A program made the position numbers and the translations under genes. Source: Calothrix sp. NIES-4101 (GTDB lineage Bacteria; Cyanobacteriota; Cyanobacteriia; Cyanobacteriales; Nostocaceae). Taken from it: 64,000 nt of DNA. Below, in pieces: positions 1-64,000 of this stretch. Within the stretch, counting starts at the first letter, position 1. Each line of letters opens with the position of its first letter. Below the pieces are notes generated by a model, which was not told where the DNA came from, did no database searches, and saw nothing but the letters and a program-made list of their open reading frames with translations. Location of the stretch: positions 2,542,001 through 2,606,000 of the forward strand of contig AP018280.1 in the NCBI GenBank assembly GCA_004296455.1, in the 5' to 3' direction.

Positions 1-536
1 GGATGGGGCGAAATCTCAGCATAGATTTCTTCGGGTGTTTGTCCCAGTTCTTCTTCGATAAATTTATAGGCAATTTCATTGGGAAATGCGGGTAATTTAT
101 CTTGTAACTGGGTTAATTCTTCTAAAAATACGGAGGGGACTAAATCTGGTCTTGTAGATAATGCCTGACCGATTTTAATGTATGCTGGCCCCAATTTAGT
201 CAGTAATTCTCGAAATTGGACGGCGCGACGACGGTCATTTTTAACCTTGACACCTCGTTTACCGTCAAACCAGACCCCAAAGGCAAAGCTGAGTGTCGGT
301 GCTAAAACTTTCAAAATCCGACTAAATACCTTTAAAGGTCGAGATTGATAATAGAATGCGATCGCATCCGCGTCATACTTTAATTCAAATTCTAAACTCT
401 TGCCAGGATTTACTACAGGGGATGGCAAGTTTGACACCTCCCCTCTCAAAGCCAGCAAACTCACCTCCGTTAGTTGGCTTGGGTGACTGTCTTTTTCTAG
501 CACTTGGGAAGTAGGAGTCATTGTTTTCGCATTCAT
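1..536 (-). CDS. ABC1/AarF (UbiB-type) kinase family protein, partial
   Basis: The reading frame runs from an ATG at 536 and leaves the window at position 1, so only about the first 178 residues are visible. After a variable N-terminus of about 60 residues, the frame shows the KxGQ-type signature of the ABC1 atypical kinase family (LGPAYIKIGQALSTRPDL), followed by FLEELTQLQDKLPAFP. These are the hallmarks of the family's N-terminal extension, which covers the nucleotide site. Family members (UbiB/Coq8) support quinone or prenyl-lipid metabolism; cyanobacteria and plastids carry several paralogues. Which paralogue this is cannot be said from the fragment. A HIP1 site lies inside the gene. The first ATG is preferred because no other start precedes the conserved part closely. 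Confidence 0.88.
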   Translation of the reverse strand, partial: MNAKTMTPTSQVLEKDSHPSQLTEVSLLALRGEVSNLPSPVVNPGKSLEFELKYDADAIAFYYQSRPLKVFSRILKVLAPTLSFAFGVWFDGKRGVKVKNDRRRAVQFRELLTKLGPAYIKIGQALSTRPDLVPSVFLEELTQLQDKLPAFPNEIAYKFIEEELGQTPEEIYAEISPH

Positions 537-838
537 CTAAACTTACCACCGCATCACAAGAGTAATGTTAAGTATTGTAACAAGGAATAAATTAAGGTTT
601 GATTAAATTAGCTAAATGAGATTAGCTCTTAATTAAGCTTAACGTGCAACTAGTGTGGTGACGTACCCGGAGAACCGAAAATTTCTTCCTAGCTAACCGA
701 TGGCAAAGGAGAAGAGGAAATAGAAAACTTCGGCTTGTAGTTATATCCATCTAAGATAAATGGTGGCATATACGACAGAATGCAACTCTGTAACCATCGT
801 TAAATCATAGGTACAAATATTCTGAAGTAATAAAAACA
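537..838. other. divergent intergenic region
   Basis: These 302 bases separate two divergent genes and should hold both promoters. The stretch is AT-rich. I see no clear operator, RNA gene or hairpin in it. Confidence 0.5.
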
Positions 839-2146
839 ATGTTAAGTATTCCCGTAAATTTACCATTACCGCGATCGCCGCGTTTGGTGACAACTTTGCC
901 GGGAGCGCGTGCAAAAGCATTGGTAGAGCGCGATCAGGCTGTAACATCACCATCCTATACCCGTGATTATCCTTTAGTGGTGGCGCGGGGTCAAGGTTGT
1001 ATGCTGGAAGATGTGGATGGTAATGTTTTTCTAGATTTAACAGCAGGGATTGCGGTGACTGCGACAGGTCATTGTCACCCGGAAGTTGTGCAGGCAATTC
1101 AAGAGCAATCCGCAAATTTACTGCATATGTCTGGTACTGATTTTTACTACGAGCCAATGGTGGAATTGGCGGAAAAAATAGCGATTAAAGCACCATTCCC
1201 AGAGAAAGCGCGTGTATTTTTTAGCAACTCTGGTGCAGAATCAAATGAAGGTGCCATTAAGCTAGCAAGATATTATACCGGACGTAATTTAATTGTGGCG
1301 TTTTTAGGTGCATTCCACGGGCGCACTTACGGAGCCATGTCGTTGACGGCTTCTAAAACGGTGCAAAGGGCAAATTTTGGTTCCCTGCTTCCAGGAGTGA
1401 CACATATACCTTACAGTACGCACGCCAGTTTGGACTATCTAGAGCAGCAGTTATTTACGACGATGTTGCCAGCAAATGAGGTGGCGGCAATTATTGTTGA
1501 ACCAATTCAAGGAGAGGGTGGTTACATCGTACCCGAAGATGGTTTTTTGCAACGTATCCGGGAGATATGCGACAGACACGGTATTTTGATGATAGTCGAT
1601 GAAGTGCAATCGGGGATGGGGCGTACTGGAAAGCTTTTTGCAGTTGAACATTGGCACGTCATGCCCGATATTATTACTACGGCAAAGGGGATTGCTAGCG
1701 GTTTACCATTAGGAGCAATTATAGCGCGATCGCACATTATGACATGGCAGCCTGGTTCCCACGCGACAACATTTGGCGGGAATCCGGTAGCTTGTGCTGC
1801 CGGGATTGCCACATTAAGGTTGTTAGAAAATGGGTTGATGGAAAATGCGACTCGTATGGGGGAAATTTTACAAGCTGGTTTATTTAAATTACACCAACGT
1901 TTTCCCCGACTTTCATCACCACGAGGAAAAGGATTAATGGTAGCTGTAGACTTATTTGATGAAGCGGGAAATTTTGACAAGGAATTACGCGATCGTTTTT
2001 TACAAGCTGCTTTTCATCGTGGTTTGTTATTACTTGGTTGTGGAAAAGCTGCAATTCGTTTTTGTCCACCTTTGGTTATTGATAGCGAACAAATTCAAAT
2101 AGCCTTAGATATCATAGCGAAAATTTTAGCGGAAATAATTGAGTGA
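839..2146 (+). CDS. class-III PLP aminotransferase (acetylornithine/4-aminobutyrate type)
   Basis: A 435-residue fold-type I aminotransferase of subgroup III. Visible motifs are the PLP phosphate-binding NSGAESNEGAIK (130-141), EPIQGEGGY (221-229), the cofactor aspartate in DEVQSGMGRTG (254-264), and the Schiff-base lysine K283 in TTAKGIASGLPLG. The family moves an amino group from an omega-amine such as GABA or N-acetylornithine to 2-oxoglutarate. The length and the N-terminal extension before DYPLVVARG suit the 4-aminobutyrate/acetylornithine-family branch rather than short ArgD. Exact substrate cannot be read from sequence. The gene stands alone, with an imperfect inverted repeat just past the stop (2154-2281). 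Confidence 0.9.
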   Translation: MLSIPVNLPLPRSPRLVTTLPGARAKALVERDQAVTSPSYTRDYPLVVARGQGCMLEDVDGNVFLDLTAGIAVTATGHCHPEVVQAIQEQSANLLHMSGTDFYYEPMVELAEKIAIKAPFPEKARVFFSNSGAESNEGAIKLARYYTGRNLIVAFLGAFHGRTYGAMSLTASKTVQRANFGSLLPGVTHIPYSTHASLDYLEQQLFTTMLPANEVAAIIVEPIQGEGGYIVPEDGFLQRIREICDRHGILMIVDEVQSGMGRTGKLFAVEHWHVMPDIITTAKGIASGLPLGAIIARSHIMTWQPGSHATTFGGNPVACAAGIATLRLLENGLMENATRMGEILQAGLFKLHQRFPRLSSPRGKGLMVAVDLFDEAGNFDKELRDRFLQAAFHRGLLLLGCGKAAIRFCPPLVIDSEQIQIALDIIAKILAEIIE

Positions 2147-2584
2147 AAATTTTTAGTAGTTAGAATGCAGAATACAGGACTATAATTTGAGCTAAGAATC
2201 TTTAGCATCTGCTTTTGTCTCAGGCTTAGATGGGAACAATGAATTTATATATTTTCAATGATTTTCTGCATTCATCTACTATTATTATTTACATGATTTA
2301 TTATTAATGTGGATTCAATACAAATAAAATTTATTATCGTTAAATTAATTTTGGTAAAATACAGTTGATATTATCAGCATATTATTCGTAAGCAACTTAT
2401 AGACCATGTATAAAGTAAATTTTAATACTAAATAATCCCGGTTTCTGAGATTTACCTATCGAGTATATTTTTAATTTTCACTAAGAAACGGGTTTCTATA
2501 AATTTACCTTCAGGACGAATGAATATTATCCCTCATTATGAATAGTTATTACCAACACTATTAATACAATCCAAAAATAAAAAG
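2147..2584. other. intergenic region with imperfect inverted repeats
   Basis: No gene is seen. A spaced inverted repeat joins 2154-2172 with 2264-2281 (TTCTGCATTC core, then TACTA), which could fold the 3' end of the aminotransferase transcript. A second pair, CCCGGTTTCT near 2437 and AGAAACGGG near 2483, resembles the small dispersed palindromes common in cyanobacteria. Confidence 0.4.
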
Positions 2585-3493
2585 ATGAAACCAGAAAATA
2601 TTAAGCAACTTTGGGATTCTCTTTGGCAAGAATATATCAATCGAGTTAGTTATGCCCGTACTTACCAAGAAATGATTATAGCTGCTGGAGGAACTGTTGC
2701 CAATGACCATATTGCATTTCGTTCCCTACGCTTAGGCATGAATACAAATATAGGTCAATTTAATTTGGGAATTAAAATATTTGAACCAATCTTAAATTTC
2801 ATGGGATATGAACAAGCCGGAGAATATTTTTTCCCGGATACACATTTATATGCGCGTCATTACAAACATCCAGAGCAGGAAAAATATGATTTACCCAAAT
2901 TATTCATCAGTGAATTAATCATTGCAGAACTACCTGATGAAATCGCTGCCTTAATTAGCAAAACTGTAAACGATGGGAAATTTGATTATTTAACTCAATT
3001 ATCTACATATAATCAGCAACTCAATGATTTTGAGTTGAATCTTGAACCAAAAAAAATCTTTACTTGCCCTTGGCAAACTCCTTATCTTTCAGTAATTGAA
3101 AAAGTCAATCAAGTTAGTCAATATGGTGCTTGGGTATTATTACATGGATATGCAGTGAATCATTTTACAGGTTACATAAATCGTCAAAATACATCTAAAT
3201 ACCCCGATATTGAGATAACATCTCGTGAATTAGCTAACTTAGGCATACCAATGAAAGCCGAAATTGAAGGTAGTGTTCATGTGGGTTTGCGACAAACTGC
3301 AACCCATGCAGTTAGCGAACCAGTCACAGTAATTGATGATAAATCTGGTGAAGAAATTCAAATTCCCTGGACTTATGCCTATTACGAGCTAGCTCAAAGA
3401 TATATGGTAGAAATTGAGCCAGAAAAGCGAGAATTATTTGATGCATTTCTCGGTCAAAATGCACAACAATTATTTGAAATGACAAAGAAATAA
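2585..3493 (+). CDS. DUF1338 / HglS-like non-heme iron protein
   Basis: A 302-residue protein of the DUF1338 family, whose characterised member HglS is a 2-oxoadipate dioxygenase/decarboxylase that yields D-2-hydroxyglutarate in lysine breakdown. The conserved blocks are NDHIAFRS (H42), GYAVNHFTGYINR (H193) and SVHVGLRQTATHAVSEPV. H42 and H193 are the likely metal-binding histidines; the third, acidic ligand is not assigned here. At 302 residues it is well short of the roughly 460-residue HglS, as is usual for the short branch of the family, so the substrate may differ. The start at 2585 is the first ATG after an AT-rich leader. No neighbouring lysine-catabolism gene supports a pathway. Confidence 0.8.
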   Translation: MKPENIKQLWDSLWQEYINRVSYARTYQEMIIAAGGTVANDHIAFRSLRLGMNTNIGQFNLGIKIFEPILNFMGYEQAGEYFFPDTHLYARHYKHPEQEKYDLPKLFISELIIAELPDEIAALISKTVNDGKFDYLTQLSTYNQQLNDFELNLEPKKIFTCPWQTPYLSVIEKVNQVSQYGAWVLLHGYAVNHFTGYINRQNTSKYPDIEITSRELANLGIPMKAEIEGSVHVGLRQTATHAVSEPVTVIDDKSGEEIQIPWTYAYYELAQRYMVEIEPEKRELFDAFLGQNAQQLFEMTKK

Positions 3494-3605
3494 CTTAGAA
3501 ATAAAAATAAGAACTTTGCTTTAATTAAGTTTAAAATCTAAATTTTAAACTTGATATGCTGATGATTATTTGCATATTCTTTACTCTTCTTCTAAAATTA
3601 CGAAA

Positions 3606-4346
3606 TTAAATACTAAAAATACGTTCAAAAAACTTGATAATCTCTACCCAAGCAGAAGTCGTGGCGGCAGAATCATACCTATAACCATCATCACGCATAA
3701 ATGTATGTTCAGCAGCATATAAAAACACTTGGTGAGGTATTTGTGCTGTTTCAATTGCTTTTATGAGGATATTGCGATCGCTCTCTGGAATATGGGGGTC
3801 TAATGTGCCCAAAATCAACAACATTTCCCCATTAATTTCCCCTACCCTTTGAATTGTATCGGCGACATCTTGACCTAATTTGCCACTAGGAATACCCGTT
3901 GGATAGCAGCAAACACTCGCTTTAATTTCCTCTTGAAACGCAGCCCGAAAAGATAAATGTCCACCAATACAAAAACCAAGAGTACCGATTTTGCCAGGAG
4001 TTACCCCACTATCCGCTTTTAAATAATTAATAACTGCACTACAATCGCGATCGTATTCAGTAACTAACGTGCGACGAGCATCATCATTACCCCGCATTCT
4101 CCCAATATCATCGGGTTCTATTATCGTACCCACAGGTTCAATTCGATGAAAAATTTCTGGTGCTGCAACCACATACCCAAAACCAGCTAAGTAGTTAACA
4201 ATCCTAATCATTGCACCACCAAGTTGATAAATATCGCTGTAAAACAAAATGCCTGGATAAGTTCCAGGTGGTTTTGGAGATGCGACATAAACTCGCATTA
4301 AACTATCATCAACTCTTAAGTCAAGATTACGTTTAATTATTTGCAT
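3606..4346 (-). CDS. dienelactone hydrolase family alpha/beta hydrolase
   Basis: A 246-residue single-domain alpha/beta hydrolase. The nucleophile elbow reads GFCIGGH with C126, followed by an aspartate in GTLDPHIP (D183) and a histidine in AAEHTFMRDDG (H214). This Cys-Asp-His triad and spacing define the dienelactone hydrolase family, which opens lactone rings of carboxymethylenebutenolide-type compounds; cyanobacterial members have no proven substrate. The N-terminus lacks a signal peptide, so the enzyme is probably cytoplasmic. It converges with the DUF1338 gene (112 bp apart) and is transcribed alone. Confidence 0.9.
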   Translation of the reverse strand: MQIIKRNLDLRVDDSLMRVYVASPKPPGTYPGILFYSDIYQLGGAMIRIVNYLAGFGYVVAAPEIFHRIEPVGTIIEPDDIGRMRGNDDARRTLVTEYDRDCSAVINYLKADSGVTPGKIGTLGFCIGGHLSFRAAFQEEIKASVCCYPTGIPSGKLGQDVADTIQRVGEINGEMLLILGTLDPHIPESDRNILIKAIETAQIPHQVFLYAAEHTFMRDDGYRYDSAATTSAWVEIIKFFERIFSI

Positions 4347-5040
4347 AAATATTCAGATAAAGTTGCAGATTTATTTTGTAAATAGGTTGTGGGAATTTTA
4401 GTGATGAGATAAATTAATCAATTTATTTATCACTCAGCAACTATTACACAAAATATTGGGCAAAATTAATATTAAATATTGCTTAAATATTACTAAAAAT
4501 TTAACTTCTTCTTAATTTTCCAAAAATTTATCAAATTATTAATCATTTCCTAGTAAAATTACACTGAAATAGGTATCAAGAAAAACTGCACTTGTAATTA
4601 CGTGGTTATAATCAAAACAAATAATGAGGGTGTAATAGTCTCTCAAAGGAAACACACTACACTTTCTCCGAATTTTATATTTAATGAAATCCACCTACTT
4701 TTAACTTCGAGCGATCGCATTTGTAAAAAAGGTATTTAGATCAATTTATTTGTGATTAATCCTGCGCCCTGGAAAATTAAGTAACTGGCAATAAGTAGCA
4801 AGTATAAATACTTTATTGATTGCCGGATTGATGCTGCACGTCAGAAAGTAAACGTGAAGATAAAAGAACCTATAGAGGCGATCGCATTACATCAATAAGC
4901 AAATACGATAAAATTTTCTCTCGTTATCGTCGAAATTTGCCCAAATTCTTAACCCAAGAATGCCCTTACTATGGCAATCTGGGAAACAGAACATTTAAAA
5001 ATCTGATATTTTCGCTACAAAAATTTACCTAATCAAGGTT
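4347..5040. other. long divergent intergenic region before ispG
   Basis: A 694-bp AT-rich region with two HIP1 octamers (about 4709 and 4880). It must contain the promoters of the dienelactone hydrolase and ispG. No convincing ORF, RNA gene or strong hairpin was seen. Confidence 0.45.
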
Positions 5041-6264
5041 ATGCAAACCCTGCCCACCCCTACTACTAGCACTGCATCCAGCCAACCCACTTTTGACACA
5101 ACAATCAAAAGACGCAAAACCCGTCCTGTGAAAGTGGGTGATATCACCATCGGAGGTGGATATCCGGTGGTAGTGCAGTCGATGATTAATGAAGATACCC
5201 TCGACATTGATGGTTCAGTTGCTGCCATCCGTCGTTTACACGAAGTAGGTTGCGAAATCGTTCGTGTCACCGTCCCCAGCATGGCACATGCCAAAGCCTT
5301 GGCAGAAATCAAACAGAAATTAAAACAAACCTACAAAGACGTACCTATTGTTGCTGACGTGCACCATAACGGCATGAAGATTGCCCTGGAAGTTGCCAAG
5401 CACATTGAAAAAGTACGGATTAATCCCGGTTTGTATGTATTTGAAAAGCCTAACGCCAACCGCACCGAATACACTCAAGCCGAATTTGATGAAATTGGCG
5501 AAAAAATAGCAGAAACTCTTAAACCGTTAGTTATTTCCTTGCGTGATCAAGGAAAAGCAATGCGTATCGGCGTAAATCACGGCTCTCTAGCAGAAAGAAT
5601 GCTGTTTACCTATGGTGATACCCCCGAAGGGATGGTGGAATCAGCTTTAGAATTTATTCGGATTTGCGAATCCCTGGATTTCCACAATATTGTCATTTCG
5701 ATGAAGGCATCGCGAGTCCCAGTCATGGTGGCAGCATATCGCTTGATGGCAAAACGGATGGATGATTTGGGGATGGATTATCCATTACACTTAGGCGTGA
5801 CTGAAGCTGGTGATGGTGAATACGGGCGGATTAAGTCTACTGCTGGAATTGCGGCATTACTTACGGATGGAATTGGCGATACGATTCGGGTATCGCTAAC
5901 AGAAGCACCAGAAAAAGAAATTCCCGTTTGCTATAGTATTTTGCAGGCTTTGGGACTGCGGAAAACAATGGTTGAGTATGTCGCTTGTCCATCTTGCGGA
6001 CGTACTTTGTTTAACCTCGAGGAAGTATTACATAAAGTCCGAGAAGCGACTAAACACTTGACAGGATTGGATATTGCTGTTATGGGCTGCATCGTCAATG
6101 GGCCAGGTGAAATGGCTGACGCAGACTATGGCTATGTTGGTAAAACACCCGGTTATATCTCCCTGTATCGCGGTCGGGAAGAAATTAAGAAGGTTCCCGA
6201 AGATAAAGGTGTTGAAGAGCTAATTAATTTGATTAAAGCTGACGATCGCTGGATCGAGCCATAA
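5041..6264 (+). CDS. ispG: 4-hydroxy-3-methylbut-2-enyl diphosphate synthase (IspG/GcpE)
   Basis: A 407-residue enzyme of the MEP isoprenoid pathway, converting methylerythritol cyclodiphosphate to HMBPP with a [4Fe-4S] cluster. The TIM-barrel part carries [16 protein letters not shown] (38-53) and ADVHHN. The cluster-binding C-terminal domain shows C316 and C319 in CPSCGRT, C350 in [10 protein letters not shown], and the glutamate E357 that supplies the fourth ligand. The compact two-domain length fits the bacterial/cyanobacterial form, which takes electrons from ferredoxin. Carotenoid, phytol and quinone side chains depend on this step. The start is the ATG opening [10 protein letters not shown]; the first 20 residues are low-complexity and poorly conserved. 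Confidence 0.97.
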
Positions 6265-6440
6265 TTGGGATATGGGGACAGGGATACTTGGGAGTAAAAA
6301 GAGTCAAGTTAACGATAAAAAATATAAATCTTTTCCCTCCCTTTCCCCCTTAACATCTTCAAAATTTTGATAAAGTTTGTATTATCTGCCACACAAGTGA
6401 CCGGATTTCAGAAAAAATATTTAGAAATAACATAATATGC

Positions 6441-6487
6441 TTAGTCAGTACAGTGGTAGCCTGTGTTAGATTGAGCATACTGACTAA
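6441..6487 (+). promoter_or_regulatory. perfect 10-bp inverted repeat in the ctp leader
   Basis: TTAGTCAGTA (6441-6450) and TACTGACTAA (6478-6487) are exact reverse complements around a 27-nt loop, ending 32 bp before the protease start codon. There is no T-run, so it is not a standard terminator. It could be an operator for a dimeric regulator with widely spaced half sites, or an mRNA hairpin in the 5' leader. Confidence 0.4.
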
Positions 6488-6519
6488 AATAAATTTTTTC
6501 CTCTGGCGCAGCAGTCATT

Positions 6520-7803
6520 ATGGTAATTACTAAAAGTGGACTTGTTTTGGGAGCTACAGCTGTGACGCTAAGTACAATAGCTGTTACAAGTCTTGGCGTT
6601 CATTCTCAAGGACAAGCTCTATTTAAAGAAAGCCCTAAAGAGTTGGTCGATGAAGTTTGGCAAATTATCCAACGCCAATACGTGGACGGTACTTTCAATC
6701 AAGTTGATTGGCAAGGCGTTCGCAAAAAGTACTTGAACAAGTCTTACAGCAATAAGCAAGAGGCTTATAAGTCTATCCGAGAAATGCTAAAACTGCTGGA
6801 TGACCCCTACACCAGGTTTATGGATCCAGAGGAATTTAAGAACATGCAAGTGGATACCTCAGGGGAACTTACGGGTATTGGTATCCAAATTGGTCTTGAT
6901 GAAAAAACTAAAAAGCTGACTGTCATTTCGCCAATTGAAGATACACCAGCATTTAAAGCTGGTGTTTTAGCGAAAGATATTATTACCAAAATCAATGGTA
7001 AAAGTACTGAAGGCATGGATACTAATCAAGCAGTATCCTTAATCCGAGGTGAAGCTGGTACTAAAGTAAAACTCACAATCCTACGTAGTGGTCAGCAGAA
7101 GGAATTTGAAATTGCCCGTGCAAAAATTGAAATTCATCCTGTTAAGTTCTCGCAACAAAAAACTCCAGTTGGTAATGTCGGCTACATTCGTCTTAACCAG
7201 TTTAGTGCGAATGCTGGTAAGGAAATGCAAGCTGCAATCAAAGATTTGGAGAAAAAACAGGTTTCTGGCTATATTTTAGATTTACGTGGCAACCCTGGTG
7301 GTTTGCTTTTCTCGAGTGTGGAAATTGCCCGGATGTGGATGAATAAAGGGACAATTGTTTCGACGAAAGACCGTCAAGGGGAGCCAGAACGAGAAATTGC
7401 GACCGGTAAAGCCCTCACTGATAAGCCTTTGGTGGTAATTGTTGATAAAGGTTCGGCAAGTGCCAGTGAAATCCTATCAGGTGCTTTCCAAGATAACAAA
7501 CGGGCGGTAATTGTCGGTTCGCAGACTTTTGGTAAAGGTTTGGTGCAGTCAGTACGTCCCTTGGATGATGGCTCTGGGTTAGCGGTGACAATTGCCAAAT
7601 ACTTCACTCCTAACGGTCGCGATATTAATAAGCATGGTATTGACCCTGATGTCAAGGTTGAGCTAACAGACCAACAGCGTCAGGATTTATGGTTACGAGA
7701 ACGCGACAAGCTTGGCACAATGAAGGATTTACAGTTTGCTAAAGCTGTAGAAGTATTGGGTAAAGAAATCGCCAGTCAAGGTTCGACGAGAGCCAAAAAA
7801 TAA
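6520..7803 (+). CDS. carboxyl-terminal processing protease (S41, CtpA family)
   Basis: A 427-residue periplasmic or lumenal serine protease. An N-terminal hydrophobic segment (about 5-27) is a signal peptide or anchor. A PDZ domain follows (about 110-200, GIGIQIG to GTKVKLTI), then the S41 core with YIRLNQFS and LDLRGNPGG. The Ser/Lys dyad is S314 in KGSASASEIL and K339 in TFGKGLVQ, spaced 25 residues as in E. coli Prc. CtpA-type enzymes trim the C-terminus of the photosystem II D1 precursor; cyanobacteria carry CtpA, CtpB and CtpC, and this sequence alone does not settle which one this is. An upstream inverted repeat may regulate it. Confidence 0.93.
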   Translation: MVITKSGLVLGATAVTLSTIAVTSLGVHSQGQALFKESPKELVDEVWQIIQRQYVDGTFNQVDWQGVRKKYLNKSYSNKQEAYKSIREMLKLLDDPYTRFMDPEEFKNMQVDTSGELTGIGIQIGLDEKTKKLTVISPIEDTPAFKAGVLAKDIITKINGKSTEGMDTNQAVSLIRGEAGTKVKLTILRSGQQKEFEIARAKIEIHPVKFSQQKTPVGNVGYIRLNQFSANAGKEMQAAIKDLEKKQVSGYILDLRGNPGGLLFSSVEIARMWMNKGTIVSTKDRQGEPEREIATGKALTDKPLVVIVDKGSASASEILSGAFQDNKRAVIVGSQTFGKGLVQSVRPLDDGSGLAVTIAKYFTPNGRDINKHGIDPDVKVELTDQQRQDLWLRERDKLGTMKDLQFAKAVEVLGKEIASQGSTRAKK

Positions 7804-7811
7804 TCAGTGTT

Positions 7812-7839
7812 AGAGACGTAATTAATATATTGCGTCTCT
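7812..7839 (+). terminator. hairpin after the ctp gene
   Basis: AGAGACG (7812-7818) pairs with CGTCTCT (7833-7839), starting 8 bp after the stop codon. A T-rich tail begins seven bases further on. This is a plausible factor-independent terminator, though the U-tract is displaced. Confidence 0.5.
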
Positions 7840-8033
7840 CCTGAATTTTTTCCTAAATTATACCAATTCACAATTCGCAAGTCGCAATACTCGCTTCGCG
7901 AGAAGCTAAAGCTACGCAATTAAAGAACTTAGATGCAGCAAAGCTTTCAGGATTTACATCTGTATCAGATTTTTCGTGAAATGGTATTATTTTGCTTGGC
8001 ATTTCCCTGAGCGAATTAAACGCAGATTCTGCA

Positions 8034-11000
8034 CTAAAAAGTAATCTCCCAATTAGTTTTGATGTTGAGAATAGCTTGTGATTGAGTTATGTAGCCAAAA
8101 TTAACAATTTGGTGACTATCCATCCACCAAATTGCAGTCTTCCCGTTAATATAGTTACGCCAGATTAAGTCATATTTGGCATCACCATTGTAGTCAGTAA
8201 TTGCTTCAAGTTTCCAATTAGTATCTTCTAAAAAGACCTGATTGGAGTTTTTTATAGCGATAAATTCACCGCGAACCGAGTAATTATTGAAACTATCTAA
8301 CTGATTAACGTCAACAAACCAAACAGCCATTTCCCCAGTTTTATAATTACGCCAAACAATATCATCCTTAGTATCACCATTTAAATCGCCCACTTTTTCC
8401 ATCTTCCAATTTAAATCCGTTTTGGGCAAAAATTTGGCATCTTTAAGCTGAGAACCATTCATTAGCCAAATGGCATTTTCACCAGTTTTAGAGTTGCGCC
8501 AAACAATATCAGCTTTACCATCAGCATCAAAATCGCCCGCATCAACCATTACCCAATTAGTATCAATAATTCTATATTCTAAAAACTGACCATCTAGTTG
8601 AAAGCCATTCATTAACCAAACAGCATTTTCACCAGTGTTGGAGTTACGCCACAAAATATCGCTTTTACTATCACCATTAAAATCAGCAGCAGTAATTATT
8701 TTCCAATTGATATCTTCAACTCTGGTAATAAATTGGCGAGACTCAGCACTAAGAGGTTCAAAGCCATCCATCATCCAAATCGCATTTTCACCCGATAAAT
8801 AATTACGCCAGAGAATATCAGCTTTGCCATCACCATTAAAGTCACCTGTAGTAACAATTTTCCAATTTGGGTCTGGGACTGGGGTAATAAATGCCGCATC
8901 TCTGAGTTGGAAATCGTTGATTCTCCAAATCGCATTTTCACCAGTGATTTGATCACGCCAGAGAATATCAGCTTTGCCATCACCATCAAAGTCATGTTTG
9001 CGTCTCTGAATTGGCGGTTTATTGATATCGTTGATATCATTTACCTTGAGAGTAAACATCTTGGAGAAAATACCACCACGATCATCTGTTGCTGTTAAGA
9101 TGATGGGAATTGTTTCTTCGGTTTTAAAATCTACAGTTTTACCTACCTTCAGTTTGAGTACAAAAGTTCCTGATTGTTGTATAACTTCAAAGCGCTTATC
9201 ATCAACATTCAAAGTAAAAATATCACTGTCAACATCTTCAAGAATTACGCTGGCAATAATTTCTCCAGGACTATTTTCTGTAACCTCATTCTTGGAAAGA
9301 ATAATATCAATTGGCTGATCATTGATTTCCAAAACCTTGATTTTTAGTGTCTTTTGAATCTTGAGATTATCTTGGTCAATAGCAGTAATTCTAATATTTA
9401 CAAAACTGTTAGTCTCATAATCAAGACTTGCATCTGCTTTCAACTGAAGTTGGTTAGCAATCACTTCAAAACGGTTATCATCAACTACAAAGGTAAAGCT
9501 ATTATTCGCATCAGGATCAGTAACAATTAAGTTACCAATAATTTGCCCTGGGATATCTTCTTTAACAGTATTAGCTGACAAAGTAATATTTGTAGGTGCT
9601 TCATTAACATCAAGAATATTGATGCTGAAATTTTGAACTTTTTCTAAATTGGTTTCATCTTTTGCAGTAATTTGAATGTTAAAACTATTGCCATTTATAT
9701 CTTCAAAGTCAAAGCTCTTAGCATCTTTAACTTTCAAAAAGAAACTACTATTACCCTTTACAACTTCAAAGTTGGGATTATCAACAGTAATAGTAATATC
9801 AGTAAAACGACTATCGATATCACTGACTTTAATCACACCTACAATAACTCCTACTTGGTTTTCGAGGATAGCAGTGCTTGAGAGGGTGATATTTTTAGGT
9901 GCTTGGGGTTGGTTATTCAGCAGCACGGAGATAGTATTGGAATCATAATTTGTTACTACCAAATCTTGTTTACCATCACCATTAATATCTCCAATTTGGA
10001 CTCCAGTAGGACCATTTCCTGTAATAAAGTTGATTGGGGTATTAAAAGTACCATTACCATTACCTAGCAACACCGAAATATTATTAGACTTATAATTTGC
10101 TACCGCCAAATCCTGCTTACCATCACCATTGATATCCCCAATACTGATTCCTTCTGGTCCATTTCCTGCGGTGAAATTGACCGGGGCAGCAAAAGTACCA
10201 TTACCATTACTTAGCAACACCGAAATATTATTAGAATTTGGCACGGAGGTATCGCCATAATAACCGTAATTTGCCACTGCCAAGTCTTGTTTGCCATCAC
10301 CGTTAATATCTCCAATACTGACTGCGGCAGGAGCATCTTGTGCGGTGAACTCAGTGGGTGTTGCAAAGGTGCCATCACCATTTCCCAACAATACTAAGAT
10401 TTTGCTGGAAATATAATTTACAATAGCCAAGTCTTGTTTGCCATCACCATTAATATCCCCAATTTCGACTCTAGCAGTGTCCATAGAACCAGAAGCAACT
10501 ACAAAGTTAGTGGGGGGAGCAAAAGTCGCATTGCCATTACCCAGCAACACTGAAACATTATTGCCATTAAAATTGGTTACTACTAAGTCTTGCTGGCGAT
10601 CGCCATTAATATCACCAATACTAACCCCAGAAGGTCCATCTCCGGCGGTAAAGTTGATTGGGTTGGCAAAAGTACCATCCCCGTTACCTAGCAACACCGA
10701 GACATTATTGGAAATATAATTTGCGACTGCTAAATCTTGCTCACCATCACCGTTGATATCCCCAATGCTGAGTGCCCAAGGAGCCGTCCCTGCTGTGAGG
10801 TTAATGGGGGCAGCAAAGGATAGGTTGAGTGTTGAACTATAGGTTTGAATTGCCTCTGTAGTCAAAGCAATAACTGATTCAATAGTTCCAGTCTTAACTT
10901 CCAAGTCCCAATCACCACCAAGGACGGTATTTCCAGTTAAGTTGTCGGAAGCAGCAATATCTGCACCTGTTAACTGACTCATCAGATTCACAAATGCTTG

Positions 11001-11435
11001 ACCTGTAGTACCTGCACCCACGTTACAGCCGTAGAGCAAAATATCGGCATCGTTAGTGAGAGCATTTTTCCAAGCCTGTATTTGATTGGCATAATTATTG
11101 AGGTTGCTCACATTCAACCAATCTTTGCCTAATTGCAACCCTCCTACGTCTCCGTGGGAAATAATATGCAGGCTAGAAATTCCTTCACGTCCCATCAAAA
11201 TCTCAGTAATTTGAGCGGTCGCATTTTGGTCGGGACTAAGTATATGAACTTCGGTTTCTGGGTAAATTCTTTCTACTAGGCTTTGATAATCAATAACTCC
11301 ACTATCAATAAAAACAATAGAACTGTGAGAAGTTGATAATAAGTTGCTATTTAATGCTGTAGATGTGAGATTAGGTACAAAATTGGTATTTAATTGTGTG
11401 TTGAATTCTTGATTTGTTTTGCTTAAATCATTCAT
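8034..11435 (-). CDS. DUF4347 domain protein with FG-GAP and cadherin-like repeats
   Basis: An 1133-residue modular surface or secreted protein. Residues about 38-190 form a DUF4347 domain with IISHGD (H94) and LLYGCNVG (C137). Residues about 205-520 carry six FG-GAP/VCBS repeats with the calcium-binding pattern GDINGDGKQDL. Three cadherin-like repeats follow (about 525-825; each ends near NILDVNEAP, KVLEINDQP or KVNDINDIN). The C-terminus has six further FG-GAP repeats of the form DFNGDGKADILWRN with a GENAIWLMNG strand. There is no classical N-terminal signal peptide; DUF4347 proteins generally lack one and are thought to leave by type I or other routes, so export is inferred. The DNA of both repeat blocks is itself repetitive and prone to recombination. 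Likely role: calcium-dependent adhesion or matrix. Confidence 0.88.
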   Translation of the reverse strand: MNDLSKTNQEFNTQLNTNFVPNLTSTALNSNLLSTSHSSIVFIDSGVIDYQSLVERIYPETEVHILSPDQNATAQITEILMGREGISSLHIISHGDVGGLQLGKDWLNVSNLNNYANQIQAWKNALTNDADILLYGCNVGAGTTGQAFVNLMSQLTGADIAASDNLTGNTVLGGDWDLEVKTGTIESVIALTTEAIQTYSSTLNLSFAAPINLTAGTAPWALSIGDINGDGEQDLAVANYISNNVSVLLGNGDGTFANPINFTAGDGPSGVSIGDINGDRQQDLVVTNFNGNNVSVLLGNGNATFAPPTNFVVASGSMDTARVEIGDINGDGKQDLAIVNYISSKILVLLGNGDGTFATPTEFTAQDAPAAVSIGDINGDGKQDLAVANYGYYGDTSVPNSNNISVLLSNGNGTFAAPVNFTAGNGPEGISIGDINGDGKQDLAVANYKSNNISVLLGNGNGTFNTPINFITGNGPTGVQIGDINGDGKQDLVVTNYDSNTISVLLNNQPQAPKNITLSSTAILENQVGVIVGVIKVSDIDSRFTDITITVDNPNFEVVKGNSSFFLKVKDAKSFDFEDINGNSFNIQITAKDETNLEKVQNFSINILDVNEAPTNITLSANTVKEDIPGQIIGNLIVTDPDANNSFTFVVDDNRFEVIANQLQLKADASLDYETNSFVNIRITAIDQDNLKIQKTLKIKVLEINDQPIDIILSKNEVTENSPGEIIASVILEDVDSDIFTLNVDDKRFEVIQQSGTFVLKLKVGKTVDFKTEETIPIILTATDDRGGIFSKMFTLKVNDINDINKPPIQRRKHDFDGDGKADILWRDQITGENAIWRINDFQLRDAAFITPVPDPNWKIVTTGDFNGDGKADILWRNYLSGENAIWMMDGFEPLSAESRQFITRVEDINWKIITAADFNGDSKSDILWRNSNTGENAVWLMNGFQLDGQFLEYRIIDTNWVMVDAGDFDADGKADIVWRNSKTGENAIWLMNGSQLKDAKFLPKTDLNWKMEKVGDLNGDTKDDIVWRNYKTGEMAVWFVDVNQLDSFNNYSVRGEFIAIKNSNQVFLEDTNWKLEAITDYNGDAKYDLIWRNYINGKTAIWWMDSHQIVNFGYITQSQAILNIKTNWEITF

Positions 11436-11903
11436 GATTTGTTTAATTAAAATTTTTTCAATTTTTCAATTTTTTTGCAACATAAATCATGCATACATGC
11501 TCAGTGAAACTTTACGAAAGTGAGTATGCAATAGATATATGTAGATATCTTAAAAAAGTTGTCAAGATTTCGTTTACTTGAGAAATAACCGGAGTCAATT
11601 AATATTAAATAGCTTAATATTATCTCACCAATTAATATAGTAAATTTCAATGACGTTATGATTTGTATTAACCCAATGTACAAAAATAAAAGTAGATTGA
11701 TAATCGTAATGATACTGAATATGTATAAGATTATTTTTCTCAAAAACTGTATTAATACTGACTAAAATAAACAAAAAAACAGTCAAAGTATACGTAAGTA
11801 AAACATAACAAACATTTTTCTCATACATACGATTTCGTCTGTCCGTATGAATATCGAGATTGAAAATACTGATAATCTGAATAAGTTGAAACTTCAGTGA
11901 TTA
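11436..11903. other. AT-rich intergenic region
   Basis: No supported gene. Two overlapping minus-strand frames (11501-11743, 11625-11828) are Ile/Leu/Phe-rich in a very AT-rich stretch, lack a ribosome binding site and resemble no family I know, so they are not called. Confidence 0.45.
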
Positions 11904-12089
11904 TTATTTTGGTTGGCATTTGCCTGCGCGAATTAAACCGATGCGACGTGCGATCGCATCCCCTTGGGAATCAAATGGCCCCCATTTTTCGATCATGTCT
12001 TGATTATTAATATCTTGCTTGCTGGAAACAATTTCACAATTTCCTGTCGATTGTTTGATGATGTACCAAGTTGGCGATCGCTCGGTCAT
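11904..12089 (-). CDS. small conserved-looking hypothetical protein
   Basis: A 61-residue frame starting MTERSPTWYIIKQ and containing GNCEIV and DAIARRIGLIRAGKCQPK. The composition is balanced and polar, unlike random AT-rich frames, and it contains two HIP1 octamers as cyanobacterial genes often do. The WYIIKQ...GNCEIV opening looks like a small cyanobacterial hypothetical family, but I cannot name it. Two cysteines (C18 and C58) are present. It is soluble with no signal or membrane segment. It diverges from the secreted peptide gene at 12193. Confidence 0.6.
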   Translation of the reverse strand: MTERSPTWYIIKQSTGNCEIVSSKQDINNQDMIEKWGPFDSQGDAIARRIGLIRAGKCQPK

Positions 12090-12129
12090 AAATTTGTAGA
12101 TGGGTTATTCAAATGATTTATGGTATTCA

Positions 12130-12158
12130 CACTAATTACAAAAAATTAGTGTTTTTTT
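12130..12158 (+). terminator. hairpin with T-run upstream of the small secreted protein gene
   Basis: CACTAATT (12130-12137) pairs exactly with AATTAGTG (12144-12151) around a 6-nt loop and is followed by seven T residues. On the plus strand this is a textbook factor-independent terminator, yet no plus-strand gene lies upstream. It may be an attenuator or the end of a short leader RNA for the gene at 12193. Confidence 0.6.
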
Positions 12159-12192
12159 ATGCTGTTAATATTAATTACACAGTCAGATAAAT

Positions 12193-12420
12193 ATGAAATT
12201 TCTAGTTTTTTCTTTAAGCACAGCTTTAGTTACTAGTCTATCGTTTTTACCACCAGTTTTAGCTGAAAGTGTAAGTTTTTATTCTGGAGGAGGTTACAGT
12301 GTCAAAATTTTCGGGTTTGCTGGTTCCGCATCTTATACAGGAAGCAGTAGTAAATATCGTTTGAGGGTTTTTAACCCTAGCGGCAAAGTATTACTCAATC
12401 AATTTATGGCTCCAAGATAG
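12193..12420 (+). CDS. small secreted protein, unknown function
   Basis: A 75-residue frame with a clear Sec signal peptide (MKFLVFSLSTALVTSLSF, cleavage probably after VLA at about residue 24). The mature part is about 50 residues, rich in Ser, Gly and Tyr (SVSFYSGGGYSVKIFGFAGS), and ends LNQFMAPR. No family is recognised. The signal peptide and the ATG after an AT-rich leader support it as a real gene. A terminator-like hairpin lies 35 bp upstream, and a putative small RNA unit starts about 45 bp downstream. Confidence 0.6.
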   Translation: MKFLVFSLSTALVTSLSFLPPVLAESVSFYSGGGYSVKIFGFAGSASYTGSSSKYRLRVFNPSGKVLLNQFMAPR

Positions 12421-12462
12421 GAAATTTTATTTTTATCCCGATGTTGTTACTCAAGCTGGGGA

Positions 12463-12526
12463 TATAGAGGAGGTAGATGCACCCTGATTCAACTGTTACC
12501 TCAGTTTAAAAGACTGAGGTTTTTTA
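12463..12526 (+). ncRNA. putative small RNA, motif GATGCACCCTGAT plus terminator (copy 1)
   Basis: A TATAGA box (12463-12468) precedes GATGCACCCTGAT (12476-12488). A hairpin follows, ACCTCAGT (12498-12505) with ACTGAGGT (12513-12520), and a T-run. The 16-nt GTAGATGCACCCTGAT is identical to that in the unit at 49528, although the terminators differ in sequence. It could instead be merely the 3' end of the preceding mRNA. The shared motif placed between a -10-like box and a terminator in three places argues for a short RNA family. Confidence 0.45.
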
Positions 12527-12529
12527 TTT

Positions 12530-13288
12530 TTAAATATTTCTTTCGCGGTATAGTCTCAATACAAACTTGCCCGCAAGTGTTTCTCGAAACTCCTCAATTT
12601 CTGATGCCATTTTGACCGGAATTTCTGTTAAGGGGCGAGGTTTCATTGGATGTTCAGGAGGCTGAATAATAGGTGCGGCAAGGGCAGCAAAAGTTAAGTC
12701 CGCAGCCGAAAAATTATCACCTACTAAATAAGTACGTCCATCTGCTAGTAATTCACTCACTTTTGCAAATATGATTTTGATTTGTACATAAGCTTCTTGG
12801 CTCGACTCTGTAGTTAAATTAAATCTTTTTCGTAATATCTTTTGCATGTATGGGAAAATCAGAGGCAGTAATATCTTTTCAATGCTGGGAACACCTTTGC
12901 ACCAAGCACGTTGAACATTTTTGTAATTATGATTAATGTATGAATATCCCCAACGACGTGTTGCAATTCCTAATCGACTATTAAATAATTTTTCTAACTC
13001 TTCAACTTTTTGCCTTAATTCTGGGTTATGTGGATATAGTTTATTCTCATTCAGGGCAATTGAATCTAGATACTTTAAAATATCCGTGGAATCTGTAAAT
13101 ATTTCCGTATCAGTGACTAAAATTGGAGTCGTTTTTCCTCCTAATTTTGCTGTCACAAATGTATGAAATGGTGGTGTATGGGGTTCTTCGATAAAATTAC
13201 ATTTCATTCTGGTTAGTGCCCAGCGTACTTTTTCGCAATAATGACTCACAGGGATAGTAATCAAACGAAATGGTTTTTGTTGATTCAT
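12530..13288 (-). CDS. glutathione S-transferase family protein
   Basis: A 252-residue two-domain GST. The N-terminal thioredoxin-like domain shows PVSHYCEKVRWAL (13-25; C18 or the preceding Ser/Tyr is the likely thiol-activating position), the cis-proline TPILV (P55), and the glutathione-contacting FTDSTDILKYLD. The helical C-terminal domain carries YLVGDNFSAADLTFAALAAP with the conserved N-capping Ser-Asp pair. It would conjugate or reduce electrophiles with glutathione. It lies 105 bp downstream of the tetR gene on the same strand. A perfect operator-like palindrome (13333-13348) sits 45 bp upstream of its start, so it is probably repressed by that regulator from its own promoter. Confidence 0.88.
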   Translation of the reverse strand: MNQQKPFRLITIPVSHYCEKVRWALTRMKCNFIEEPHTPPFHTFVTAKLGGKTTPILVTDTEIFTDSTDILKYLDSIALNENKLYPHNPELRQKVEELEKLFNSRLGIATRRWGYSYINHNYKNVQRAWCKGVPSIEKILLPLIFPYMQKILRKRFNLTTESSQEAYVQIKIIFAKVSELLADGRTYLVGDNFSAADLTFAALAAPIIQPPEHPMKPRPLTEIPVKMASEIEEFRETLAGKFVLRLYRERNI

Positions 13289-13332
13289 GACAGTTTAGTT
13301 TTGAGATAAATTAAGATTAAAGCAAGACAAAT

Positions 13333-13348
13333 AAGACCGCTCGGTCTT
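13333..13348. promoter_or_regulatory. TetR-type operator before the GST gene
   Basis: AAGACCG (13333-13339) and CGGTCTT (13342-13348) form a perfect 7-bp palindrome with a 2-bp centre. It fits AGACCNNNNGGTCT, the core of the box bound by the TetR-family electrophile sensor NemR. It lies 45 bp before the GST start codon, in promoter position. Confidence 0.65.
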
Positions 13349-13393
13349 TTGTGGCTCAAAAAAAAGGTTTTTGAGAAAATTACATCGAAAGTC

Positions 13394-13996
13394 TTACACT
13401 TTCAAACTACTATCAATGTAATTATTTAAATGTGCGATCGCACGTTCGAGATGAATTGAATCGTCGCATAGTTTACTCATCATGACTGACCCTTCCAGGG
13501 TGGAAATTATAATACTCGTGACTTCGTCAACATTAATATTCGGCTGAATTTCGCCTTTTTTGACGCCTTTGCGGATAATTCCCCCAAATAAATTGCACCA
13601 CGAATCCATTGCCTGTTTTGCCCGCGCTTTCAAAGCTGGATGGGCATCATCGCTTTCAACAGCAGTATTTAATAATGGACACCCACCTTTCATAATCGGG
13701 TGTTCAGGATTGTCGATATAGAGACGAAATACATTAATAATTGCTTGCAAACGTTCTATGGCATGGTGTTTGTCTTTCCAAGCATCGCGGAAACGTTGCT
13801 TGATTTGCGATACTGCATAATCGAATGCTTGCAATGCTAAATCATCCTTACTGGCAAAATGATTGTAAATTCCTCCTTTCTGTAAACCCGTCACCTGCAT
13901 AATATCGGACATTGACGAACCAGCATAACCCTGTTGATTAAACAAGGCTGCACTTTTCTCAATAATCATGGCTTTGGTTTCTTCGCCTTTTGACAT
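13394..13996 (-). CDS. TetR/AcrR family regulator, NemR-like
   Basis: A 200-residue repressor. The N-terminal helix-turn-helix spans about residues 10-55 (MSDIMQVTGLQKGGIYNHF is the recognition part). The ligand domain carries GGCPLLNTAVE with C106. In E. coli NemR, Cys106 is the residue that senses reactive chlorine and electrophiles, and the index coincides here. Two operator-like sites match AGACCNNNNGGTCT, one before this gene (14025-14038, one mismatch) and one before the downstream GST (perfect). The upstream neighbour is a YqhD-like aldehyde reductase. Together these suggest autoregulated control of an electrophile or aldehyde response. DNA-binding and sensing are inferred from family and context. 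Confidence 0.9.
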   Translation of the reverse strand: MSKGEETKAMIIEKSAALFNQQGYAGSSMSDIMQVTGLQKGGIYNHFASKDDLALQAFDYAVSQIKQRFRDAWKDKHHAIERLQAIINVFRLYIDNPEHPIMKGGCPLLNTAVESDDAHPALKARAKQAMDSWCNLFGGIIRKGVKKGEIQPNINVDEVTSIIISTLEGSVMMSKLCDDSIHLERAIAHLNNYIDSSLKV

Positions 13997-14024
13997 TATG
14001 CGATCGCGTTACCCCAGAAACATC

Positions 14025-14038
14025 AGACCGATTGGTTT
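14025..14038. promoter_or_regulatory. TetR-type operator before the tetR gene
   Basis: AGACC (14025-14029) and GGTTT (14034-14038) match the AGACCNNNNGGTCT pattern with one mismatch. The site lies 29 bp upstream of the tetR start codon, consistent with autorepression. Confidence 0.5.
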
Positions 14039-14071
14039 TAAACTAACACAATATATATTTGTAGTCAATTA

Positions 14072-14105
14072 GGGGCGAACCTAATATGTTGTTGATGTTC
14101 GCCCC
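14072..14105 (-). terminator. 9-bp perfect inverted repeat after the alcohol dehydrogenase gene
   Basis: GGGGCGAAC (14072-14080) pairs with GTTCGCCCC (14097-14105) around a 16-nt loop, 13 bp past the dehydrogenase stop on the minus strand. No T-run follows, so it may be a transcript-end stabilising hairpin or a dispersed repeat rather than a true terminator. Confidence 0.45.
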
Positions 14106-14118
14106 AATCAGGAAAATA

Positions 14119-15282
14119 TTAAGCGCTCAGAGTCAAAATTTTCTCCACAGTTTGCGGGTTTACGTCTTGTTTTTCGCCTAATGCAGTGTAGCCATAACTT
14201 TTCAGGCGATCAATAACTAAGGGTATAGTATCTAATCCAACACCATAGTCAGATAATTTTGTGCGTGTACCTACTGACTCAAAAAAAGCGCGAGTGTTAG
14301 CGATCGCGGCGTTGACTCGTTCTTCTTCACTTCCTTGATCAATTCCCCAGACTCTTTCAGCATATTGAAGGAGTTTTTGCCATTTATTATCCCGTTTTAC
14401 GGTTAATGTGCTGGGTAATACAACTGCTAAACTTTGTGCATGGTCAAGTCCGTGCAATGCAGTTAATTCGTGCCCGATCATGTGAGTTGACCAATCTTGA
14501 GGGACACCAACAGCAATAATGCCATTTAATGCCATCGTTGCACACCACATAAAATTGGCACGGGAATCGTAGTCGCTGGGGTTGGCAATGGTTTTTGGCC
14601 CTTCTTCCACTAAGGTTTTGAGGATAGCTTCAGCCATACGGTCTTGTAATGGTGCATTGACGGGGTAAGTTAAGTATTGCTCCATTGTGTGGGTGAAAGC
14701 ATCAACAATCCCATTACTGACTTGGCGAGGGGGTAAAGAAAATGTGGTTTCGGGGTCGAGAACTGAGAATTGGGGAAATACTAGTGGACTGTAAAAGTGG
14801 CGTTTTTCTTGGTTTGCGGCTTTCGTGATCACAGCTGCTGTATTCATTTCTGAACCTGTGGCAGCAAGGGTTAAAACGACACCAAAAGGTATTGCAGATT
14901 TTACAGGTGCAGCTTTTGACAAGATATCCCAAGGGTCACCATCAAAGTCAACGGCGACAGAAATAAATTTTGTACCATCGACTACGGAACCACCGCCAAC
15001 AGCAAGTAAGTAATTTATATCTTCTTGTTTGACTATTTCCACTGCTTTCATCAGTGTTTCATAGTGGGGGTTGGGTTCGATACCACCAAATTCGATCAGA
15101 TTATGCTTTGATAATGCAGATTTAACCTGCTCATAAACACCATTTTTTTTGATGCTACCACCACCATAGGTCATTAATATTTTGGCATCGGTGGGAATTT
15201 CGGCTGCAATATTGGCGATTTGACCTTTACCAAAGAGGATTTTGACTGGATTGTGGAAGGTAAAGTTTTGCATTGATTGCAC
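14119..15282 (-). CDS. yqhD: iron-containing alcohol dehydrogenase, YqhD-like aldehyde reductase
   Basis: A 387-residue group III alcohol dehydrogenase, the same length as E. coli YqhD. The nucleotide-binding GGGSVVDGTKF (96-106) is present. The metal ligands fall at the YqhD positions D194 and H198 (IVDAFTHTMEQYL), H267 and H281 (HMIGHELTALHGLDH). YqhD is an NADPH-dependent reductase that removes short-chain and lipid-peroxide-derived aldehydes. The neighbouring NemR-like regulator and GST fit that role. The gene has its own upstream region (from 15283); whether it belongs to the same regulon is not shown by an operator. Substrate and cofactor are inferred. Confidence 0.88.
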   Translation of the reverse strand: MQSMQNFTFHNPVKILFGKGQIANIAAEIPTDAKILMTYGGGSIKKNGVYEQVKSALSKHNLIEFGGIEPNPHYETLMKAVEIVKQEDINYLLAVGGGSVVDGTKFISVAVDFDGDPWDILSKAAPVKSAIPFGVVLTLAATGSEMNTAAVITKAANQEKRHFYSPLVFPQFSVLDPETTFSLPPRQVSNGIVDAFTHTMEQYLTYPVNAPLQDRMAEAILKTLVEEGPKTIANPSDYDSRANFMWCATMALNGIIAVGVPQDWSTHMIGHELTALHGLDHAQSLAVVLPSTLTVKRDNKWQKLLQYAERVWGIDQGSEEERVNAAIANTRAFFESVGTRTKLSDYGVGLDTIPLVIDRLKSYGYTALGEKQDVNPQTVEKILTLSA

Positions 15283-15694
15283 CTTGGGTTAATTGTAGGG
15301 ACGTGGGATTGTGGATATTACTGATTTAAACTACTTAATAATCATTGTAGCGAGTGGTTCGCTAACCCAGAATTGGCGGGATAAGATTGACTCGGAGAGA
15401 CTGAGACGCAAAGACGCGGAGATATTTTTCCCTGTAAAGTTACTTTGGTGAACAACTAGGATGATTTTTGAGTTTTGGGATTCGACAGACAGCGTTTGCC
15501 AGTAACTTAAACAATTTGCTCTACTCCTGCTGATGTGGGCTTTTGTCCAGTAAATAGGCGATCGCATTTGGACTAATTTCGCCTAAAAACTTGTTGTCAC
15601 CAAGATTAATATGGCTGGTGAGGACGTAAACCTGCATAAATAATCACTTTGTACCCTATGAGTAAGTAGTTGGATACCACAAGCAACAAAAGAG
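15283..15694. other. divergent intergenic region
   Basis: A 412-bp region upstream of both the dehydrogenase and the secreted DUF6006-like protein. It includes a dispersed cyanobacterial stretch (GACGCAAAGACGCGGAGAT near 15401-15423). No gene or RNA is supported, and no NemR-like box was found here. Confidence 0.45.
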
Positions 15695-16135
15695 ATGAGA
15701 GCCATGAAAAAAGCAATTAGAAACCTACTTTTGGGATTAGCGATCCTCCCATTCAGTGTTTTAGCTCCTAACGGTAATGCCCAAGCATCCTTGGCTGTGA
15801 CACAATGGTTTTTCGGGAATTGGGACTGTACTATTGATGGTAGACCTGCAAAGATGCAATGGCGGGTAGTGGATGATACCCAAGTCAATTGCAATGGAGA
15901 TGTTTGTAGCAGTTCATCAGGTGTTAAAGTAGTTGGTCGGTTTAGCGATAATGGTAGTGCTTGGGTTCCTTTAGCGACAAGATATTCTAACCGGACAGAC
16001 TTGGGAATTCGTTATTTGGGTAGAGAACAGGATAATTGGTTTTTGCGATTCGAGCCACGGGGACAGTCGGCGAGTGGTTGGACTACTTGGCGTGGAAATC
16101 GCTATCCTCTAATGTGTCGTAAGCTTGCACGCTAA
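15695..16135 (+). CDS. secreted DUF6006-like protein
   Basis: A 146-residue protein with a signal peptide (about 1-32, ending AQAS). The mature domain begins WFFGNWDCTIDGRPAKMQWRV and contains VNCNGDVCSSSSG and WRGNRYPLMCRK. Four cysteines (in DCTI, NCNG, DVCS and MCRK) could form two disulfides in the periplasm. The pattern matches what I recall of the DUF6006 family of small exported cyanobacterial proteins; function is unknown. A second in-frame ATG (MKKAIRNL) three codons on is a possible true start. It is monocistronic. Confidence 0.75.
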   Translation: MRAMKKAIRNLLLGLAILPFSVLAPNGNAQASLAVTQWFFGNWDCTIDGRPAKMQWRVVDDTQVNCNGDVCSSSSGVKVVGRFSDNGSAWVPLATRYSNRTDLGIRYLGREQDNWFLRFEPRGQSASGWTTWRGNRYPLMCRKLAR

Positions 16136-16978
16136 TGACTGATTTAGGATCATAAAAGTTAAGGTGATTTCCTGAATAAATTATCATACATCCCAGACAC
16201 GATCATCATTCCATAGTCGGGTAAAACCTCTTTTTGCCCTCCTAGTCGGTAAAATTCTTTTTAGAAATCACCTAAATATTTATTAGCTTAAATTCCAGCA
16301 ACCAAGTTTTTTAGCCTTAAGATTTACTTTATACATCGCCTCTAATTAAGTATCCTCAGAATTAAGTATCTTTAGATAGATGTGAGACTCAACTCTTTCG
16401 ATTAGTTTAAAAGTGTTAACTAGGAACTGTAAACTATTAAAAAAATATGTAATATTGAGTGAGGTTGTTTTAATTAATATGACGGTAATTATTAATTTTT
16501 ACTGATGTTAATGACAAGTTACATTGGTTTTACCAATATTTAGCTAAAGTATCACTTCTTAATATTTAATTAAGATTAATAGTTTATTACAAAAAGCCTC
16601 ATTTGGGCTAGGGTAATATTCTGAAATCCTTTTTAGAGTAAGCATTCGACGAAGATTAGTTAAAATGTTTACTAGATTAAAAATTACAAGATAATTTAAG
16701 AAAAGTGCATACAAAAGCACAACCAATTTTCAAAAGATTTGCCTAGAATATAGCTGGGGGATATAAAACAGGACTTGTCCAGTAAGTGATGATCGGTAAT
16801 TGTCAATCCTGCAATTGTATTAGTTAAGTAATTGGCTCATCAACCCAGGCAAAGAACAACTAATCAACCTCCAACAAGAAACCTGATTACCGAATATTCA
16901 AGCGCATACCCAATTAAGTTCCATCAAAACAAAATCAAATTCTATAAGTCCTGAAAAACCAAGTCCCAGAGGAATTTT
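16136..16978. other. long AT-rich intergenic region before transaldolase
   Basis: 843 bp with no supported ORF. An A/T-rich body (16300-16750) is followed by the probable transaldolase leader. I found no riboswitch or strong hairpin. Confidence 0.45.
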
Positions 16979-17968
16979 ATGTCTAATTTACTCGAACAAT
17001 TGCGAAAAATGACTGTTGTCGTAGCCGATACTGGAGATATTGGCGCGATCGCAAAGTTCACACCACGAGATGCAACAACCAACCCTTCCTTGATTACAGC
17101 CGCAGCCCAAATGCCTGAATATCAAGAAATCGTTGACCAAACCCTACTTACAGCCAAGCAGGATTTAGGTAAAAATGCATCACAAGCAGAAATACTTAGT
17201 TTAGCATTTGACCGCTTGGCAGTTTCCTTTGGCTTAAAGATTCTGGAAATTATCCCTGGGAGAGTTTCCACCGAAGTTGATGCTCGTTTATCTTACGATA
17301 CCGAAGCAACTGTGAAAAAAGCCCACGAATTAATTGCTCAGTACAAAGCTGCTGGTGTTGACAAAGAACGGGTATTGATTAAAATTGCTACGACTTGGGA
17401 AGGTATTCGTGCGGCGGAAATCCTGGAGAAAGAAGGAATCCACTGTAACTTAACTTTACTATTTGGTTTGCATCAGGCGATCGCTTGTGCTGAAGCTGGT
17501 GTCACCTTGATTTCCCCTTTCGTTGGACGTATTCTCGACTGGTATAAGAAAGAAACTGGACGCGATAGCTATCCTGCTACGGAAGACCCAGGTGTAGTTT
17601 CTGTTACCACAATCTACAACTATTACAAGAAGTTTGGCTACAAAACCGAAGTCATGGGTGCAAGTTTCCGTAATATCGGTGAAATTATTGAACTTGCTGG
17701 TAGTGATTTGTTGACTATTTCGCCCCAATTGCTAGGTGAGTTACAAGCTACTATCGGAGAACTTCCCCGCAAACTTGATCCTGCCAAAGCTGCATCAATG
17801 TCCATTGAAAAAATTACAATGGATAAAGCGACTTACGACAAAATGCACGCCGCAGATAAGATGGCAAATGAGAAGCTTGATGAAGGTATCAAAGGTTTTA
17901 CAAAAGCCTTGGAAAGCCTTGAACAACTATTAGCTGAACGTCTGGCTAAACTCGAAGTTTTGGCTTAA
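16979..17968 (+). CDS. tal: transaldolase
   Basis: A 329-residue TalB-type transaldolase of the oxidative and non-oxidative pentose phosphate pathways, exchanging a dihydroxyacetone unit between sedoheptulose-7-phosphate and glyceraldehyde-3-phosphate. The N-terminal signature is [10 protein letters not shown] (31-40). The Schiff-base lysine is K135 in [13 protein letters not shown], followed by [11 protein letters not shown] and [12 protein letters not shown]. The C-terminal helices (about 270-329) are Lys/Glu-rich. A GGAATTTT stretch precedes the ATG. In many cyanobacteria tal lies beside zwf/opcA; here it is not. A strong terminator hairpin follows. Confidence 0.96.
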
Positions 17969-18405
17969 TCTTGAACTAAGAAAATAATTGCTGAATTAAC
18001 TGAATAATTAGTTCTGTATTTTTAGATATATCCCTGACATAAATGTCGGGGATATTTTAGTTATGCATAGTTTTCAAATGAAGATTTTCACTATCAAAAA
18101 TTCTCTGTATGATGATAATCAAGTAAGAGGGTAAAGATACGGGGGATGCTCGCATTCTTCCACTTTCCATTGTCCAAAATCCCCAAATACCATGTATATA
18201 AAAATTCTAAAAATATGAAAGTGTTAAAGCTAGAAACGGTGATTGATGCATCTTTTCGGATTTGGCGGGAAATTTAAGCTGGCAGGGTGACGGTGTCGCG
18301 ATGCAGAGGATGTTACGGGATGAGTGGTAAAAGCTGGACAGGAATTTACAAAAGACAGTTGTGAATTGGTAATGACCAAAATTCAGCAGATTAGAGGGTA
18401 AAATC
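17969..18405. other. tal-ackA intergenic region
   Basis: Holds the tal terminator hairpin (18028-18055) and then about 350 bp of leader for ackA. No other gene is supported. Confidence 0.5.
18028..18055 (+). terminator. terminator of tal
   Basis: ATATCCCTGACA pairs with TGTCGGGGATAT in a 12-bp stem (one G-T pair) capped by a TAAA loop and followed by TTTTAG. Confidence 0.75.
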
Positions 18406-19644
18406 ATGAAAATACTAGTCTTGAATGCAGGTTCTAGCAGCCAAAAAAGTTGTTTGTACGAAATTAGTGGTGATACCCTTCCCCAGCAACCACCAAAACC
18501 ACTTTGGGAAGCCAAAGTAGATTGGAGCCACCATCAAGGCAAAGCAGAAATTGAGATTACAACTGCAAAGGGCAAATCTCTACAAGAGGAAATATCTACA
18601 GATTCGCGTGTAGAAGTTACTGCATATCTATTAAATACACTTAATCAAGGCTCTACCCAAGTAATTAATCAGCTTACAGAAATTGATATTGTCGGGCATC
18701 GAGTAGTACATGGTGGTAGAGAATACCGAGAAAGTGTCTTCATTACAGAAGATGTGAAAAATGCGATCGCTCATCTCGCAAATCTCGCTCCCGAACATAA
18801 TCCGGCAAATTTAGAGGGAATTATTGCTATTGAAAAACATCTGGGCAATATTCCCCAAGTAGCAGTATTTGATACAGCTTTCCACAGTAATATACCTGAT
18901 GCGGCTGCTATTTACCCTATTCCCTATGAATTAATTGAGAAAGGTATCCGTCGTTATGGCTTCCACGGGATTAGCCATCAATATTGTGCAAACCGTGCTG
19001 CCCAAATCCTCGGGCAAGATTTAGCTTCATTACGGTTGATTACCTGTCATCTGGGTAATGGTTGTTCCCTAGCTGCAATCAAAAATGGTCGTAGCATTGA
19101 CACAACTATGGGTTTTACACCCCTGGATGGTTTAATGATGGGCAGTCGTTCAGGGGCGATTGACCCTGGTATCCTAATTTACTTAATGCAGAAAGAAAAT
19201 TACACTGCTGAAAAATTGAATCATGTCTTAAATAAAGCTTCTGGCTTAAGTGGTATTTCGGGTATTTCTGGTGATATGCGCCAAATTCGCCATGCTATTT
19301 CCCCAGAAAATAATACTCCCACAGAAATTCGCGATCGCGCTCAACTAGCATTAGATATTTATATTCATCGCCTGAAGTCTTATATTGGGGCAATGATTGC
19401 TAGTTTAGGTGGTTTAGATGTGTTAGTTTTTACTGCTGGGGTTGGAGAAAATTCGCCAGAGGTTCGCAAACTTGCTTGTGAAGGCTTTAATTTTTTAGGT
19501 GTGCAACTTAATCATGAGAACAATAATAGGTCACTAATTGATACAGAAATCAGCACCGTAAATTCAGCAGTACGAATATTAGTCATCCACACTCAAGAAG
19601 ATTGGCAAATAGCCTGCGAATGCTGGCAGAAAAAGGGTAATTAA
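18406..19644 (+). CDS. ackA: acetate kinase
   Basis: A 412-residue ASKHA-fold kinase that interconverts acetate plus ATP and acetyl phosphate. Visible signatures are the N-terminal MKILVLNAGSSSQK, VGHRVVHGG, FDTAFHSNIP, RYGFHGISH, CHLGNGCSLAAI, DGLMMGSRSGAIDPG and the C-terminal GVGENSPEVR. These cover the adenosine and acetate pockets and the catalytic Asp and Arg. An AGAGGGT ribosome binding site lies 7 bp upstream of the ATG. No phosphotransacetylase (pta) or phosphoketolase gene is in the window, so the acetyl-phosphate supplier must be encoded elsewhere. It is co-directional with tal but separated by a terminator. Confidence 0.97.
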   Translation: MKILVLNAGSSSQKSCLYEISGDTLPQQPPKPLWEAKVDWSHHQGKAEIEITTAKGKSLQEEISTDSRVEVTAYLLNTLNQGSTQVINQLTEIDIVGHRVVHGGREYRESVFITEDVKNAIAHLANLAPEHNPANLEGIIAIEKHLGNIPQVAVFDTAFHSNIPDAAAIYPIPYELIEKGIRRYGFHGISHQYCANRAAQILGQDLASLRLITCHLGNGCSLAAIKNGRSIDTTMGFTPLDGLMMGSRSGAIDPGILIYLMQKENYTAEKLNHVLNKASGLSGISGISGDMRQIRHAISPENNTPTEIRDRAQLALDIYIHRLKSYIGAMIASLGGLDVLVFTAGVGENSPEVRKLACEGFNFLGVQLNHENNNRSLIDTEISTVNSAVRILVIHTQEDWQIACECWQKKGN

Positions 19645-19855
19645 GAGCAGCTTTAAATACCCAGATAATAAGTACATAAGCAAAAATATTTACATTCATT
19701 GAAAGTAACGTGAAGCATCTCTAATCATTGCGATTGCTACCCTTTAGCGAATGCTACATACCCCTGTGGGGAAGTAAACTACGCAATGACGTTATGTAAT
19801 TAATTCTGTTTGGTTACTTATCAGATAAAAATTTGCAAAAACTGACTCCAGACTA

Positions 19856-20332
19856 CTATTGTTCTCTCCTCAATCGCGTCATTCTCAATGTAAAATTACC
19901 CTCCACAGATTCATTCCCAAAGCTGCGAACTCGAATAGTATAATTGCCTGTTTTAGGAATACGAGCAAACATAAGTGAATTTGTAAATCCTTCTCCTACA
20001 TCATCATTTTGTTCAATGGTTATACCCTTTGGAGAAAGTAGAGTCACGATAGGATCAAAAGTTTCCGATTTGACTTCAATTTCTATTAAGTCATCTGCCG
20101 TTAGATTTACAATATAATCGCGAGCAAATCCACCTTCACCCGTGGGAATATCAGATTTTGAAAGTTGGTCTTTAATTTCTTTTCCCATTGTTAAAGGAAT
20201 GGGATGGTATGAGGGATTTTGAGTTACGGCTTGTACATTAATTTGAGATGTAATCAAAATAATAGTAGTGATAATCGATTGATTTAATAGTTTTTTTAAC
20301 ATGAACTTTATATCCAAGGCTTGCATCCTCAA
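19856..20332 (-). CDS. secreted PPC-domain protein
   Basis: A 158-residue protein with an N-terminal signal segment (best start may be the Met at residue 11, MLKKLLNQSIITTIILITS). It carries a single bacterial pre-peptidase C-terminal (PPC) beta-sandwich domain: DYIVNLTADDLIEIEV, FDPIVTLLSPKG and GNYTIRVRSFG. PPC domains are usually attached to secreted proteases or appear as small stand-alone exported proteins. Here no peptidase is fused or adjacent. Function unknown; probably periplasmic or surface. Confidence 0.8.
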   Translation of the reverse strand: MRMQALDIKFMLKKLLNQSIITTIILITSQINVQAVTQNPSYHPIPLTMGKEIKDQLSKSDIPTGEGGFARDYIVNLTADDLIEIEVKSETFDPIVTLLSPKGITIEQNDDVGEGFTNSLMFARIPKTGNYTIRVRSFGNESVEGNFTLRMTRLRREQ

Positions 20333-20511
20333 TTTTTCTCCATTAAGATACTGTATCGCATGTTCATTAAGTTAAAAATTTTTCTTCTGCATTTGGCAAC
20401 ATAGTCTTGAATACTTTCCCTCCTCATTTTGAATTACCAAGCAAATTCTGCTAGTACAGTTGCAAAAATATGAATAATCAATAATATCCGAAAAATACTT
20501 TGATTGTATTT

Positions 20512-21786
20512 TTAGAGTCTTTTCAAGATTTTATTAGCTTCATCATGCCGTTTCAATACAAAAAGTACGTCACTTCTGTACTTCCATATTTCTCGATCGC
20601 TCGGATTTATCTCAAATGCTTTATTGTAGCTGAATAATGCATCCTCCCAAAGATTTAATGCTGTTTGGCTAATTCCTTGGTTTTTCCATGCCTGATAATC
20701 ATCTGGTTTCAGTTCTATGGCTTGATGATAATTTTCAATTGCTTCTTGATGCCTGCCTAAAGTATGCAGTGTATTCCCCAGATTCGTTAAAGCCTCAATA
20801 AAATTAGGACAAATTTCTAAAGCTTTTTGATAGCTATGAATGGCGGCTTCATATTGTCCTAAATAATGCATTATCAAACCTCGCTGACACCAAGCTTCCT
20901 CATATTCTGGATAAATATCTAAAGTTTTATTGTAGTTTGTCAGCGCTTCTTGATATTGACCTAGAGAATATAAAATACAGCCACGATTATACCAAGTTCG
21001 ATAGTAACCAGAATACATTTCAATAGATTTATCATAACTAGCCAAAGCTGATTTAACATCACCTAAATAGCCTAAAACATCACCACGATAATGCCAAGCA
21101 AGATAATCACCAGGATGAAGTTGCATGACTTTTTCGTAATTTTCTAGTGCTTCTTGATAGCGCTTTAACTTACACAGTAAATCGCCACGTTGATACCAAT
21201 TTGAGATATCATTTGGGAAAACTTCTAACTTTTGATTACATTTTGCCAAAGCTTCCTCATAGCGCTCCCTTAAAGAAAGTAAATTAATCTGCGATCGCCA
21301 CGCATCATGAAACCAATGCCAAGGATAATTAAAGCTAGTTTTTATACTTTGAGATTGGAGATTAACAATATGATTATAAGAATCAATAGCTTCATCATAG
21401 CGTTCTAAATTTCTCAAAGCATGTCCCCGTTCTAACCAGATAATATAGGCATCTGGCTTCACAGCTAAAGCCTGGTCAAAACAAATTACAGCTTCATCAT
21501 CCCGTTCTAAATTGCGTAATAAATTACCATATTTATGCCAAACTTCGTAGAAATTGGGCTTGATAGTCACCGCTTGTTCGTAATAATTGATAGCGGTTTC
21601 AGTGTCTTCTTCTTCTTCAAAAATATTACCCAGGTGAAACCAAGCCTCAGCAAAATCTGGCTTAATTGCGATCGCATGTTCGTAGGAAGCGATCGCATCT
21701 TCAGTCAGTCCTAAATCAAATTGTTCGTTTCCCAAGTTATACCAAAACTCATAGTCACCTAATACGCTCATATTTGGCTCTACCAT
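20512..21786 (-). CDS. tetratricopeptide repeat protein
   Basis: A 424-residue protein made almost wholly of TPR units (about eleven to twelve of 34 residues), with recurring AW.NLG, A(I/L).(S/N)Y(D/E)(K/Q)A and P(D/N). positions such as LGNTLHTLGRHQEAIENYHQAIELKPDDYQAW. There is no signal peptide or enzymatic domain. It would act as a protein-protein scaffold. It is divergent from the hen1-pnkp operon with a 176-bp shared upstream region, which is suggestive but not evidence for joint function. Repeat-rich DNA with two HIP1 sites near the 5' end. Confidence 0.88.
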   Translation of the reverse strand: MVEPNMSVLGDYEFWYNLGNEQFDLGLTEDAIASYEHAIAIKPDFAEAWFHLGNIFEEEEDTETAINYYEQAVTIKPNFYEVWHKYGNLLRNLERDDEAVICFDQALAVKPDAYIIWLERGHALRNLERYDEAIDSYNHIVNLQSQSIKTSFNYPWHWFHDAWRSQINLLSLRERYEEALAKCNQKLEVFPNDISNWYQRGDLLCKLKRYQEALENYEKVMQLHPGDYLAWHYRGDVLGYLGDVKSALASYDKSIEMYSGYYRTWYNRGCILYSLGQYQEALTNYNKTLDIYPEYEEAWCQRGLIMHYLGQYEAAIHSYQKALEICPNFIEALTNLGNTLHTLGRHQEAIENYHQAIELKPDDYQAWKNQGISQTALNLWEDALFSYNKAFEINPSDREIWKYRSDVLFVLKRHDEANKILKRL

Positions 21787-21962
21787 CGCAGTAACAGATG
21801 AAACTCAAACTCACCAAATGATGATTTGAGCAAACACTAATCTAGCCTAACTTCATGATTTTTGACTTTTTGCAGCCACATTTACGTAAAACATGAAGCT
21901 ATAACTGAAGAACTATAAAATCCCACATCATCAAAACACACATTGAACCGTCTTGAAAGTTC

Positions 21963-23360
21963 ATGCTGCTAACTATTACAACTACACACGAACCTGCAAC
22001 TGACTTGGGGTATTTACTTCATAAACACCCAGACAAATGTCAGACATTTCCACTTTCTTTTGGAAAAGTACATATATTCTACCCAGAAGCTAGTGCCAGC
22101 AAATGTACAGCCGCATTACTCCTAGATATTGATCCGATAAAATTGGTGCGGGGACGGAGTGCAACCCTAGAACAGTATGTTAACGACAGACCTTATGTTG
22201 CCTCATCATTCCTGAGTGTCGCCATGTCACAAGTATTGGGTAGTGCCATGGGAGGCAGATGTAAGGAAAAACCGGAACTTGCCCAAACCCCTATTTTTCT
22301 GACTGCCAAAATTAGTGTTGTCCCTTGTCGGGGTGGTGAAGGAATTCTCCGAGAACTATTTGAGCCACTAGGCTACACTGTGACGGCAGAAAATCATCAA
22401 CTGGATGAAAAATTTCCCGAATGGGGAACCAGCAAATACTATACCGTCGAACTTGCACATACTCTTCCCCTCTCAGAACTTCTCAGTCATCTCTACGTAC
22501 TCATTCCCGTTCTTGACGACGAGAAACATTACTGGGTAGGTGAAGACGAAATCAAAAAATTACTGCGTCACGGTGAAGGTTGGTTAAATAAACACCCGGC
22601 GAAGGAAAAAATTGCTCGTCGTTACCTCAAACGGCGTGGAAGTCTTACCCGTCAAGCTCTGACACAACTTGCAGAAGCAGATAATTTAGACCCTGATGCT
22701 AGGGAAGTTGCTCATACTGAAGAAGAACTTGCGATCGAAAAACCTCTAAGCTTGAACAAGCAACGGATGTTAGCGGTTGTCGAAACCCTAAAAGCCAACA
22801 ATGTCAAACAAGTCATAGACTTGGGCTGTGGAGAGGGAACTTTGTTGCGATACTTGTTGAAGGAATTATGTTTCGGCAAAATTACAGGTGTTGATGTTTC
22901 CTATCGGGCTTTAGAAATTGCCAAAGAACGTATCGATAAATTACATTTACCTCGTCATCAATGGGATAAATTACAGATATTTCAAGGCGCTTTAACTTAT
23001 CAGGATAAAAGGTTTCAGAATTACGATGCAATCACTTTAATTGAAGTTATTGAACATCTTGATTTACAACGTTTACATGCGTTAGAGAGGGTAATATTTG
23101 AATTTAGTCATCCCCATTTAGTCATAGTCACTACACCCAATATTGAATACAATATCAAATTTGAAAATCTCCCGGCAGGGAAATTCCGACATAAAGATCA
23201 TAGATTTGAATGGACAAGGCGAGAATTTCAAGATTGGGCGAATTTAGTTGCCGAAAAATTCAGTTATACTGTGTCTTTTCAGACTATTGGGGATAATGAT
23301 TTAGAAGTCGGCTCACCCACACAAATGGCAGTATTTAACATTAGTCAGTCGGGTATTTGA
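21963..23360 (+). CDS. hen1: 3'-terminal RNA ribose 2'-O-methyltransferase Hen1
   Basis: A 465-residue bacterial Hen1. The N-terminal half (1-260) is the bacterial-specific domain that partners the Pnkp ligase. The C-terminal half is the SAM-dependent methyltransferase with DLGCGEG (286-292) and the metal-binding E361, E364 and H365 in LIEVIEHLDL plus H413 in KDHRFEWTRREF. This is the set known from Clostridium Hen1, offset by five. It 2'-O-methylates the 3' end at an RNA break before ligation so the repaired site resists re-cleavage. It is 13 bp upstream of pnkp on the same strand, a classic two-gene RNA repair operon. Confidence 0.95.
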   Translation: MLLTITTTHEPATDLGYLLHKHPDKCQTFPLSFGKVHIFYPEASASKCTAALLLDIDPIKLVRGRSATLEQYVNDRPYVASSFLSVAMSQVLGSAMGGRCKEKPELAQTPIFLTAKISVVPCRGGEGILRELFEPLGYTVTAENHQLDEKFPEWGTSKYYTVELAHTLPLSELLSHLYVLIPVLDDEKHYWVGEDEIKKLLRHGEGWLNKHPAKEKIARRYLKRRGSLTRQALTQLAEADNLDPDAREVAHTEEELAIEKPLSLNKQRMLAVVETLKANNVKQVIDLGCGEGTLLRYLLKELCFGKITGVDVSYRALEIAKERIDKLHLPRHQWDKLQIFQGALTYQDKRFQNYDAITLIEVIEHLDLQRLHALERVIFEFSHPHLVIVTTPNIEYNIKFENLPAGKFRHKDHRFEWTRREFQDWANLVAEKFSYTVSFQTIGDNDLEVGSPTQMAVFNISQSGI

Positions 23361-23373
23361 ATAAGCCAAAATT

Positions 23374-25983
23374 ATGAAATTAACGATTCCTGAACTTTCA
23401 TTAGTTGTCTTAATTGGTGCATCTGGCTCCGGTAAATCGACATTTGCACGATCGAATTTCCAAAAATTTGAAGTGATATCATCTGATTTTTGTCGTGGTT
23501 TAGTATCCGATGATGAAAATAGCCAAGCTGCATCTCATGATGCTTTTGAAGTTTTACATTATATTGCGGCAAAAAGATTGACGACGGGAAAACTAACAGT
23601 AATTGATGCCACAAATGTACAGCCAGAAGACCGAAAAGAATATATTAAATTAGCACGAGAATATCATTTTTTCCCTGTTGCTATAGTCCTGAATTTACCG
23701 GAAGAAATTTGTCACCAAAGAAACTCACAACGTACCGATCGCCAATTTGGTGCTCATGTGGTGCGACGACATAGCCAAGCCCTGAGAAGAAGTTTGCGAG
23801 GTTTGGAAAAAGAGGGTTTCCGCTATGTTTATGTGTTAAATTCTTTGGACGAGATTAATGATATTCAAATTGAGCGTCAGCCACTTTGGAATAATCGCAA
23901 ATATGAGAAAGGACCATTTGATATTATTGGTGATATTCATGGGTGTTGTGATGAGTTGGAATTGTTGTTAGAAAAGCTGGGATATCAAGCCCATGCAAAC
24001 ACCTACAGTCAAAAAGCAGAAGCGAAGAAAGAATTTTGGGATTTCCCTATTTATTCGCATCCAGAGGGAAGAAAAGCTGTATTTTTGGGTGATTTAGTCG
24101 ATCGCGGTTCCCGTATTCTTGATACTGTGAAATTAGTACGTAATATGGTGGAGGCGGGTACAGGTATCTGTGTTCCGGGAAATCATGAGCATAAGTTATT
24201 GCGGAAGTTGCGCGGTAAGAATGTGCGAATCACTCATGGTTTGGAACAAACCCTCACAGAAATTGAGGCAATACCAGAAGATATCCGCAAATCGTCAATC
24301 AAAGAATTACAGGAATTTCTTGACTCACTGGTGAGTCATTATGTTCTTGATGGTGGGAATTTGGTAGTCGCCCACGCGGGAATGAAACAAGAAATGCAGG
24401 GACGTGGTTCCGGTGCAGTGCGTGAATTTGCACTGTATGGAGAAACAACAGGGGAAATTGATGAATTTGGCTTACCCGTGCGATCGCCTTGGGCTAGCAA
24501 ATATCGCGGTGATGCTATGGTAGTCTATGGGCACACTCCTGTACCAGAAGCTGAATGGTTGAACAATACCATTGATATTGATACGGGTTGTGTGTTTGGT
24601 GGCAAGTTAACTGCCTTGCGCTATCCGGAAAAGGAATTGGTTTCTGTGGATGCAGCTAGGGTTTATTGTGAACCCATCAAGCCATTGGGTATTTCCGCCA
24701 ACGGGATGAATCGTGGTTCCACATTGCAACATTTAGAAGATGATGTGTTGCATATTGATGATGTTTTGGGTAAACGCATTATTAGTACTCGCTTGCAGAA
24801 TAATATCAAGATTCGCGAGGAAAATAGCATTGTAGCTTTGGAAGTAATGAGTCGCTTTGCTGCTAACCCCAAATGGTTAATTTATTTACCTCCCACCATG
24901 TCGCCAGTGGAGACTTCCCAAATACCAGGATTTTTAGAATATCCTCAGCAAGCTTTTGCTTATTATGAGAATGCGGGAATCACTGAAGTTATTTGTGAAG
25001 AAAAACACATGGGTTCCCGTGTTGTGGTAATTGTTTGTCGCGATGAAGCAGCAGCAAATAAGCGTTTTGATGTGGTGGGTGAAGGAATTGGAATTTGCTA
25101 CACCCGCACAGGAAGGAAGTTTTTTAATAATGAAGCTCTGGAAACAGAATTACTTACTCGTGTGAATACAGCATTAACGAGTAGTTACTTCTGGGAAACA
25201 TTTAATACTGATTGGGTATGTCTCGATTGCGAACTTATGCCTTGGTCAGCAAAAGCACAGGGGTTACTGACAAAGCAATATGCACCCGTGGGAATGTCGT
25301 CGCGTTTGGCTTTAGGTGATGCTGTCGATTTATTAGCCAAAGCACAGCAACGTGGTGTTGAGGTGAGTAGTCAAATTAATTCTTACCAACAACGGGCAGA
25401 GATGGCAAGTCAGTATGTGGAAGCTTACCGCCGCTACTGCTGGAATACAAAGGATATTGACGATATTAAACTTGCACCTTTCCACATTCTGGCAACAGAG
25501 GGAGCAGTACATACAGATAAAAGTCATCAATGGCACATGGAAGAAATTGCCAAAATTGCATCATGGGATTGTAATTTATTATTAACTACCCAATACAAAA
25601 TTATCAATTTAACTGACCCCAGTAGCAAAGCCGAAGCTACCCATTGGTGGGAAGAAATCACCAATGCAGGTGGTGAAGGAATGGTAGTTAAACCTATGGA
25701 ATTTATTATTAGGGGCGATCGCGGTATTTTGCAACCTGCTGTTAAATGTCGTGGGCGTGAATATTTACGAATTATTTACGGTGCTGAATATACGGCTTCA
25801 GAAAACCTTAGTCGCTTGCGTCAGAGGGGATTATCACACAAGCGTTCTTTAGCTATGCGCGAGTTTGCTTTGGGAGTAGAAGCATTGGAGAGGTTTGTTA
25901 AGCATCAACCATTGCGAAAAGTTCATGAATGTGTGTTTGGGATATTGGCTTTGGAAAGCGAACCTGTTGATCCTAGATTGTGA
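23374..25983 (+). CDS. pnkp: polynucleotide kinase-phosphatase (RNA repair ligase) Pnkp
   Basis: An 869-residue three-domain end-healing and sealing enzyme. The 5' kinase has the P-loop GASGSGKST (15-23). The 2',3' phosphatase is a binuclear metallophosphoesterase: GDIHG with D187 and H189, GDLVDRG (239-245), GNHEHK and YGHTP. The C-terminal ligase has the adenylation lysine K544 in EEKHMGSR. D187 and H189 share numbering with the 870-residue Clostridium enzyme. No key residue is missing. Pnkp with Hen1 repairs tRNAs cut by ribotoxins. The gene ends where decayed CRISPR repeats begin (from 26039). Confidence 0.95.
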   Translation: MKLTIPELSLVVLIGASGSGKSTFARSNFQKFEVISSDFCRGLVSDDENSQAASHDAFEVLHYIAAKRLTTGKLTVIDATNVQPEDRKEYIKLAREYHFFPVAIVLNLPEEICHQRNSQRTDRQFGAHVVRRHSQALRRSLRGLEKEGFRYVYVLNSLDEINDIQIERQPLWNNRKYEKGPFDIIGDIHGCCDELELLLEKLGYQAHANTYSQKAEAKKEFWDFPIYSHPEGRKAVFLGDLVDRGSRILDTVKLVRNMVEAGTGICVPGNHEHKLLRKLRGKNVRITHGLEQTLTEIEAIPEDIRKSSIKELQEFLDSLVSHYVLDGGNLVVAHAGMKQEMQGRGSGAVREFALYGETTGEIDEFGLPVRSPWASKYRGDAMVVYGHTPVPEAEWLNNTIDIDTGCVFGGKLTALRYPEKELVSVDAARVYCEPIKPLGISANGMNRGSTLQHLEDDVLHIDDVLGKRIISTRLQNNIKIREENSIVALEVMSRFAANPKWLIYLPPTMSPVETSQIPGFLEYPQQAFAYYENAGITEVICEEKHMGSRVVVIVCRDEAAANKRFDVVGEGIGICYTRTGRKFFNNEALETELLTRVNTALTSSYFWETFNTDWVCLDCELMPWSAKAQGLLTKQYAPVGMSSRLALGDAVDLLAKAQQRGVEVSSQINSYQQRAEMASQYVEAYRRYCWNTKDIDDIKLAPFHILATEGAVHTDKSHQWHMEEIAKIASWDCNLLLTTQYKIINLTDPSSKAEATHWWEEITNAGGEGMVVKPMEFIIRGDRGILQPAVKCRGREYLRIIYGAEYTASENLSRLRQRGLSHKRSLAMREFALGVEALERFVKHQPLRKVHECVFGILALESEPVDPRL

Positions 25984-26038
25984 TTATTTGGAATTTCAAT
26001 CTATATAATGATGATTTGTCATTTGATTCTGGGGTTTT

Positions 26039-26131
26039 CTGTCAATCCTTGATAGATATTATTTTGAGTTGCAATCTGGGTATTTATAGCTGCTTTGTTG
26101 CGGGAATATCCCTGGTTTCAATCTTTGCAAT
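26039..26131. repeat. decayed CRISPR repeats (relic)
   Basis: 26039-26075 matches the intact 37-bp repeat at 30 of 37 positions and ends in the same TTGCAAT. After a spacer-sized 39-nt gap, 26115-26131 reads GTTTCAATC then TTTGCAAT, i.e. both ends of the repeat with about 20 bp deleted between. These look like remnants of an older, longer array on the trailer side, now 340 bp or more from the intact array. Confidence 0.65.
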
Positions 26132-26216
26132 ACGGTACTGCTCCGCAGTAGACGCGCTAGGGCTTCTCGTAGAGTAGCAAGCTACAGTTAAGGTTGTTAG
26201 TGAATGGATTTGTTGA

Positions 26217-26251
26217 GAACCAAGACTTGGGGGATTCTCCCCCAAACCCCC
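26217..26251. repeat. dispersed palindromic repeat (CCCCCAAACCCCC type), copy 1
   Basis: GAACCAAGA followed by TTGGGGGA-TTC-TCCCCCAA (perfect 8-bp stem) and ACCCCC. A diverged copy with the same order lies at 52632-52670. This is an intergenic repeat type with hairpin potential. Confidence 0.6.
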
Positions 26252-26253
26252 GA

Positions 26254-26448
26254 TTGGGGGACGGTTGCGTCTAGGCTGTTGACTCTGTACCTTTTTTGGA
26301 ATTTCGTTCATGCAAAAAACGTGGATAGTCACGGTGGATGAAACCTTGTTTTTGGTGGGGTTTTAACGAGAAATTAAACGACACGAACAAAAGTACCAAA
26401 AATCGCCCAATTTTCAACAAAGTCAACAGCCTAGGTTGCGTCCCCCAA
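26254..26448. repeat. inverted-repeat-bounded element beside the CRISPR trailer
   Basis: TTGGGGGACG (26254-26263) and CTAGGCTGTTGAC (26271-26283) recur as reverse complements at 26439-26448 and 26422-26434. The arms enclose about 140 bp with no coding capacity. This resembles a small MITE-like or long-hairpin insertion between the relic and intact parts of the CRISPR array. Confidence 0.5.
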
Positions 26449-26467
26449 GCCCCCTCCAAAAAAATGG

Positions 26468-27103
26468 ATTGTCTTATCTGATAGGGATTAGTTTGAATTG
26501 CAATCTAAAACCTAACGATATTATTGCAATCGATATCGGTTTCAATCCCTGATAGGGATTAGTTTGAATTGCAATGTTTCTGTTCAAGTAAAGCTACTCT
26601 ACTCGCATTTGTTTCAATCCCTGATAGGGATTAGTTTGAATTGCAATTTTAAAAACCACGGTTAAGCGTAACCCTGGTGGTGCTGCCGTTTCAATCCCTG
26701 ATAGGGATTAGTTTGAATTGCAATTGAAAATGGCGTTGTTAATATTGGGAGATAAACATGTTTCAATCCCTGATAGGGATTAGTTTGAATTGCAATTGTT
26801 AATTGTCAATGACGAATCATTAAAAGAATTAGAGATAAACATGTTTCAATCCCTGATAGGGATTAGTTTGAATTGCAATGCGATCGTATTTCCGATTGCG
26901 CGTTTGGAATTATTGATGTTTCAATCCCTGATAGGGATTAGTTTGAATTGCAATTTTTCTTACACTGCGGATTTTAATAAAGCCAAAGAGTTTGAGTTTC
27001 AATCCCTGATAGGGATTAGTTTGAATTGCAATTTTAGTTCTTCTCCCGCTACTGGAAGAGTCACTAGTTTCAATCCCTGATAGGGATTAGTTTGAATTGC
27101 AAT
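26468..27103 (-). CRISPR. CRISPR array, 9 repeats and 8 spacers, no cas genes in window
   Basis: Eight identical 37-bp repeats start at 26539, 26611, 26688, 26760, 26843, 26918, 26996 and 27067; each begins GTTTCAATCC and ends TTGAATTGCAAT. A ninth at 26468-26504 keeps its last 27 bases but has a degenerate first ten. The repeat holds the internal palindrome ATCCCTGATAGGGAT. Spacers are 34-41 nt, except one of 46 nt (26797-26842). Read on the minus strand, repeats end in ATTGAAAC, the usual cyanobacterial crRNA 5' tag. The degenerate repeat then sits at the trailer end, and the leader lies above 27103. The spacer-length argument (see findings) also supports minus-strand transcription. Confidence 0.95.
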
Positions 27104-27473
27104 AGCTCGCTACAGAACCCTTACTGTATTTAGTTTTCAAGGTACATTTGCGCTAACCTCATTTAAAATACTACTTCAGGCGATTAAATGTCAATACCAA
27201 TCATGTTCAGAAACGCCAAAACCCTTATACAGCAATATATTCAAACTTACGCTAACTGGAATTATGCAAAAAACGCTAAAACCGAGACTATACAAATAAT
27301 CTAGCGGCTAAAATCCATACATCTTTCCCAACACCCATAGGTTGGCGCAACTAGCTAGCAAATATCAAGCAAATTATCTCTACCCATCTTCCCATCTCCG
27401 CATCGATTTTATCGTCAGTGCAATGATTAAAATATTAAAGTAAAGAAATATTTATTTTGCTTTAATTTTACAA
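27104..27473 (-). promoter_or_regulatory. probable CRISPR leader and bchH-like upstream region
   Basis: A 370-bp non-coding stretch between the leader-proximal repeat and the divergent chelatase gene. If the array is read on the minus strand, its leader and promoter lie here, next to 27104. It is AT-rich; no single promoter box is certain. No cas1/cas2 or other cas gene is present on either side. Confidence 0.45.
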
Positions 27474-30400
27474 ATGAAATATATCGTCTTGATTGCTGGA
27501 TTTGAATCATTTAATGCTGAATTGTACCGCAAAGCCGCAGAATTAGCGGTTTTACGCTGTTCTGAGTTAGATATACAGGTATTTAGCGATCGCGATATTA
27601 CAGTTCAGCCAGAAAATGTTGAAAAAGCACTCCAAAAGGCAGATGTATTTTTTGGCAGTTTGTTGTTTGATTACGACCAAGTCATGTGGTTGTGCGATCG
27701 CGTTTCGCAAATTCCCATCCGACTTGTGTTTGAGTCAGCTTTGGAATTAATGGCATTAACGAAAATAGGGGAATTTGCGATTGGTGACAAACCCAAAGGA
27801 ATGCCCAAACCTATAAAATTTATTTTAGATAAATTTAGCAATGGACGTGAGGAAGATAAACTCGCGGGTTATATTAGTTTTCTGAAAACGGGTCCCAAGT
27901 TACTGAAATTTATTCCTGTTCAAAAAGTCCAAGATTTACGCAACTGGCTAATTATATATGGTTATTGGAATGCGGGTGGAATTGAGAATGTCGCTTCATT
28001 GTTTTGGGTTTTGGGGGAAAAATATCTAAAGCTGAAAGTTGGTGATATTCCCGCAGTTGTCGAAACGCCAAATATCGGCTTACTTCATCCCGATTATCAA
28101 GGTTATTTTGAATCCCCACGGGATTATTTACAATGGTATCAAGAGAATAAATTACGAGGGGAAGAAGGTGGAAAAATCTTCAATTATCCAACAATTGGTA
28201 TTCTTCTCTATCGTAAACATGTAATTACTAAACAACCCTATATTCCCCAACTTATCCGCAAATTTGAAAATGCAGGTTTAATTCCCTTACCTATATTTAT
28301 TAATGGAGTTGAGGGACATGTAGCAGTTCGCGATTTGATGACAACAGAGTATGAAATACAACAAAGACAACTGGGAAATACTGAGATTAAATCTCTATCG
28401 CCAACAGCAGTTAGAGTTGATGCCATAGTCTCAACTATTGGTTTTCCCCTCGTTGGGGGGCCAGCAGGTTCTATGGAAGCAGGACGACAAGTGGAAGTAG
28501 CTAAACGTATCTTAACTGCGAAGAATGTACCGTATTTCGTTGCTGCTCCCTTGCTAATTCAAGATATTCACTCGTGGACACGCCAAGGTATAGGTGGCTT
28601 ACAGAGTGTTGTATTATACTCGTTGCCTGAGTTAGATGGTGCGATCGATACTGTTCCTCTTGGTGGTTTAGTTGGAGAAGATATTTATTTAGTACCTGAA
28701 CGAGTCAATCGTTTAATTGGTAGAGTTAAAAGTTGGATTAATTTAAGACAAAAACCTGTATCAGAACGGAAGATTGCGGTGATTTTATATGGCTTTCCAC
28801 CTGGTTATGGTGCAACCGGAACCGCAGCTTTATTAAATGTTCCTCGGAGTTTAATTAAGTTTCTGCAAGCTTTAAAAAATCAAGGTTATAACATTGATGA
28901 TTTACCGGCAGATGGTGAAGCATTAATTCGTTTGGTAAAAGATGCAGATGAAGGGATAAAAGTGATAGATAAACATGAATTAATGCAGGAGAGTGTTGTA
29001 AATACGATTACTAGTGTTAATGTTCGCACTTTAGAAAAGTGGCTAGGTTATTTACAAACGAATCGGATTGAAAAACAATGGAAATCTTTAACAGAAAGCG
29101 GAATTAAAACCTCTGGTGATGAGTTGCAAATCGGGGGGATTACTTTAGGAAATGTCTGGATTGGAGTACAACCTCCTTTAGGTATTCAAGGTGATCCAAT
29201 GCGGTTAATGTTTGAACGTGATATGACACCACACCCGCAATATGCAGCATATTACAAATGGCTCCAAAATGAATTTAAAGCAGATGCGATCATGCATTTT
29301 GGAATGCATGGAACTGTGGAATGGTTACCCGGTTCTCCATTAGGAAATACTGGCTATTCTTGGTCAGATATTTTATTAGGTGACTTACCAAATCTGTATA
29401 TATATGCTGCTAATAATCCTTCTGAATCAATTTTGGCAAAACGCCGTGGTTATGGTGTGTTGATTTCCCATAATGTACCACCTTATGGACGTGCGGGTTT
29501 ATATAAAGAATTAGTAACTTTACGCGAGTTAATTGCTGAATATCGCGAAGATACAGAAAAAAATTATGTCTTGAAGGAAGTAATTTGTAAAAAAATTGTT
29601 GATACAGGCTTAGATGCTGATTGCCCGTTTGAGGAATCAAGAAAATTAGGGATATCATTTAGTCCTGAAAATATACGTATGTTTAGTAATCATATATTTA
29701 ACGATTATTTAGTTAAGCTTTATGAGTATTTGCAGGTTTTAGAAAATCGCTTGTTTTCTTCCGGTTTACATGTTTTGGGAGAGGTTCCCAATGAGGAAGC
29801 GATGCAGTCTTATTTAGATGCATATTTTGGAGAAGAGAATATAAAGAATATTTCTGTTTCTGAAGATAATTTAAAAGATAATTCACAAGAGAATGAAATT
29901 CGTACTTTGTTAATGCAAAATACTGATGAATTAACAAATCTTTTACGCGGATTAAATGGTGAATATATTCCTCCTGCTCCTGGTGGTGATTTGTTGCGCG
30001 ATGGGGCTGGTGTCTTACCAACTGGCAGAAATATTCATGCATTAGATCCTTATCGAATGCCTTCTCCTGCTGCTTATGAAAGAGGTAGGGAAATTGCTCA
30101 GAAAATAATTCAACAGCATTTAAAAGATCATGGTAAATATCCTGAAACTGTAGCAGTTATGTTATGGGGTTTGGATGCTATTAAAACTAAGGGTGAATCT
30201 TTAGGTATTCTCTTAGAATTAGTTGGCGCTGAACCTATCAAAGAAGGTACAGGACGTATTGTCAGGTATGAATTAAAACCTTTAAATGAAGTTGGACATC
30301 CACGAATAGATGTACTTGCTAATTTATCAGGTATTTTTCGTGATAGTTTTGTAAATATTATCGAACTGCTGGATGATTTATTTCAACGTGTAGCAGATGC

Positions 30401-31196
30401 AGATGAGCCGGAAGAAGAAAATTTTATTCGTAAGCATGTTTTAACTTTAAAAGCACAAGGTATTGAAAATGCGGCGGCGAGATTATTCTCTAACCCATCA
30501 GGTGATTTTGGCTCTTTAGTAAATGACCAAGTTGTTGATGGAAATTGGGAATCTGGAGATGAATTAGCGAATACTTGGCAAAGTCGCAATTCCTTTAGTT
30601 TTGGGAGAAAAGATAAAGGACAATCACGTCCAGAAATTTTAACTACCTTACTAGAAACTACTAATGAAATTATCCAAGAGATTGACTCAGTTGAATATGG
30701 TTTAACTGATATTCAAGAATATTATGCTAATACTGGTGGCTTGAAAAAGGCTGCTGAAAAAATTAGTGCTAAAAAAGTCAATGCCAGCTTTGTCGAAAGT
30801 TTTTCCAAGGATACAACACCGCGCAAATTAGATGATTTATTGCGAATGGAATACCGTAGCAAATTGCTAAATCCTAAATGGGCAGAAGCAATGGCAAATC
30901 AAGGTTCAGGTGGTGCTTATGAAATTTCTCAACGGATGACAGCATTAATTGGTTGGGGGGGAACTGTTGATTTTCGTGATGATTGGGTTTACGAGCAAGC
31001 ATCTGAGACTTATGCTTTAGATGCAGCAATGGCAGATAAATTGCGTCAAGCAAATCCAGAAGCTTTTCGTAATATTATTGGTCGAATGTTAGAAGCACAG
31101 GGGCGCGGCTTTTGGAATGCGGGAGAGGATAAATTACAGAAGTTACGCGAGTTATATGAGATGACAGATGAACAATTAGAAGGAGTAAGCGTGTAA
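27474..31196 (+). CDS. magnesium-chelatase H-type subunit (ChlH/BchH/CobN family paralogue)
   Basis: A 1240-residue large chelatase subunit. The N-terminus (MKYIVLIAGFESFNAELYRKA) is of the ChlH/BchH porphyrin-binding type, and the central block MHFGMHGTVEWLPGSPLG (about residue 607) with YAANNPSESILAKRRGYG is the family signature. The C-terminal ISQRMTALIGWGGTVDF block is also present. Housekeeping cyanobacterial ChlH is about 1330 residues with a different start, so this shorter protein is probably a second, BchH-like copy. It would insert Mg into protoporphyrin IX with ChlI and ChlD, neither of which is in the window. A cobaltochelatase (CobN) role is less likely but possible. Confidence 0.85.
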   Translation: MKYIVLIAGFESFNAELYRKAAELAVLRCSELDIQVFSDRDITVQPENVEKALQKADVFFGSLLFDYDQVMWLCDRVSQIPIRLVFESALELMALTKIGEFAIGDKPKGMPKPIKFILDKFSNGREEDKLAGYISFLKTGPKLLKFIPVQKVQDLRNWLIIYGYWNAGGIENVASLFWVLGEKYLKLKVGDIPAVVETPNIGLLHPDYQGYFESPRDYLQWYQENKLRGEEGGKIFNYPTIGILLYRKHVITKQPYIPQLIRKFENAGLIPLPIFINGVEGHVAVRDLMTTEYEIQQRQLGNTEIKSLSPTAVRVDAIVSTIGFPLVGGPAGSMEAGRQVEVAKRILTAKNVPYFVAAPLLIQDIHSWTRQGIGGLQSVVLYSLPELDGAIDTVPLGGLVGEDIYLVPERVNRLIGRVKSWINLRQKPVSERKIAVILYGFPPGYGATGTAALLNVPRSLIKFLQALKNQGYNIDDLPADGEALIRLVKDADEGIKVIDKHELMQESVVNTITSVNVRTLEKWLGYLQTNRIEKQWKSLTESGIKTSGDELQIGGITLGNVWIGVQPPLGIQGDPMRLMFERDMTPHPQYAAYYKWLQNEFKADAIMHFGMHGTVEWLPGSPLGNTGYSWSDILLGDLPNLYIYAANNPSESILAKRRGYGVLISHNVPPYGRAGLYKELVTLRELIAEYREDTEKNYVLKEVICKKIVDTGLDADCPFEESRKLGISFSPENIRMFSNHIFNDYLVKLYEYLQVLENRLFSSGLHVLGEVPNEEAMQSYLDAYFGEENIKNISVSEDNLKDNSQENEIRTLLMQNTDELTNLLRGLNGEYIPPAPGGDLLRDGAGVLPTGRNIHALDPYRMPSPAAYERGREIAQKIIQQHLKDHGKYPETVAVMLWGLDAIKTKGESLGILLELVGAEPIKEGTGRIVRYELKPLNEVGHPRIDVLANLSGIFRDSFVNIIELLDDLFQRVADADEPEEENFIRKHVLTLKAQGIENAAARLFSNPSGDFGSLVNDQVVDGNWESGDELANTWQSRNSFSFGRKDKGQSRPEILTTLLETTNEIIQEIDSVEYGLTDIQEYYANTGGLKKAAEKISAKKVNASFVESFSKDTTPRKLDDLLRMEYRSKLLNPKWAEAMANQGSGGAYEISQRMTALIGWGGTVDFRDDWVYEQASETYALDAAMADKLRQANPEAFRNIIGRMLEAQGRGFWNAGEDKLQKLRELYEMTDEQLEGVSV

Positions 31197-31645
31197 ATAT
31201 GTAAATATAGTACAAAATAACTATCTTCTTATTACTTGATTTTAGGAACGAGAATTTAAGAACTTGCAATTATAAAGGAATATGACATGGTGCGTTACGC
31301 TGCGCTAACTGCACCCTACTTTTGCACTTGATTTACTGTACTTCTCATCAAACACCATAAAATACCTAACCTTATTCAAATATCAAACTAGATTTCCATA
31401 CTGCTGAAGATATGGAAATCTCGCCGATGAGCGGATAATATTGCCAAAGATTTTCCAACCAGCGAAGTATATTAAGCATTCCTAAGGCGAGACGAATAGA
31501 TTTCGGGAATGGGGGAAAATGAAGTTGTAGTAGTAGATAACAGGTTGGACACAAACCGAGCATGACTAACTAGCCATATTTAATAGACGTGTTTCTTTCA
31601 ACCAGCCTACAGATATCAAAAATGAATAAAGTGTGGGGGAAAAAC
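31197..31645. other. intergenic region with REP-like repeat
   Basis: Contains a dispersed cyanobacterial palindromic repeat near 31285-31320 (GTGCGTTACGCTGCGCTAAC...GCACCCTAC); a related inverted copy is near 56041. No gene is supported. Confidence 0.45.
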
Positions 31646-32086
31646 ATGAAAAGCAAATTATTGACAGCAGTAGCATTAGTAAGTACCTTATCCTTTGCGG
31701 CACCAGCATTTGCAGAGCCGGAAGTAAATAGTAACGTTCGTCGCTTAATAGAAACAAGGGAATGCTACGCATGTAATTTGACTGGCGCTAACCTCCAAGG
31801 GGCACATTTAATTGGTGCAGATTTGCGGAATGCGAACTTACAAGGTGCAAATCTCAAAGATGCCAATTTAGAAGGAGCAGATTTAACTGGGGCAAATTTA
31901 CAATCTGCAAACTTAACATCGGCATTTATTAACAGCGTCAGCTTAAATAATGCCAATATGATGAATGCCAATCTTACGAACGCTCAATTTATCAGTGCTG
32001 AACTCGATGGTGCCAACCTCATTGGTGTAAACTTGGCGGGCGCAGAATTATTTAACGTCAACCTGGGTATTGGTGGAGAATATTAA
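31646..32086 (+). CDS. secreted pentapeptide-repeat protein
   Basis: A 146-residue protein from the ATG at 31646, chosen because a purine-rich GGGGGA lies 7-12 bp before it and it opens a clean signal peptide (MKSKLLTAVALVSTLSFAAPAFA). Upstream in-frame starts at 31589 and 31622 would add an unlikely polar tail. The mature part is about 20 tandem A(N/D)LxG/N pentapeptides (for example GANLQGAHLIGADLRNANLQ), predicted to fold as a right-handed quadrilateral beta-helix. Two cysteines in ECYAC lie just before the helix. Many cyanobacteria export such proteins to the lumen or periplasm; function unknown. Confidence 0.88.
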   Translation: MKSKLLTAVALVSTLSFAAPAFAEPEVNSNVRRLIETRECYACNLTGANLQGAHLIGADLRNANLQGANLKDANLEGADLTGANLQSANLTSAFINSVSLNNANMMNANLTNAQFISAELDGANLIGVNLAGAELFNVNLGIGGEY

Positions 32087-32092
32087 TTGATT

Positions 32093-32131
32093 GGGGTTTG
32101 ACATATCAGTATGTAACAGCAAACCCCTATT
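32093..32131 (+). terminator. terminator of the pentapeptide-repeat gene
   Basis: GGGGTTTG (32093-32100) pairs with CAAACCCC (32120-32127), with an inner ACATA/TATGT helix, followed by TATTTT. It lies just after the stop codon. Confidence 0.7.
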
Positions 32132-32252
32132 TTGACGATTTTAGTCAAATCGGTATTGCCCATATAAGGTTTTACTGCACAATAATTTAGTGCCTGTTTA
32201 ATTTGTAGTTAAGCAAATTAAGCTAGGTACTAAATTTAGTTGATCACAAATC

Positions 32253-32882
32253 ATGACATTACCAGATTTTCAAGTTAGCGATCGCGATATCAATGAAGAA
32301 ACTCTATCAACTTACCTACAAAGCGATGCACTAGCAGTTGATACTGAAACTATGGGACTACTGCCCCAACGCGATCGCCTGTGTTTGGTGCAATTGTGCG
32401 ATAATTCCGGTAAGGTTACGGTAATTCGGATTCTTCGTGGACAAACTGAAGCCCCAAATTTAAAAAAGCTGCTGGAAGCCAGTAACGTCACCAAAATCTT
32501 TCATTTTGCCCGGTTTGACATTGCCACACTCCGCTACCATCTGGGCATCCACGTCAACCCCATATTTTGTACAAAAATAGCCAGTAAGCTAGCTCGTACA
32601 TATACTAATCGTCATGGACTCAAAGATTTAATTTTAGAACTAGAACAAGTAGAACTTGATAAAAGCTCTCAAAGTTCTGACTGGGGAAACGCAATCAATT
32701 TAACCGAAGCACAATTAAATTATGCAGCTAATGATGTACGTTATTTAATTAGTGCTAGACAAAAACTCATAAATATGCTTAAACGCGAAGAACGCTACGA
32801 ATTAGCAGAACAATGTTTTCAATGTCTATCTGCGATCGCAACATTAGATATAATGCAGTTTAAAGATATATTTGAACATTAG
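32253..32882 (+). CDS. RNase D-like 3'-5' exonuclease (DEDDy)
   Basis: A 209-residue stand-alone exonuclease domain. The metal-binding acidic residues are visible: D30 and E32 in VDTETMG (ExoI), D89 in HFARFDIATLRYHLG (ExoII), and Y157 with D161 in NYAANDVRYL (ExoIII, the DEDDy arrangement). It lacks the C-terminal HRDC domains of full RNase D, as cyanobacterial short homologues do. Its likely role is 3' trimming of tRNA or other structured RNA in the cytoplasm. Monocistronic with two HIP1 sites. Confidence 0.9.
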   Translation: MTLPDFQVSDRDINEETLSTYLQSDALAVDTETMGLLPQRDRLCLVQLCDNSGKVTVIRILRGQTEAPNLKKLLEASNVTKIFHFARFDIATLRYHLGIHVNPIFCTKIASKLARTYTNRHGLKDLILELEQVELDKSSQSSDWGNAINLTEAQLNYAANDVRYLISARQKLINMLKREERYELAEQCFQCLSAIATLDIMQFKDIFEH

Positions 32883-33090
32883 TTTTTGATTATACTGGTT
32901 CGTTGTTACTGTTCACGATTAGCTCAACTTGATCCAAAATGGAGAACAGGATTTGTTTATTCGCAAAAAAGCCCAATTTTTTGGCAAATATACTTCCACA
33001 TTACTAGTTTGATGTGAAATCAAAAGAAGTAATGATACTGTTCCCCAAAGGTCTCATCAAATGGGTCAAGTGGGGCTAATCATGTCACTT

Positions 33091-33546
33091 TTAAACTTCT
33101 TTTTGTTGCGTTTCTAAGTGAGTTTTGATGCGATCGACTACATTATAAGCACCAGCATCAGGTTCAGATTGGCTCTCCATAGTTCCTTCAGTAGAACCTC
33201 CGATTGCCTTCCATGCTTCTAAGCCACCTCGTAAGCTGGATACATGGCTGAAACCAACATCTCTGAGGCTTTTGGCTGCTTGATCAGTTTCTTCGTCATT
33301 TGCACCATATATGTATATGTCACGTTTCTTATGTAACGATGATTCCGCCATATGCTGTAATTCATCCATTGGTGCTGGCATTGCACCCATAATATGACAT
33401 TGATTATAACTTTGGCGATCGCGTACATCTAAAATCGTCAATGCTGGTTCACCCCATTCAAGACGAGCTTTGACTGTGTGAGCATCTGAATGTTCGTGTA
33501 CTGGTGGCTCTTGAGGAATAATATTATCAAACAGTTTGTTATTCAT
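33091..33546 (-). CDS. rhodanese-like domain protein lacking the catalytic cysteine
   Basis: A 151-residue single rhodanese fold: LTILDVRDRQSYNQCHIMGAMPAP (CH2A) is well conserved. The active-site loop, normally beginning with Cys, reads IYIYGANDEETDQA, so no cysteine is at the catalytic position. The GLEAWKAIGG end is typical. The only cysteine (C50) is elsewhere. The protein is therefore probably not a sulfurtransferase but a binding or structural rhodanese variant. Cytosolic; monocistronic. Confidence 0.85.
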   Translation of the reverse strand: MNNKLFDNIIPQEPPVHEHSDAHTVKARLEWGEPALTILDVRDRQSYNQCHIMGAMPAPMDELQHMAESSLHKKRDIYIYGANDEETDQAAKSLRDVGFSHVSSLRGGLEAWKAIGGSTEGTMESQSEPDAGAYNVVDRIKTHLETQQKEV

Positions 33547-33837
33547 AGGTGAAAATTCCGTTTTGGCTTGATTTCTAATTGACTAACCAGAATTTAACGA
33601 ATATTTAAACCTGTATGACTCTTTCTGAAGAAAGATAGGTGGAAACTTATATCTTTAGTAAGACTTTACATAATTGCTGATTAGAAACATTCTCGGCTTT
33701 TTTCTCCTCTCTCAAGCAGTTTTCAGGCGGAAAAGGACTATTCAATATACATTAGAACAGATATTAAAAAATCCTCCCCTGTGGAGGAGGATTCAAAAAG
33801 GATTATTCGGTAACTATTTAATTCTCAAATATCCTGA
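33547..33837. other. intergenic region with invertase terminator
   Basis: Apart from the minus-strand hairpin at 33770-33793, no feature is seen. Confidence 0.5.
33770..33793 (-). terminator. terminator of the invertase gene
   Basis: AATCCTCC (33770-33777) pairs with GGAGGATT (33786-33793). Read on the minus strand it is followed by TTTTTAATA, fitting a factor-independent terminator 45 bp past the invertase stop. Confidence 0.75.
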
Positions 33838-35295
33838 TTAGAAATAAAGCGATGTGTCAACACTACTAATTTCAAATTCGCAGGCGCGAGAAACCAATTC
33901 TTGAGGTAATTCCTCAAAACTTACCAAAGGTAAATGTTGGGGATTTTCCAGTAACTCTTTGGCGAGTAAGAAACCAGCAATTGTCCAAGTTTGATATTTT
34001 CGAGATTGCTTACCAATCAATCTTCCTTTTTTACCGTCATAATATTCAATCCATTCATCTTGCTGTAAGCGCGGTTGGGCAATTGCTAATGCCTTCTTCG
34101 CCAAATCAGTACGATTGGTTTTTACAGCAGCAGCTGCCAACATCCACAGCAATACAGGCCAACTACCCCCATTATGATAAGACCAAGGAATATTTTTGGG
34201 ATCGCATCCAGTGACAATCCGATATTCTTCACCCTCCAAAGCCGGGAAACAAATCTTCATTGGCATATCACCAATCAGATTATCCCATCTCTCATCAATC
34301 AAATTCATAATGGCTTGGGATTGTTCTTCGGTAGCTAATTCAGAAATAATAGCCATTAAGTTACCGAGTGAAAAGAAGCGTGTATCCAGTTGAGATGGTC
34401 CGACATTTCCTGCCAGATAACCGCCTTTAACAGGCAACCATTTATCTAATTCATAATAAGGCAGCGAATCGGCATAAATATTAAAGAGATTGACTGCCAT
34501 TTTTCCATATTCTTCGCCTTTAAAACGGTAAATCGTATTGAGACGATTCAGATCAATCCAGTAGTGCTGGCGAATATGAGCGCATAAAAGTGGTAAGCGA
34601 TTATCAATAGCCGCAATAATATCTTGGTTTCCGGAATTATTATCACAAATCAATAGTTCACGGGCGGCTCGTAATGCAGCATAAAATAAAGCTTGGATTT
34701 CTAAAGGATGCCCGTAAATCCCCATCCGACGGTCAATCATACAAGCACCATCTGGTACTAATAGTGTCGGATACATATCAAAACGATTCGCCAAACACAA
34801 TTCCAGAATTAACTTGATTCCTGTTTGAAATTCTGGACGATATGCAAAGCAAAAATCTTTTGTTGCAACTACATAAGCCCGTAATAATATGATCCACCAC
34901 AAACAAGAATCTACTGGTGTAACTCGTGCGATCGCATGTTCACCAAAGTCTGCATCAAGGAACTCTTTGCCATCAACAGAAACAACTTTAAAACTTGCAG
35001 GCATTAATCCTCTGGCAGCTTTATAAGCATCAAGTTGCCTTTCTTTTGGTTGCAACTTTAAGGTTTCTTCTAAAAAATTGCGAACAATTTCAGTTCTACC
35101 TTTAGTGAGGAAAATCAAAGCTGAAGACACAAAATCCCGGACAAATACTTGGTCATAATTCAGAGCCTCTGATGAAGTATCAACAGCTGCTACTGTGCCA
35201 ATTGGTCGGCCTTTATAATATACAATAGATTTTTCTAATGCTTCCCAAGCTTCCGCTTCGATATTTTTTACTGTCACAAAATCCTCTAGTTGCAT
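33838..35295 (-). CDS. alkaline/neutral invertase (GH100)
   Basis: A 485-residue GH100 enzyme that hydrolyses sucrose to glucose and fructose in the cytoplasm. The fold signature [15 protein letters not shown] is present. The catalytic acid D188 ([20 protein letters not shown]) and base E414 ([11 protein letters not shown]) fall at the same numbers as in the characterised Anabaena enzyme. [17 protein letters not shown] is also diagnostic. In heterocystous cyanobacteria one such invertase (InvB) splits imported sucrose in heterocysts and another (InvA) acts in vegetative cells; which this is cannot be told by eye. It has its own terminator and a long AT-rich upstream region. Confidence 0.96.
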
Positions 35296-36258
35296 TGCCA
35301 GAATAACTCCAGTTTAATTGTTTTTTGCTGAGTAGATGTACATTACTTGTATTCTGCTATTTTCAATCTTAAACAATTATTTTATTATCCATCTAGATGA
35401 TAGATATCTGTAAAATCATGTAACCTTAAAAACAAATATATAGAGTCACTTAAAGTTGCTTTTTACTACAACTGTCGCTGACATTTTTATTGTTTTTTGG
35501 CAATTAATATCTCAACGCAACAAGCTACTAGAGCTTCAGCGCCCTATATAATATTAATCGCTAGGAAATTACACTCAATTACTTTATTATTAGATATTAG
35601 GCAAAAGTGTCATTTTTTGAAAAAACACAATATTGTTTTAACAACTAAATGTACTTTTATTGAACTTAATTTCTGAACTTGAATAGCTTGAAATTACAGA
35701 ATTACTATTTACTCATATATTAATTATAATTTATAACTTTTTTTCACAATATGCAATATGATTTTCAGACTTCCTGCATTACACCTATGTCTAAGCTACA
35801 TAACTGACATAAAAAGATGTTTTTCAAAAATTTATACTCGCCCAAAAAAGCTGAAAATACTTAAAATTAGAGCTTTTCCGGGTGAAAAGCGATCTCCTAC
35901 AACAAGATCAGTACTCAAGTATAAAATTTTCTTTTATTTGCCAGCGAATGCGTAATTAAACACATCATTATTACCCAGCATCTTTCATGAAAATGAAAGG
36001 TATGTACGGCATAATTTCACTTTTTTCAAAAGTAACAGTCTTAACAATTTACTACATTTTTTAATCCACAGATATGAATGACTTATGAAGAAAAATTATT
36101 GTCAATTACTATACAAAATCCTATTAACGCTCGTATTTCATGCTCCGACATCGTTATAGCCGCTTCTGAGTGTTAAATTCTTTATACTCAGCAATATTTA
36201 GATAAATATTACTTAAGTTTTCATTAATTTTATCAGAATTAAAAATTAGAAATTAGTT
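35296..36258. other. long AT-rich intergenic region
   Basis: 963 bp without a supported gene. One 65-codon plus-strand frame (35758-35955) has no ribosome binding site and unremarkable composition. The invertase promoter should lie at the low end. Nothing else is recognised. Confidence 0.45.
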
Positions 36259-37053
36259 TTAGAGATTGGAATATTGGTTTACAGCATAAATTAAATCATT
36301 TGGTGTGCCAATATCTAGATAACTTCCATTTTCAAATACTTCCGCTTCAACATGCATCCCAGTTTCAATAGCTGCTTGAATAATATTACCAATAGGAATT
36401 TCTGGAAGTTGTGAGATATTCGTTTTACTTTGTAACATCACGATATACTCGTGGAGAAATTCAGTGAATACAGGTGTCCAAACTGCGATCGCCCACATAT
36501 ATTTTAACTGAGAGTGTTGCGGCTTTTCTATGACTAAATTAACTTTGCCACTGACATCAAAGTCAACCATACCAGCTTTTTGGGGTGTAGAAGTGGGAAA
36601 TAAACCTAAAACGACATCTGCATTTGTTGTTACTTGACGTGCCAAAATTTTTGTAAAGGCATCCTCTGGTTGAAAAATAATATCAGGGAAACCTAGCGCC
36701 ACAATTGCATCTCTAACGAATGGATATGCCTGTTCTAGTGTAAAGGGGACACCATAGGACAACCCCATGATTAAATATCCCAAGTTCATCGACAGCATTG
36801 TACCATCCCCAAAATATGTGGGAATATCCCATTTACCAGGTCTGAGGATAAAATAAGCTGTCTCAATTCCTGCTAGTCGCATTTTTTCTAACAGGTAATG
36901 TGACACAACCTTTGGGTGCAAATTAGTTGAATTGGTTTGATTATTTAAGCTTTGAAAGCCAATTGGATATAATTCTTTACTCAGTGGTAAGGGCGAAATA
37001 CGTGTCGCTTGTCCTCCAGCAGGTAACAATCCAATAATTTTTCTTTGATTCAT
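36259..37053 (-). CDS. sugar-phosphate nucleotidyltransferase family protein
   Basis: A 264-residue GT-A-like nucleotidyltransferase related to glucose-1-phosphate thymidylyl/uridylyltransferases. The NTP-binding loop reads LLPAGGQATRISPLPLSKEL (9-28) with G13, G14, R18 and K26. Later blocks are FPDIIFQPEDAF and VIEKPQ, and the C-terminus has GSYLDIGTPNDLIYAV, the ring typical of RmlA-like enzymes. It lacks an added hexapeptide acyltransferase domain. The substrate is unknown; no nucleotide-sugar pathway genes adjoin it. Confidence 0.85.
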   Translation of the reverse strand: MNQRKIIGLLPAGGQATRISPLPLSKELYPIGFQSLNNQTNSTNLHPKVVSHYLLEKMRLAGIETAYFILRPGKWDIPTYFGDGTMLSMNLGYLIMGLSYGVPFTLEQAYPFVRDAIVALGFPDIIFQPEDAFTKILARQVTTNADVVLGLFPTSTPQKAGMVDFDVSGKVNLVIEKPQHSQLKYMWAIAVWTPVFTEFLHEYIVMLQSKTNISQLPEIPIGNIIQAAIETGMHVEAEVFENGSYLDIGTPNDLIYAVNQYSNL

Positions 37054-37360
37054 AATCCATTGGCATGAGACTACAATGTATTATTTTACTCAGTAATGAA
37101 CTCACGAATATCCGTTTTTGAAATTGACTAATACTTATTAACTCAAGTTCAAGTACCCCAGCAAGTACAGCGTCTCTTAAACCATGGGGATATACTTGAA
37201 TATTGATCCTAAAGATATAAAGTTCCTTGTGTCTTTGGGCAAGCCTTATTCAGATATAACCAAATCAAAGTATAGCCAAATAAAAATATTCCCCTCCTTA
37301 CATTCACTTTTGAGTAAATAATGCAAGAAAGGGTTAATACATTGTATTCTTTTGTAATAA
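37054..37360. other. intergenic region
   Basis: 307 bp between two minus-strand genes; contains the nucleotidyltransferase promoter by position. No feature stands out. Confidence 0.45.
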
Positions 37361-37684
37361 TTATTCAACTGACACAGCATCAACATCAATTGATTCGGTT
37401 TGCGATGTCGATTGCGAAGATGCATTAGCAGTTTGGGATTCTGGGGTGCCTCTGCGTGCTTTAAAACCTTCAATGGCAATCTGTGATACTTCCGACACTA
37501 ATAATGTCAAAATCAAAACATCATCAAGTTGTCCAACAATAGGTAAGAAATCAGGAGCAATATCAATGGGGCTAACAAAATATAAGAATGTTCCCAGAAC
37601 AACCCACCAGCGATATTTGGGATTGCGAAGTAAGCCACGATACCAGTTATAGAGAGCTTCGATTGAAAATTTCATTTTTTTCAC
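37361..37684 (-). CDS. DUF1232 (YkvA-like) membrane protein
   Basis: A 107-residue small membrane protein. The DUF1232 core is WYRGLLRNPKYRWWVVLGTFLYFVSPIDIAPDFLP with one hydrophobic helix and the family's SPIDxxPDFLP motif, then GQLDDVLILTLLVSEV. The C-terminal 35 residues are Ser/Thr/Gln-rich and probably disordered. Function unknown across the family. It is divergent from exbB, with about 200 bp between. Confidence 0.85.
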   Translation of the reverse strand: MKKMKFSIEALYNWYRGLLRNPKYRWWVVLGTFLYFVSPIDIAPDFLPIVGQLDDVLILTLLVSEVSQIAIEGFKARRGTPESQTANASSQSTSQTESIDVDAVSVE

Positions 37685-37891
37685 CTTTAGTTACCTTTAA
37701 TTTTTACTCGTATTGCCCTAAACTTCCTGTGGGAATAACCGTCCTAAAATTGTCTGGAAGGTGCTACATAGGTGTTTCCGTAAAGCCTAATAGTGAGATA
37801 CTTAACACCAACAAGATATTTATACATCTATCTCCAGAGACGATTATTTCGGGAAAACGGACACAGAAATCAAGGGAGGAAAGTTACCAAA

Positions 37892-38740
37892 ATGGATATA
37901 TTAGCTGAATTTAGAAAGGGCGGGATTGCTATGTACCCCCTAGCAGTCTTGTCGGTTTTGGTTGTGAGCGTAATTTTGGAACGGCTTTGGTTTTGGCTGC
38001 GACTTTTAAACCAGGAGAAGCAAATTGTGACTCGTGTACTAGAAGCTGCACGGGAAGATTGGACGATAGCGCGGGATATTGCTCAACGTGCTATGGATCA
38101 ACCCATCGGTAGATTTTTGTTTGCTCCTTTAAATTTACCAAAAGCTGACGCTGAGACATTTAGATTGGCGCTGGAATCATCCGCAGACCATGAATTATCG
38201 GGAATGCGGCGAGGTGATAAGCTATTAGAAGCTGCGATCGCATTAGCTCCGCTTTTAGGATTGTTTGGTACTGTGACGGGATTAATTCAATCGTTGCGAG
38301 GTATCAAAATTGGTGATTTGGTGGAACCAGAATCGATTGCTAGGGTGACTGGCGGTATTGGTGAATCCTTATACAGCACTGCAACCGGAATGGTGGTGGC
38401 AATTGTGAGTTTAGCTTTTTATCGTTTATTTCAAGCGTTTATTTTCAACCAAGTCAGAATTTTTCAACGGGCTGGTAACGATTTAGAACTGCTCTATCGC
38501 CAGTCTCCCCCTAATTACGATTTACTGCGTTTAAGTGCAGAAACTCAGAATTCAGAACGTTATTCAGCAGCAAACTATCCCACAGAAATCACTCCAGCAA
38601 CTACCCCAAATCCAACGACATCGGAAACAACAACTACACAAGATTCTTTTAATTACCCCCGTCGTCGCCCTCAACGTAATTTTGGCGAACCTTATGAAGC
38701 CTCAACCGATAATAATTCTCCCGATTCAGAAAACTCCTGA
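37892..38740 (+). CDS. exbB: ExbB/TolQ/MotA-type proton channel protein
   Basis: A 282-residue inner-membrane proton channel from the ATG at 37892. That start is chosen because GGAGGA (37875-37880) precedes it; an in-frame start at 37793 would add 33 unlikely residues. Three transmembrane segments are seen: about 12-33, about 110-132 (LLEAAIALAPLLGLFGTVTG, the pore signature) and about 155-177 (STATGMVVAIVSLAFYRLF). The last 60 residues are Thr/Pro/Asn-rich and soluble. With ExbD it would energise a TonB-like outer-membrane transporter. No TonB or receptor gene is in the window. Confidence 0.92.
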   Translation: MDILAEFRKGGIAMYPLAVLSVLVVSVILERLWFWLRLLNQEKQIVTRVLEAAREDWTIARDIAQRAMDQPIGRFLFAPLNLPKADAETFRLALESSADHELSGMRRGDKLLEAAIALAPLLGLFGTVTGLIQSLRGIKIGDLVEPESIARVTGGIGESLYSTATGMVVAIVSLAFYRLFQAFIFNQVRIFQRAGNDLELLYRQSPPNYDLLRLSAETQNSERYSAANYPTEITPATTPNPTTSETTTTQDSFNYPRRRPQRNFGEPYEASTDNNSPDSENS

Positions 38741-38802
38741 GTAAATCCTTGAGTTTGTTGCCATCACAATTACTCGATAACTTCTGCCATCATTTTGCCG
38801 CT

Positions 38803-39438
38803 ATGAAAATCAAATCAACAACTCCAACCGATGACGTTCAAGTGCAAATTGTCCCCCTAATTGACGTTATTTTCTGTATTTTGACATTCTTCATTTTGGT
38901 AACACTGCAATTTTCCCGGCAAGAAGTTATCAAAGTGATTAATTTCGACTTACCCAAATCAAATACGGGGACAGCGATTCCTGGTGCGAGCAACTTACCT
39001 GGTTCCCCTGCTGAACCCCAAAGATTAGTTTTACACCTGGATGGACTCGGACAAATTCGTAATACTAACCAACCTGGGCAACCTGTAATTACCAAAGAAC
39101 AGCTACCTGCTTTTTTAGAAAATTATGTCAAGCAAAATCCAGACAAACCTCTGATTTTGAACGCTTCGCGATCGGCACAATATAATGATGTCATTGAAAC
39201 CCTGACATTATTGCAACAAGTTGGGGGTTCCCGTGCCTCTCTTGGTGTCGCAGACTCTTCATCCTCCTTACAACCAACCAATCCAGGTTTTCCTTCCTTT
39301 CCTGGTACAGTTCCCCCAGAAAATAATCCGCAACTCCCTCCAGTTAATCCCCAAGGTGGCACAATCCCGAATGTACCCACCAATCAAATTCCCGAACCAG
39401 GAAAACCTGCAGCGACAACAGTACCACCACAACAATAA
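38803..39438 (+). CDS. exbD: ExbD/TolR-type biopolymer transport protein
   Basis: A 211-residue protein from the ATG at 38803; a TTG at 38749 could start an 18-residue longer form closer to exbB. The single membrane helix is VQIVPLIDVIFCILTFFILVTLQF with the proton-relaying Asp of the LIDV motif. The periplasmic domain includes LILNASRSAQYNDVIETLTLLQQVG, followed by a long Pro/Asn/Gln-rich tail (about 60 residues). It is the second gene of the exbB-exbD operon, 62 bp after exbB. Confidence 0.9.
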   Translation: MKIKSTTPTDDVQVQIVPLIDVIFCILTFFILVTLQFSRQEVIKVINFDLPKSNTGTAIPGASNLPGSPAEPQRLVLHLDGLGQIRNTNQPGQPVITKEQLPAFLENYVKQNPDKPLILNASRSAQYNDVIETLTLLQQVGGSRASLGVADSSSSLQPTNPGFPSFPGTVPPENNPQLPPVNPQGGTIPNVPTNQIPEPGKPAATTVPPQQ

Positions 39439-39966
39439 AACACTAAATATTAAGTTCGCCTCAATACCTGTTGAAAAAATGACGCGGAGATAGGGGACGC
39501 AGAGAATTTGTAATCACAAGTGTTGATTCCGGACTTAATATTTACATCATTCGCCATCATTCAACCGCAGATATAAATACATTGCCATCTAAATAATTGC
39601 AGAATGATTTTATTTAAATAATACTACGTAAGTATTTATACTGTTAAGTATAATAAACTTTAACTGTTACTGGATAGCTTCAGTAATCTTTGTGATATCA
39701 TATTTTATAGTCTTAAGAATTAGCTCATTAAATAAAATTGACCAGTCTACCACAACTGGTCAAAACTCACTCTAATTTATCTTCTCAGTAGAGTATGTCC
39801 CGTTCACGCGTCTCAAAGCGCACCAGGAAACTTTTCTTAACAATATTGTAACATCCAACACAAAATTTTAGTTGACTTTTCTAAAAAAAAGTCTAGTTAT
39901 TCTGATTGTCCTCTGTATGAATGAATATCTTAGTCCTGAGTTGGTTGAAATTAGCCCATTCGCCAT
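39439..39966. other. convergent intergenic region with rqcH terminator
   Basis: 528 AT-rich bases. The minus-strand terminator hairpin lies at 39738-39763. No gene is supported. Confidence 0.5.
39738..39763 (-). terminator. probable minus-strand terminator downstream of rqcH
   Basis: TTGACCAGT (39738-39746) and ACTGGTCAA (39755-39763) are exact complements around an 8-nt loop. On the minus strand TTTTATTT follows. It lies about 200 bp past the rqcH stop. Confidence 0.6.
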
Positions 39967-41697
39967 TCAAACGAGCTTCATTCTCGCTAATTGAGGTTGT
40001 CCCCAAAGAACACGTTCATTTTTATAAATTGCGATGCCTGGTTTGGCACCTTTGGGTTTGTAGACATGTTTGAGTTGGGTATAAACTACGGGAACTTGTT
40101 CACTTTGGCGGGCACGGCTGTAATAGGCTGTAATATTGGCAGTGTATTGTAAATCGCTTTCTTCGGGAATTTTGCCAGCTGGGAGGCGTAAAAGGACATG
40201 ACTACCGGGAATTTCTTGGGTATGAAACCATAAATCGTAATCGCTAGCCACACGAAATGTCAGTTGATCATTTTGACGGTTATTGCGTCCAATCAGAATT
40301 TCAAAACCACTGGGAGTCCGATCGCGTCTAAAATGAAAAGTAGGTTCATCGCGATCGCGACTTTTATAGCCTGTATCTTCGATATACTTTTGAGAAACCA
40401 ATTCGTCGCGAATTTCCTCTAAAGCTTGTAAATCTTCGGCTGTTTGATAGGTTTCAATTTGAGTAATTGCGGCTTCAACTTGTTCTAAATATTCGATTTC
40501 GATATTCACTTCTGCAAGTAATGGTTCAACTGCTGCACGCGCCCTTTTTAATTTTTGGTGCTTTTTGTAGAGAATTTGGGCATTAACTACGGCATTTTTA
40601 TCTGGTTCGAGAGTAACAGTTACAGGTTCTCCAGTTTCAAAATCAGCCAGTCTCATCTCCTTCATCCCTGGTTCCCAAGTATGCAGATGTGCCATTAGTA
40701 AATCTGCTTTTTGGCGGTATTCATCTGCGCGATCGCTTTGTTGCAATTTCTCAGTAAAGGTGTTTGCCTTCTGCCGCAGCTTTTCCAAAATATTGTTAAG
40801 CTTTTGACTCAATTGGTGCTGCAACTGGGAAAATACTAATTGATTAAACTGGTTTGTATAGTAGCTATTTACCAATTGTTGAGTATTTGTAGCCTTCTCG
40901 ATGCCACCCCAACCCAGGACGCTGTAACCCGATTCTAAAAAAACAGGCTCAAATTGATGTTTTTCCAAACATCTCAACCATGACTGCCAGTATACAAATA
41001 AATTCTGCCATTCTTCCACACTCAACGAATCAGTGTTCACTTCCAAGTCGAGATTGGCAGCCTTTAACATCGACTGAATCAAGGCTGGGGATGTACCGCG
41101 ATAATTTTTTAGTAATTGTTTTTTTAATGCGCCCGGTACTAAACCGACTCTTTCTTGCCAGCGTTGCCAAGATTCCTCCAAACTCGGTATGGTATTCGTC
41201 ATCCGGGGTGGCGATTCATACAATTGCCCCGTGAGTACGGTACGGATACTTGATTGTTGTTGATTTACTTGGTGAGCAGTAGTAATAATCTCATTTTTGG
41301 CGTTTGTCAGCACAACATTACTATACTTGCCCATGATTTCCACATAGACATGGTATAAAGCATCCTCACCAGGACGACGGGCAAATTGCAAATCAACAAC
41401 CCGTTCCCAAGGTGATGTAGTTGCAATTTCTACAAGTGCTAAACCACCTAACTGACTCAGGAGCTGCTGACTGAAAGTAAAAGTATCGGGAGTGCGGGGA
41501 GGCGCATCACCAATATGTAAACGTGCCGCTTGGGGATGCCAAGAAATTTCTAGCCAGCCCCGTCCCTGTAGCGTACGCAGGGCAATACTAATTGTAGCGC
41601 GATCGCGCTGATAAACTTGTTCCAGACGCGAGGGTAAAAAGCTTTGGCGCAGTTCGCTACAAACCGCAGTTAGGGTAGTAAAGTCAAAGGATTGCAC
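39967..41697 (-). CDS. rqcH: NFACT-family Rqc2 homologue (RqcH)
   Basis: A 576-residue NFACT protein (older annotations call it a fibronectin-binding protein). The N-terminal NFACT-N domain has MQSFDFTTLTAVCSEL and IMGKYSNVVL (121-130), then a helix-rich middle with a coiled coil (about 290-340). The C-terminal NFACT-R RNA-binding domain has SDYDLWFHTQEIPGSHVLLR and KPKGAKPG. In B. subtilis, RqcH adds alanine tails to nascent chains on split 50S subunits. The DR pair used for tRNA work in RqcH (Asp97-Arg98) appears to be E98-R99 here by eye alignment; this needs checking. Role: ribosome-associated quality control in the cytoplasm. Confidence 0.9.
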   Translation of the reverse strand: MQSFDFTTLTAVCSELRQSFLPSRLEQVYQRDRATISIALRTLQGRGWLEISWHPQAARLHIGDAPPRTPDTFTFSQQLLSQLGGLALVEIATTSPWERVVDLQFARRPGEDALYHVYVEIMGKYSNVVLTNAKNEIITTAHQVNQQQSSIRTVLTGQLYESPPRMTNTIPSLEESWQRWQERVGLVPGALKKQLLKNYRGTSPALIQSMLKAANLDLEVNTDSLSVEEWQNLFVYWQSWLRCLEKHQFEPVFLESGYSVLGWGGIEKATNTQQLVNSYYTNQFNQLVFSQLQHQLSQKLNNILEKLRQKANTFTEKLQQSDRADEYRQKADLLMAHLHTWEPGMKEMRLADFETGEPVTVTLEPDKNAVVNAQILYKKHQKLKRARAAVEPLLAEVNIEIEYLEQVEAAITQIETYQTAEDLQALEEIRDELVSQKYIEDTGYKSRDRDEPTFHFRRDRTPSGFEILIGRNNRQNDQLTFRVASDYDLWFHTQEIPGSHVLLRLPAGKIPEESDLQYTANITAYYSRARQSEQVPVVYTQLKHVYKPKGAKPGIAIYKNERVLWGQPQLARMKLV

Positions 41698-41900
41698 GGC
41701 GAATGCCCATTTTGGTTAAAGCTTCGTTGGTTAGTATAGCTTGAGTTTATGGGCGTTTGTCATCTGTGATTGGTTTCAATGATTTTTTGGTAAATGAACC
41801 ACATGGTTATATAAACTATTTGGATTATTACTGGTGTTGCTTTTGTCACCGTTTCTCAATACTTACTGACAGCCAAATCGTCAAATCATATTTTAATAAA

Positions 41901-42347
41901 CTATTGCAGTTTCTTTTGCCATTTCCAAGACTTCAATTTAAATGTTAAAGAAACGTTTTCTGGAGTTGGCTTAATCTTTAAAAATTGTTCGAGGGTGACA
42001 ACCTGACTATGAGGTAATTTGACAAAATTTATGGCTTTAATTGTGAGATATTTATTTTCGGCAAATTGACAAGAAAAAGGAGCAACTCTAGCAGCACTTA
42101 ATGCTGCATATTGTTTCCCTAACCTCACACCGATACAAATTATTTGCTCCGGTTTTTTCCCAGTTACAGATAAAGCATGATTAACTTCTTTTTTCAATTT
42201 GTCAGACTGATTAATGACTGGCTCAATCAAATCACTTAGAGGCAGACTACCACCTGCTAAAGCAGTAGATGAAGCCAGTTGAAAAAAGAGAATGTAAACT
42301 AATACGATCGCAAAATGTGTGTTCTTAAATTTTAGGATTTTTCTCAT
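41901..42347 (-). CDS. secreted hypothetical protein
   Basis: A 148-residue protein with a signal peptide or anchor (KNTHFAIVLVYILFFQLASSTALA, cleavage near residue 31). The mature part contains PEQIICIGVRLGKQYAALSAARVAPFSCQF with two cysteines that may form a disulfide, and ends in a Lys/Trp-rich tail. No known family is recognised. The signal peptide and balanced composition support it as a real gene. Unusually, its 3' end lies in a very AT-rich stretch between two genes. Confidence 0.7.
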   Translation of the reverse strand: MRKILKFKNTHFAIVLVYILFFQLASSTALAGGSLPLSDLIEPVINQSDKLKKEVNHALSVTGKKPEQIICIGVRLGKQYAALSAARVAPFSCQFAENKYLTIKAINFVKLPHSQVVTLEQFLKIKPTPENVSLTFKLKSWKWQKKLQ

Positions 42348-42786
42348 TTATTTTGATTATTTCCTCTGGAAAATTATTGGCGATAATTTATCTATATTAA
42401 AACTGAGTTATCCTGAGTAAAAGGCTTTATTTATACTTTATTTATATTGCCTTTTTATCGGATGAGAGCAAGGACTGAAGATTGCTATATTTTCCTTGAA
42501 ATCCATTGATTCAAATCAAATCATGCAATAATTTAGTCATCAGAGAAAGCAGACACCTACCGTTGAAAGAAGTATTAGATTGAATCAAGAGTTGATTCCC
42601 ATAGCAAAAAAGCCAACGGAATTGTATTATTAACTTAAGAAAAGATTTGTAATATTTAGCGTCCCCCGATCATGCAATGCTTGCAGGTGACATCAGCGTT
42701 AAAATCACCGCTTCCATTCAGAGACTGGAATACCTGTTGCGAGATTACAAGTAATTACAACATTATTTTATAAAACCCAAGCCTAA
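42348..42786. other. divergent intergenic region
   Basis: 439 bp upstream of both the secreted protein and the methyltransferase. No operator, RNA or ORF is convincing. Confidence 0.45.
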
Positions 42787-43641
42787 ATGCAGAAACAAAA
42801 AATAACTCAAATTCCCAAGCCAACTCGCTACCAGAATGCAGCGATTGATTACTATATGGGAATTACAGGTTCTTCCTATCTCCATTATGGGTATTGGGAA
42901 CCACTGCCACAACCAGGCGAAGAACTGAATATATCTCGCCTACGTGTCGCCCAAAAAGCATATACAGAGAAGCTTTTCAGTTTTATTCCAGAGGACGTTC
43001 AGAATATCCTTGACGTGGGATGTGGTATAGGTGGGAACGCAGTATACTTAGATGAACGCGGTTTTGCTGTTGAGGGGTTAGCTCCTGATATCATTCAACA
43101 AGAAAAGTTTATTCAGAATACCAAGGGTAAAATTCCTTTCCATTTGACGAGGTTTGAAGACTTTCAGTCATCCAAAAAATACGATTTAATCCTGTTTAGT
43201 GAAAGTAGTCAATATATTGCTGTTGATGATTTAGCTCAAGGTGCAGCTGGTCTACTGAGTCGCGGCGGCTACCTCTTGATTGCTGATATGATGCGTGCGG
43301 ATGCCGAATATACAGAAGGTATTTTTTCCAATTGCCATGTAGTTAGCGAACTGAAAATTGCTTTGGAAAAAGCTGGCTTTAGTTTAATTAAAACAGAAGA
43401 TATTTCTCATGCGATCGCACCTACGATTGATTTAAGTATTGATAATTTCCGAACTTTTGGGTTGACGACGATTAAATATATTGCTGACGTTGTCAAGATA
43501 GCTGTACCACCCATACATGCCATCGGTAGTTGGGCATTTAAGCGCTGGTTAGAAAAACTAATCGTCGAAGGTTTGCAAGCAAAGAAAATCTTTGAAAGTC
43601 ATCTGTGTTATGAAATCCAACTTTGGCAGCTATCAAAGTGA
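42787..43641 (+). CDS. SAM-dependent methyltransferase
   Basis: A 284-residue class I methyltransferase. The SAM loop is NILDVGCGIGGNAVYLDERG (73-92), followed by the acidic ribose contact near VEGLAPD and a motif II-like region KYDLILFSESSQYI. An N-terminal segment AAIDYYMGITGSSYLHYGYW is typical of small-molecule methyltransferases of the UbiE/tocopherol/cyclopropane synthase type. The substrate cannot be inferred. It converges with por (103 bp between stops). Confidence 0.85.
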   Translation: MQKQKITQIPKPTRYQNAAIDYYMGITGSSYLHYGYWEPLPQPGEELNISRLRVAQKAYTEKLFSFIPEDVQNILDVGCGIGGNAVYLDERGFAVEGLAPDIIQQEKFIQNTKGKIPFHLTRFEDFQSSKKYDLILFSESSQYIAVDDLAQGAAGLLSRGGYLLIADMMRADAEYTEGIFSNCHVVSELKIALEKAGFSLIKTEDISHAIAPTIDLSIDNFRTFGLTTIKYIADVVKIAVPPIHAIGSWAFKRWLEKLIVEGLQAKKIFESHLCYEIQLWQLSK

Positions 43642-43744
43642 GTCCTAAATCCTATCTGTTGAATTTGATAACTACTTGATAACTATATGGTGTTAGGCGA
43701 CACACTCAAAGGCATTACCTGAACACCATATGATTATTTAATTA

Positions 43745-45071
<1,327 letters not shown>

Positions 45072-46820
45072 TCAAAATGGTGTTTTTGCAAACAATTTAC
45101 ATATATTGTCTAACTTTGGATGTGTAAAAGTAAGTTCTCTAGCGTGCAAATGTAATCGACTAACATCTGTCATACATCCATACAATTTATCTCCTAAAAT
45201 CGGTATACTTAAACCCATTTTATCACTGCTATGTACCCGAATTTGATGAGTTCTCCCGGTGATTGGTTTAAATTCCACACGTGTATATTTGCTTTGTCTT
45301 TCCAGAATCTGATAATGGGTTATACTCGGTTTTCCATAGGTGAAATTAACTTCTTGATAAGGGCGATTTTCGGGATTTCTCCATAATGGTAATCTAATGA
45401 CACCATCCTTAGTTTCTAAGTAACCCGAAAGCACTGCTTCATAAATTTTTTCCACCTGTCTTTGGAGAAATTCCTGACTAATTTGGCGATAAATATCCAG
45501 GTGACGAGCGAATAGTAAAATACCAGAAGTTTCTTGATCTAATCGATGTATTGCCATTAAATTCATTCCATCTGGGAGTAGATTTCGCAGGCGGCTGAGA
45601 ACACTATCTTGAGTATGATGATATCTACCAGGAACAGAAAGTAATCCTGCTGGTTTATCAATCGCAATTATATATTCATCTTGGTAAATAATTGGGAGTT
45701 GTGAGCGGGGATTGATAATTAAAGGTGGGGAGATATTTACACAACTTTTTTGTGTCTTGTTGTCCACCACATCAACTTTCTCCACTTTTTCCTTTCCCCT
45801 AGCTTCATTTCCCCAAATTCCAGATAATAAAAACCCCATTATTGGCTGACAGCGTTCATCACAAGCACCATAAAATTCTCCTGTTATCTTATCACCTATT
45901 CTCGAAGACTCACCCCACCAAAACTCTGCCATTGCTAGGGGTTGTAATTTATTTACAGCAGCATAATGCAGTAACTTGGGGGCACAGCAATCACCTGTCC
46001 CTGTGGGCAAACCTAAAGGCATTAATTCCCGTAATGTTTGTGACATCCCGAAGAAGTTTGTCAGAGAATATGCCGCGTGCATTTGTGCCTGAAGTTGTTG
46101 AGAAAGCTGTTTGCGGAGTTGTTTTAATTCCCAAATTCGCTTATCAGCAACTTCTATGATTTCTTGGATGGGGCGTATTTTTTGATTGACTTCGCGTTTC
46201 CATAATTTTAATTCAATTCCATTTTGACGACTGGCTGCATCAAGTTCTGCAAGAGCTAGCGCCAATGTTTCCCCAGTCAGGGTTGTGGCAAATATTTGTC
46301 GTTGTTGATGTCGCTGTTGTTTACGTTGTTGGTGAACTTGCTGAAGATTCTGCGATCGCACAGCCAATTCTCGAGCTATAGTTTGATATTGTTGGCGTTC
46401 TGGTATTTGTTGGAGAGTAATTATTTCCTGTTTAATACTATCTAATTCTTCTAAGGTGCGACTTTCATCTAAAGCCACTGCATCTCTTCCAGGAATAGCT
46501 GGAACCCATCCTTCAACTTGACTATATCCATTTAACAATCCCGAAAATGCTTTGAGTATTCTTTGTTCGCCATCTGGTAATTCAACTAGTAAGATGCCAT
46601 ACATTTTGCCTTCGCGGGAATATTGTTCATCGCTGGCTAAATACTGCATTAATCCACGAGCAATATTTTCCACTAGGGGAGTACGTGGAAGTTGTAGTAA
46701 TCTCCCAGTTTGAGGGCAATTCCCTTGATAGAAGTAACTGGGATTGGTGGTATTAAGATAGTGCTGATCAATGGGATAATTATGATCTAAAAAATCTGAT
46801 AGTGGATGTAAAAGTCCCAT
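45072..46820 (-). CDS. RluA-family pseudouridine synthase with long N-terminal extension
   Basis: A 582-residue protein. The C-terminal 220 residues are an RluA-type pseudouridine synthase: IAIDKPAGLLSVPG, then the catalytic aspartate D428 in MAIHRLDQETSGILLFAR, and GRTHQIRVH. The N-terminal 350 residues form the extended region of the large RluA subgroup, with a coiled coil rich in Gln/Arg (about 130-270) and a CDERCQPIMGFLLSG block whose cysteines may bind metal. It would isomerise specific uridines in rRNA or tRNA. Its start lies only 15 bp from the divergent gene at 46836, so the two promoters must overlap one or both coding regions. Confidence 0.9.
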   Translation of the reverse strand: MGLLHPLSDFLDHNYPIDQHYLNTTNPSYFYQGNCPQTGRLLQLPRTPLVENIARGLMQYLASDEQYSREGKMYGILLVELPDGEQRILKAFSGLLNGYSQVEGWVPAIPGRDAVALDESRTLEELDSIKQEIITLQQIPERQQYQTIARELAVRSQNLQQVHQQRKQQRHQQRQIFATTLTGETLALALAELDAASRQNGIELKLWKREVNQKIRPIQEIIEVADKRIWELKQLRKQLSQQLQAQMHAAYSLTNFFGMSQTLRELMPLGLPTGTGDCCAPKLLHYAAVNKLQPLAMAEFWWGESSRIGDKITGEFYGACDERCQPIMGFLLSGIWGNEARGKEKVEKVDVVDNKTQKSCVNISPPLIINPRSQLPIIYQDEYIIAIDKPAGLLSVPGRYHHTQDSVLSRLRNLLPDGMNLMAIHRLDQETSGILLFARHLDIYRQISQEFLQRQVEKIYEAVLSGYLETKDGVIRLPLWRNPENRPYQEVNFTYGKPSITHYQILERQSKYTRVEFKPITGRTHQIRVHSSDKMGLSIPILGDKLYGCMTDVSRLHLHARELTFTHPKLDNICKLFAKTPF

Positions 46821-46835
46821 ATATGGAAAAATAAA

Positions 46836-47516
46836 ATGGACAAAATCAAAGACGCGATCGCAATCTATGCTGCTAACTTTGTATTATTTAGCTTAATTGT
46901 TCTTTCGATCCGATTTCCAGCGAATGTTTTAAATGAAGTCATAGTATCTAATTTACCAAAAGCTACTAATGAATTAGCACAGGCTGCAAACGAAGCCAGA
47001 ATTGCTAGTGTAATTAGTGCAATTCTAGACCCTATCTATATTGGTGCAATTATTTACTGTTTGTGGCAAATTAAACGAGGTGGAGCTTTTAATTATAGTA
47101 ATGCAATGTCTGCTGGACTGAAAACTTGGGGCAAATTATTTACCGTCAATTTAGTCGCAGGAATATTTATTTTCTTAGGTGCTCTTGCTTTTATCATTCC
47201 CGGAATTATGTTAGCTGTTAGATATTCCTTAAGTACATCAATTGTGATTGTGGAAGGGTATGGAAACAGTTCTGTGGTTTTAAAGCGCAGTGCTACATTA
47301 ACCGCAGGCAGGCGTTGGGAAATCTTTGGCATTAGTTGTTTATTGATTATTTTATTATTTATTCTGGCGATTATCATTGGTATCCCATTTGCATTTTCAA
47401 ATAGTATTATCAGTAACGTCATATCTACATCTATAGTTGATTTGCTTGTACCTGTATTGGCAATTGTGCTGTTTTTATATTATTGGCAGGCACAACAGGA
47501 AGAAAAAATTGCCTAA
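46836..47516 (+). CDS. integral membrane protein (DUF975/GDPD-membrane-domain-like)
   Basis: A 226-residue protein with about five to six hydrophobic helices (12-30, 57-77, 100-128, 162-185, 195-217). The amphipathic segment between helices (SNAMSAGLKTWGKLFTVNLVAG and VVLKRSATLTAGRRWEIFG) is the pattern of the glycerophosphodiesterase-membrane/DUF975 type of bacterial membrane proteins. No catalytic residues are apparent. Function unknown. It is divergent from and almost touching the pseudouridine synthase gene. Confidence 0.8.
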   Translation: MDKIKDAIAIYAANFVLFSLIVLSIRFPANVLNEVIVSNLPKATNELAQAANEARIASVISAILDPIYIGAIIYCLWQIKRGGAFNYSNAMSAGLKTWGKLFTVNLVAGIFIFLGALAFIIPGIMLAVRYSLSTSIVIVEGYGNSSVVLKRSATLTAGRRWEIFGISCLLIILLFILAIIIGIPFAFSNSIISNVISTSIVDLLVPVLAIVLFLYYWQAQQEEKIA

Positions 47517-47805
47517 GGAATATTTCAGATAAACGTCATTTTCAATAGCTATAGTTATGGTGGGTGCGTGATTGCTAAAAATCAGAGTCATGACGCTGGT
47601 AAAATATCTTTTATAGCTCTCATGTCACCCTCCCAATTGTTTTTCACCATGATGGATAATATATGCATCATGGTAATTACTAATCAAATTTTCTCTGTAG
47701 TCTTCGGAAAGCCCCACACTCAAGTAAGAAGTTATTGAGCGATCGCACTTTTTGTATAAGCTAAAATAATACCCTGAACGAGAAAAAAGCAAATTTATAA
47801 TTTTT

Positions 47806-49281
47806 ATGTCTACTACTACGACTGTAAAGACTGAGTACGAGGCGATTATTGGCTTAGAAACCCACTGTCAACTCAGTACCAACACGAAAATTTTCTCCGA
47901 TAGCTCCACAGCATTCGGTGCTGACCCTAATACTAACATTGACCCTGTTTGTATGGGTATGCCTGGAGTATTACCCGTTCTCAACCAAAAGGTTTTGGAA
48001 TATGCGGTAAAAACTGGGTTAGCTTTGAATTGTGAAATTGCTAAATATAGTAAATTCGATCGCAAGCAATATTTTTATCCTGACTTACCCAAAAACTACC
48101 AAATTTCCCAATACGATTTACCAATCGCGGAACATGGCTGGTTAGAAATTGAGTTGATTGATAAGGATGGGAATCCGACTCGCAAAAGAATTGGTATTAC
48201 TCGGCTGCATATGGAGGAAGATGCAGGCAAATTAGTCCATGCAGGCAGTGACAGACTCTCCGGTTCCGCATACTCTCTAGTAGACTACAACCGCGCCGGT
48301 GTTCCTTTGGTGGAAATCGTCTCCGAGCCAGATTTACGTTCCGGGCAAGAAGCTGCGGAATACGCCCAAGAATTACGGCGGATTGTCCGTTACTTGGGTG
48401 TGAGCGATGGTAACATGCAAGAAGGTTCGCTACGGTGTGACGTAAATATTTCTGTGCGTCCTGTCGGGCAAGAAAAATTTGGCACCAAAGTCGAAATCAA
48501 AAATATGAACTCCTTCAGCGCTATTCAAAGAGCGATTGAATACGAGATTGAACGTCAAATTGCAGCTGTGGAAGCAGGTGAAGAAATTATTCAAGAAACT
48601 CGACTCTGGGAGGAAGGTTCGCAACGTACTATTAGTATGCGGAAAAAGGAAGGTTCCAGCGATTATCGTTACTTCCCGGAACCAGATTTGGGGCCAATTG
48701 AAGTTTCTAGTGAACAGCTTACCACTTGGAAAGGCGATATCCCCGAACTTCCCGCCAGTAAACGCCATCGCTATGAAGAGGAATTGGGGCTTTCAGCTTA
48801 TGATGCGCGTGTGTTAACGGAGGAATTCGCAACTTCTGCCTATTTTGAAGCTGCGATCGCATCGGGTGCAAATGCTAAAATTGCTGCTAACTGGATTACT
48901 CAAGATATTGCTGCTTACCTAAATAAGCAAAAACTGAATATTTCCGAAATCGGTTTAACTCCCCAAAATCTCGCAGATGTAATTACTCGCCTCGAAAGTG
49001 GCAAAATTAGTAATGCGATCGCTAAAGAAAAGTTACCCGATTTGCTTAATGGTGTTACTCCTGAAAAAGCCTTCGCTGGTAAGGAACTTATTTCTGATCC
49101 TGCGATTCTTGAACCCATAGTTGATGAAGTTATCGCCGCCAACCAAAAAGAATACGAAAAATACAAAGCCGGAAACACTAACCTCAAGGGCTTTTTTGTG
49201 GGGCAAGTCCTGAAAAAGACAAACAAACTTGCTGAACCTCGTCTCACTAACGAGTTGGTGGAGAAAAAGCTCAACGCTTAA
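47806..49281 (+). CDS. gatB: Asp-tRNA(Asn)/Glu-tRNA(Gln) amidotransferase subunit B
   Basis: A 491-residue GatB. The N-terminal cradle has EAIIGLETHCQLSTNTKIF and VCMGMPGVLPVLN (C-containing zinc-type loop), then DYNRAGVPLVEIVSEPD and the GxxRCDVN motif EGSLRCDVNISVRP. The C-terminal YqeY-like tail domain ends LKGFFVGQVLKKTNKLAEPRLTNELVEKKL and contacts the tRNA. GatB activates Glu-tRNA(Gln) for amidation with ammonia from GatA, as cyanobacteria lack GlnRS. gatA and gatC are not in the window, as is usual in cyanobacteria. Full length; no defects. Confidence 0.97.
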   Translation: MSTTTTVKTEYEAIIGLETHCQLSTNTKIFSDSSTAFGADPNTNIDPVCMGMPGVLPVLNQKVLEYAVKTGLALNCEIAKYSKFDRKQYFYPDLPKNYQISQYDLPIAEHGWLEIELIDKDGNPTRKRIGITRLHMEEDAGKLVHAGSDRLSGSAYSLVDYNRAGVPLVEIVSEPDLRSGQEAAEYAQELRRIVRYLGVSDGNMQEGSLRCDVNISVRPVGQEKFGTKVEIKNMNSFSAIQRAIEYEIERQIAAVEAGEEIIQETRLWEEGSQRTISMRKKEGSSDYRYFPEPDLGPIEVSSEQLTTWKGDIPELPASKRHRYEEELGLSAYDARVLTEEFATSAYFEAAIASGANAKIAANWITQDIAAYLNKQKLNISEIGLTPQNLADVITRLESGKISNAIAKEKLPDLLNGVTPEKAFAGKELISDPAILEPIVDEVIAANQKEYEKYKAGNTNLKGFFVGQVLKKTNKLAEPRLTNELVEKKLNA

Positions 49282-49514
49282 TCTCAAAACACGGAATTAT
49301 TCTGACTTAAACCGAATTAAAATACCAGGTTTCTACTCAAATACTGCCTTGCACAATAGCAGGATGAATTAGCCTCACCCAGAGGCGCTGAGATTTCAGA
49401 TATTGAATCAGCAGCACCTAAATACCGAGACTGTGTAAAGCCTTAAAGATATCTTTACAAAATCTTTACCAGAAAATTTGCAATAATGGGTAGCGCCCCT
49501 CATCCCTATAGTGA

Positions 49515-49577
49515 TAGTATGTGTTAAGTAGATGCACCCTGATGATCCGGAGAGCTACGCAAGTGGCTCTCTTTTTT
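49515..49577 (+). ncRNA. putative small RNA, GATGCACCCTGATGAT plus GNRA-loop terminator (copy 2)
   Basis: A TAGTAT -10-like box (49515-49520) lies 10 bp before GATGCACCCTGATGAT (49531-49546). A 9-bp stem follows, GAGAGCTAC (49550-49558) with GTGGCTCTC (49563-49571), a GCAA tetraloop, and six T. Transcription from the box would give an RNA of only about 50 nt. It shares 16-bp sequence and full architecture with the unit 282 bp downstream. No -35 box is clear. Confidence 0.6.
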
Positions 49578-49796
49578 GTATTTTGTATATTTGGTAATTA
49601 ATATCAAGTTCGACTAATCAGTGATTATTAATTTGTCTTTGCGTCTGTATTGATCACAATTCTGGAGGTAAGCAGCCCAAAAGCCTCAAAAACTGATCAA
49701 ATTACAGTTTGTAGAAACTGATTATCATACACAAGCAATTATAAAAAGCTGTGGTCGAGAAAATAAGGGGTAACACACTACGTCCCCAAAAAAGTA

Positions 49797-49858
49797 TAGT
49801 ATGTTATTTGGATGCACCCTGATGATCTGGAGAGCTACCCAAGTGGCTCTCTGTTTTT
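49797..49858 (+). ncRNA. putative small RNA, GATGCACCCTGATGAT plus terminator (copy 3)
   Basis: Tandem relative of the preceding unit: TAGTAT (49797-49802), GATGCACCCTGATGAT (49811-49826), the same 9-bp stem GAGAGCTAC (49830-49838) with GTGGCTCTC (49843-49851), loop CCAA, then a T-run. The stem is conserved exactly while the loop changes, suggesting the stem is functional. It ends about 130 bp before argJ. Confidence 0.6.
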
Positions 49859-49989
49859 TAGTTTCGGTTTCCGGAATGTTGCAGAAATTAGAATCAAAGA
49901 CACAAAACAAAAGACATTTAACAAAATACCACTAAGTGGTGACACGAACTTGATATAATCGCCAGTCGAGTCACAAATGGGAAAGAGTC

Positions 49990-51303
49990 ATGGCAGACTG
50001 GTGGGAAATTACAGGCGGAGTTACAGCACCCAGAGGTTACAAAGCAGCAGGAATCAAAGCTGGATTAAAACCTTCGGGATTACCAGACTTAGCTTTAATA
50101 GTTTCAGATGTAGATGCGATCGCCGCAGGAGTGTTTACAACAAGTTACGTAAAAGCCGCTTGTGTAGATTATTGTAAAGAAAGATTGCAGGCAAAACATA
50201 GTTCCCGTGCTATTCTCTGCAATGCTGGACAAGCGAATGCCGCGACAGGGGAACAGGGAATGCAGGATGCCCTAGAAAGTGCAGAATTACTCGCCAAAAC
50301 ATTAAATATTTCGCCAGACTTAATCCTCCTGGCATCAACGGGAGTAATTGGACAGCGCATCAAAATGGAGGCAATGCGAAGCGGAATCCCTCAACTCGTA
50401 GCAGCCCTTTCAGAAACTGGTGGAGATGCGGCGGCAGGGGCAATTATCACCACAGATTTAGTCACAAAAAGTATTGCTCTAGAAACTAATATAGGCGATC
50501 GTCCGGTGCGAATTGGTGGAATTGCTAAAGGTTCGGGGATGATTCATCCGAATATGGCGACAATGCTAGCTTTTGTCACCTGTGATGCTGCTGTATCACC
50601 TCATCTATGGCAGCAGATGGTTTCCCGTGCGGCTGATAGAAGTTTTAATTCGATTACCGTTGATGGCGATACGAGTACGAATGATAGTTTAATTGCTCTG
50701 GCAAATGGAGAATCTCGAACTCCAGCAATTACAGACATCGGTACAGAAGCGGAAAAGCTCGAAGCAATGTTGACAGCAGTTTGCCAGCATTTAGCGAAAT
50801 GTATTGCCCGTGATGGAGAAGGGGCAACTTGTTTAATCGAAGTCCAAGTTACGGGTGCAACTGATGAACACGCAGCTCGTCAGGTAGCAAAAACTATTGT
50901 TGGTTCATCTTTAGTTAAATCTGCAATCTTTGGAAATGACCCCAACTGGGGAAGAATTGCGGCGGCGGCTGGACGTGCAGGTGTTGCATTTGAACAAGAG
51001 GATTTACGGATACAGCTAGGTGATTTTTTATTGATGGAGAATGGGCAACCTCTACAATTTAACCGTGCGGAAGCCAGTGCCTATTTAAAGAAAATTTCCG
51101 CAAATTCATCTCTGCCAGCCAATGTAAATGCTACCAATATGAGCAATGATTTGGATATTGATAGAAGTGTAGTCGCACCACAGCGAGTTGATAATCCTGT
51201 CGTCATTCAAGTTAATTTAGGAAACGGACATGGTTCGGGAATAGCTTGGGGATGCGACTTGAGTTATGATTACGTCAAAATTAACGCTGAATATACAACG
51301 TAG
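49990..51303 (+). CDS. argJ: bifunctional ornithine acetyltransferase/N-acetylglutamate synthase
   Basis: A 437-residue ArgJ that recycles the acetyl group from N-acetylornithine to glutamate in arginine synthesis. The self-cleavage site is T191 in HPNMATMLAFVTCDA, giving alpha and beta chains; STGVIGQRIKM and FGNDPNWGRI are present. The C-terminus ends WGCDLSYDYVKINAEYTT as in all ArgJ. About 20-25 extra residues (roughly 368-402, Asn/Asp/Val-rich) are inserted before the final sheet compared with the usual short linker. It opens with MADWWEIT after GAAAGAG. Two putative small RNAs precede it. Confidence 0.95.
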   Translation: MADWWEITGGVTAPRGYKAAGIKAGLKPSGLPDLALIVSDVDAIAAGVFTTSYVKAACVDYCKERLQAKHSSRAILCNAGQANAATGEQGMQDALESAELLAKTLNISPDLILLASTGVIGQRIKMEAMRSGIPQLVAALSETGGDAAAGAIITTDLVTKSIALETNIGDRPVRIGGIAKGSGMIHPNMATMLAFVTCDAAVSPHLWQQMVSRAADRSFNSITVDGDTSTNDSLIALANGESRTPAITDIGTEAEKLEAMLTAVCQHLAKCIARDGEGATCLIEVQVTGATDEHAARQVAKTIVGSSLVKSAIFGNDPNWGRIAAAAGRAGVAFEQEDLRIQLGDFLLMENGQPLQFNRAEASAYLKKISANSSLPANVNATNMSNDLDIDRSVVAPQRVDNPVVIQVNLGNGHGSGIAWGCDLSYDYVKINAEYTT

Positions 51304-51555
51304 ATAGGAAAAATAACAGAAGCTTTCATAATCATGTTTTCCTAGACTACTGATGATGAAACAGATGCGGATAGTTTTGAATCCTCAGTAAGTAATCGGG
51401 TTAAATTTGAGCAAAGCAAATGCCGGGTTTCGATACTTAAGCTCAGTGCATTGCTATGCTCAACCCTAATTTAGTAGTTGTTTTGAGTATTGAGGGTAAT
51501 CGAAATGCATCTTACCAACAATTCCGACTTCCCACTCAACATCAAAATCAAAAAA

Positions 51556-51762
51556 TTAAATATCGTCAGGTAAAATCCATTTGGGCGGTTCCATCATTTT
51601 CTTCATCCGCGCGGCTTCGGCAATTTCCAACATTTTATCTAACGGAGTATCTTCGATAAACTTTGATGTCGCTTCGCGATGCTCGATACTAGGACACTTG
51701 TCACCCAAAACACAACCATTGACACAATCGACTTGGCAATTAACTTGTTTTTCTTCCACCAT
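51556..51762 (-). CDS. small cysteine-rich conserved-type protein
   Basis: A 68-residue protein with a Cys cluster at the start: C9, C13, C17 and C23 in VNCQVDCVNGCVLGDKCP, then an Asp/Glu-rich body and MEPPKWILPDDI at the end. The Cys3Cys3Cys5Cys spacing could bind zinc or an Fe-S cluster. No family name is recognised, but the ordered composition and cysteine pattern argue for a real gene. It is soluble, monocistronic and divergent-facing to nothing obvious. Confidence 0.7.
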   Translation of the reverse strand: MVEEKQVNCQVDCVNGCVLGDKCPSIEHREATSKFIEDTPLDKMLEIAEAARMKKMMEPPKWILPDDI

Positions 51763-51912
51763 AAATTTTCTCTCCTCTACATTTTTGACTTGAGAGTGGA
51801 AACTGAATTCTCAACCACTCATCAGCAAAAATATTGGTATTCTCTCAAAATAATTTTAACTTGATATCTTATCCAGAACTGAAACTATTACTGCGATCGC
51901 AACTTGATAATT

Positions 51913-52461
51913 TTAGCTTAGCAAACTGCTAGTATTTCGACTGGAATTCAAATCCAATCTTAAACAAGCTTTTGCGTCATCTATCATTTGCTTCATCATT
52001 TCCTGATTGGTGGTTCGATATTCTTGGAGAAACTCTTCCACAGGAATGATTAATCTTGCTAAAGCTTCTTCATTGGGAATAAATGGCTGAATTTCTCGTA
52101 CAAAAGCACTGACGACAACAATATAAGTTAATTCTTCGGGTTGCGAACCAAAATAATCAGACTCGATAATTCCGGTGACATAAAGCTCGTCTAATGTCAC
52201 TGCGGCTTCTTCCCATGTTTCCCTGTGTGCCACCTGGGCAATGGATGTTTCATCGGCTTGTACATGCCCTCCAGGTATATCTAACCCGCGCTGGAGACGC
52301 ACTGTGACTAAATTACCGTCGTGAGTGAAGGGTAAAACCACAACGCAGGTGATTTGCTCAAAATCGATCGCCTGAAAATCGTTTATTGGTTCTGTAGTCC
52401 TAATTAAATTAAAGTTGGCATGACGTGCTTGGGTTGCGGATATACGACGTTTATCTGACAT
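51913..52461 (-). CDS. Nudix hydrolase
   Basis: A 182-residue Nudix enzyme. The Nudix box is GGHVQADETSIAQVAHRETW followed by EEAAV (64-88), with R80, E81, E84 and E85 giving the metal site. The N-terminal 35 residues and the C-terminal helical tail (about 150-182) do not indicate a substrate. Members cleave nucleoside diphosphates linked to another moiety, often as house-cleaning. Monocistronic. Confidence 0.92.
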   Translation of the reverse strand: MSDKRRISATQARHANFNLIRTTEPINDFQAIDFEQITCVVVLPFTHDGNLVTVRLQRGLDIPGGHVQADETSIAQVAHRETWEEAAVTLDELYVTGIIESDYFGSQPEELTYIVVVSAFVREIQPFIPNEEALARLIIPVEEFLQEYRTTNQEMMKQMIDDAKACLRLDLNSSRNTSSLLS

Positions 52462-52537
52462 TTTCTAATTTTTAGTTTTCCCTATTCACTATTATCTATG
52501 ACTGAGTTATCCAAAATATAAGACAATACGGTTCAGT

Positions 52538-52758
52538 TAACCTGAGTTCGGGATAGGCAGAGATAGTTGAAATTTCAGCACAATTCTTTGAATAAACTGA
52601 TATTTTTTTGTTTTTACAGGTTTTACAGCTAGAACCAAGAATTGGGGAGAATCCCCCAAACCCCCTCCAAATAAGAAATACGAAAATTATTGGGTTTGAC
52701 GAATTAGAAAGCTTCGTAATTCAAATTGAAACAAAACTCTTAACCCGAACTCAGGTTA
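52538..52758. mobile_element. putative MITE-like element, 15-bp terminal inverted repeats
   Basis: TAACCTGAGTTCGGG (52538-52552) and CCCGAACTCAGGTTA (52744-52758) are perfect inverse complements bounding 221 bp with no coding capacity. Possible target duplication was not evident. It carries the dispersed palindromic repeat (52632-52670) inside. A non-autonomous transposon or a long transcript hairpin are both possible. Confidence 0.45.
52632..52670. repeat. dispersed palindromic repeat (CCCCCAAACCCCC type), copy 2
   Basis: GAACCAAGA, then TTGGGG...CCCCAA hairpin and CCCCCTCCAA, matching the unit at 26217-26251 with a few changes. Confidence 0.55.
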
Positions 52759-52835
52759 CTTTATTTAATTGACATTTACACAATTATTTACTACCCTCAT
52801 TTAATTCGTTGTAGTTATAAATGCGTAACCGCTAA

Positions 52836-54062
52836 CTAACTTTTAACCACAATATTTTCCTTCAAAGCATTATTCCGCTTATTCAAAACCTGTAAAACAA
52901 CTAAACCAGACAGGGTACTCAAAGCCACCGCCAGCCAAGTATATTCGGCAACCCCATGGGATTGATCAATTAACCAGCCACCAATAATAGGACCAATTAC
53001 ATATCCAATTGTCCAACATTGATAGGCGATCGCAGTATAAGCACCTCGTAAATTTGCAGGTGCCAATTCCGAAATCCAGGCGGAAGATGTAGGCTTATAG
53101 ATGATAGAAGCGATCGCAAAAACGGCAAATATCCCCAATTGATATATCTCTCCAGCATTACCCAAAAGCGACACCAGCAAGAAACCCACACCCCAAACAG
53201 CCATGGAAATCATCAAGGCTGTCAAATAACTCAACTTAGCGATAACTCGTATGACTGGAACCTGCAACAATGCCCCTAAACCCACATAGCCCCAGGTAAA
53301 CAAATTCGCCACAACCGCATCCGCAGTTCCGCCAAAATTCACAAAATAAAGTGGTAAAGTCCCACCAGATAAAGCAATATAGCTAATAAATAAAGTATTT
53401 ACCAATAAATAAATCAACAACCGCGAATCAGTCAAAGCTGTTTTCCAACCCTTCTGAATTTCCTGAGTTTCCTGGGTTTCACTGCTGAACTCGCGAGTTT
53501 CCCGCATCGCCACAGTAAATAAAAGTAATAAGATGAAAAATGCGATCGCGCTGGCAGCAAACAGCAATTCCGCCGGATGCAGTAGTTTTAATAACAATCC
53601 ACCTACTAAAGTCCCAGCACCAAATCCGAGATTATCCGCTACACCCAATACAGAAAAAGCACTTTGACGCTGTTCAGGTAAAGTTACATCCATTACCGAA
53701 GCATCAGCAGCAGTCCAGTATAAACCCGTACTCAAACCAAAGACAATATTCGCCAGCAACAACAGCGAAAAACTTTCTGTAAATACAGCAATTAATGCAG
53801 AGATAACTGCGAAAGTAGACGATAAAATTAAACTTCGCTTGCGTCCAAACTTGGGAGAATCAGCCAGAATGCCACCCAAAATATTCCCAGCAAATCCCGC
53901 TACTGAACCACCACCAACCGCAAATCCAACTTCCGTCGCCGATAAATTACCATAGTTGACAAACACAATTGGCATGTAGAAAAGTAGCACTGCGGAACCA
54001 AGTTGATATAATCCACGGGCAATGGTTTGTACCCACACTTGCTGTGGTATTGGGGTTTTCAT
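52836..54062 (-). CDS. MFS transporter
   Basis: A 408-residue major facilitator with twelve predicted helices. The N-terminal half has the motif A-like GGILADSPKFGRKRSLILSS between helices 2 and 3 and a short central cytosolic loop rich in Glu/Gln (SSETQETQEIQKG, about 199-210). The C-terminal half has the equivalent PTSSAWISELAPANLRGAYT. Substrate unknown; drug or metabolite efflux is the usual guess for this subfamily. It lacks a signal peptide and is divergent from recN by 188 bp. Confidence 0.9.
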   Translation of the reverse strand: MKTPIPQQVWVQTIARGLYQLGSAVLLFYMPIVFVNYGNLSATEVGFAVGGGSVAGFAGNILGGILADSPKFGRKRSLILSSTFAVISALIAVFTESFSLLLLANIVFGLSTGLYWTAADASVMDVTLPEQRQSAFSVLGVADNLGFGAGTLVGGLLLKLLHPAELLFAASAIAFFILLLLFTVAMRETREFSSETQETQEIQKGWKTALTDSRLLIYLLVNTLFISYIALSGGTLPLYFVNFGGTADAVVANLFTWGYVGLGALLQVPVIRVIAKLSYLTALMISMAVWGVGFLLVSLLGNAGEIYQLGIFAVFAIASIIYKPTSSAWISELAPANLRGAYTAIAYQCWTIGYVIGPIIGGWLIDQSHGVAEYTWLAVALSTLSGLVVLQVLNKRNNALKENIVVKS

Positions 54063-54250
54063 GTTTGGAAGTTGCTTTTAAGTGGATGTTAACTATTGTA
54101 AAGGGGATTTCCTGGCAACATCTATTTTGTCACCGATTATTGCAAATACTGTCAAAGCAAATTAGTTTTGGTAGACTCAAAAAGATGCAATAGTACTAAA
54201 CTCTCAAGTAACAAATATTCCTGCGTCTTCCTCATGGAGATTTTGCCTCG

Positions 54251-56011
54251 ATGTTGTGTCTGCTGCGAATTGAAAATTTTGCCCTCATTGACCAGTTAGA
54301 ACTAGAATTTGGTGCAGGACTGAATGTACTCACTGGTGAGACTGGTGCAGGGAAATCGATTATTCTGGATGCGATCGATGCTGTTTTAGGTGGTAAAGTC
54401 TCTAGTCGAGTCATTCGTACTGGCACAAGTCGCACTTTGGTGGAAGCAACCTTTGCCACTAATCATGCTTTAGCTGGATGGTTAAGCGAACAAGAAATCG
54501 ATTTAATTGATGCAAGCTCAGTAGTAATAAGTCGCGAAATTTCTGCTACTACCAGTAATATCCGCAGCCGATCGCGTGTGAATGGGGTTTTGGTTAATCG
54601 TCAAGTGATGAACGAGTTACGGGAAAAGCTCGTGGAAATCACCGCACAAGGTCAAAGTGTTCAGGTGGGAAAGTCTTCTCAGGTGCGGGATTGGTTGGAT
54701 GTGTATGGTGGGGATGCCCTTCTTCAGCAGCGTCAAGCGATCGCTAGTGCTTTTGTAGTGTATCAACAGGCACATCTAGCTTTGGAGCAACGCCGGACTT
54801 CTGACCGGGAACGCCTACAGCAACTCGATTTACTGACCTACCAAGTGCAGGAATTGGGTGCTGCAAATCTCAGTGAATCGAACGAACTGGAACAACTGCA
54901 ACAGGAACGCGATCGCCTTACCCATGTAGTTGATTTACAACAGGCAAGTTATAAAGTTTACCAAGCTTTATATCAAAATGATGGTAATGATGGCGATACA
55001 CCAACTGTTACCGACTTGCTTGGTGATAGCGAAGCTGAATTATTAGATATGGTTGAGTATGATTCTCAACTACAGGATTTATTAGATTTAATTCGCGATG
55101 CTCAAATGGCTGTGAGTGAGGTGGCGCGTCAAATTAATACCTATGGTGAAAATTTAGAAGCAGACCCCCAGCGCTTAGAGGAAGTAGAAGAACGGATTCG
55201 TGAACTGAAACAAATTATTCGCAAATATGGCCCCACTTTAGCGGATGCGATCGCTCATTACAACCGTACCCAAGCCGAGTTGGCAGCCCTTACCGATAGC
55301 GAGCAATCTATCGAAAATTTAGAACAGCAAGAAAAAGCCTGTTTCCAGAAATTAACCCAAGCCTGTGCCAAATTAACGGAAATGCGGTGCAAAGCGGGGA
55401 AGCAACTAGAAACGCAAATCATCCGTGAACTCAAACCCTTAGCGATGGAAAAGGTGCAATTTCAAGTAGAAATAGTGGCGACTTCACCAACCCCTACAGG
55501 TGCAGACAAAATTACCTTTATGTTTAGTCCCAACCCTGGGGAACCTCTGCAACCCCTTTCAGAAACTGCTTCGGGTGGAGAAATGAGCCGCTTTTTACTG
55601 GCTTTAAAATCATGTTTTTCCCAAATAGACGCACCGGGAACAATGGTATTTGATGAAATCGATGTTGGGGTATCGGGAAGAGTCGCCCAAAGTATCGCCG
55701 ATAAATTACATCAAATTAGCCATCAACAGCAGGTATTATGTGTTACTCACCAACCTCTGGTAGCGGCAATGGCAGATAGGCATTTTCGAGTTTCTAAACA
55801 GGTTCTCAACCAAGTTAAAGGTAAAAAGGAAAACAATGGAAATGGTGAAGAGAGAACCGTAGTCAGGGTGACAGCATTGGATAATTTAAACAAACGTCGG
55901 GACGAACTCGCGCAACTGGCAGGCGGTAAATCAGCACAGGATGCGATCGCTTTTGCGGATTCTCTACTCCTCCAGGCGGATAACCATCGTAAAGGCAAGA
56001 AAACAAAGTAA
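54251..56011 (+). CDS. recN: DNA repair protein RecN
   Basis: A 586-residue SMC-like ATPase for double-strand break repair. The Walker A is TGETGAGKSI (28-37). A long heptad coiled coil fills about 160-390. The C-terminal head has the ABC signature ASGGEMSRFLLALK and Walker B TMVFDEIDVGVSG, then the D-loop and THQPLVAAMAD. Length and order match RecN rather than SbcC. The small insertion KGKKENNGNGEE near residue 525 is low-complexity. Monocistronic. Confidence 0.97.
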   Translation: MLCLLRIENFALIDQLELEFGAGLNVLTGETGAGKSIILDAIDAVLGGKVSSRVIRTGTSRTLVEATFATNHALAGWLSEQEIDLIDASSVVISREISATTSNIRSRSRVNGVLVNRQVMNELREKLVEITAQGQSVQVGKSSQVRDWLDVYGGDALLQQRQAIASAFVVYQQAHLALEQRRTSDRERLQQLDLLTYQVQELGAANLSESNELEQLQQERDRLTHVVDLQQASYKVYQALYQNDGNDGDTPTVTDLLGDSEAELLDMVEYDSQLQDLLDLIRDAQMAVSEVARQINTYGENLEADPQRLEEVEERIRELKQIIRKYGPTLADAIAHYNRTQAELAALTDSEQSIENLEQQEKACFQKLTQACAKLTEMRCKAGKQLETQIIRELKPLAMEKVQFQVEIVATSPTPTGADKITFMFSPNPGEPLQPLSETASGGEMSRFLLALKSCFSQIDAPGTMVFDEIDVGVSGRVAQSIADKLHQISHQQQVLCVTHQPLVAAMADRHFRVSKQVLNQVKGKKENNGNGEERTVVRVTALDNLNKRRDELAQLAGGKSAQDAIAFADSLLLQADNHRKGKKTK

Positions 56012-56320
56012 GGAAGGTGGATTCAATCAATTATAAAATTAGGGTGCTGTTAGCGGAGCGTAACGCAACATTTTACATTCGTAAATTCCCGTTCCAAGGT
56101 TCGGCATAATAATCATCGGCTCCGCTAAGTCATACCAAGTTGCGTTATGTCGTAGTACTTTAAGTCAATGAGATTGCTTCCTACGTCGCAATGACCGGGT
56201 ACTATATTTGAGTGCAACTTAGTCTCAGTTATTATTAGTTTTTCTGTGCGTCCCTCTATCTCCCACATCCCCGCGTCAGTCTTATCGTTGCTATTTAACC
56301 GGACATGATATAAACCCTAT
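56012..56320. other. convergent intergenic region with REP-like repeats
   Basis: 309 bp holding dispersed palindromic repeats (TGTTAGCGGAGCGTAACGCA near 56047-56066, and a GCGTTATGTCG stretch near 56143). A related copy is near 31290. No gene or clear T-run terminator. Confidence 0.5.
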
Positions 56321-57556
56321 CTAAACCTGCTCCTTCGCAGGCGGTACAACACCAGTTCGATCTAAACCTGCATCAATTTTCCGCAACACTTGAAAATCGA
56401 CTTCTGGCAAGAGATAACTGTTGTAACTCGCCAGCGTTGGTTGTTTTTCCAAAAACGAGAATGCTTGTCTAAATTGATACGGATTTGCTGGAATCGGTGC
56501 ATCCAAATGACAGGGAATAATTTGTTGAAAGTCCCACCGCGCAACCCTATCAGCCCATGCTAAAGTTTCCTCCGGCGCACGATTGAGAATCAAAGCTTGT
56601 AAAATAGGTGCTACGAAAATGCGCCCATCACCCCGTAAAGCCTCAAAAGAACGCTGCCAATCGGCTTTCCATTGGAAGGGATATAAGCCAAAGTAGTTTT
56701 TGCGGGAACGATTACTGACTTTAGTGGCATCACGAAAGACATTGCCCCATTTCGGTATTTCCAAAACACTTGGCTGAAAATAAAAGGCAAACAAGGCAAC
56801 TCGCCACCATCCTCGACGACGATTTTCAGCATTATCTATGACAATATCGAATGCTCGATCTCGTGCATGGAACAGCAACGGGTAAGGGTCTAATTGGAGT
56901 ATAGCGGGAGGTTCTGCGGGTACAGAAACAATCGTATCTGTCAACAATAGGGTTTTTGAAGATTTGTGAAAGAATGCGACTTCGGCGAATTTCCCTGCTC
57001 CCAAATCGATCGCCCCCAGTATCTCATAATCAAACTCTGCGGCGAAAGGTGTTTGACTACTATCTTCGGGAAGTATGGAAGTACGTTTACTAGGCAAACC
57101 CAACCAACTTAAGGGCAAATTCAGGGGAAAACTCCACTGACTCGGAGCGACAAAAACCTCAGCCTGGGGAAAATATCTAGCAAAGGGACCGACAAAAACC
57201 TTATGTTCGAGACCAGAGATTGTAGGTAAAATAATATACTTAATTTCACCATGCTCCACTACTAACTCATTCACCAAACGGATACATTCTGGAGTTGGGG
57301 CAACAGGCGCATAGACAAGTAAACTTCCCTCATCCAGCTTCACCACAGTCATCCGAATGGGGACAATCACATAAAAAATACCTTGAATTTGTTCAAAAGT
57401 CCAAATTGTATTTTTAATGACTTCCCTACGGATAGTTTGCCGTTTTCCAAAGGGATAAATTGGTAAAGTCAACCAAAATTGCCATGAAAAATCTTGGGAA
57501 TTTTTTACCTCTTCAGCCTGCCTTGCTTGCCCGTTCATCTTATCTTGCGATCGCAC
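56321..57556 (-). CDS. DUF4336 domain protein
   Basis: A 411-residue protein of the DUF4336 type, a family related to the metallo-beta-lactamase fold but without its full HxHxDH motif. Recognisable blocks are GSLLVYAPVAPTPECIRLVNELV, IKYIILPTISGLEHKVFVGPFARYFPQAEVFVAPSQWSFPLNLP and KTLLLTDTIVSVP. The ATG at 57538 (MNGQARQAEEV) is an alternative start. No signal peptide. Found mainly in phototrophs; function unknown, and enzymatic activity is uncertain. Confidence 0.85.
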   Translation of the reverse strand: MRSQDKMNGQARQAEEVKNSQDFSWQFWLTLPIYPFGKRQTIRREVIKNTIWTFEQIQGIFYVIVPIRMTVVKLDEGSLLVYAPVAPTPECIRLVNELVVEHGEIKYIILPTISGLEHKVFVGPFARYFPQAEVFVAPSQWSFPLNLPLSWLGLPSKRTSILPEDSSQTPFAAEFDYEILGAIDLGAGKFAEVAFFHKSSKTLLLTDTIVSVPAEPPAILQLDPYPLLFHARDRAFDIVIDNAENRRRGWWRVALFAFYFQPSVLEIPKWGNVFRDATKVSNRSRKNYFGLYPFQWKADWQRSFEALRGDGRIFVAPILQALILNRAPEETLAWADRVARWDFQQIIPCHLDAPIPANPYQFRQAFSFLEKQPTLASYNSYLLPEVDFQVLRKIDAGLDRTGVVPPAKEQV

Positions 57557-57735
57557 TTTCTACATATTTATTAGCTTACTAGGAGAAGCGGAGAATTGGG
57601 ATGGGAAATTGGGCAATAAAACTTAAATATTCACTTTAAATATTCAACTTAAATATTCCTACTTCAATATGCACAAATATCAGTCTAGAGAATCTGATTG
57701 ATGATGGCGATTTAGCAGTACATTAGTAATATCAG

Positions 57736-57831
57736 GTCAGTTCGGGTTTCAGGATATTTAGCTACTGATTCTACGAAGAAATAGAACTATAGCCGACATA
57801 GAATCAGGATTCTAGCTGATTCCGAACTCAC
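57736..57831. repeat. spaced inverted repeat upstream of the PII-like gene
   Basis: GTCAGTTCGG (57736-57745) and CCGAACTCAC (57822-57831) are complementary at 9 of 10 positions. The GAGTTCGG core resembles the ends of the 52538 element. Nested GATTCTA/TAGAATC and GAATCAG/CTGATTC pairs lie inside, so the leader can fold. It ends 24 bp before the gene. Confidence 0.4.
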
Positions 57832-57854
57832 TTGCATATATTTAGGAGTTATTT

Positions 57855-58160
57855 ATGTCTTTAAAACCTCTTCCCCTCGAATCTGCTACATTAGTCACCA
57901 TCATTGGTGAAGCCGTGCTGCAAGATAATCTGATCAAAATGTTGAAAAGTCTCGGTGCAAGTGGCTATACTGTCACTCCAGCCAGGGGAGTCGGTAGCCA
58001 CGGCAACCGTATGGGAGACATTCCCGGTTACAATACAAACGTTGAAATTAAAACAATTGTTTCTCCAGAAATCTCAGATGCTATTTTCTCCTCCCTCATG
58101 GAGTATCAAGGTAAACAAGGATTTATTGCTTTCCGACACAATGTTGAAGGTTTGTATTAA
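57855..58160 (+). CDS. PII-like signalling protein
   Basis: A 101-residue PII-superfamily protein: LESATLVTIIGEAVLQDNLIKMLKSLGASGYTVTPARG is the ferredoxin-like beta-alpha-beta with the region that leads to the T-loop (GVGSHGNRMGDIPGYNTN), then VEIKTIVSPEISDAIFSSLM and GKQGFIAFRHNVEGLY. The classical GlnB T-loop tyrosine/serine modification site and the adenylyl-binding pattern are not fully present, so this is one of the divergent PII-like types (as the bicarbonate-linked SbtB or carboxysome-linked CPII are), not GlnB. GGAG lies 8 bp before the ATG. Upstream folding region. Monocistronic, converging with the aldo/keto reductase. Confidence 0.8.
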   Translation: MSLKPLPLESATLVTIIGEAVLQDNLIKMLKSLGASGYTVTPARGVGSHGNRMGDIPGYNTNVEIKTIVSPEISDAIFSSLMEYQGKQGFIAFRHNVEGLY

Positions 58161-58221
58161 TTAATATTAAGAGAATGAAGTGCGATCGCATGAACTAAAA
58201 AATGCTCTCGATTTTGCAGGG

Positions 58222-59214
58222 TTATTGAGTCTGAAAAATATTTTGCACCATTTTTTTCTTTAAACTTGCCGCAATTTGATCTAATTCTGCAACTTCACCA
58301 GCATTTAATATCCATCCCAAAGCGCCAATATTTTCCCTGGCTTGTTCTACAGATTTAGCACCAGGAATCGGAATTGTCCCCTTCGCAATACACCAATTAA
58401 TTGCCACCTGAGAAATACTTTTATTTCGGGAAACTGCAATTTCACCCAAACACTGCAACAGCGATTTCATTCCCGGTAATAACTGCCGACAAACCAAACC
58501 ACGAATCCCCTGAGGATAATTATTTTCCGAATATTTTCCCGTTAATAATCCCAACGCCAAAGGGCTATAAGCAATCAACTTAATCCCCAGTTCATCGCAG
58601 ACATCTTTCAATCCGAGTTCAGTGACAGGATAAGTTGATAGTAAGGAGTACTGAACCTGTAAACTGGTAATGGGGATGCCGCGATCGCGAAATCTTTGAT
58701 GTACCCAGCGTAATCGTTTGGTTCCATAATTGGATAAACCCACGCCCTTTACCAAACCTTGCTCATACAAATCTGCCAAGCCATCCAATAGCGCCCCCTC
58801 TTGCCAAGGTGCATAATTTGCAGTTGACCAATGCATTTGTACTAAATCAATATCGCGTCCCAAGCGTTTTGCAGAAGCTTTCCCCGCAGCAACCATCGAA
58901 TTCCGAGTTAATCTCCAAGGATAAGCAGCTAGTTTCGTGGCAATACAAATCTCATTTTTGTTATCACCTGAATATGCTTGAGCAAAACTGCCTAAAAGTT
59001 GTTCACTACGTCCATTTAATTTTCCAGTACCATAGGAATCTCCTGTATCAAAGAGTGTCACACCGTTCTGGACACACAGGTTAAAAACTTCTTGTAAACC
59101 ACCATCCATACTTTCATCATAACCCCAGAGCAAGCGATTACCCCATGCCCAGGTTCCGCATCCCATTGTTGGTAGAGAGAGTTTTGATAAAGAAAATGTT
59201 TGGCTAGTTTGCAT
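58222..59214 (-). CDS. aldo/keto reductase
   Basis: A 330-residue TIM-barrel reductase. The catalytic tetrad is D56 and Y61 in LFDTGDSYGTG, K94 in CIATKLAAYPWR and H128 in LVQMHWST. The C-terminal NADPH-binding part includes IPIPGAKSVEQARENIGALGW. These are hallmarks of the YajO/AKR class of unspecific aldehyde and ketone reductases in phototrophs. Substrate not inferable. Monocistronic. Confidence 0.93.
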   Translation of the reverse strand: MQTSQTFSLSKLSLPTMGCGTWAWGNRLLWGYDESMDGGLQEVFNLCVQNGVTLFDTGDSYGTGKLNGRSEQLLGSFAQAYSGDNKNEICIATKLAAYPWRLTRNSMVAAGKASAKRLGRDIDLVQMHWSTANYAPWQEGALLDGLADLYEQGLVKGVGLSNYGTKRLRWVHQRFRDRGIPITSLQVQYSLLSTYPVTELGLKDVCDELGIKLIAYSPLALGLLTGKYSENNYPQGIRGLVCRQLLPGMKSLLQCLGEIAVSRNKSISQVAINWCIAKGTIPIPGAKSVEQARENIGALGWILNAGEVAELDQIAASLKKKMVQNIFQTQ

Positions 59215-59389
59215 ATTATGGAAGATTAAATAAAAAGATTGAAGTCCAAAAGATGGATTGAGTTATGGTGATTTCAAATTTATAGAAGAGAAAATTGTCA
59301 TCATCTCAATTTCTACGAAGAAGTTATCATTAATTTTTCTTCACATCTCCGTATCCGTTTGAACGTAATTATTTAAGCAATTTCTGATA

Positions 59390-59893
59390 TTATCCATCTT
59401 CGTTTTCTCCAGTGACATGAATTAATTTATTTAAATTAGTTGCATCCACTTCATAGGCTGCGCCAAAACCAACCACAAACCTTCCAGAAGTTGGAGTTAG
59501 TTGAAAAATGCGAAAATCGGGTAAATCGCGAAATAATTTAATAATGTTACCAAATCTGGCTTCAAAATCCGAGTTGACTATCATCCATGTTGCGGTATCA
59601 CGTTTTAACAAACTGGCATTGCATTCATAGCTTAAACGGCGACGAGCAAATATTTGCTGAGTTTTTGATTCATCTTCCACAAACAAGACACTCGCTTTGG
59701 GTACATCATTAAGATTTTGTGTATGTGTTGACAGTCCACTTACATAGATATAGATATTTTTCAAATCATCCATCACAAAAGGAGCATAGCTAGCATTGGG
59801 GATACTCTCTTTGCTAACTGTACTAATGACAGCGCTTTGGAATTGTTCGGTAAAGGTTTGATATGCAGCTTGGATAGCTTCAAATTGTGACAT
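59390..59893 (-). CDS. HugZ-like/pyridoxamine 5'-phosphate oxidase-fold protein
   Basis: A 167-residue split-barrel protein. SAVISTVSKESIPNASYAPFVMDDLKNIYIYVSGLSTHTQNL is the FMN-binding-like half, ARRRLSYECNASLL the middle, and FRIFQLTPTSGRFVVGFGAAYEV the C-terminal block typical of HugZ/ChuZ haem-degrading or haem-binding proteins. No signal peptide. Haem oxygenase activity is a family-based guess; FMN-type chemistry is an alternative. Monocistronic. Confidence 0.8.
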   Translation of the reverse strand: MSQFEAIQAAYQTFTEQFQSAVISTVSKESIPNASYAPFVMDDLKNIYIYVSGLSTHTQNLNDVPKASVLFVEDESKTQQIFARRRLSYECNASLLKRDTATWMIVNSDFEARFGNIIKLFRDLPDFRIFQLTPTSGRFVVGFGAAYEVDATNLNKLIHVTGENEDG

Positions 59894-60249
59894 AGGAGTT
59901 AGGGGTGAATTGGTAATTGAATATCAGGTAATTAGGTACAAGTAGATGTGCCAAAAGTTGCTCATATACCAGCACGGAACTATTTCACTCTACGCCTCTA
60001 CGATAATATACAATTTCTGATCTCAAAGTTAAAATATCACCAACTCAGCGATGCGATCGCCAAAAAGCTTCCCTGGGAATATGCAAAGATGGTAAATATT
60101 TTATTAGTAAAAATCATTTTTCTTCCCATTCTCTAATGGTGTAAGAAATTTAACAATTTTTGACAAATATCTCGCTAAAAATGCCCAAAATATGCATTGA
60201 AGGTGAGACTAATTGATAATTTTTGCATACCTCTAAGGATTGAATTGCA
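59894..60249. other. intergenic region
   Basis: 356 bp upstream of two divergent genes. A 62-codon frame with a HIP1 octamer (59948-60136) is not convincing as a gene. No other feature. Confidence 0.4.
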
Positions 60250-60744
60250 ATGAGAAAAACCCTTTTATCCTGCATTTCATTACTGCCTTTGCTATCTTGG
60301 AATAGCGCGATCGCAGCACCAGCAGTTAACACACCAGAAATTGTTATCCCAGCTAAGAAGGTTTGTAAAATTGCCCAAGCCGCCGAAACTGAGAATCCGA
60401 CTGCCGTTGAACAGGATACTATCGTCGGTACTGTCTATGCTGTCACCGGTGATGTCGTCATGGTAGAACTTGATGGCGGTGGTACTAAACATGTTTCCCT
60501 CGATCGCCGCGAAGTTGGACATATGGGACAATTGGTAGGCTCAAGAGTGACAATTACCCCCTTCTTTTGCAAGCGGATTAATCTCACTCCGCGCCCTGTT
60601 GTCACTCCCCCAGCAATTGAAGTTCCCAAAATCGAATCCAAACCACCAGCGCCCGAACCCATTCCCACACCAGCGCCAACACCAGCACCAACAGAAATTC
60701 CTGCACCAGCACCTTCTCCAACTATTGTTCCCCAGACTTGGTAA
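60250..60744 (+). CDS. secreted proline-rich C-terminal protein
   Basis: A 164-residue protein with a signal peptide (MRKTLLSCISLLPLLSWNSAIA, cleaved near residue 22). A small central domain (about 50-110) reads TIVGTVYAVTGDVVMVELDGGGTKHVSLDRREVGHMGQLVGSRVTITPFF, which resembles an OB-like beta-barrel fragment. The tail (115-164) is a Pro/Ala repeat (TPAPTPAPTEIPAPAPSP), as in cell-wall-spanning linkers. Function unknown; probably periplasmic or wall-associated. It precedes a wall-remodelling L,D-transpeptidase by 280 bp. Confidence 0.75.
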   Translation: MRKTLLSCISLLPLLSWNSAIAAPAVNTPEIVIPAKKVCKIAQAAETENPTAVEQDTIVGTVYAVTGDVVMVELDGGGTKHVSLDRREVGHMGQLVGSRVTITPFFCKRINLTPRPVVTPPAIEVPKIESKPPAPEPIPTPAPTPAPTEIPAPAPSPTIVPQTW

Positions 60745-61023
60745 TACCAATTCTCCAAAAGAAAGTAACAGATTTTCTTTGTCTCTACTTTGACAAAAAT
60801 TTGGCTGATTGCGTTAATCAATTGCTATAATAGGCACATAAAAATTGTGCTTTTGCTTCAGTATAAATACATAGACTGGCTTATGCATGGATTGTCAATT
60901 TAGCTAATTGCGACATTATTAAACAGCAATTAAAAAGTTGTTTGTCATCAGTGCATAAGTCTTAACTCAATCTGATAGTGGTTGTTTTGCGTACTCAAAA
61001 TATTGTTTTGCGGTAATTTCCAG

Positions 61024-61656
61024 ATGTGCTGCACTAGTAACAAACTAATAGAGAACAACATTAGTGTTAATTTTTGGGCAAAGCGTTTCCTTAGCCTTGC
61101 AAGTATGGCATTGGTTTTGAGTGCAGGGGAATTCCTATTACCCCAACCACAACCAGCGATCGCACAGTCATTATTACAACCAATAACTACCAATGATGCT
61201 GTCGAAGCAGAAGCGATTCCTCAAAATAAACCCAGTGAAACTGTTCCCGAAGTTGAACCAGTAGCTGATGAAATTCATCTTGTGGTGAAGTTAAAAGCAA
61301 AAAAGGTCTATGTATATCGCGGTAACGAGATAATTGCCAATTATCGGATTGCAATTGGAAAACCTGGTTGGGAAACACCAAAAGGCACTTTCCGAGTTTA
61401 CGAACAAGAAATTAATCCGATTTTCAAAAGCTTCAAAACTGGACGCATCATTCCCTCTGGCCCCGAAAACCCCCTCGGACCTCGTTGGATTGGGATTTGG
61501 ACAGATGGTAAAACCAGATTAGGATTTCATGGTACAAACCAACCTGAGTTAATTGGTAAAGCTGTATCACATGGATGTATCCGAATGCATAATCAAGATG
61601 CGATAGCTCTTTATGAACAGGTAAAAATTGGCACAGTCGTCAAGGTTGAACCTTAG
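61024..61656 (+). CDS. L,D-transpeptidase (YkuD domain)
   Basis: A 210-residue exported enzyme from the ATG at 61024 (an in-frame TTG at 60982 is less likely). The N-terminal hydrophobic stretch (SLASMALVLSAGEFLLP) is a signal anchor. The YkuD domain has the catalytic cysteine C185 in SHGCIRMHNQD, with the upstream HGTNQPELIG histidine. It cross-links peptidoglycan meso-diaminopimelate residues or anchors proteins in the wall. The Pro/Gln-rich linker between anchor and domain is typical. Monocistronic. Confidence 0.9.
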   Translation: MCCTSNKLIENNISVNFWAKRFLSLASMALVLSAGEFLLPQPQPAIAQSLLQPITTNDAVEAEAIPQNKPSETVPEVEPVADEIHLVVKLKAKKVYVYRGNEIIANYRIAIGKPGWETPKGTFRVYEQEINPIFKSFKTGRIIPSGPENPLGPRWIGIWTDGKTRLGFHGTNQPELIGKAVSHGCIRMHNQDAIALYEQVKIGTVVKVEP

Positions 61657-61731
61657 TGGATTTAGTTATCAATCTCCTGGAAGAATGCAAATATTATAAA
61701 TTTTGTCAACTAATTTGGCTAAACTTGGAGA

Positions 61732-61758
61732 AACCCCGATTTTCTGGAAGTCGGGGTT
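61732..61758. terminator. bidirectional hairpin between convergent genes
   Basis: AACCCCGA (61732-61739) pairs with TCGGGGTT (61751-61758) around an 11-nt loop, between the L,D-transpeptidase and SGNH genes. T-runs are weak on both sides. Confidence 0.45.
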
Positions 61759-61807
61759 CTCATATCATGTTCGGCTAATCACTTAGAATTAAAATTTCTC
61801 CGCAAAA

Positions 61808-63448
61808 TTAATAATTTCGCTTCATCATCCCACTTAAGAAATTGAAATTCTTATCAATTCCACCAAGAAATTCCAAAATAGTTTTGACATTGCGCGGAGT
61901 TCGAGACACTAACGTATCTCGCTGCACTAAATCCTCAAAATCAACCTTTACTTCCCCTTTTCGTTCCGTTTTCCCATCACCCTCATAAAACTTCACCCTC
62001 GCTAGCTGCATAATTTTAATCATTTCCTCTGCAATCACACCATAGCTAATCGTTGATGGATGCACACCATCGAGGGAAAACAAACCACCTTGAGTTCGAC
62101 CTTGAGCTTCAGAAAGTAGAAATTCTGACGTTAATCTCGGAGAAATAGCCGATAACACAGGTGGTAATTTATACTCACCTCCGACTTCATCCCACCAATC
62201 GGGACGGGCATCTGGGTCTTCGATGTAGCGACGTGATGCGGAACGGTCAAGCAAGCCACAAAGTTCAAATAGATACCAATCTTTACCTTCCAGTCGCGCT
62301 TGCCGTACCACTTCGGTAATGGCTTCATTATATTGATCGATCGCACTATCAATTGCCCTAGCTTCATTTTCAGTAATGCGTGGGTGCTTGTCGGGATTAA
62401 AATCAGCGTCTTTAATCCAAGGTAAGGAATAGTAGGGGAAATAACGTGAGTGATTTCGGGCTTTTCCGCCGACTCCACGCGCTAATGGGGCAATTGTGAT
62501 GTGGGGCACAGTAGAAAGAATTACATGACGAGCGCGAATTTTTTTGACTTCCGCCACTAATAAATCTAGTTCAGCTTTGAAGTGACTCGGTCGCCAAACA
62601 GTATATTTATCATTGACGCTCATATCGTCATAACCTTCTTCGCTCCAGGATACATTAAATGTCAAAATTGAACCCAGAGCATTATTAGAGCCAACCATAA
62701 CAATTAAGGTTTCAATACCTTCGCTATCTGCACCACCCTCTTCACCGAGTAATGTCGCTGCTTGTATTGGCGTGAGTGCATTTCCATTGCGATCGCGTGC
62801 TGTATTTAAAACATAACAGGAAGCACGTTCGTTATGATTTTCGACCACTTTACGCATCCAATCATTTTTGGGTGGATTTTTGGCAATCACATCCAAGCAG
62901 ATATCTGCATTCCGGGATAGTGTATTGCGAATATCCCAGCCATAAATTGCCAGATTATGGTTAATTTTGCCTTCCTGGGGAAATTTTGTGCCTTCGCCGC
63001 GTTCCCAATAATTTTCAACCCGATCTAAATATTGACGAATAAACAAGATGACGGGAATCGTATTCATCCAAGTGATTTTATCACCAAATTCCTTATACAA
63101 ATCATTCGCTAATTTTTCCAAATTAAGCGGTAAGCCAGCATGGGGACTATTGTAAACGGGATGACGTAGTTCTTTCCAGCCCATTTCTTTGGCAATGATG
63201 GCAGGATAGGACAAACTAGTATTATGGATAGCGCCACTTTGAAAACCATGTGTAAGTGAGTCTCCAATTGTCACCAAGCGGTGCGGTGGTTTTCCTTCCT
63301 TGGAGATATTTACCGTAATCCCCAGTGTCGGATCCATAATTGGTTTCCGCGCTTCAAAGCTGATTTGGACATCTGATGGTGTTTTGGGATCATGATATTT
63401 AGAGTTAGAAGAATTAGAAAAATTAGAAGAATTAGATGCACCCGACAT
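61808..63448 (-). CDS. SGNH/GDSL hydrolase family protein
   Basis: A 546-residue protein. The N-terminal 20 residues are Ser/Asn repeats (ASNSSNFSNSSNSKYH), from a short DNA repeat. The catalytic serine is S64 in VTIGDSLTHGFQSG; the glycine/asparagine blocks are VMVGSNNALGSIL and a C-terminal DGVHPSTISYG with Asp and His. That is the S-G-N-H order, but the protein is much longer than the 200-residue core, with insertions of unknown role. Esterase or lipase activity is inferred from the motifs. No classical signal peptide. Confidence 0.88.
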   Translation of the reverse strand: MSGASNSSNFSNSSNSKYHDPKTPSDVQISFEARKPIMDPTLGITVNISKEGKPPHRLVTIGDSLTHGFQSGAIHNTSLSYPAIIAKEMGWKELRHPVYNSPHAGLPLNLEKLANDLYKEFGDKITWMNTIPVILFIRQYLDRVENYWERGEGTKFPQEGKINHNLAIYGWDIRNTLSRNADICLDVIAKNPPKNDWMRKVVENHNERASCYVLNTARDRNGNALTPIQAATLLGEEGGADSEGIETLIVMVGSNNALGSILTFNVSWSEEGYDDMSVNDKYTVWRPSHFKAELDLLVAEVKKIRARHVILSTVPHITIAPLARGVGGKARNHSRYFPYYSLPWIKDADFNPDKHPRITENEARAIDSAIDQYNEAITEVVRQARLEGKDWYLFELCGLLDRSASRRYIEDPDARPDWWDEVGGEYKLPPVLSAISPRLTSEFLLSEAQGRTQGGLFSLDGVHPSTISYGVIAEEMIKIMQLARVKFYEGDGKTERKGEVKVDFEDLVQRDTLVSRTPRNVKTILEFLGGIDKNFNFLSGMMKRNY

Positions 63449-63943
63449 ATGTACCCCTTCATTTGCAAGTAGTCATTTACCCAATGATGTTTTATCTTAG
63501 ATAATCAACATCAATAAATAAGAGAATGTTCACCCATAAGGGTTAAAAATAGAGTCTATTTAGGTGATTGGGAGTGACCAGACAACAAAAATAGTCACGA
63601 ATTCATTAACATCCAAAAATTAATCTGCGAAACGATATTGATTTCAATATTGATAAAAAATCAAAGATTTTCTTATTTTCAAGAATGGACAATTAGCGTG
63701 GTATATCTTATCATGTATACGCCACCACCCATGTGATTTAAGTTACTTATGCAAAAGTTGGATTTATTGCCAAAGTGTAATTGAAGTCGCAAAATCATAT
63801 TCAGGCTTTTGGGTAGATAGTGTAAAAGACTACCTGTTTTTATAGTTGATAAATTATTGAACGTCAATTTTCTGGAAATCAGAAACCAGTAAAAACACAT
63901 CACCAGCATCAAAAAGTAAAAATAGCTCAATGGAGGTTTAACT
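63449..63943. other. divergent intergenic region
   Basis: 495 bp of AT-rich sequence between the SGNH gene and the amidase start. A minus-strand frame (63679-63930) is not supported. GGAGG at 63932-63936 is the ribosome binding site for the next gene. Confidence 0.4.
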
Positions 63944-64000
63944 GTGCGATTTGGAATTGATATTGGTCACAACTGTCCCCCTGACACTGGTGCTCGTGGC
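63944..64000 (+). CDS. N-acetylmuramoyl-L-alanine amidase, 5' fragment
   Basis: A GTG at 63944, eight bases after GGAGG, opens MRFGIDIGHNCPPDTGARG, which runs out of the window. This start closely matches the beginning of cyanobacterial amidase_3-type enzymes, where the first histidine of IGHN binds zinc. Only 19 residues are visible, so the family call rests on that motif. Confidence 0.6.
   Translation, partial: MRFGIDIGHNCPPDTGARG

Follow-up and report, generated by a model that had tools for sequence, protein, structure and literature searches.

Yfr1 and Yfr2 are short RNAs that are conserved across many cyanobacteria and expose a conserved motif in unpaired form, and the RNA predicted here is alike in these respects. 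A closer relative is NsiR1, described in the accessible part of the literature as heterocyst-specific and as present in 12 tandem copies upstream of hetF. According to the available text of PMC9045159, NsiR1 represses alr3234 via a binding region that includes the start codon, and is antisense on hetF. The sequence TCCGGA is known as the DIF1 motif and is reported at position -35 (PMC6133370, available part), and expression of a 57-nt NsiR1-like RNA is reported for the non-heterocystous Limnospira indica (PMC8400943, available part). A second point of comparison is the regulator HetR, which, in the accessible part of PMC4192349, requires GGGnnnnnCCC and has the hetP site GAGGGGTCTAACCCCTC; an A two bases upstream of the GGG is conserved at HetR sites in the same source.

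Among the sRNAs of Nostoc sp. PCC 7120, NsiR8 and NsiR9 depend on HetR, as is proposed here for the units described below, but at 171 nt and 122 nt, respectively, they differ from these ~50-nt units, the comparison being one of descriptions and not of sequences (PMC4734099, available part). The same source gives sRNA 4547237r as 51 nt, similar to the length of the units, and this RNA could be a member of their family. As far as the available text goes, that survey considered a start only when it lay 200 nt or more ahead of a same-strand gene (PMC4734099), a rule that may have excluded units lying near argJ. The literature searched, which mostly excluded subscription papers, yielded no account of an argJ-linked sRNA, and the HetR ChIP-seq study mentions neither argJ nor gatB in its main text, where most genes appear by number.

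Two tandem units between gatB and argJ

The window, meaning the whole 64,000-nt stretch of DNA analysed here, contains two units on the forward strand, downstream of gatB (47806..49281; NCBIfam NF004012, 679.9 bits, and TIGR00133, 590.2 bits) and upstream of argJ (49990..51303; NCBIfam TIGR00120, 526.1 bits), both also on the forward strand. The NCBIfam matches thus confirm the placement upstream of argJ made in the initial annotation, and identify gatB as the neighbour on the other side. Both units include the exact 16-mer GATGCACCCTGATGAT that had been reported for them, at 49531-49546 in unit 1 and 49811-49826 in unit 2, at a spacing of 280 bp and not 282 bp. When up to three mismatches were allowed, the 16-mer was found at three sites in the window as compared with 0.31 expected, a number reached by 0 of 100 shuffles; the additional site belongs to the NsiR1 gene (12476). 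The repeat is longer than first described, spanning 103 nt with 76% identity (49482-49584 and 49762-49864), and its relatives extend well beyond the taxonomic family of the window and do not always adjoin argJ or gatB.

In unit 1, a predicted HetR-type GGG-N5-CCC site, GGGTAGCGCCC, occupies the -35 position (49488..49498), 43 bases before the 16-mer, and is followed by an extended -10 box TG-A-TAGTAT (49512..49520; family consensus TGnTATACTnTG), the conserved 5' element formed by the 16-mer, and an intrinsic terminator (49549..49577) with a stem at 49549-49572, a GCAA loop, and a T run at 49572-49577. Unit 2 has a degenerate site, GGGTAACACAC, at the aligned position (49768..49778), one base off GGG-N5-CCC, and a terminator (49828..49859) with a stem at 49828-49853, a CCAA loop, and a T run at 49854-49859. 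The -10-like TAGTAT noted earlier is the aligned box in unit 1 (49515-49520); in unit 2 this string also occurs (49797-49802), yet it is TATAGT at 49795..49800 that corresponds to the family box in the alignment. No two-hexamer sigma-70 promoter was found at the units by a simple scan. The two loops are as previously given, whereas the stems comprise 10 and 11 pairs in the terminator scan instead of 9 bp, with folding energies of -16.6 kcal/mol (z -2.55) in unit 1 and -16.8 kcal/mol (z -2.22) in unit 2. From these elements we infer that each unit is transcribed into a short RNA, of ~50 nt in unit 1 (49528..49577) and ~52 nt in unit 2 (49808..49859). The predicted start, at the G of GUAGAUG, was placed by the position of the -10 box and the DIF1 spacing of NsiR1.

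Unit 2 is also bracketed by a 36-nt inverted repeat with 72% complementarity (49601-49636 and 49921-49956). Elsewhere in the window, a CRISPR array with eight CRISPR-DR5 repeats lies at 26539-27103 on the minus strand.

Of 118 genomes sampled in the window's family, 107 contain the exact 16-mer; they represent 54 of 56 genera, which rules out a purely local repeat. The 16-mer also occurs in 13/13 genomes of one genus. In each of the other 11 family genomes it is matched with one or two mismatches, and these matches include true variant units (GATGAACCCTGATGAT, genus g28) as well as NsiR1 copies and chance hits. Two-mismatch searches with the control sequence gave 0-2 hits per genome and strand, and weak matches were hence left out of the unit counts. 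Copy number per family genome ranges from 0 to 7, with two or more copies in 57/118. In the order, 159 of 388 genomes have the exact 16-mer (by row count, 65/71 inside the family and 94/317 outside), and in the class it was found in 85 of 388 genomes of at least 95% completeness, including 37/290 outside the order by row count. Thirty-one of these 37 belong to a single family, f47, and one (G627) has the match inside a coding region; as this match lies on the same strand inside a 1369-aa ORF, it was taken as chance and not as a unit. The reversed 16-mer gave no match in the family, order or class listings. The window's family includes heterocyst formers; the other families are, from taxonomy, expected to form none. 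Since the units were found via the exact 16-mer, its invariance among them follows from the way they were chosen.

With many genomes keeping the motif, the stem and the -10 box, a very short regulatory RNA family, as proposed in the initial annotation, is the best-supported reading, and that the units form a conserved sRNA family is, judged by sequence, close to certain.

Promoter architecture and HetR

For the counts over 226 family, 81 other and 12 f18 units, and for the 319 distinct units considered further below, a unit had to have at least 75 bases of upstream and 60 of downstream sequence, and identical segments were counted once. An alignment of 147 units on the 16-mer revealed, in order, A-rich DNA, GGGGT-N4-CCCCTCA, TG-N-TATACT-N-TG, and TTAAGTA. 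The extended -10 element TG.TA is present in 221 of 227 units of the window's family. At the -35 position of most units is a palindrome, AGGGGTNNNNCCCCTC, that fits the GGG-N5-CCC of HetR and is a predicted HetR site. GGG-N5-CCC occurs in 130/227 family units, with 124 of 131 sites at a single position, -43 from the 16-mer, and was absent from the stretch -100 to -60 of the 227 units and from one shuffle per promoter. The strict form was found in 129/226 family units, 69/81 other units and 0/12 units of the clade f18. The strict site fails in 97/226 family units, unit 2 of the window among them, and a relaxed site fails in 43/226; the site of unit 1 is intact. In the window itself, six GGG-N5-CCC sites as compared with 6.12 expected are not significant alone, and the support for the site is comparative. 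A 13-base palindrome pattern matched 150 times in the promoter windows of the units, which total 15,570 bases, versus 20 times in the other 1.36 Mb of the loci, where several of the 20 matches adjoin variant units.

The palindrome is common to the units and the HetR-bound promoters of hetP and hetZ. The units differ from these in that their palindrome precedes a predicted ~50-nt RNA instead of a protein gene, and in that it also occurs in genomes far outside the window's family. The A conserved two bases upstream of GGG at published HetR sites is found at 105 of 131 family sites. Control of the units by HetR is likely.

Binding of the palindrome of a real sRNA family by a regulator other than HetR is the alternative that survives best, and is rather unlikely. 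The assignment to HetR is made from sequence, and the spacing is not a sharp test, since the runs of G and C let GGG-N6-CCC (138/227) and GGG-N7-CCC (110/227) fit the family units as well as N5. The fit to GGG-N5-CCC and the upstream A argue for HetR, as does the distribution of the hetR gene. HetR was searched as PF03574 in 183 different genomes (80 + 24 + 80, with G245 included twice), which were hand-picked after the 16-mer result, so that the proportions are not those of a random sample. It is present in the window's own genome. In the clade f18, HetR was absent from 19/19 genomes, five of which are under 90% complete. Twelve of the 19 have the 16-mer, all in units by gatB and/or argJ, and these units keep the -10 box and the RNA while none (0/12) has the palindrome. 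The palindrome thus goes with the presence of hetR, although the genomes examined are related and f18 represents one clade and one evolutionary event. Outside f18, the 16-mer was found in only 2 of 46 HetR-less genomes examined, once as the match inside the 1369-aa ORF and once in an NsiR1-like unit. The latter genome (G245, family f32, 4% contamination) has two exact 16-mers, with one NsiR1-like unit that lacks TCCGGA, and these are either foreign DNA or a real exception.

On the other side, HetR-bearing groups without the RNA occur. In two hand-picked sets, 31/52 and 29/56 HetR-bearing genomes have the 16-mer, and it is missing from f44 (9/9 genomes examined), f9, f21 and most of f2. As all nine f44 genomes have HetR and none has the 16-mer, HetR does not imply the RNA.

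Relation to NsiR1 and genomic place

No Rfam family reached its gathering score at the argJ locus. Neither Yfr1 nor Yfr2 was matched there up to E 10, in line with the initial annotation. In a permissive Rfam search, NsiR1 (RF02399) matched units 1 and 2 with 29.0 and 18.8 bits, below the cutoff of 39, and three relatives of the units scored 28.3-28.6 bits with the same model. The match is clearest at the 5' end, where NsiR1 and the units share GUAGAUGCACCCUGAU over 16 nt in unit 1 and 13 nt in unit 2. The earlier view that NsiR families do not fit is therefore incorrect for the 5' end, which is that of NsiR1, and holds for the promoter and the terminator, which differ.

Both kinds of unit are short, end in a terminator hairpin, occur as tandem copies with their own promoters, and have a motif centred near -35. 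They are distinguished by place (argJ/gatB as against upstream of hetF), by the -35 motif (HetR-type palindrome as against DIF1 TCCGGA), and by the stem, which in the units is of the GGAGAGCU..AGCUCUCC type. Moreover, the 16-mer of the units ends in GAUGAU, while the NsiR1 copies of the same genome mostly have GAUAAU, GAUAAC or GAUUCA.

Eleven NsiR1 matches over the cutoff were found in the window's genome, eight of them in one array (C1:5918556-5920078). Within the window, a solo NsiR1 gene (12471..12528, forward strand; RF02399, 49 bits) lies far from this array and shares the 5' element with the units; it has TCCCGA in the place of DIF1. Further dispersed copies at C1:5365561 and C1:6056173 have different terminators.

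To describe the RNA of the units, an alignment, A1, was made of 29 units, consisting of 27 hand-picked from 39 representatives and the two window units. The list of representatives excluded units with TCCGG/CCGGA or N, and the 12 representatives left out mostly have other terminator types, a choice that favours the statistics of the helix and of the model, R1, built on A1. The terminator helix, which includes the stem of unit 1, has 87.0% paired cells in A1 as compared with 49-63% when slid, and its covariation score was reached by 0/500 shuffles; of the nine stem pairs, only three vary at both positions, a number not above that in shuffled alignments. The R1 scores of the window units, 73.3 and 65.4 bits, come from sequences inside A1. 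Units at gatB/argJ with the exact 16-mer, most of them outside A1, scored 54-79.5 bits (for example L265, 79.5, and L083, 78.1), DIF1-type RNAs with the 16-mer 33-38 bits, and NsiR1 copies of the window's genome at most 30 bits. Diverged array copies scored 29-61 bits, and those at 29-44 bits overlap NsiR1.

This overlap, together with the tandem arrangement common to both, a 5' end identical in kind and the sub-cutoff Rfam matches at both units, would be expected if the units were NsiR1 copies moved elsewhere. We regard such an origin as quite unlikely, given that both units fall under the Rfam cutoff and that R1 separates exact-16-mer gatB/argJ units from the genome's own NsiR1 copies. TCCGGA occurs in 0/227 family units versus 7 of the 11 own-genome NsiR1-type copies, ~40 nt before the core, with TCCGG in two more; GGG-N5-CCC is also found in one of the 11. 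The gatB/argJ place, in addition, recurs outside the family and the order. The best reading of the sequence data is that the family of the units is sister to NsiR1, probably controlled by HetR and trans-acting.

DIF1-like TCCGG or CCGGA was found in 11 of the 81 units outside the family, most of which are NsiR1-like RNAs with the full 16-mer. DIF1-like promoters with complete 16-mer RNAs are seen at L236-L240, L277, L278, L280 and L284, in families f5, f10, f54 and f47. As these RNAs occur outside the window's family, NsiR1-like genes are more widespread than heterocyst formers.

Among 319 distinct units, 153 lie between an upstream gatB and a downstream argJ, 69 have argJ only, 43 gatB only and 54 neither, so that 265/319 are linked to one or both genes; no other order or strand was seen in the loci fetched. 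In 25 of 30 one-per-genome family loci, argJ is downstream on the same strand. Where a genome has gatB and argJ apart, units can accompany each of the two genes, as with L095 and L096 of G005. The order gatB - units - argJ recurs outside the window's family (L235, L241, L249, L250, L252, L265, L275, L282, L286, L289 and others) and is hence very old.

Other arrangements were also observed. A second, unlinked class of units (L227, L228, L232, L242, L243 and L244; families f12 and f33) has the same 5' end and HetR-type palindrome with another terminator, of the CGACGCCCTCAAG..TTGGGCG type. In family f15, nearly identical exact units form arrays of 3-6 at intervals of 218-242 bp (L245, L247 and L268); these loci and L269 are not near argJ/gatB, and the next protein belongs to one cluster in all four.

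The constant position of argJ, which whenever it occurs lies downstream in the same orientation (222/319 units) and often 130-500 nt away, and the terminator at the end of each unit are also what would be seen if the units were cis-acting attenuators or terminators in the argJ 5' region that regulate argJ only. Such a leader is very unlikely, as 43 units lie downstream of gatB at loci that lack argJ, 54 have neither gene, and each unit has its own predicted promoter. At 62 loci without argJ, some overlapping within one genome, the next ORFs (90 aa or longer) form 46 BLASTP clusters, and in 36 of the loci the ORF runs in the opposite direction. On the same data, a reading of the units as the 3' end of gatB was likewise rejected.

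A tiny leaderless peptide (ATG CAC CCT GAT ...) starting in the 5' element, suggested by an ATG 4 nt after the predicted start, an MHPD frame in both families and several NsiR1 copies of the window genome's array that read MHPDN..P-stop, is extremely improbable, as variant units lose the ATG (GATACACC in L198, L202 and L245; GACG in L067 and L144) and loop indels shift the frame past the fifth codon. The units are taken as RNA genes, each with a predicted promoter of its own, an intrinsic terminator, a conserved unpaired segment and no conserved reading frame.

Proposed action of the RNA and its meaning

Taken together, the two units are probably tandem genes for a ~50-nt, terminated, trans-acting sRNA with a HetR palindrome at -35 and an NsiR1-like 5' end. 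Each gene would be expressed from its own extended -10 promoter, with HetR at the -35 palindrome setting transcription of the RNA. As the palindrome replaces the -35 hexamer, as DIF1 does, HetR is a little more likely to be an activator of the units than a repressor. An extended -10 box can work alone, however, which makes repression possible. The unpaired conserved 5' end, GUAGAUGCACCCUGAUGAU, would pair with mRNAs in trans, and the hairpin would serve as terminator and stability element. This action is modelled on the repression of alr3234 by NsiR1, and a trans-acting mechanism is a reasonable default.

Candidate targets were searched in the window's genome with a wobble-tolerant 13-base complement of the 5' element. 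The 21 places found include 12 that are units or NsiR1 copies; the other nine compare with six for the reversed control, and none of the complements in this genome is at a convincing start codon. A candidate site at L296, near the start of an 86-aa ORF opposite a 445-aa ORF, was judged spurious. At L198 (G101), where a pair lies on the minus strand (6069-6128 and 5726-5785), the first unit is without a recognisable palindrome and reads GATACACC, unlike the second with its exact 16-mer. The targeting sequences of tandem copies may thus be diverging.

The finding would place an RNA regulator beside argJ, the gene for an enzyme of arginine synthesis. Given that NsiR1 has the same 5' end, two differently controlled promoters, one with the HetR palindrome and the other with DIF1, would supply the same target-recognition sequence. 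That two sRNA families should share a targeting sequence under different developmental promoters would bear on the short target list of NsiR1. To our knowledge, the role of HetR in cyanobacteria without heterocysts is an open question, and a near-perfect HetR-type palindrome that is kept at a single syntenic position inside the order and outside it, and is missing from a clade that lacks HetR, is a concrete candidate for a HetR target. We suggest, tentatively and as something short of an even prospect, that the gatB-argJ sRNA is an ancestral output of HetR that is older than heterocysts and was kept without them, and that NsiR1 was derived from it, or from a common RNA, by acquiring a DIF1 promoter. 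If so, an older HetR-sRNA circuit with ties to nitrogen and arginine metabolism would have been taken over by heterocyst development.
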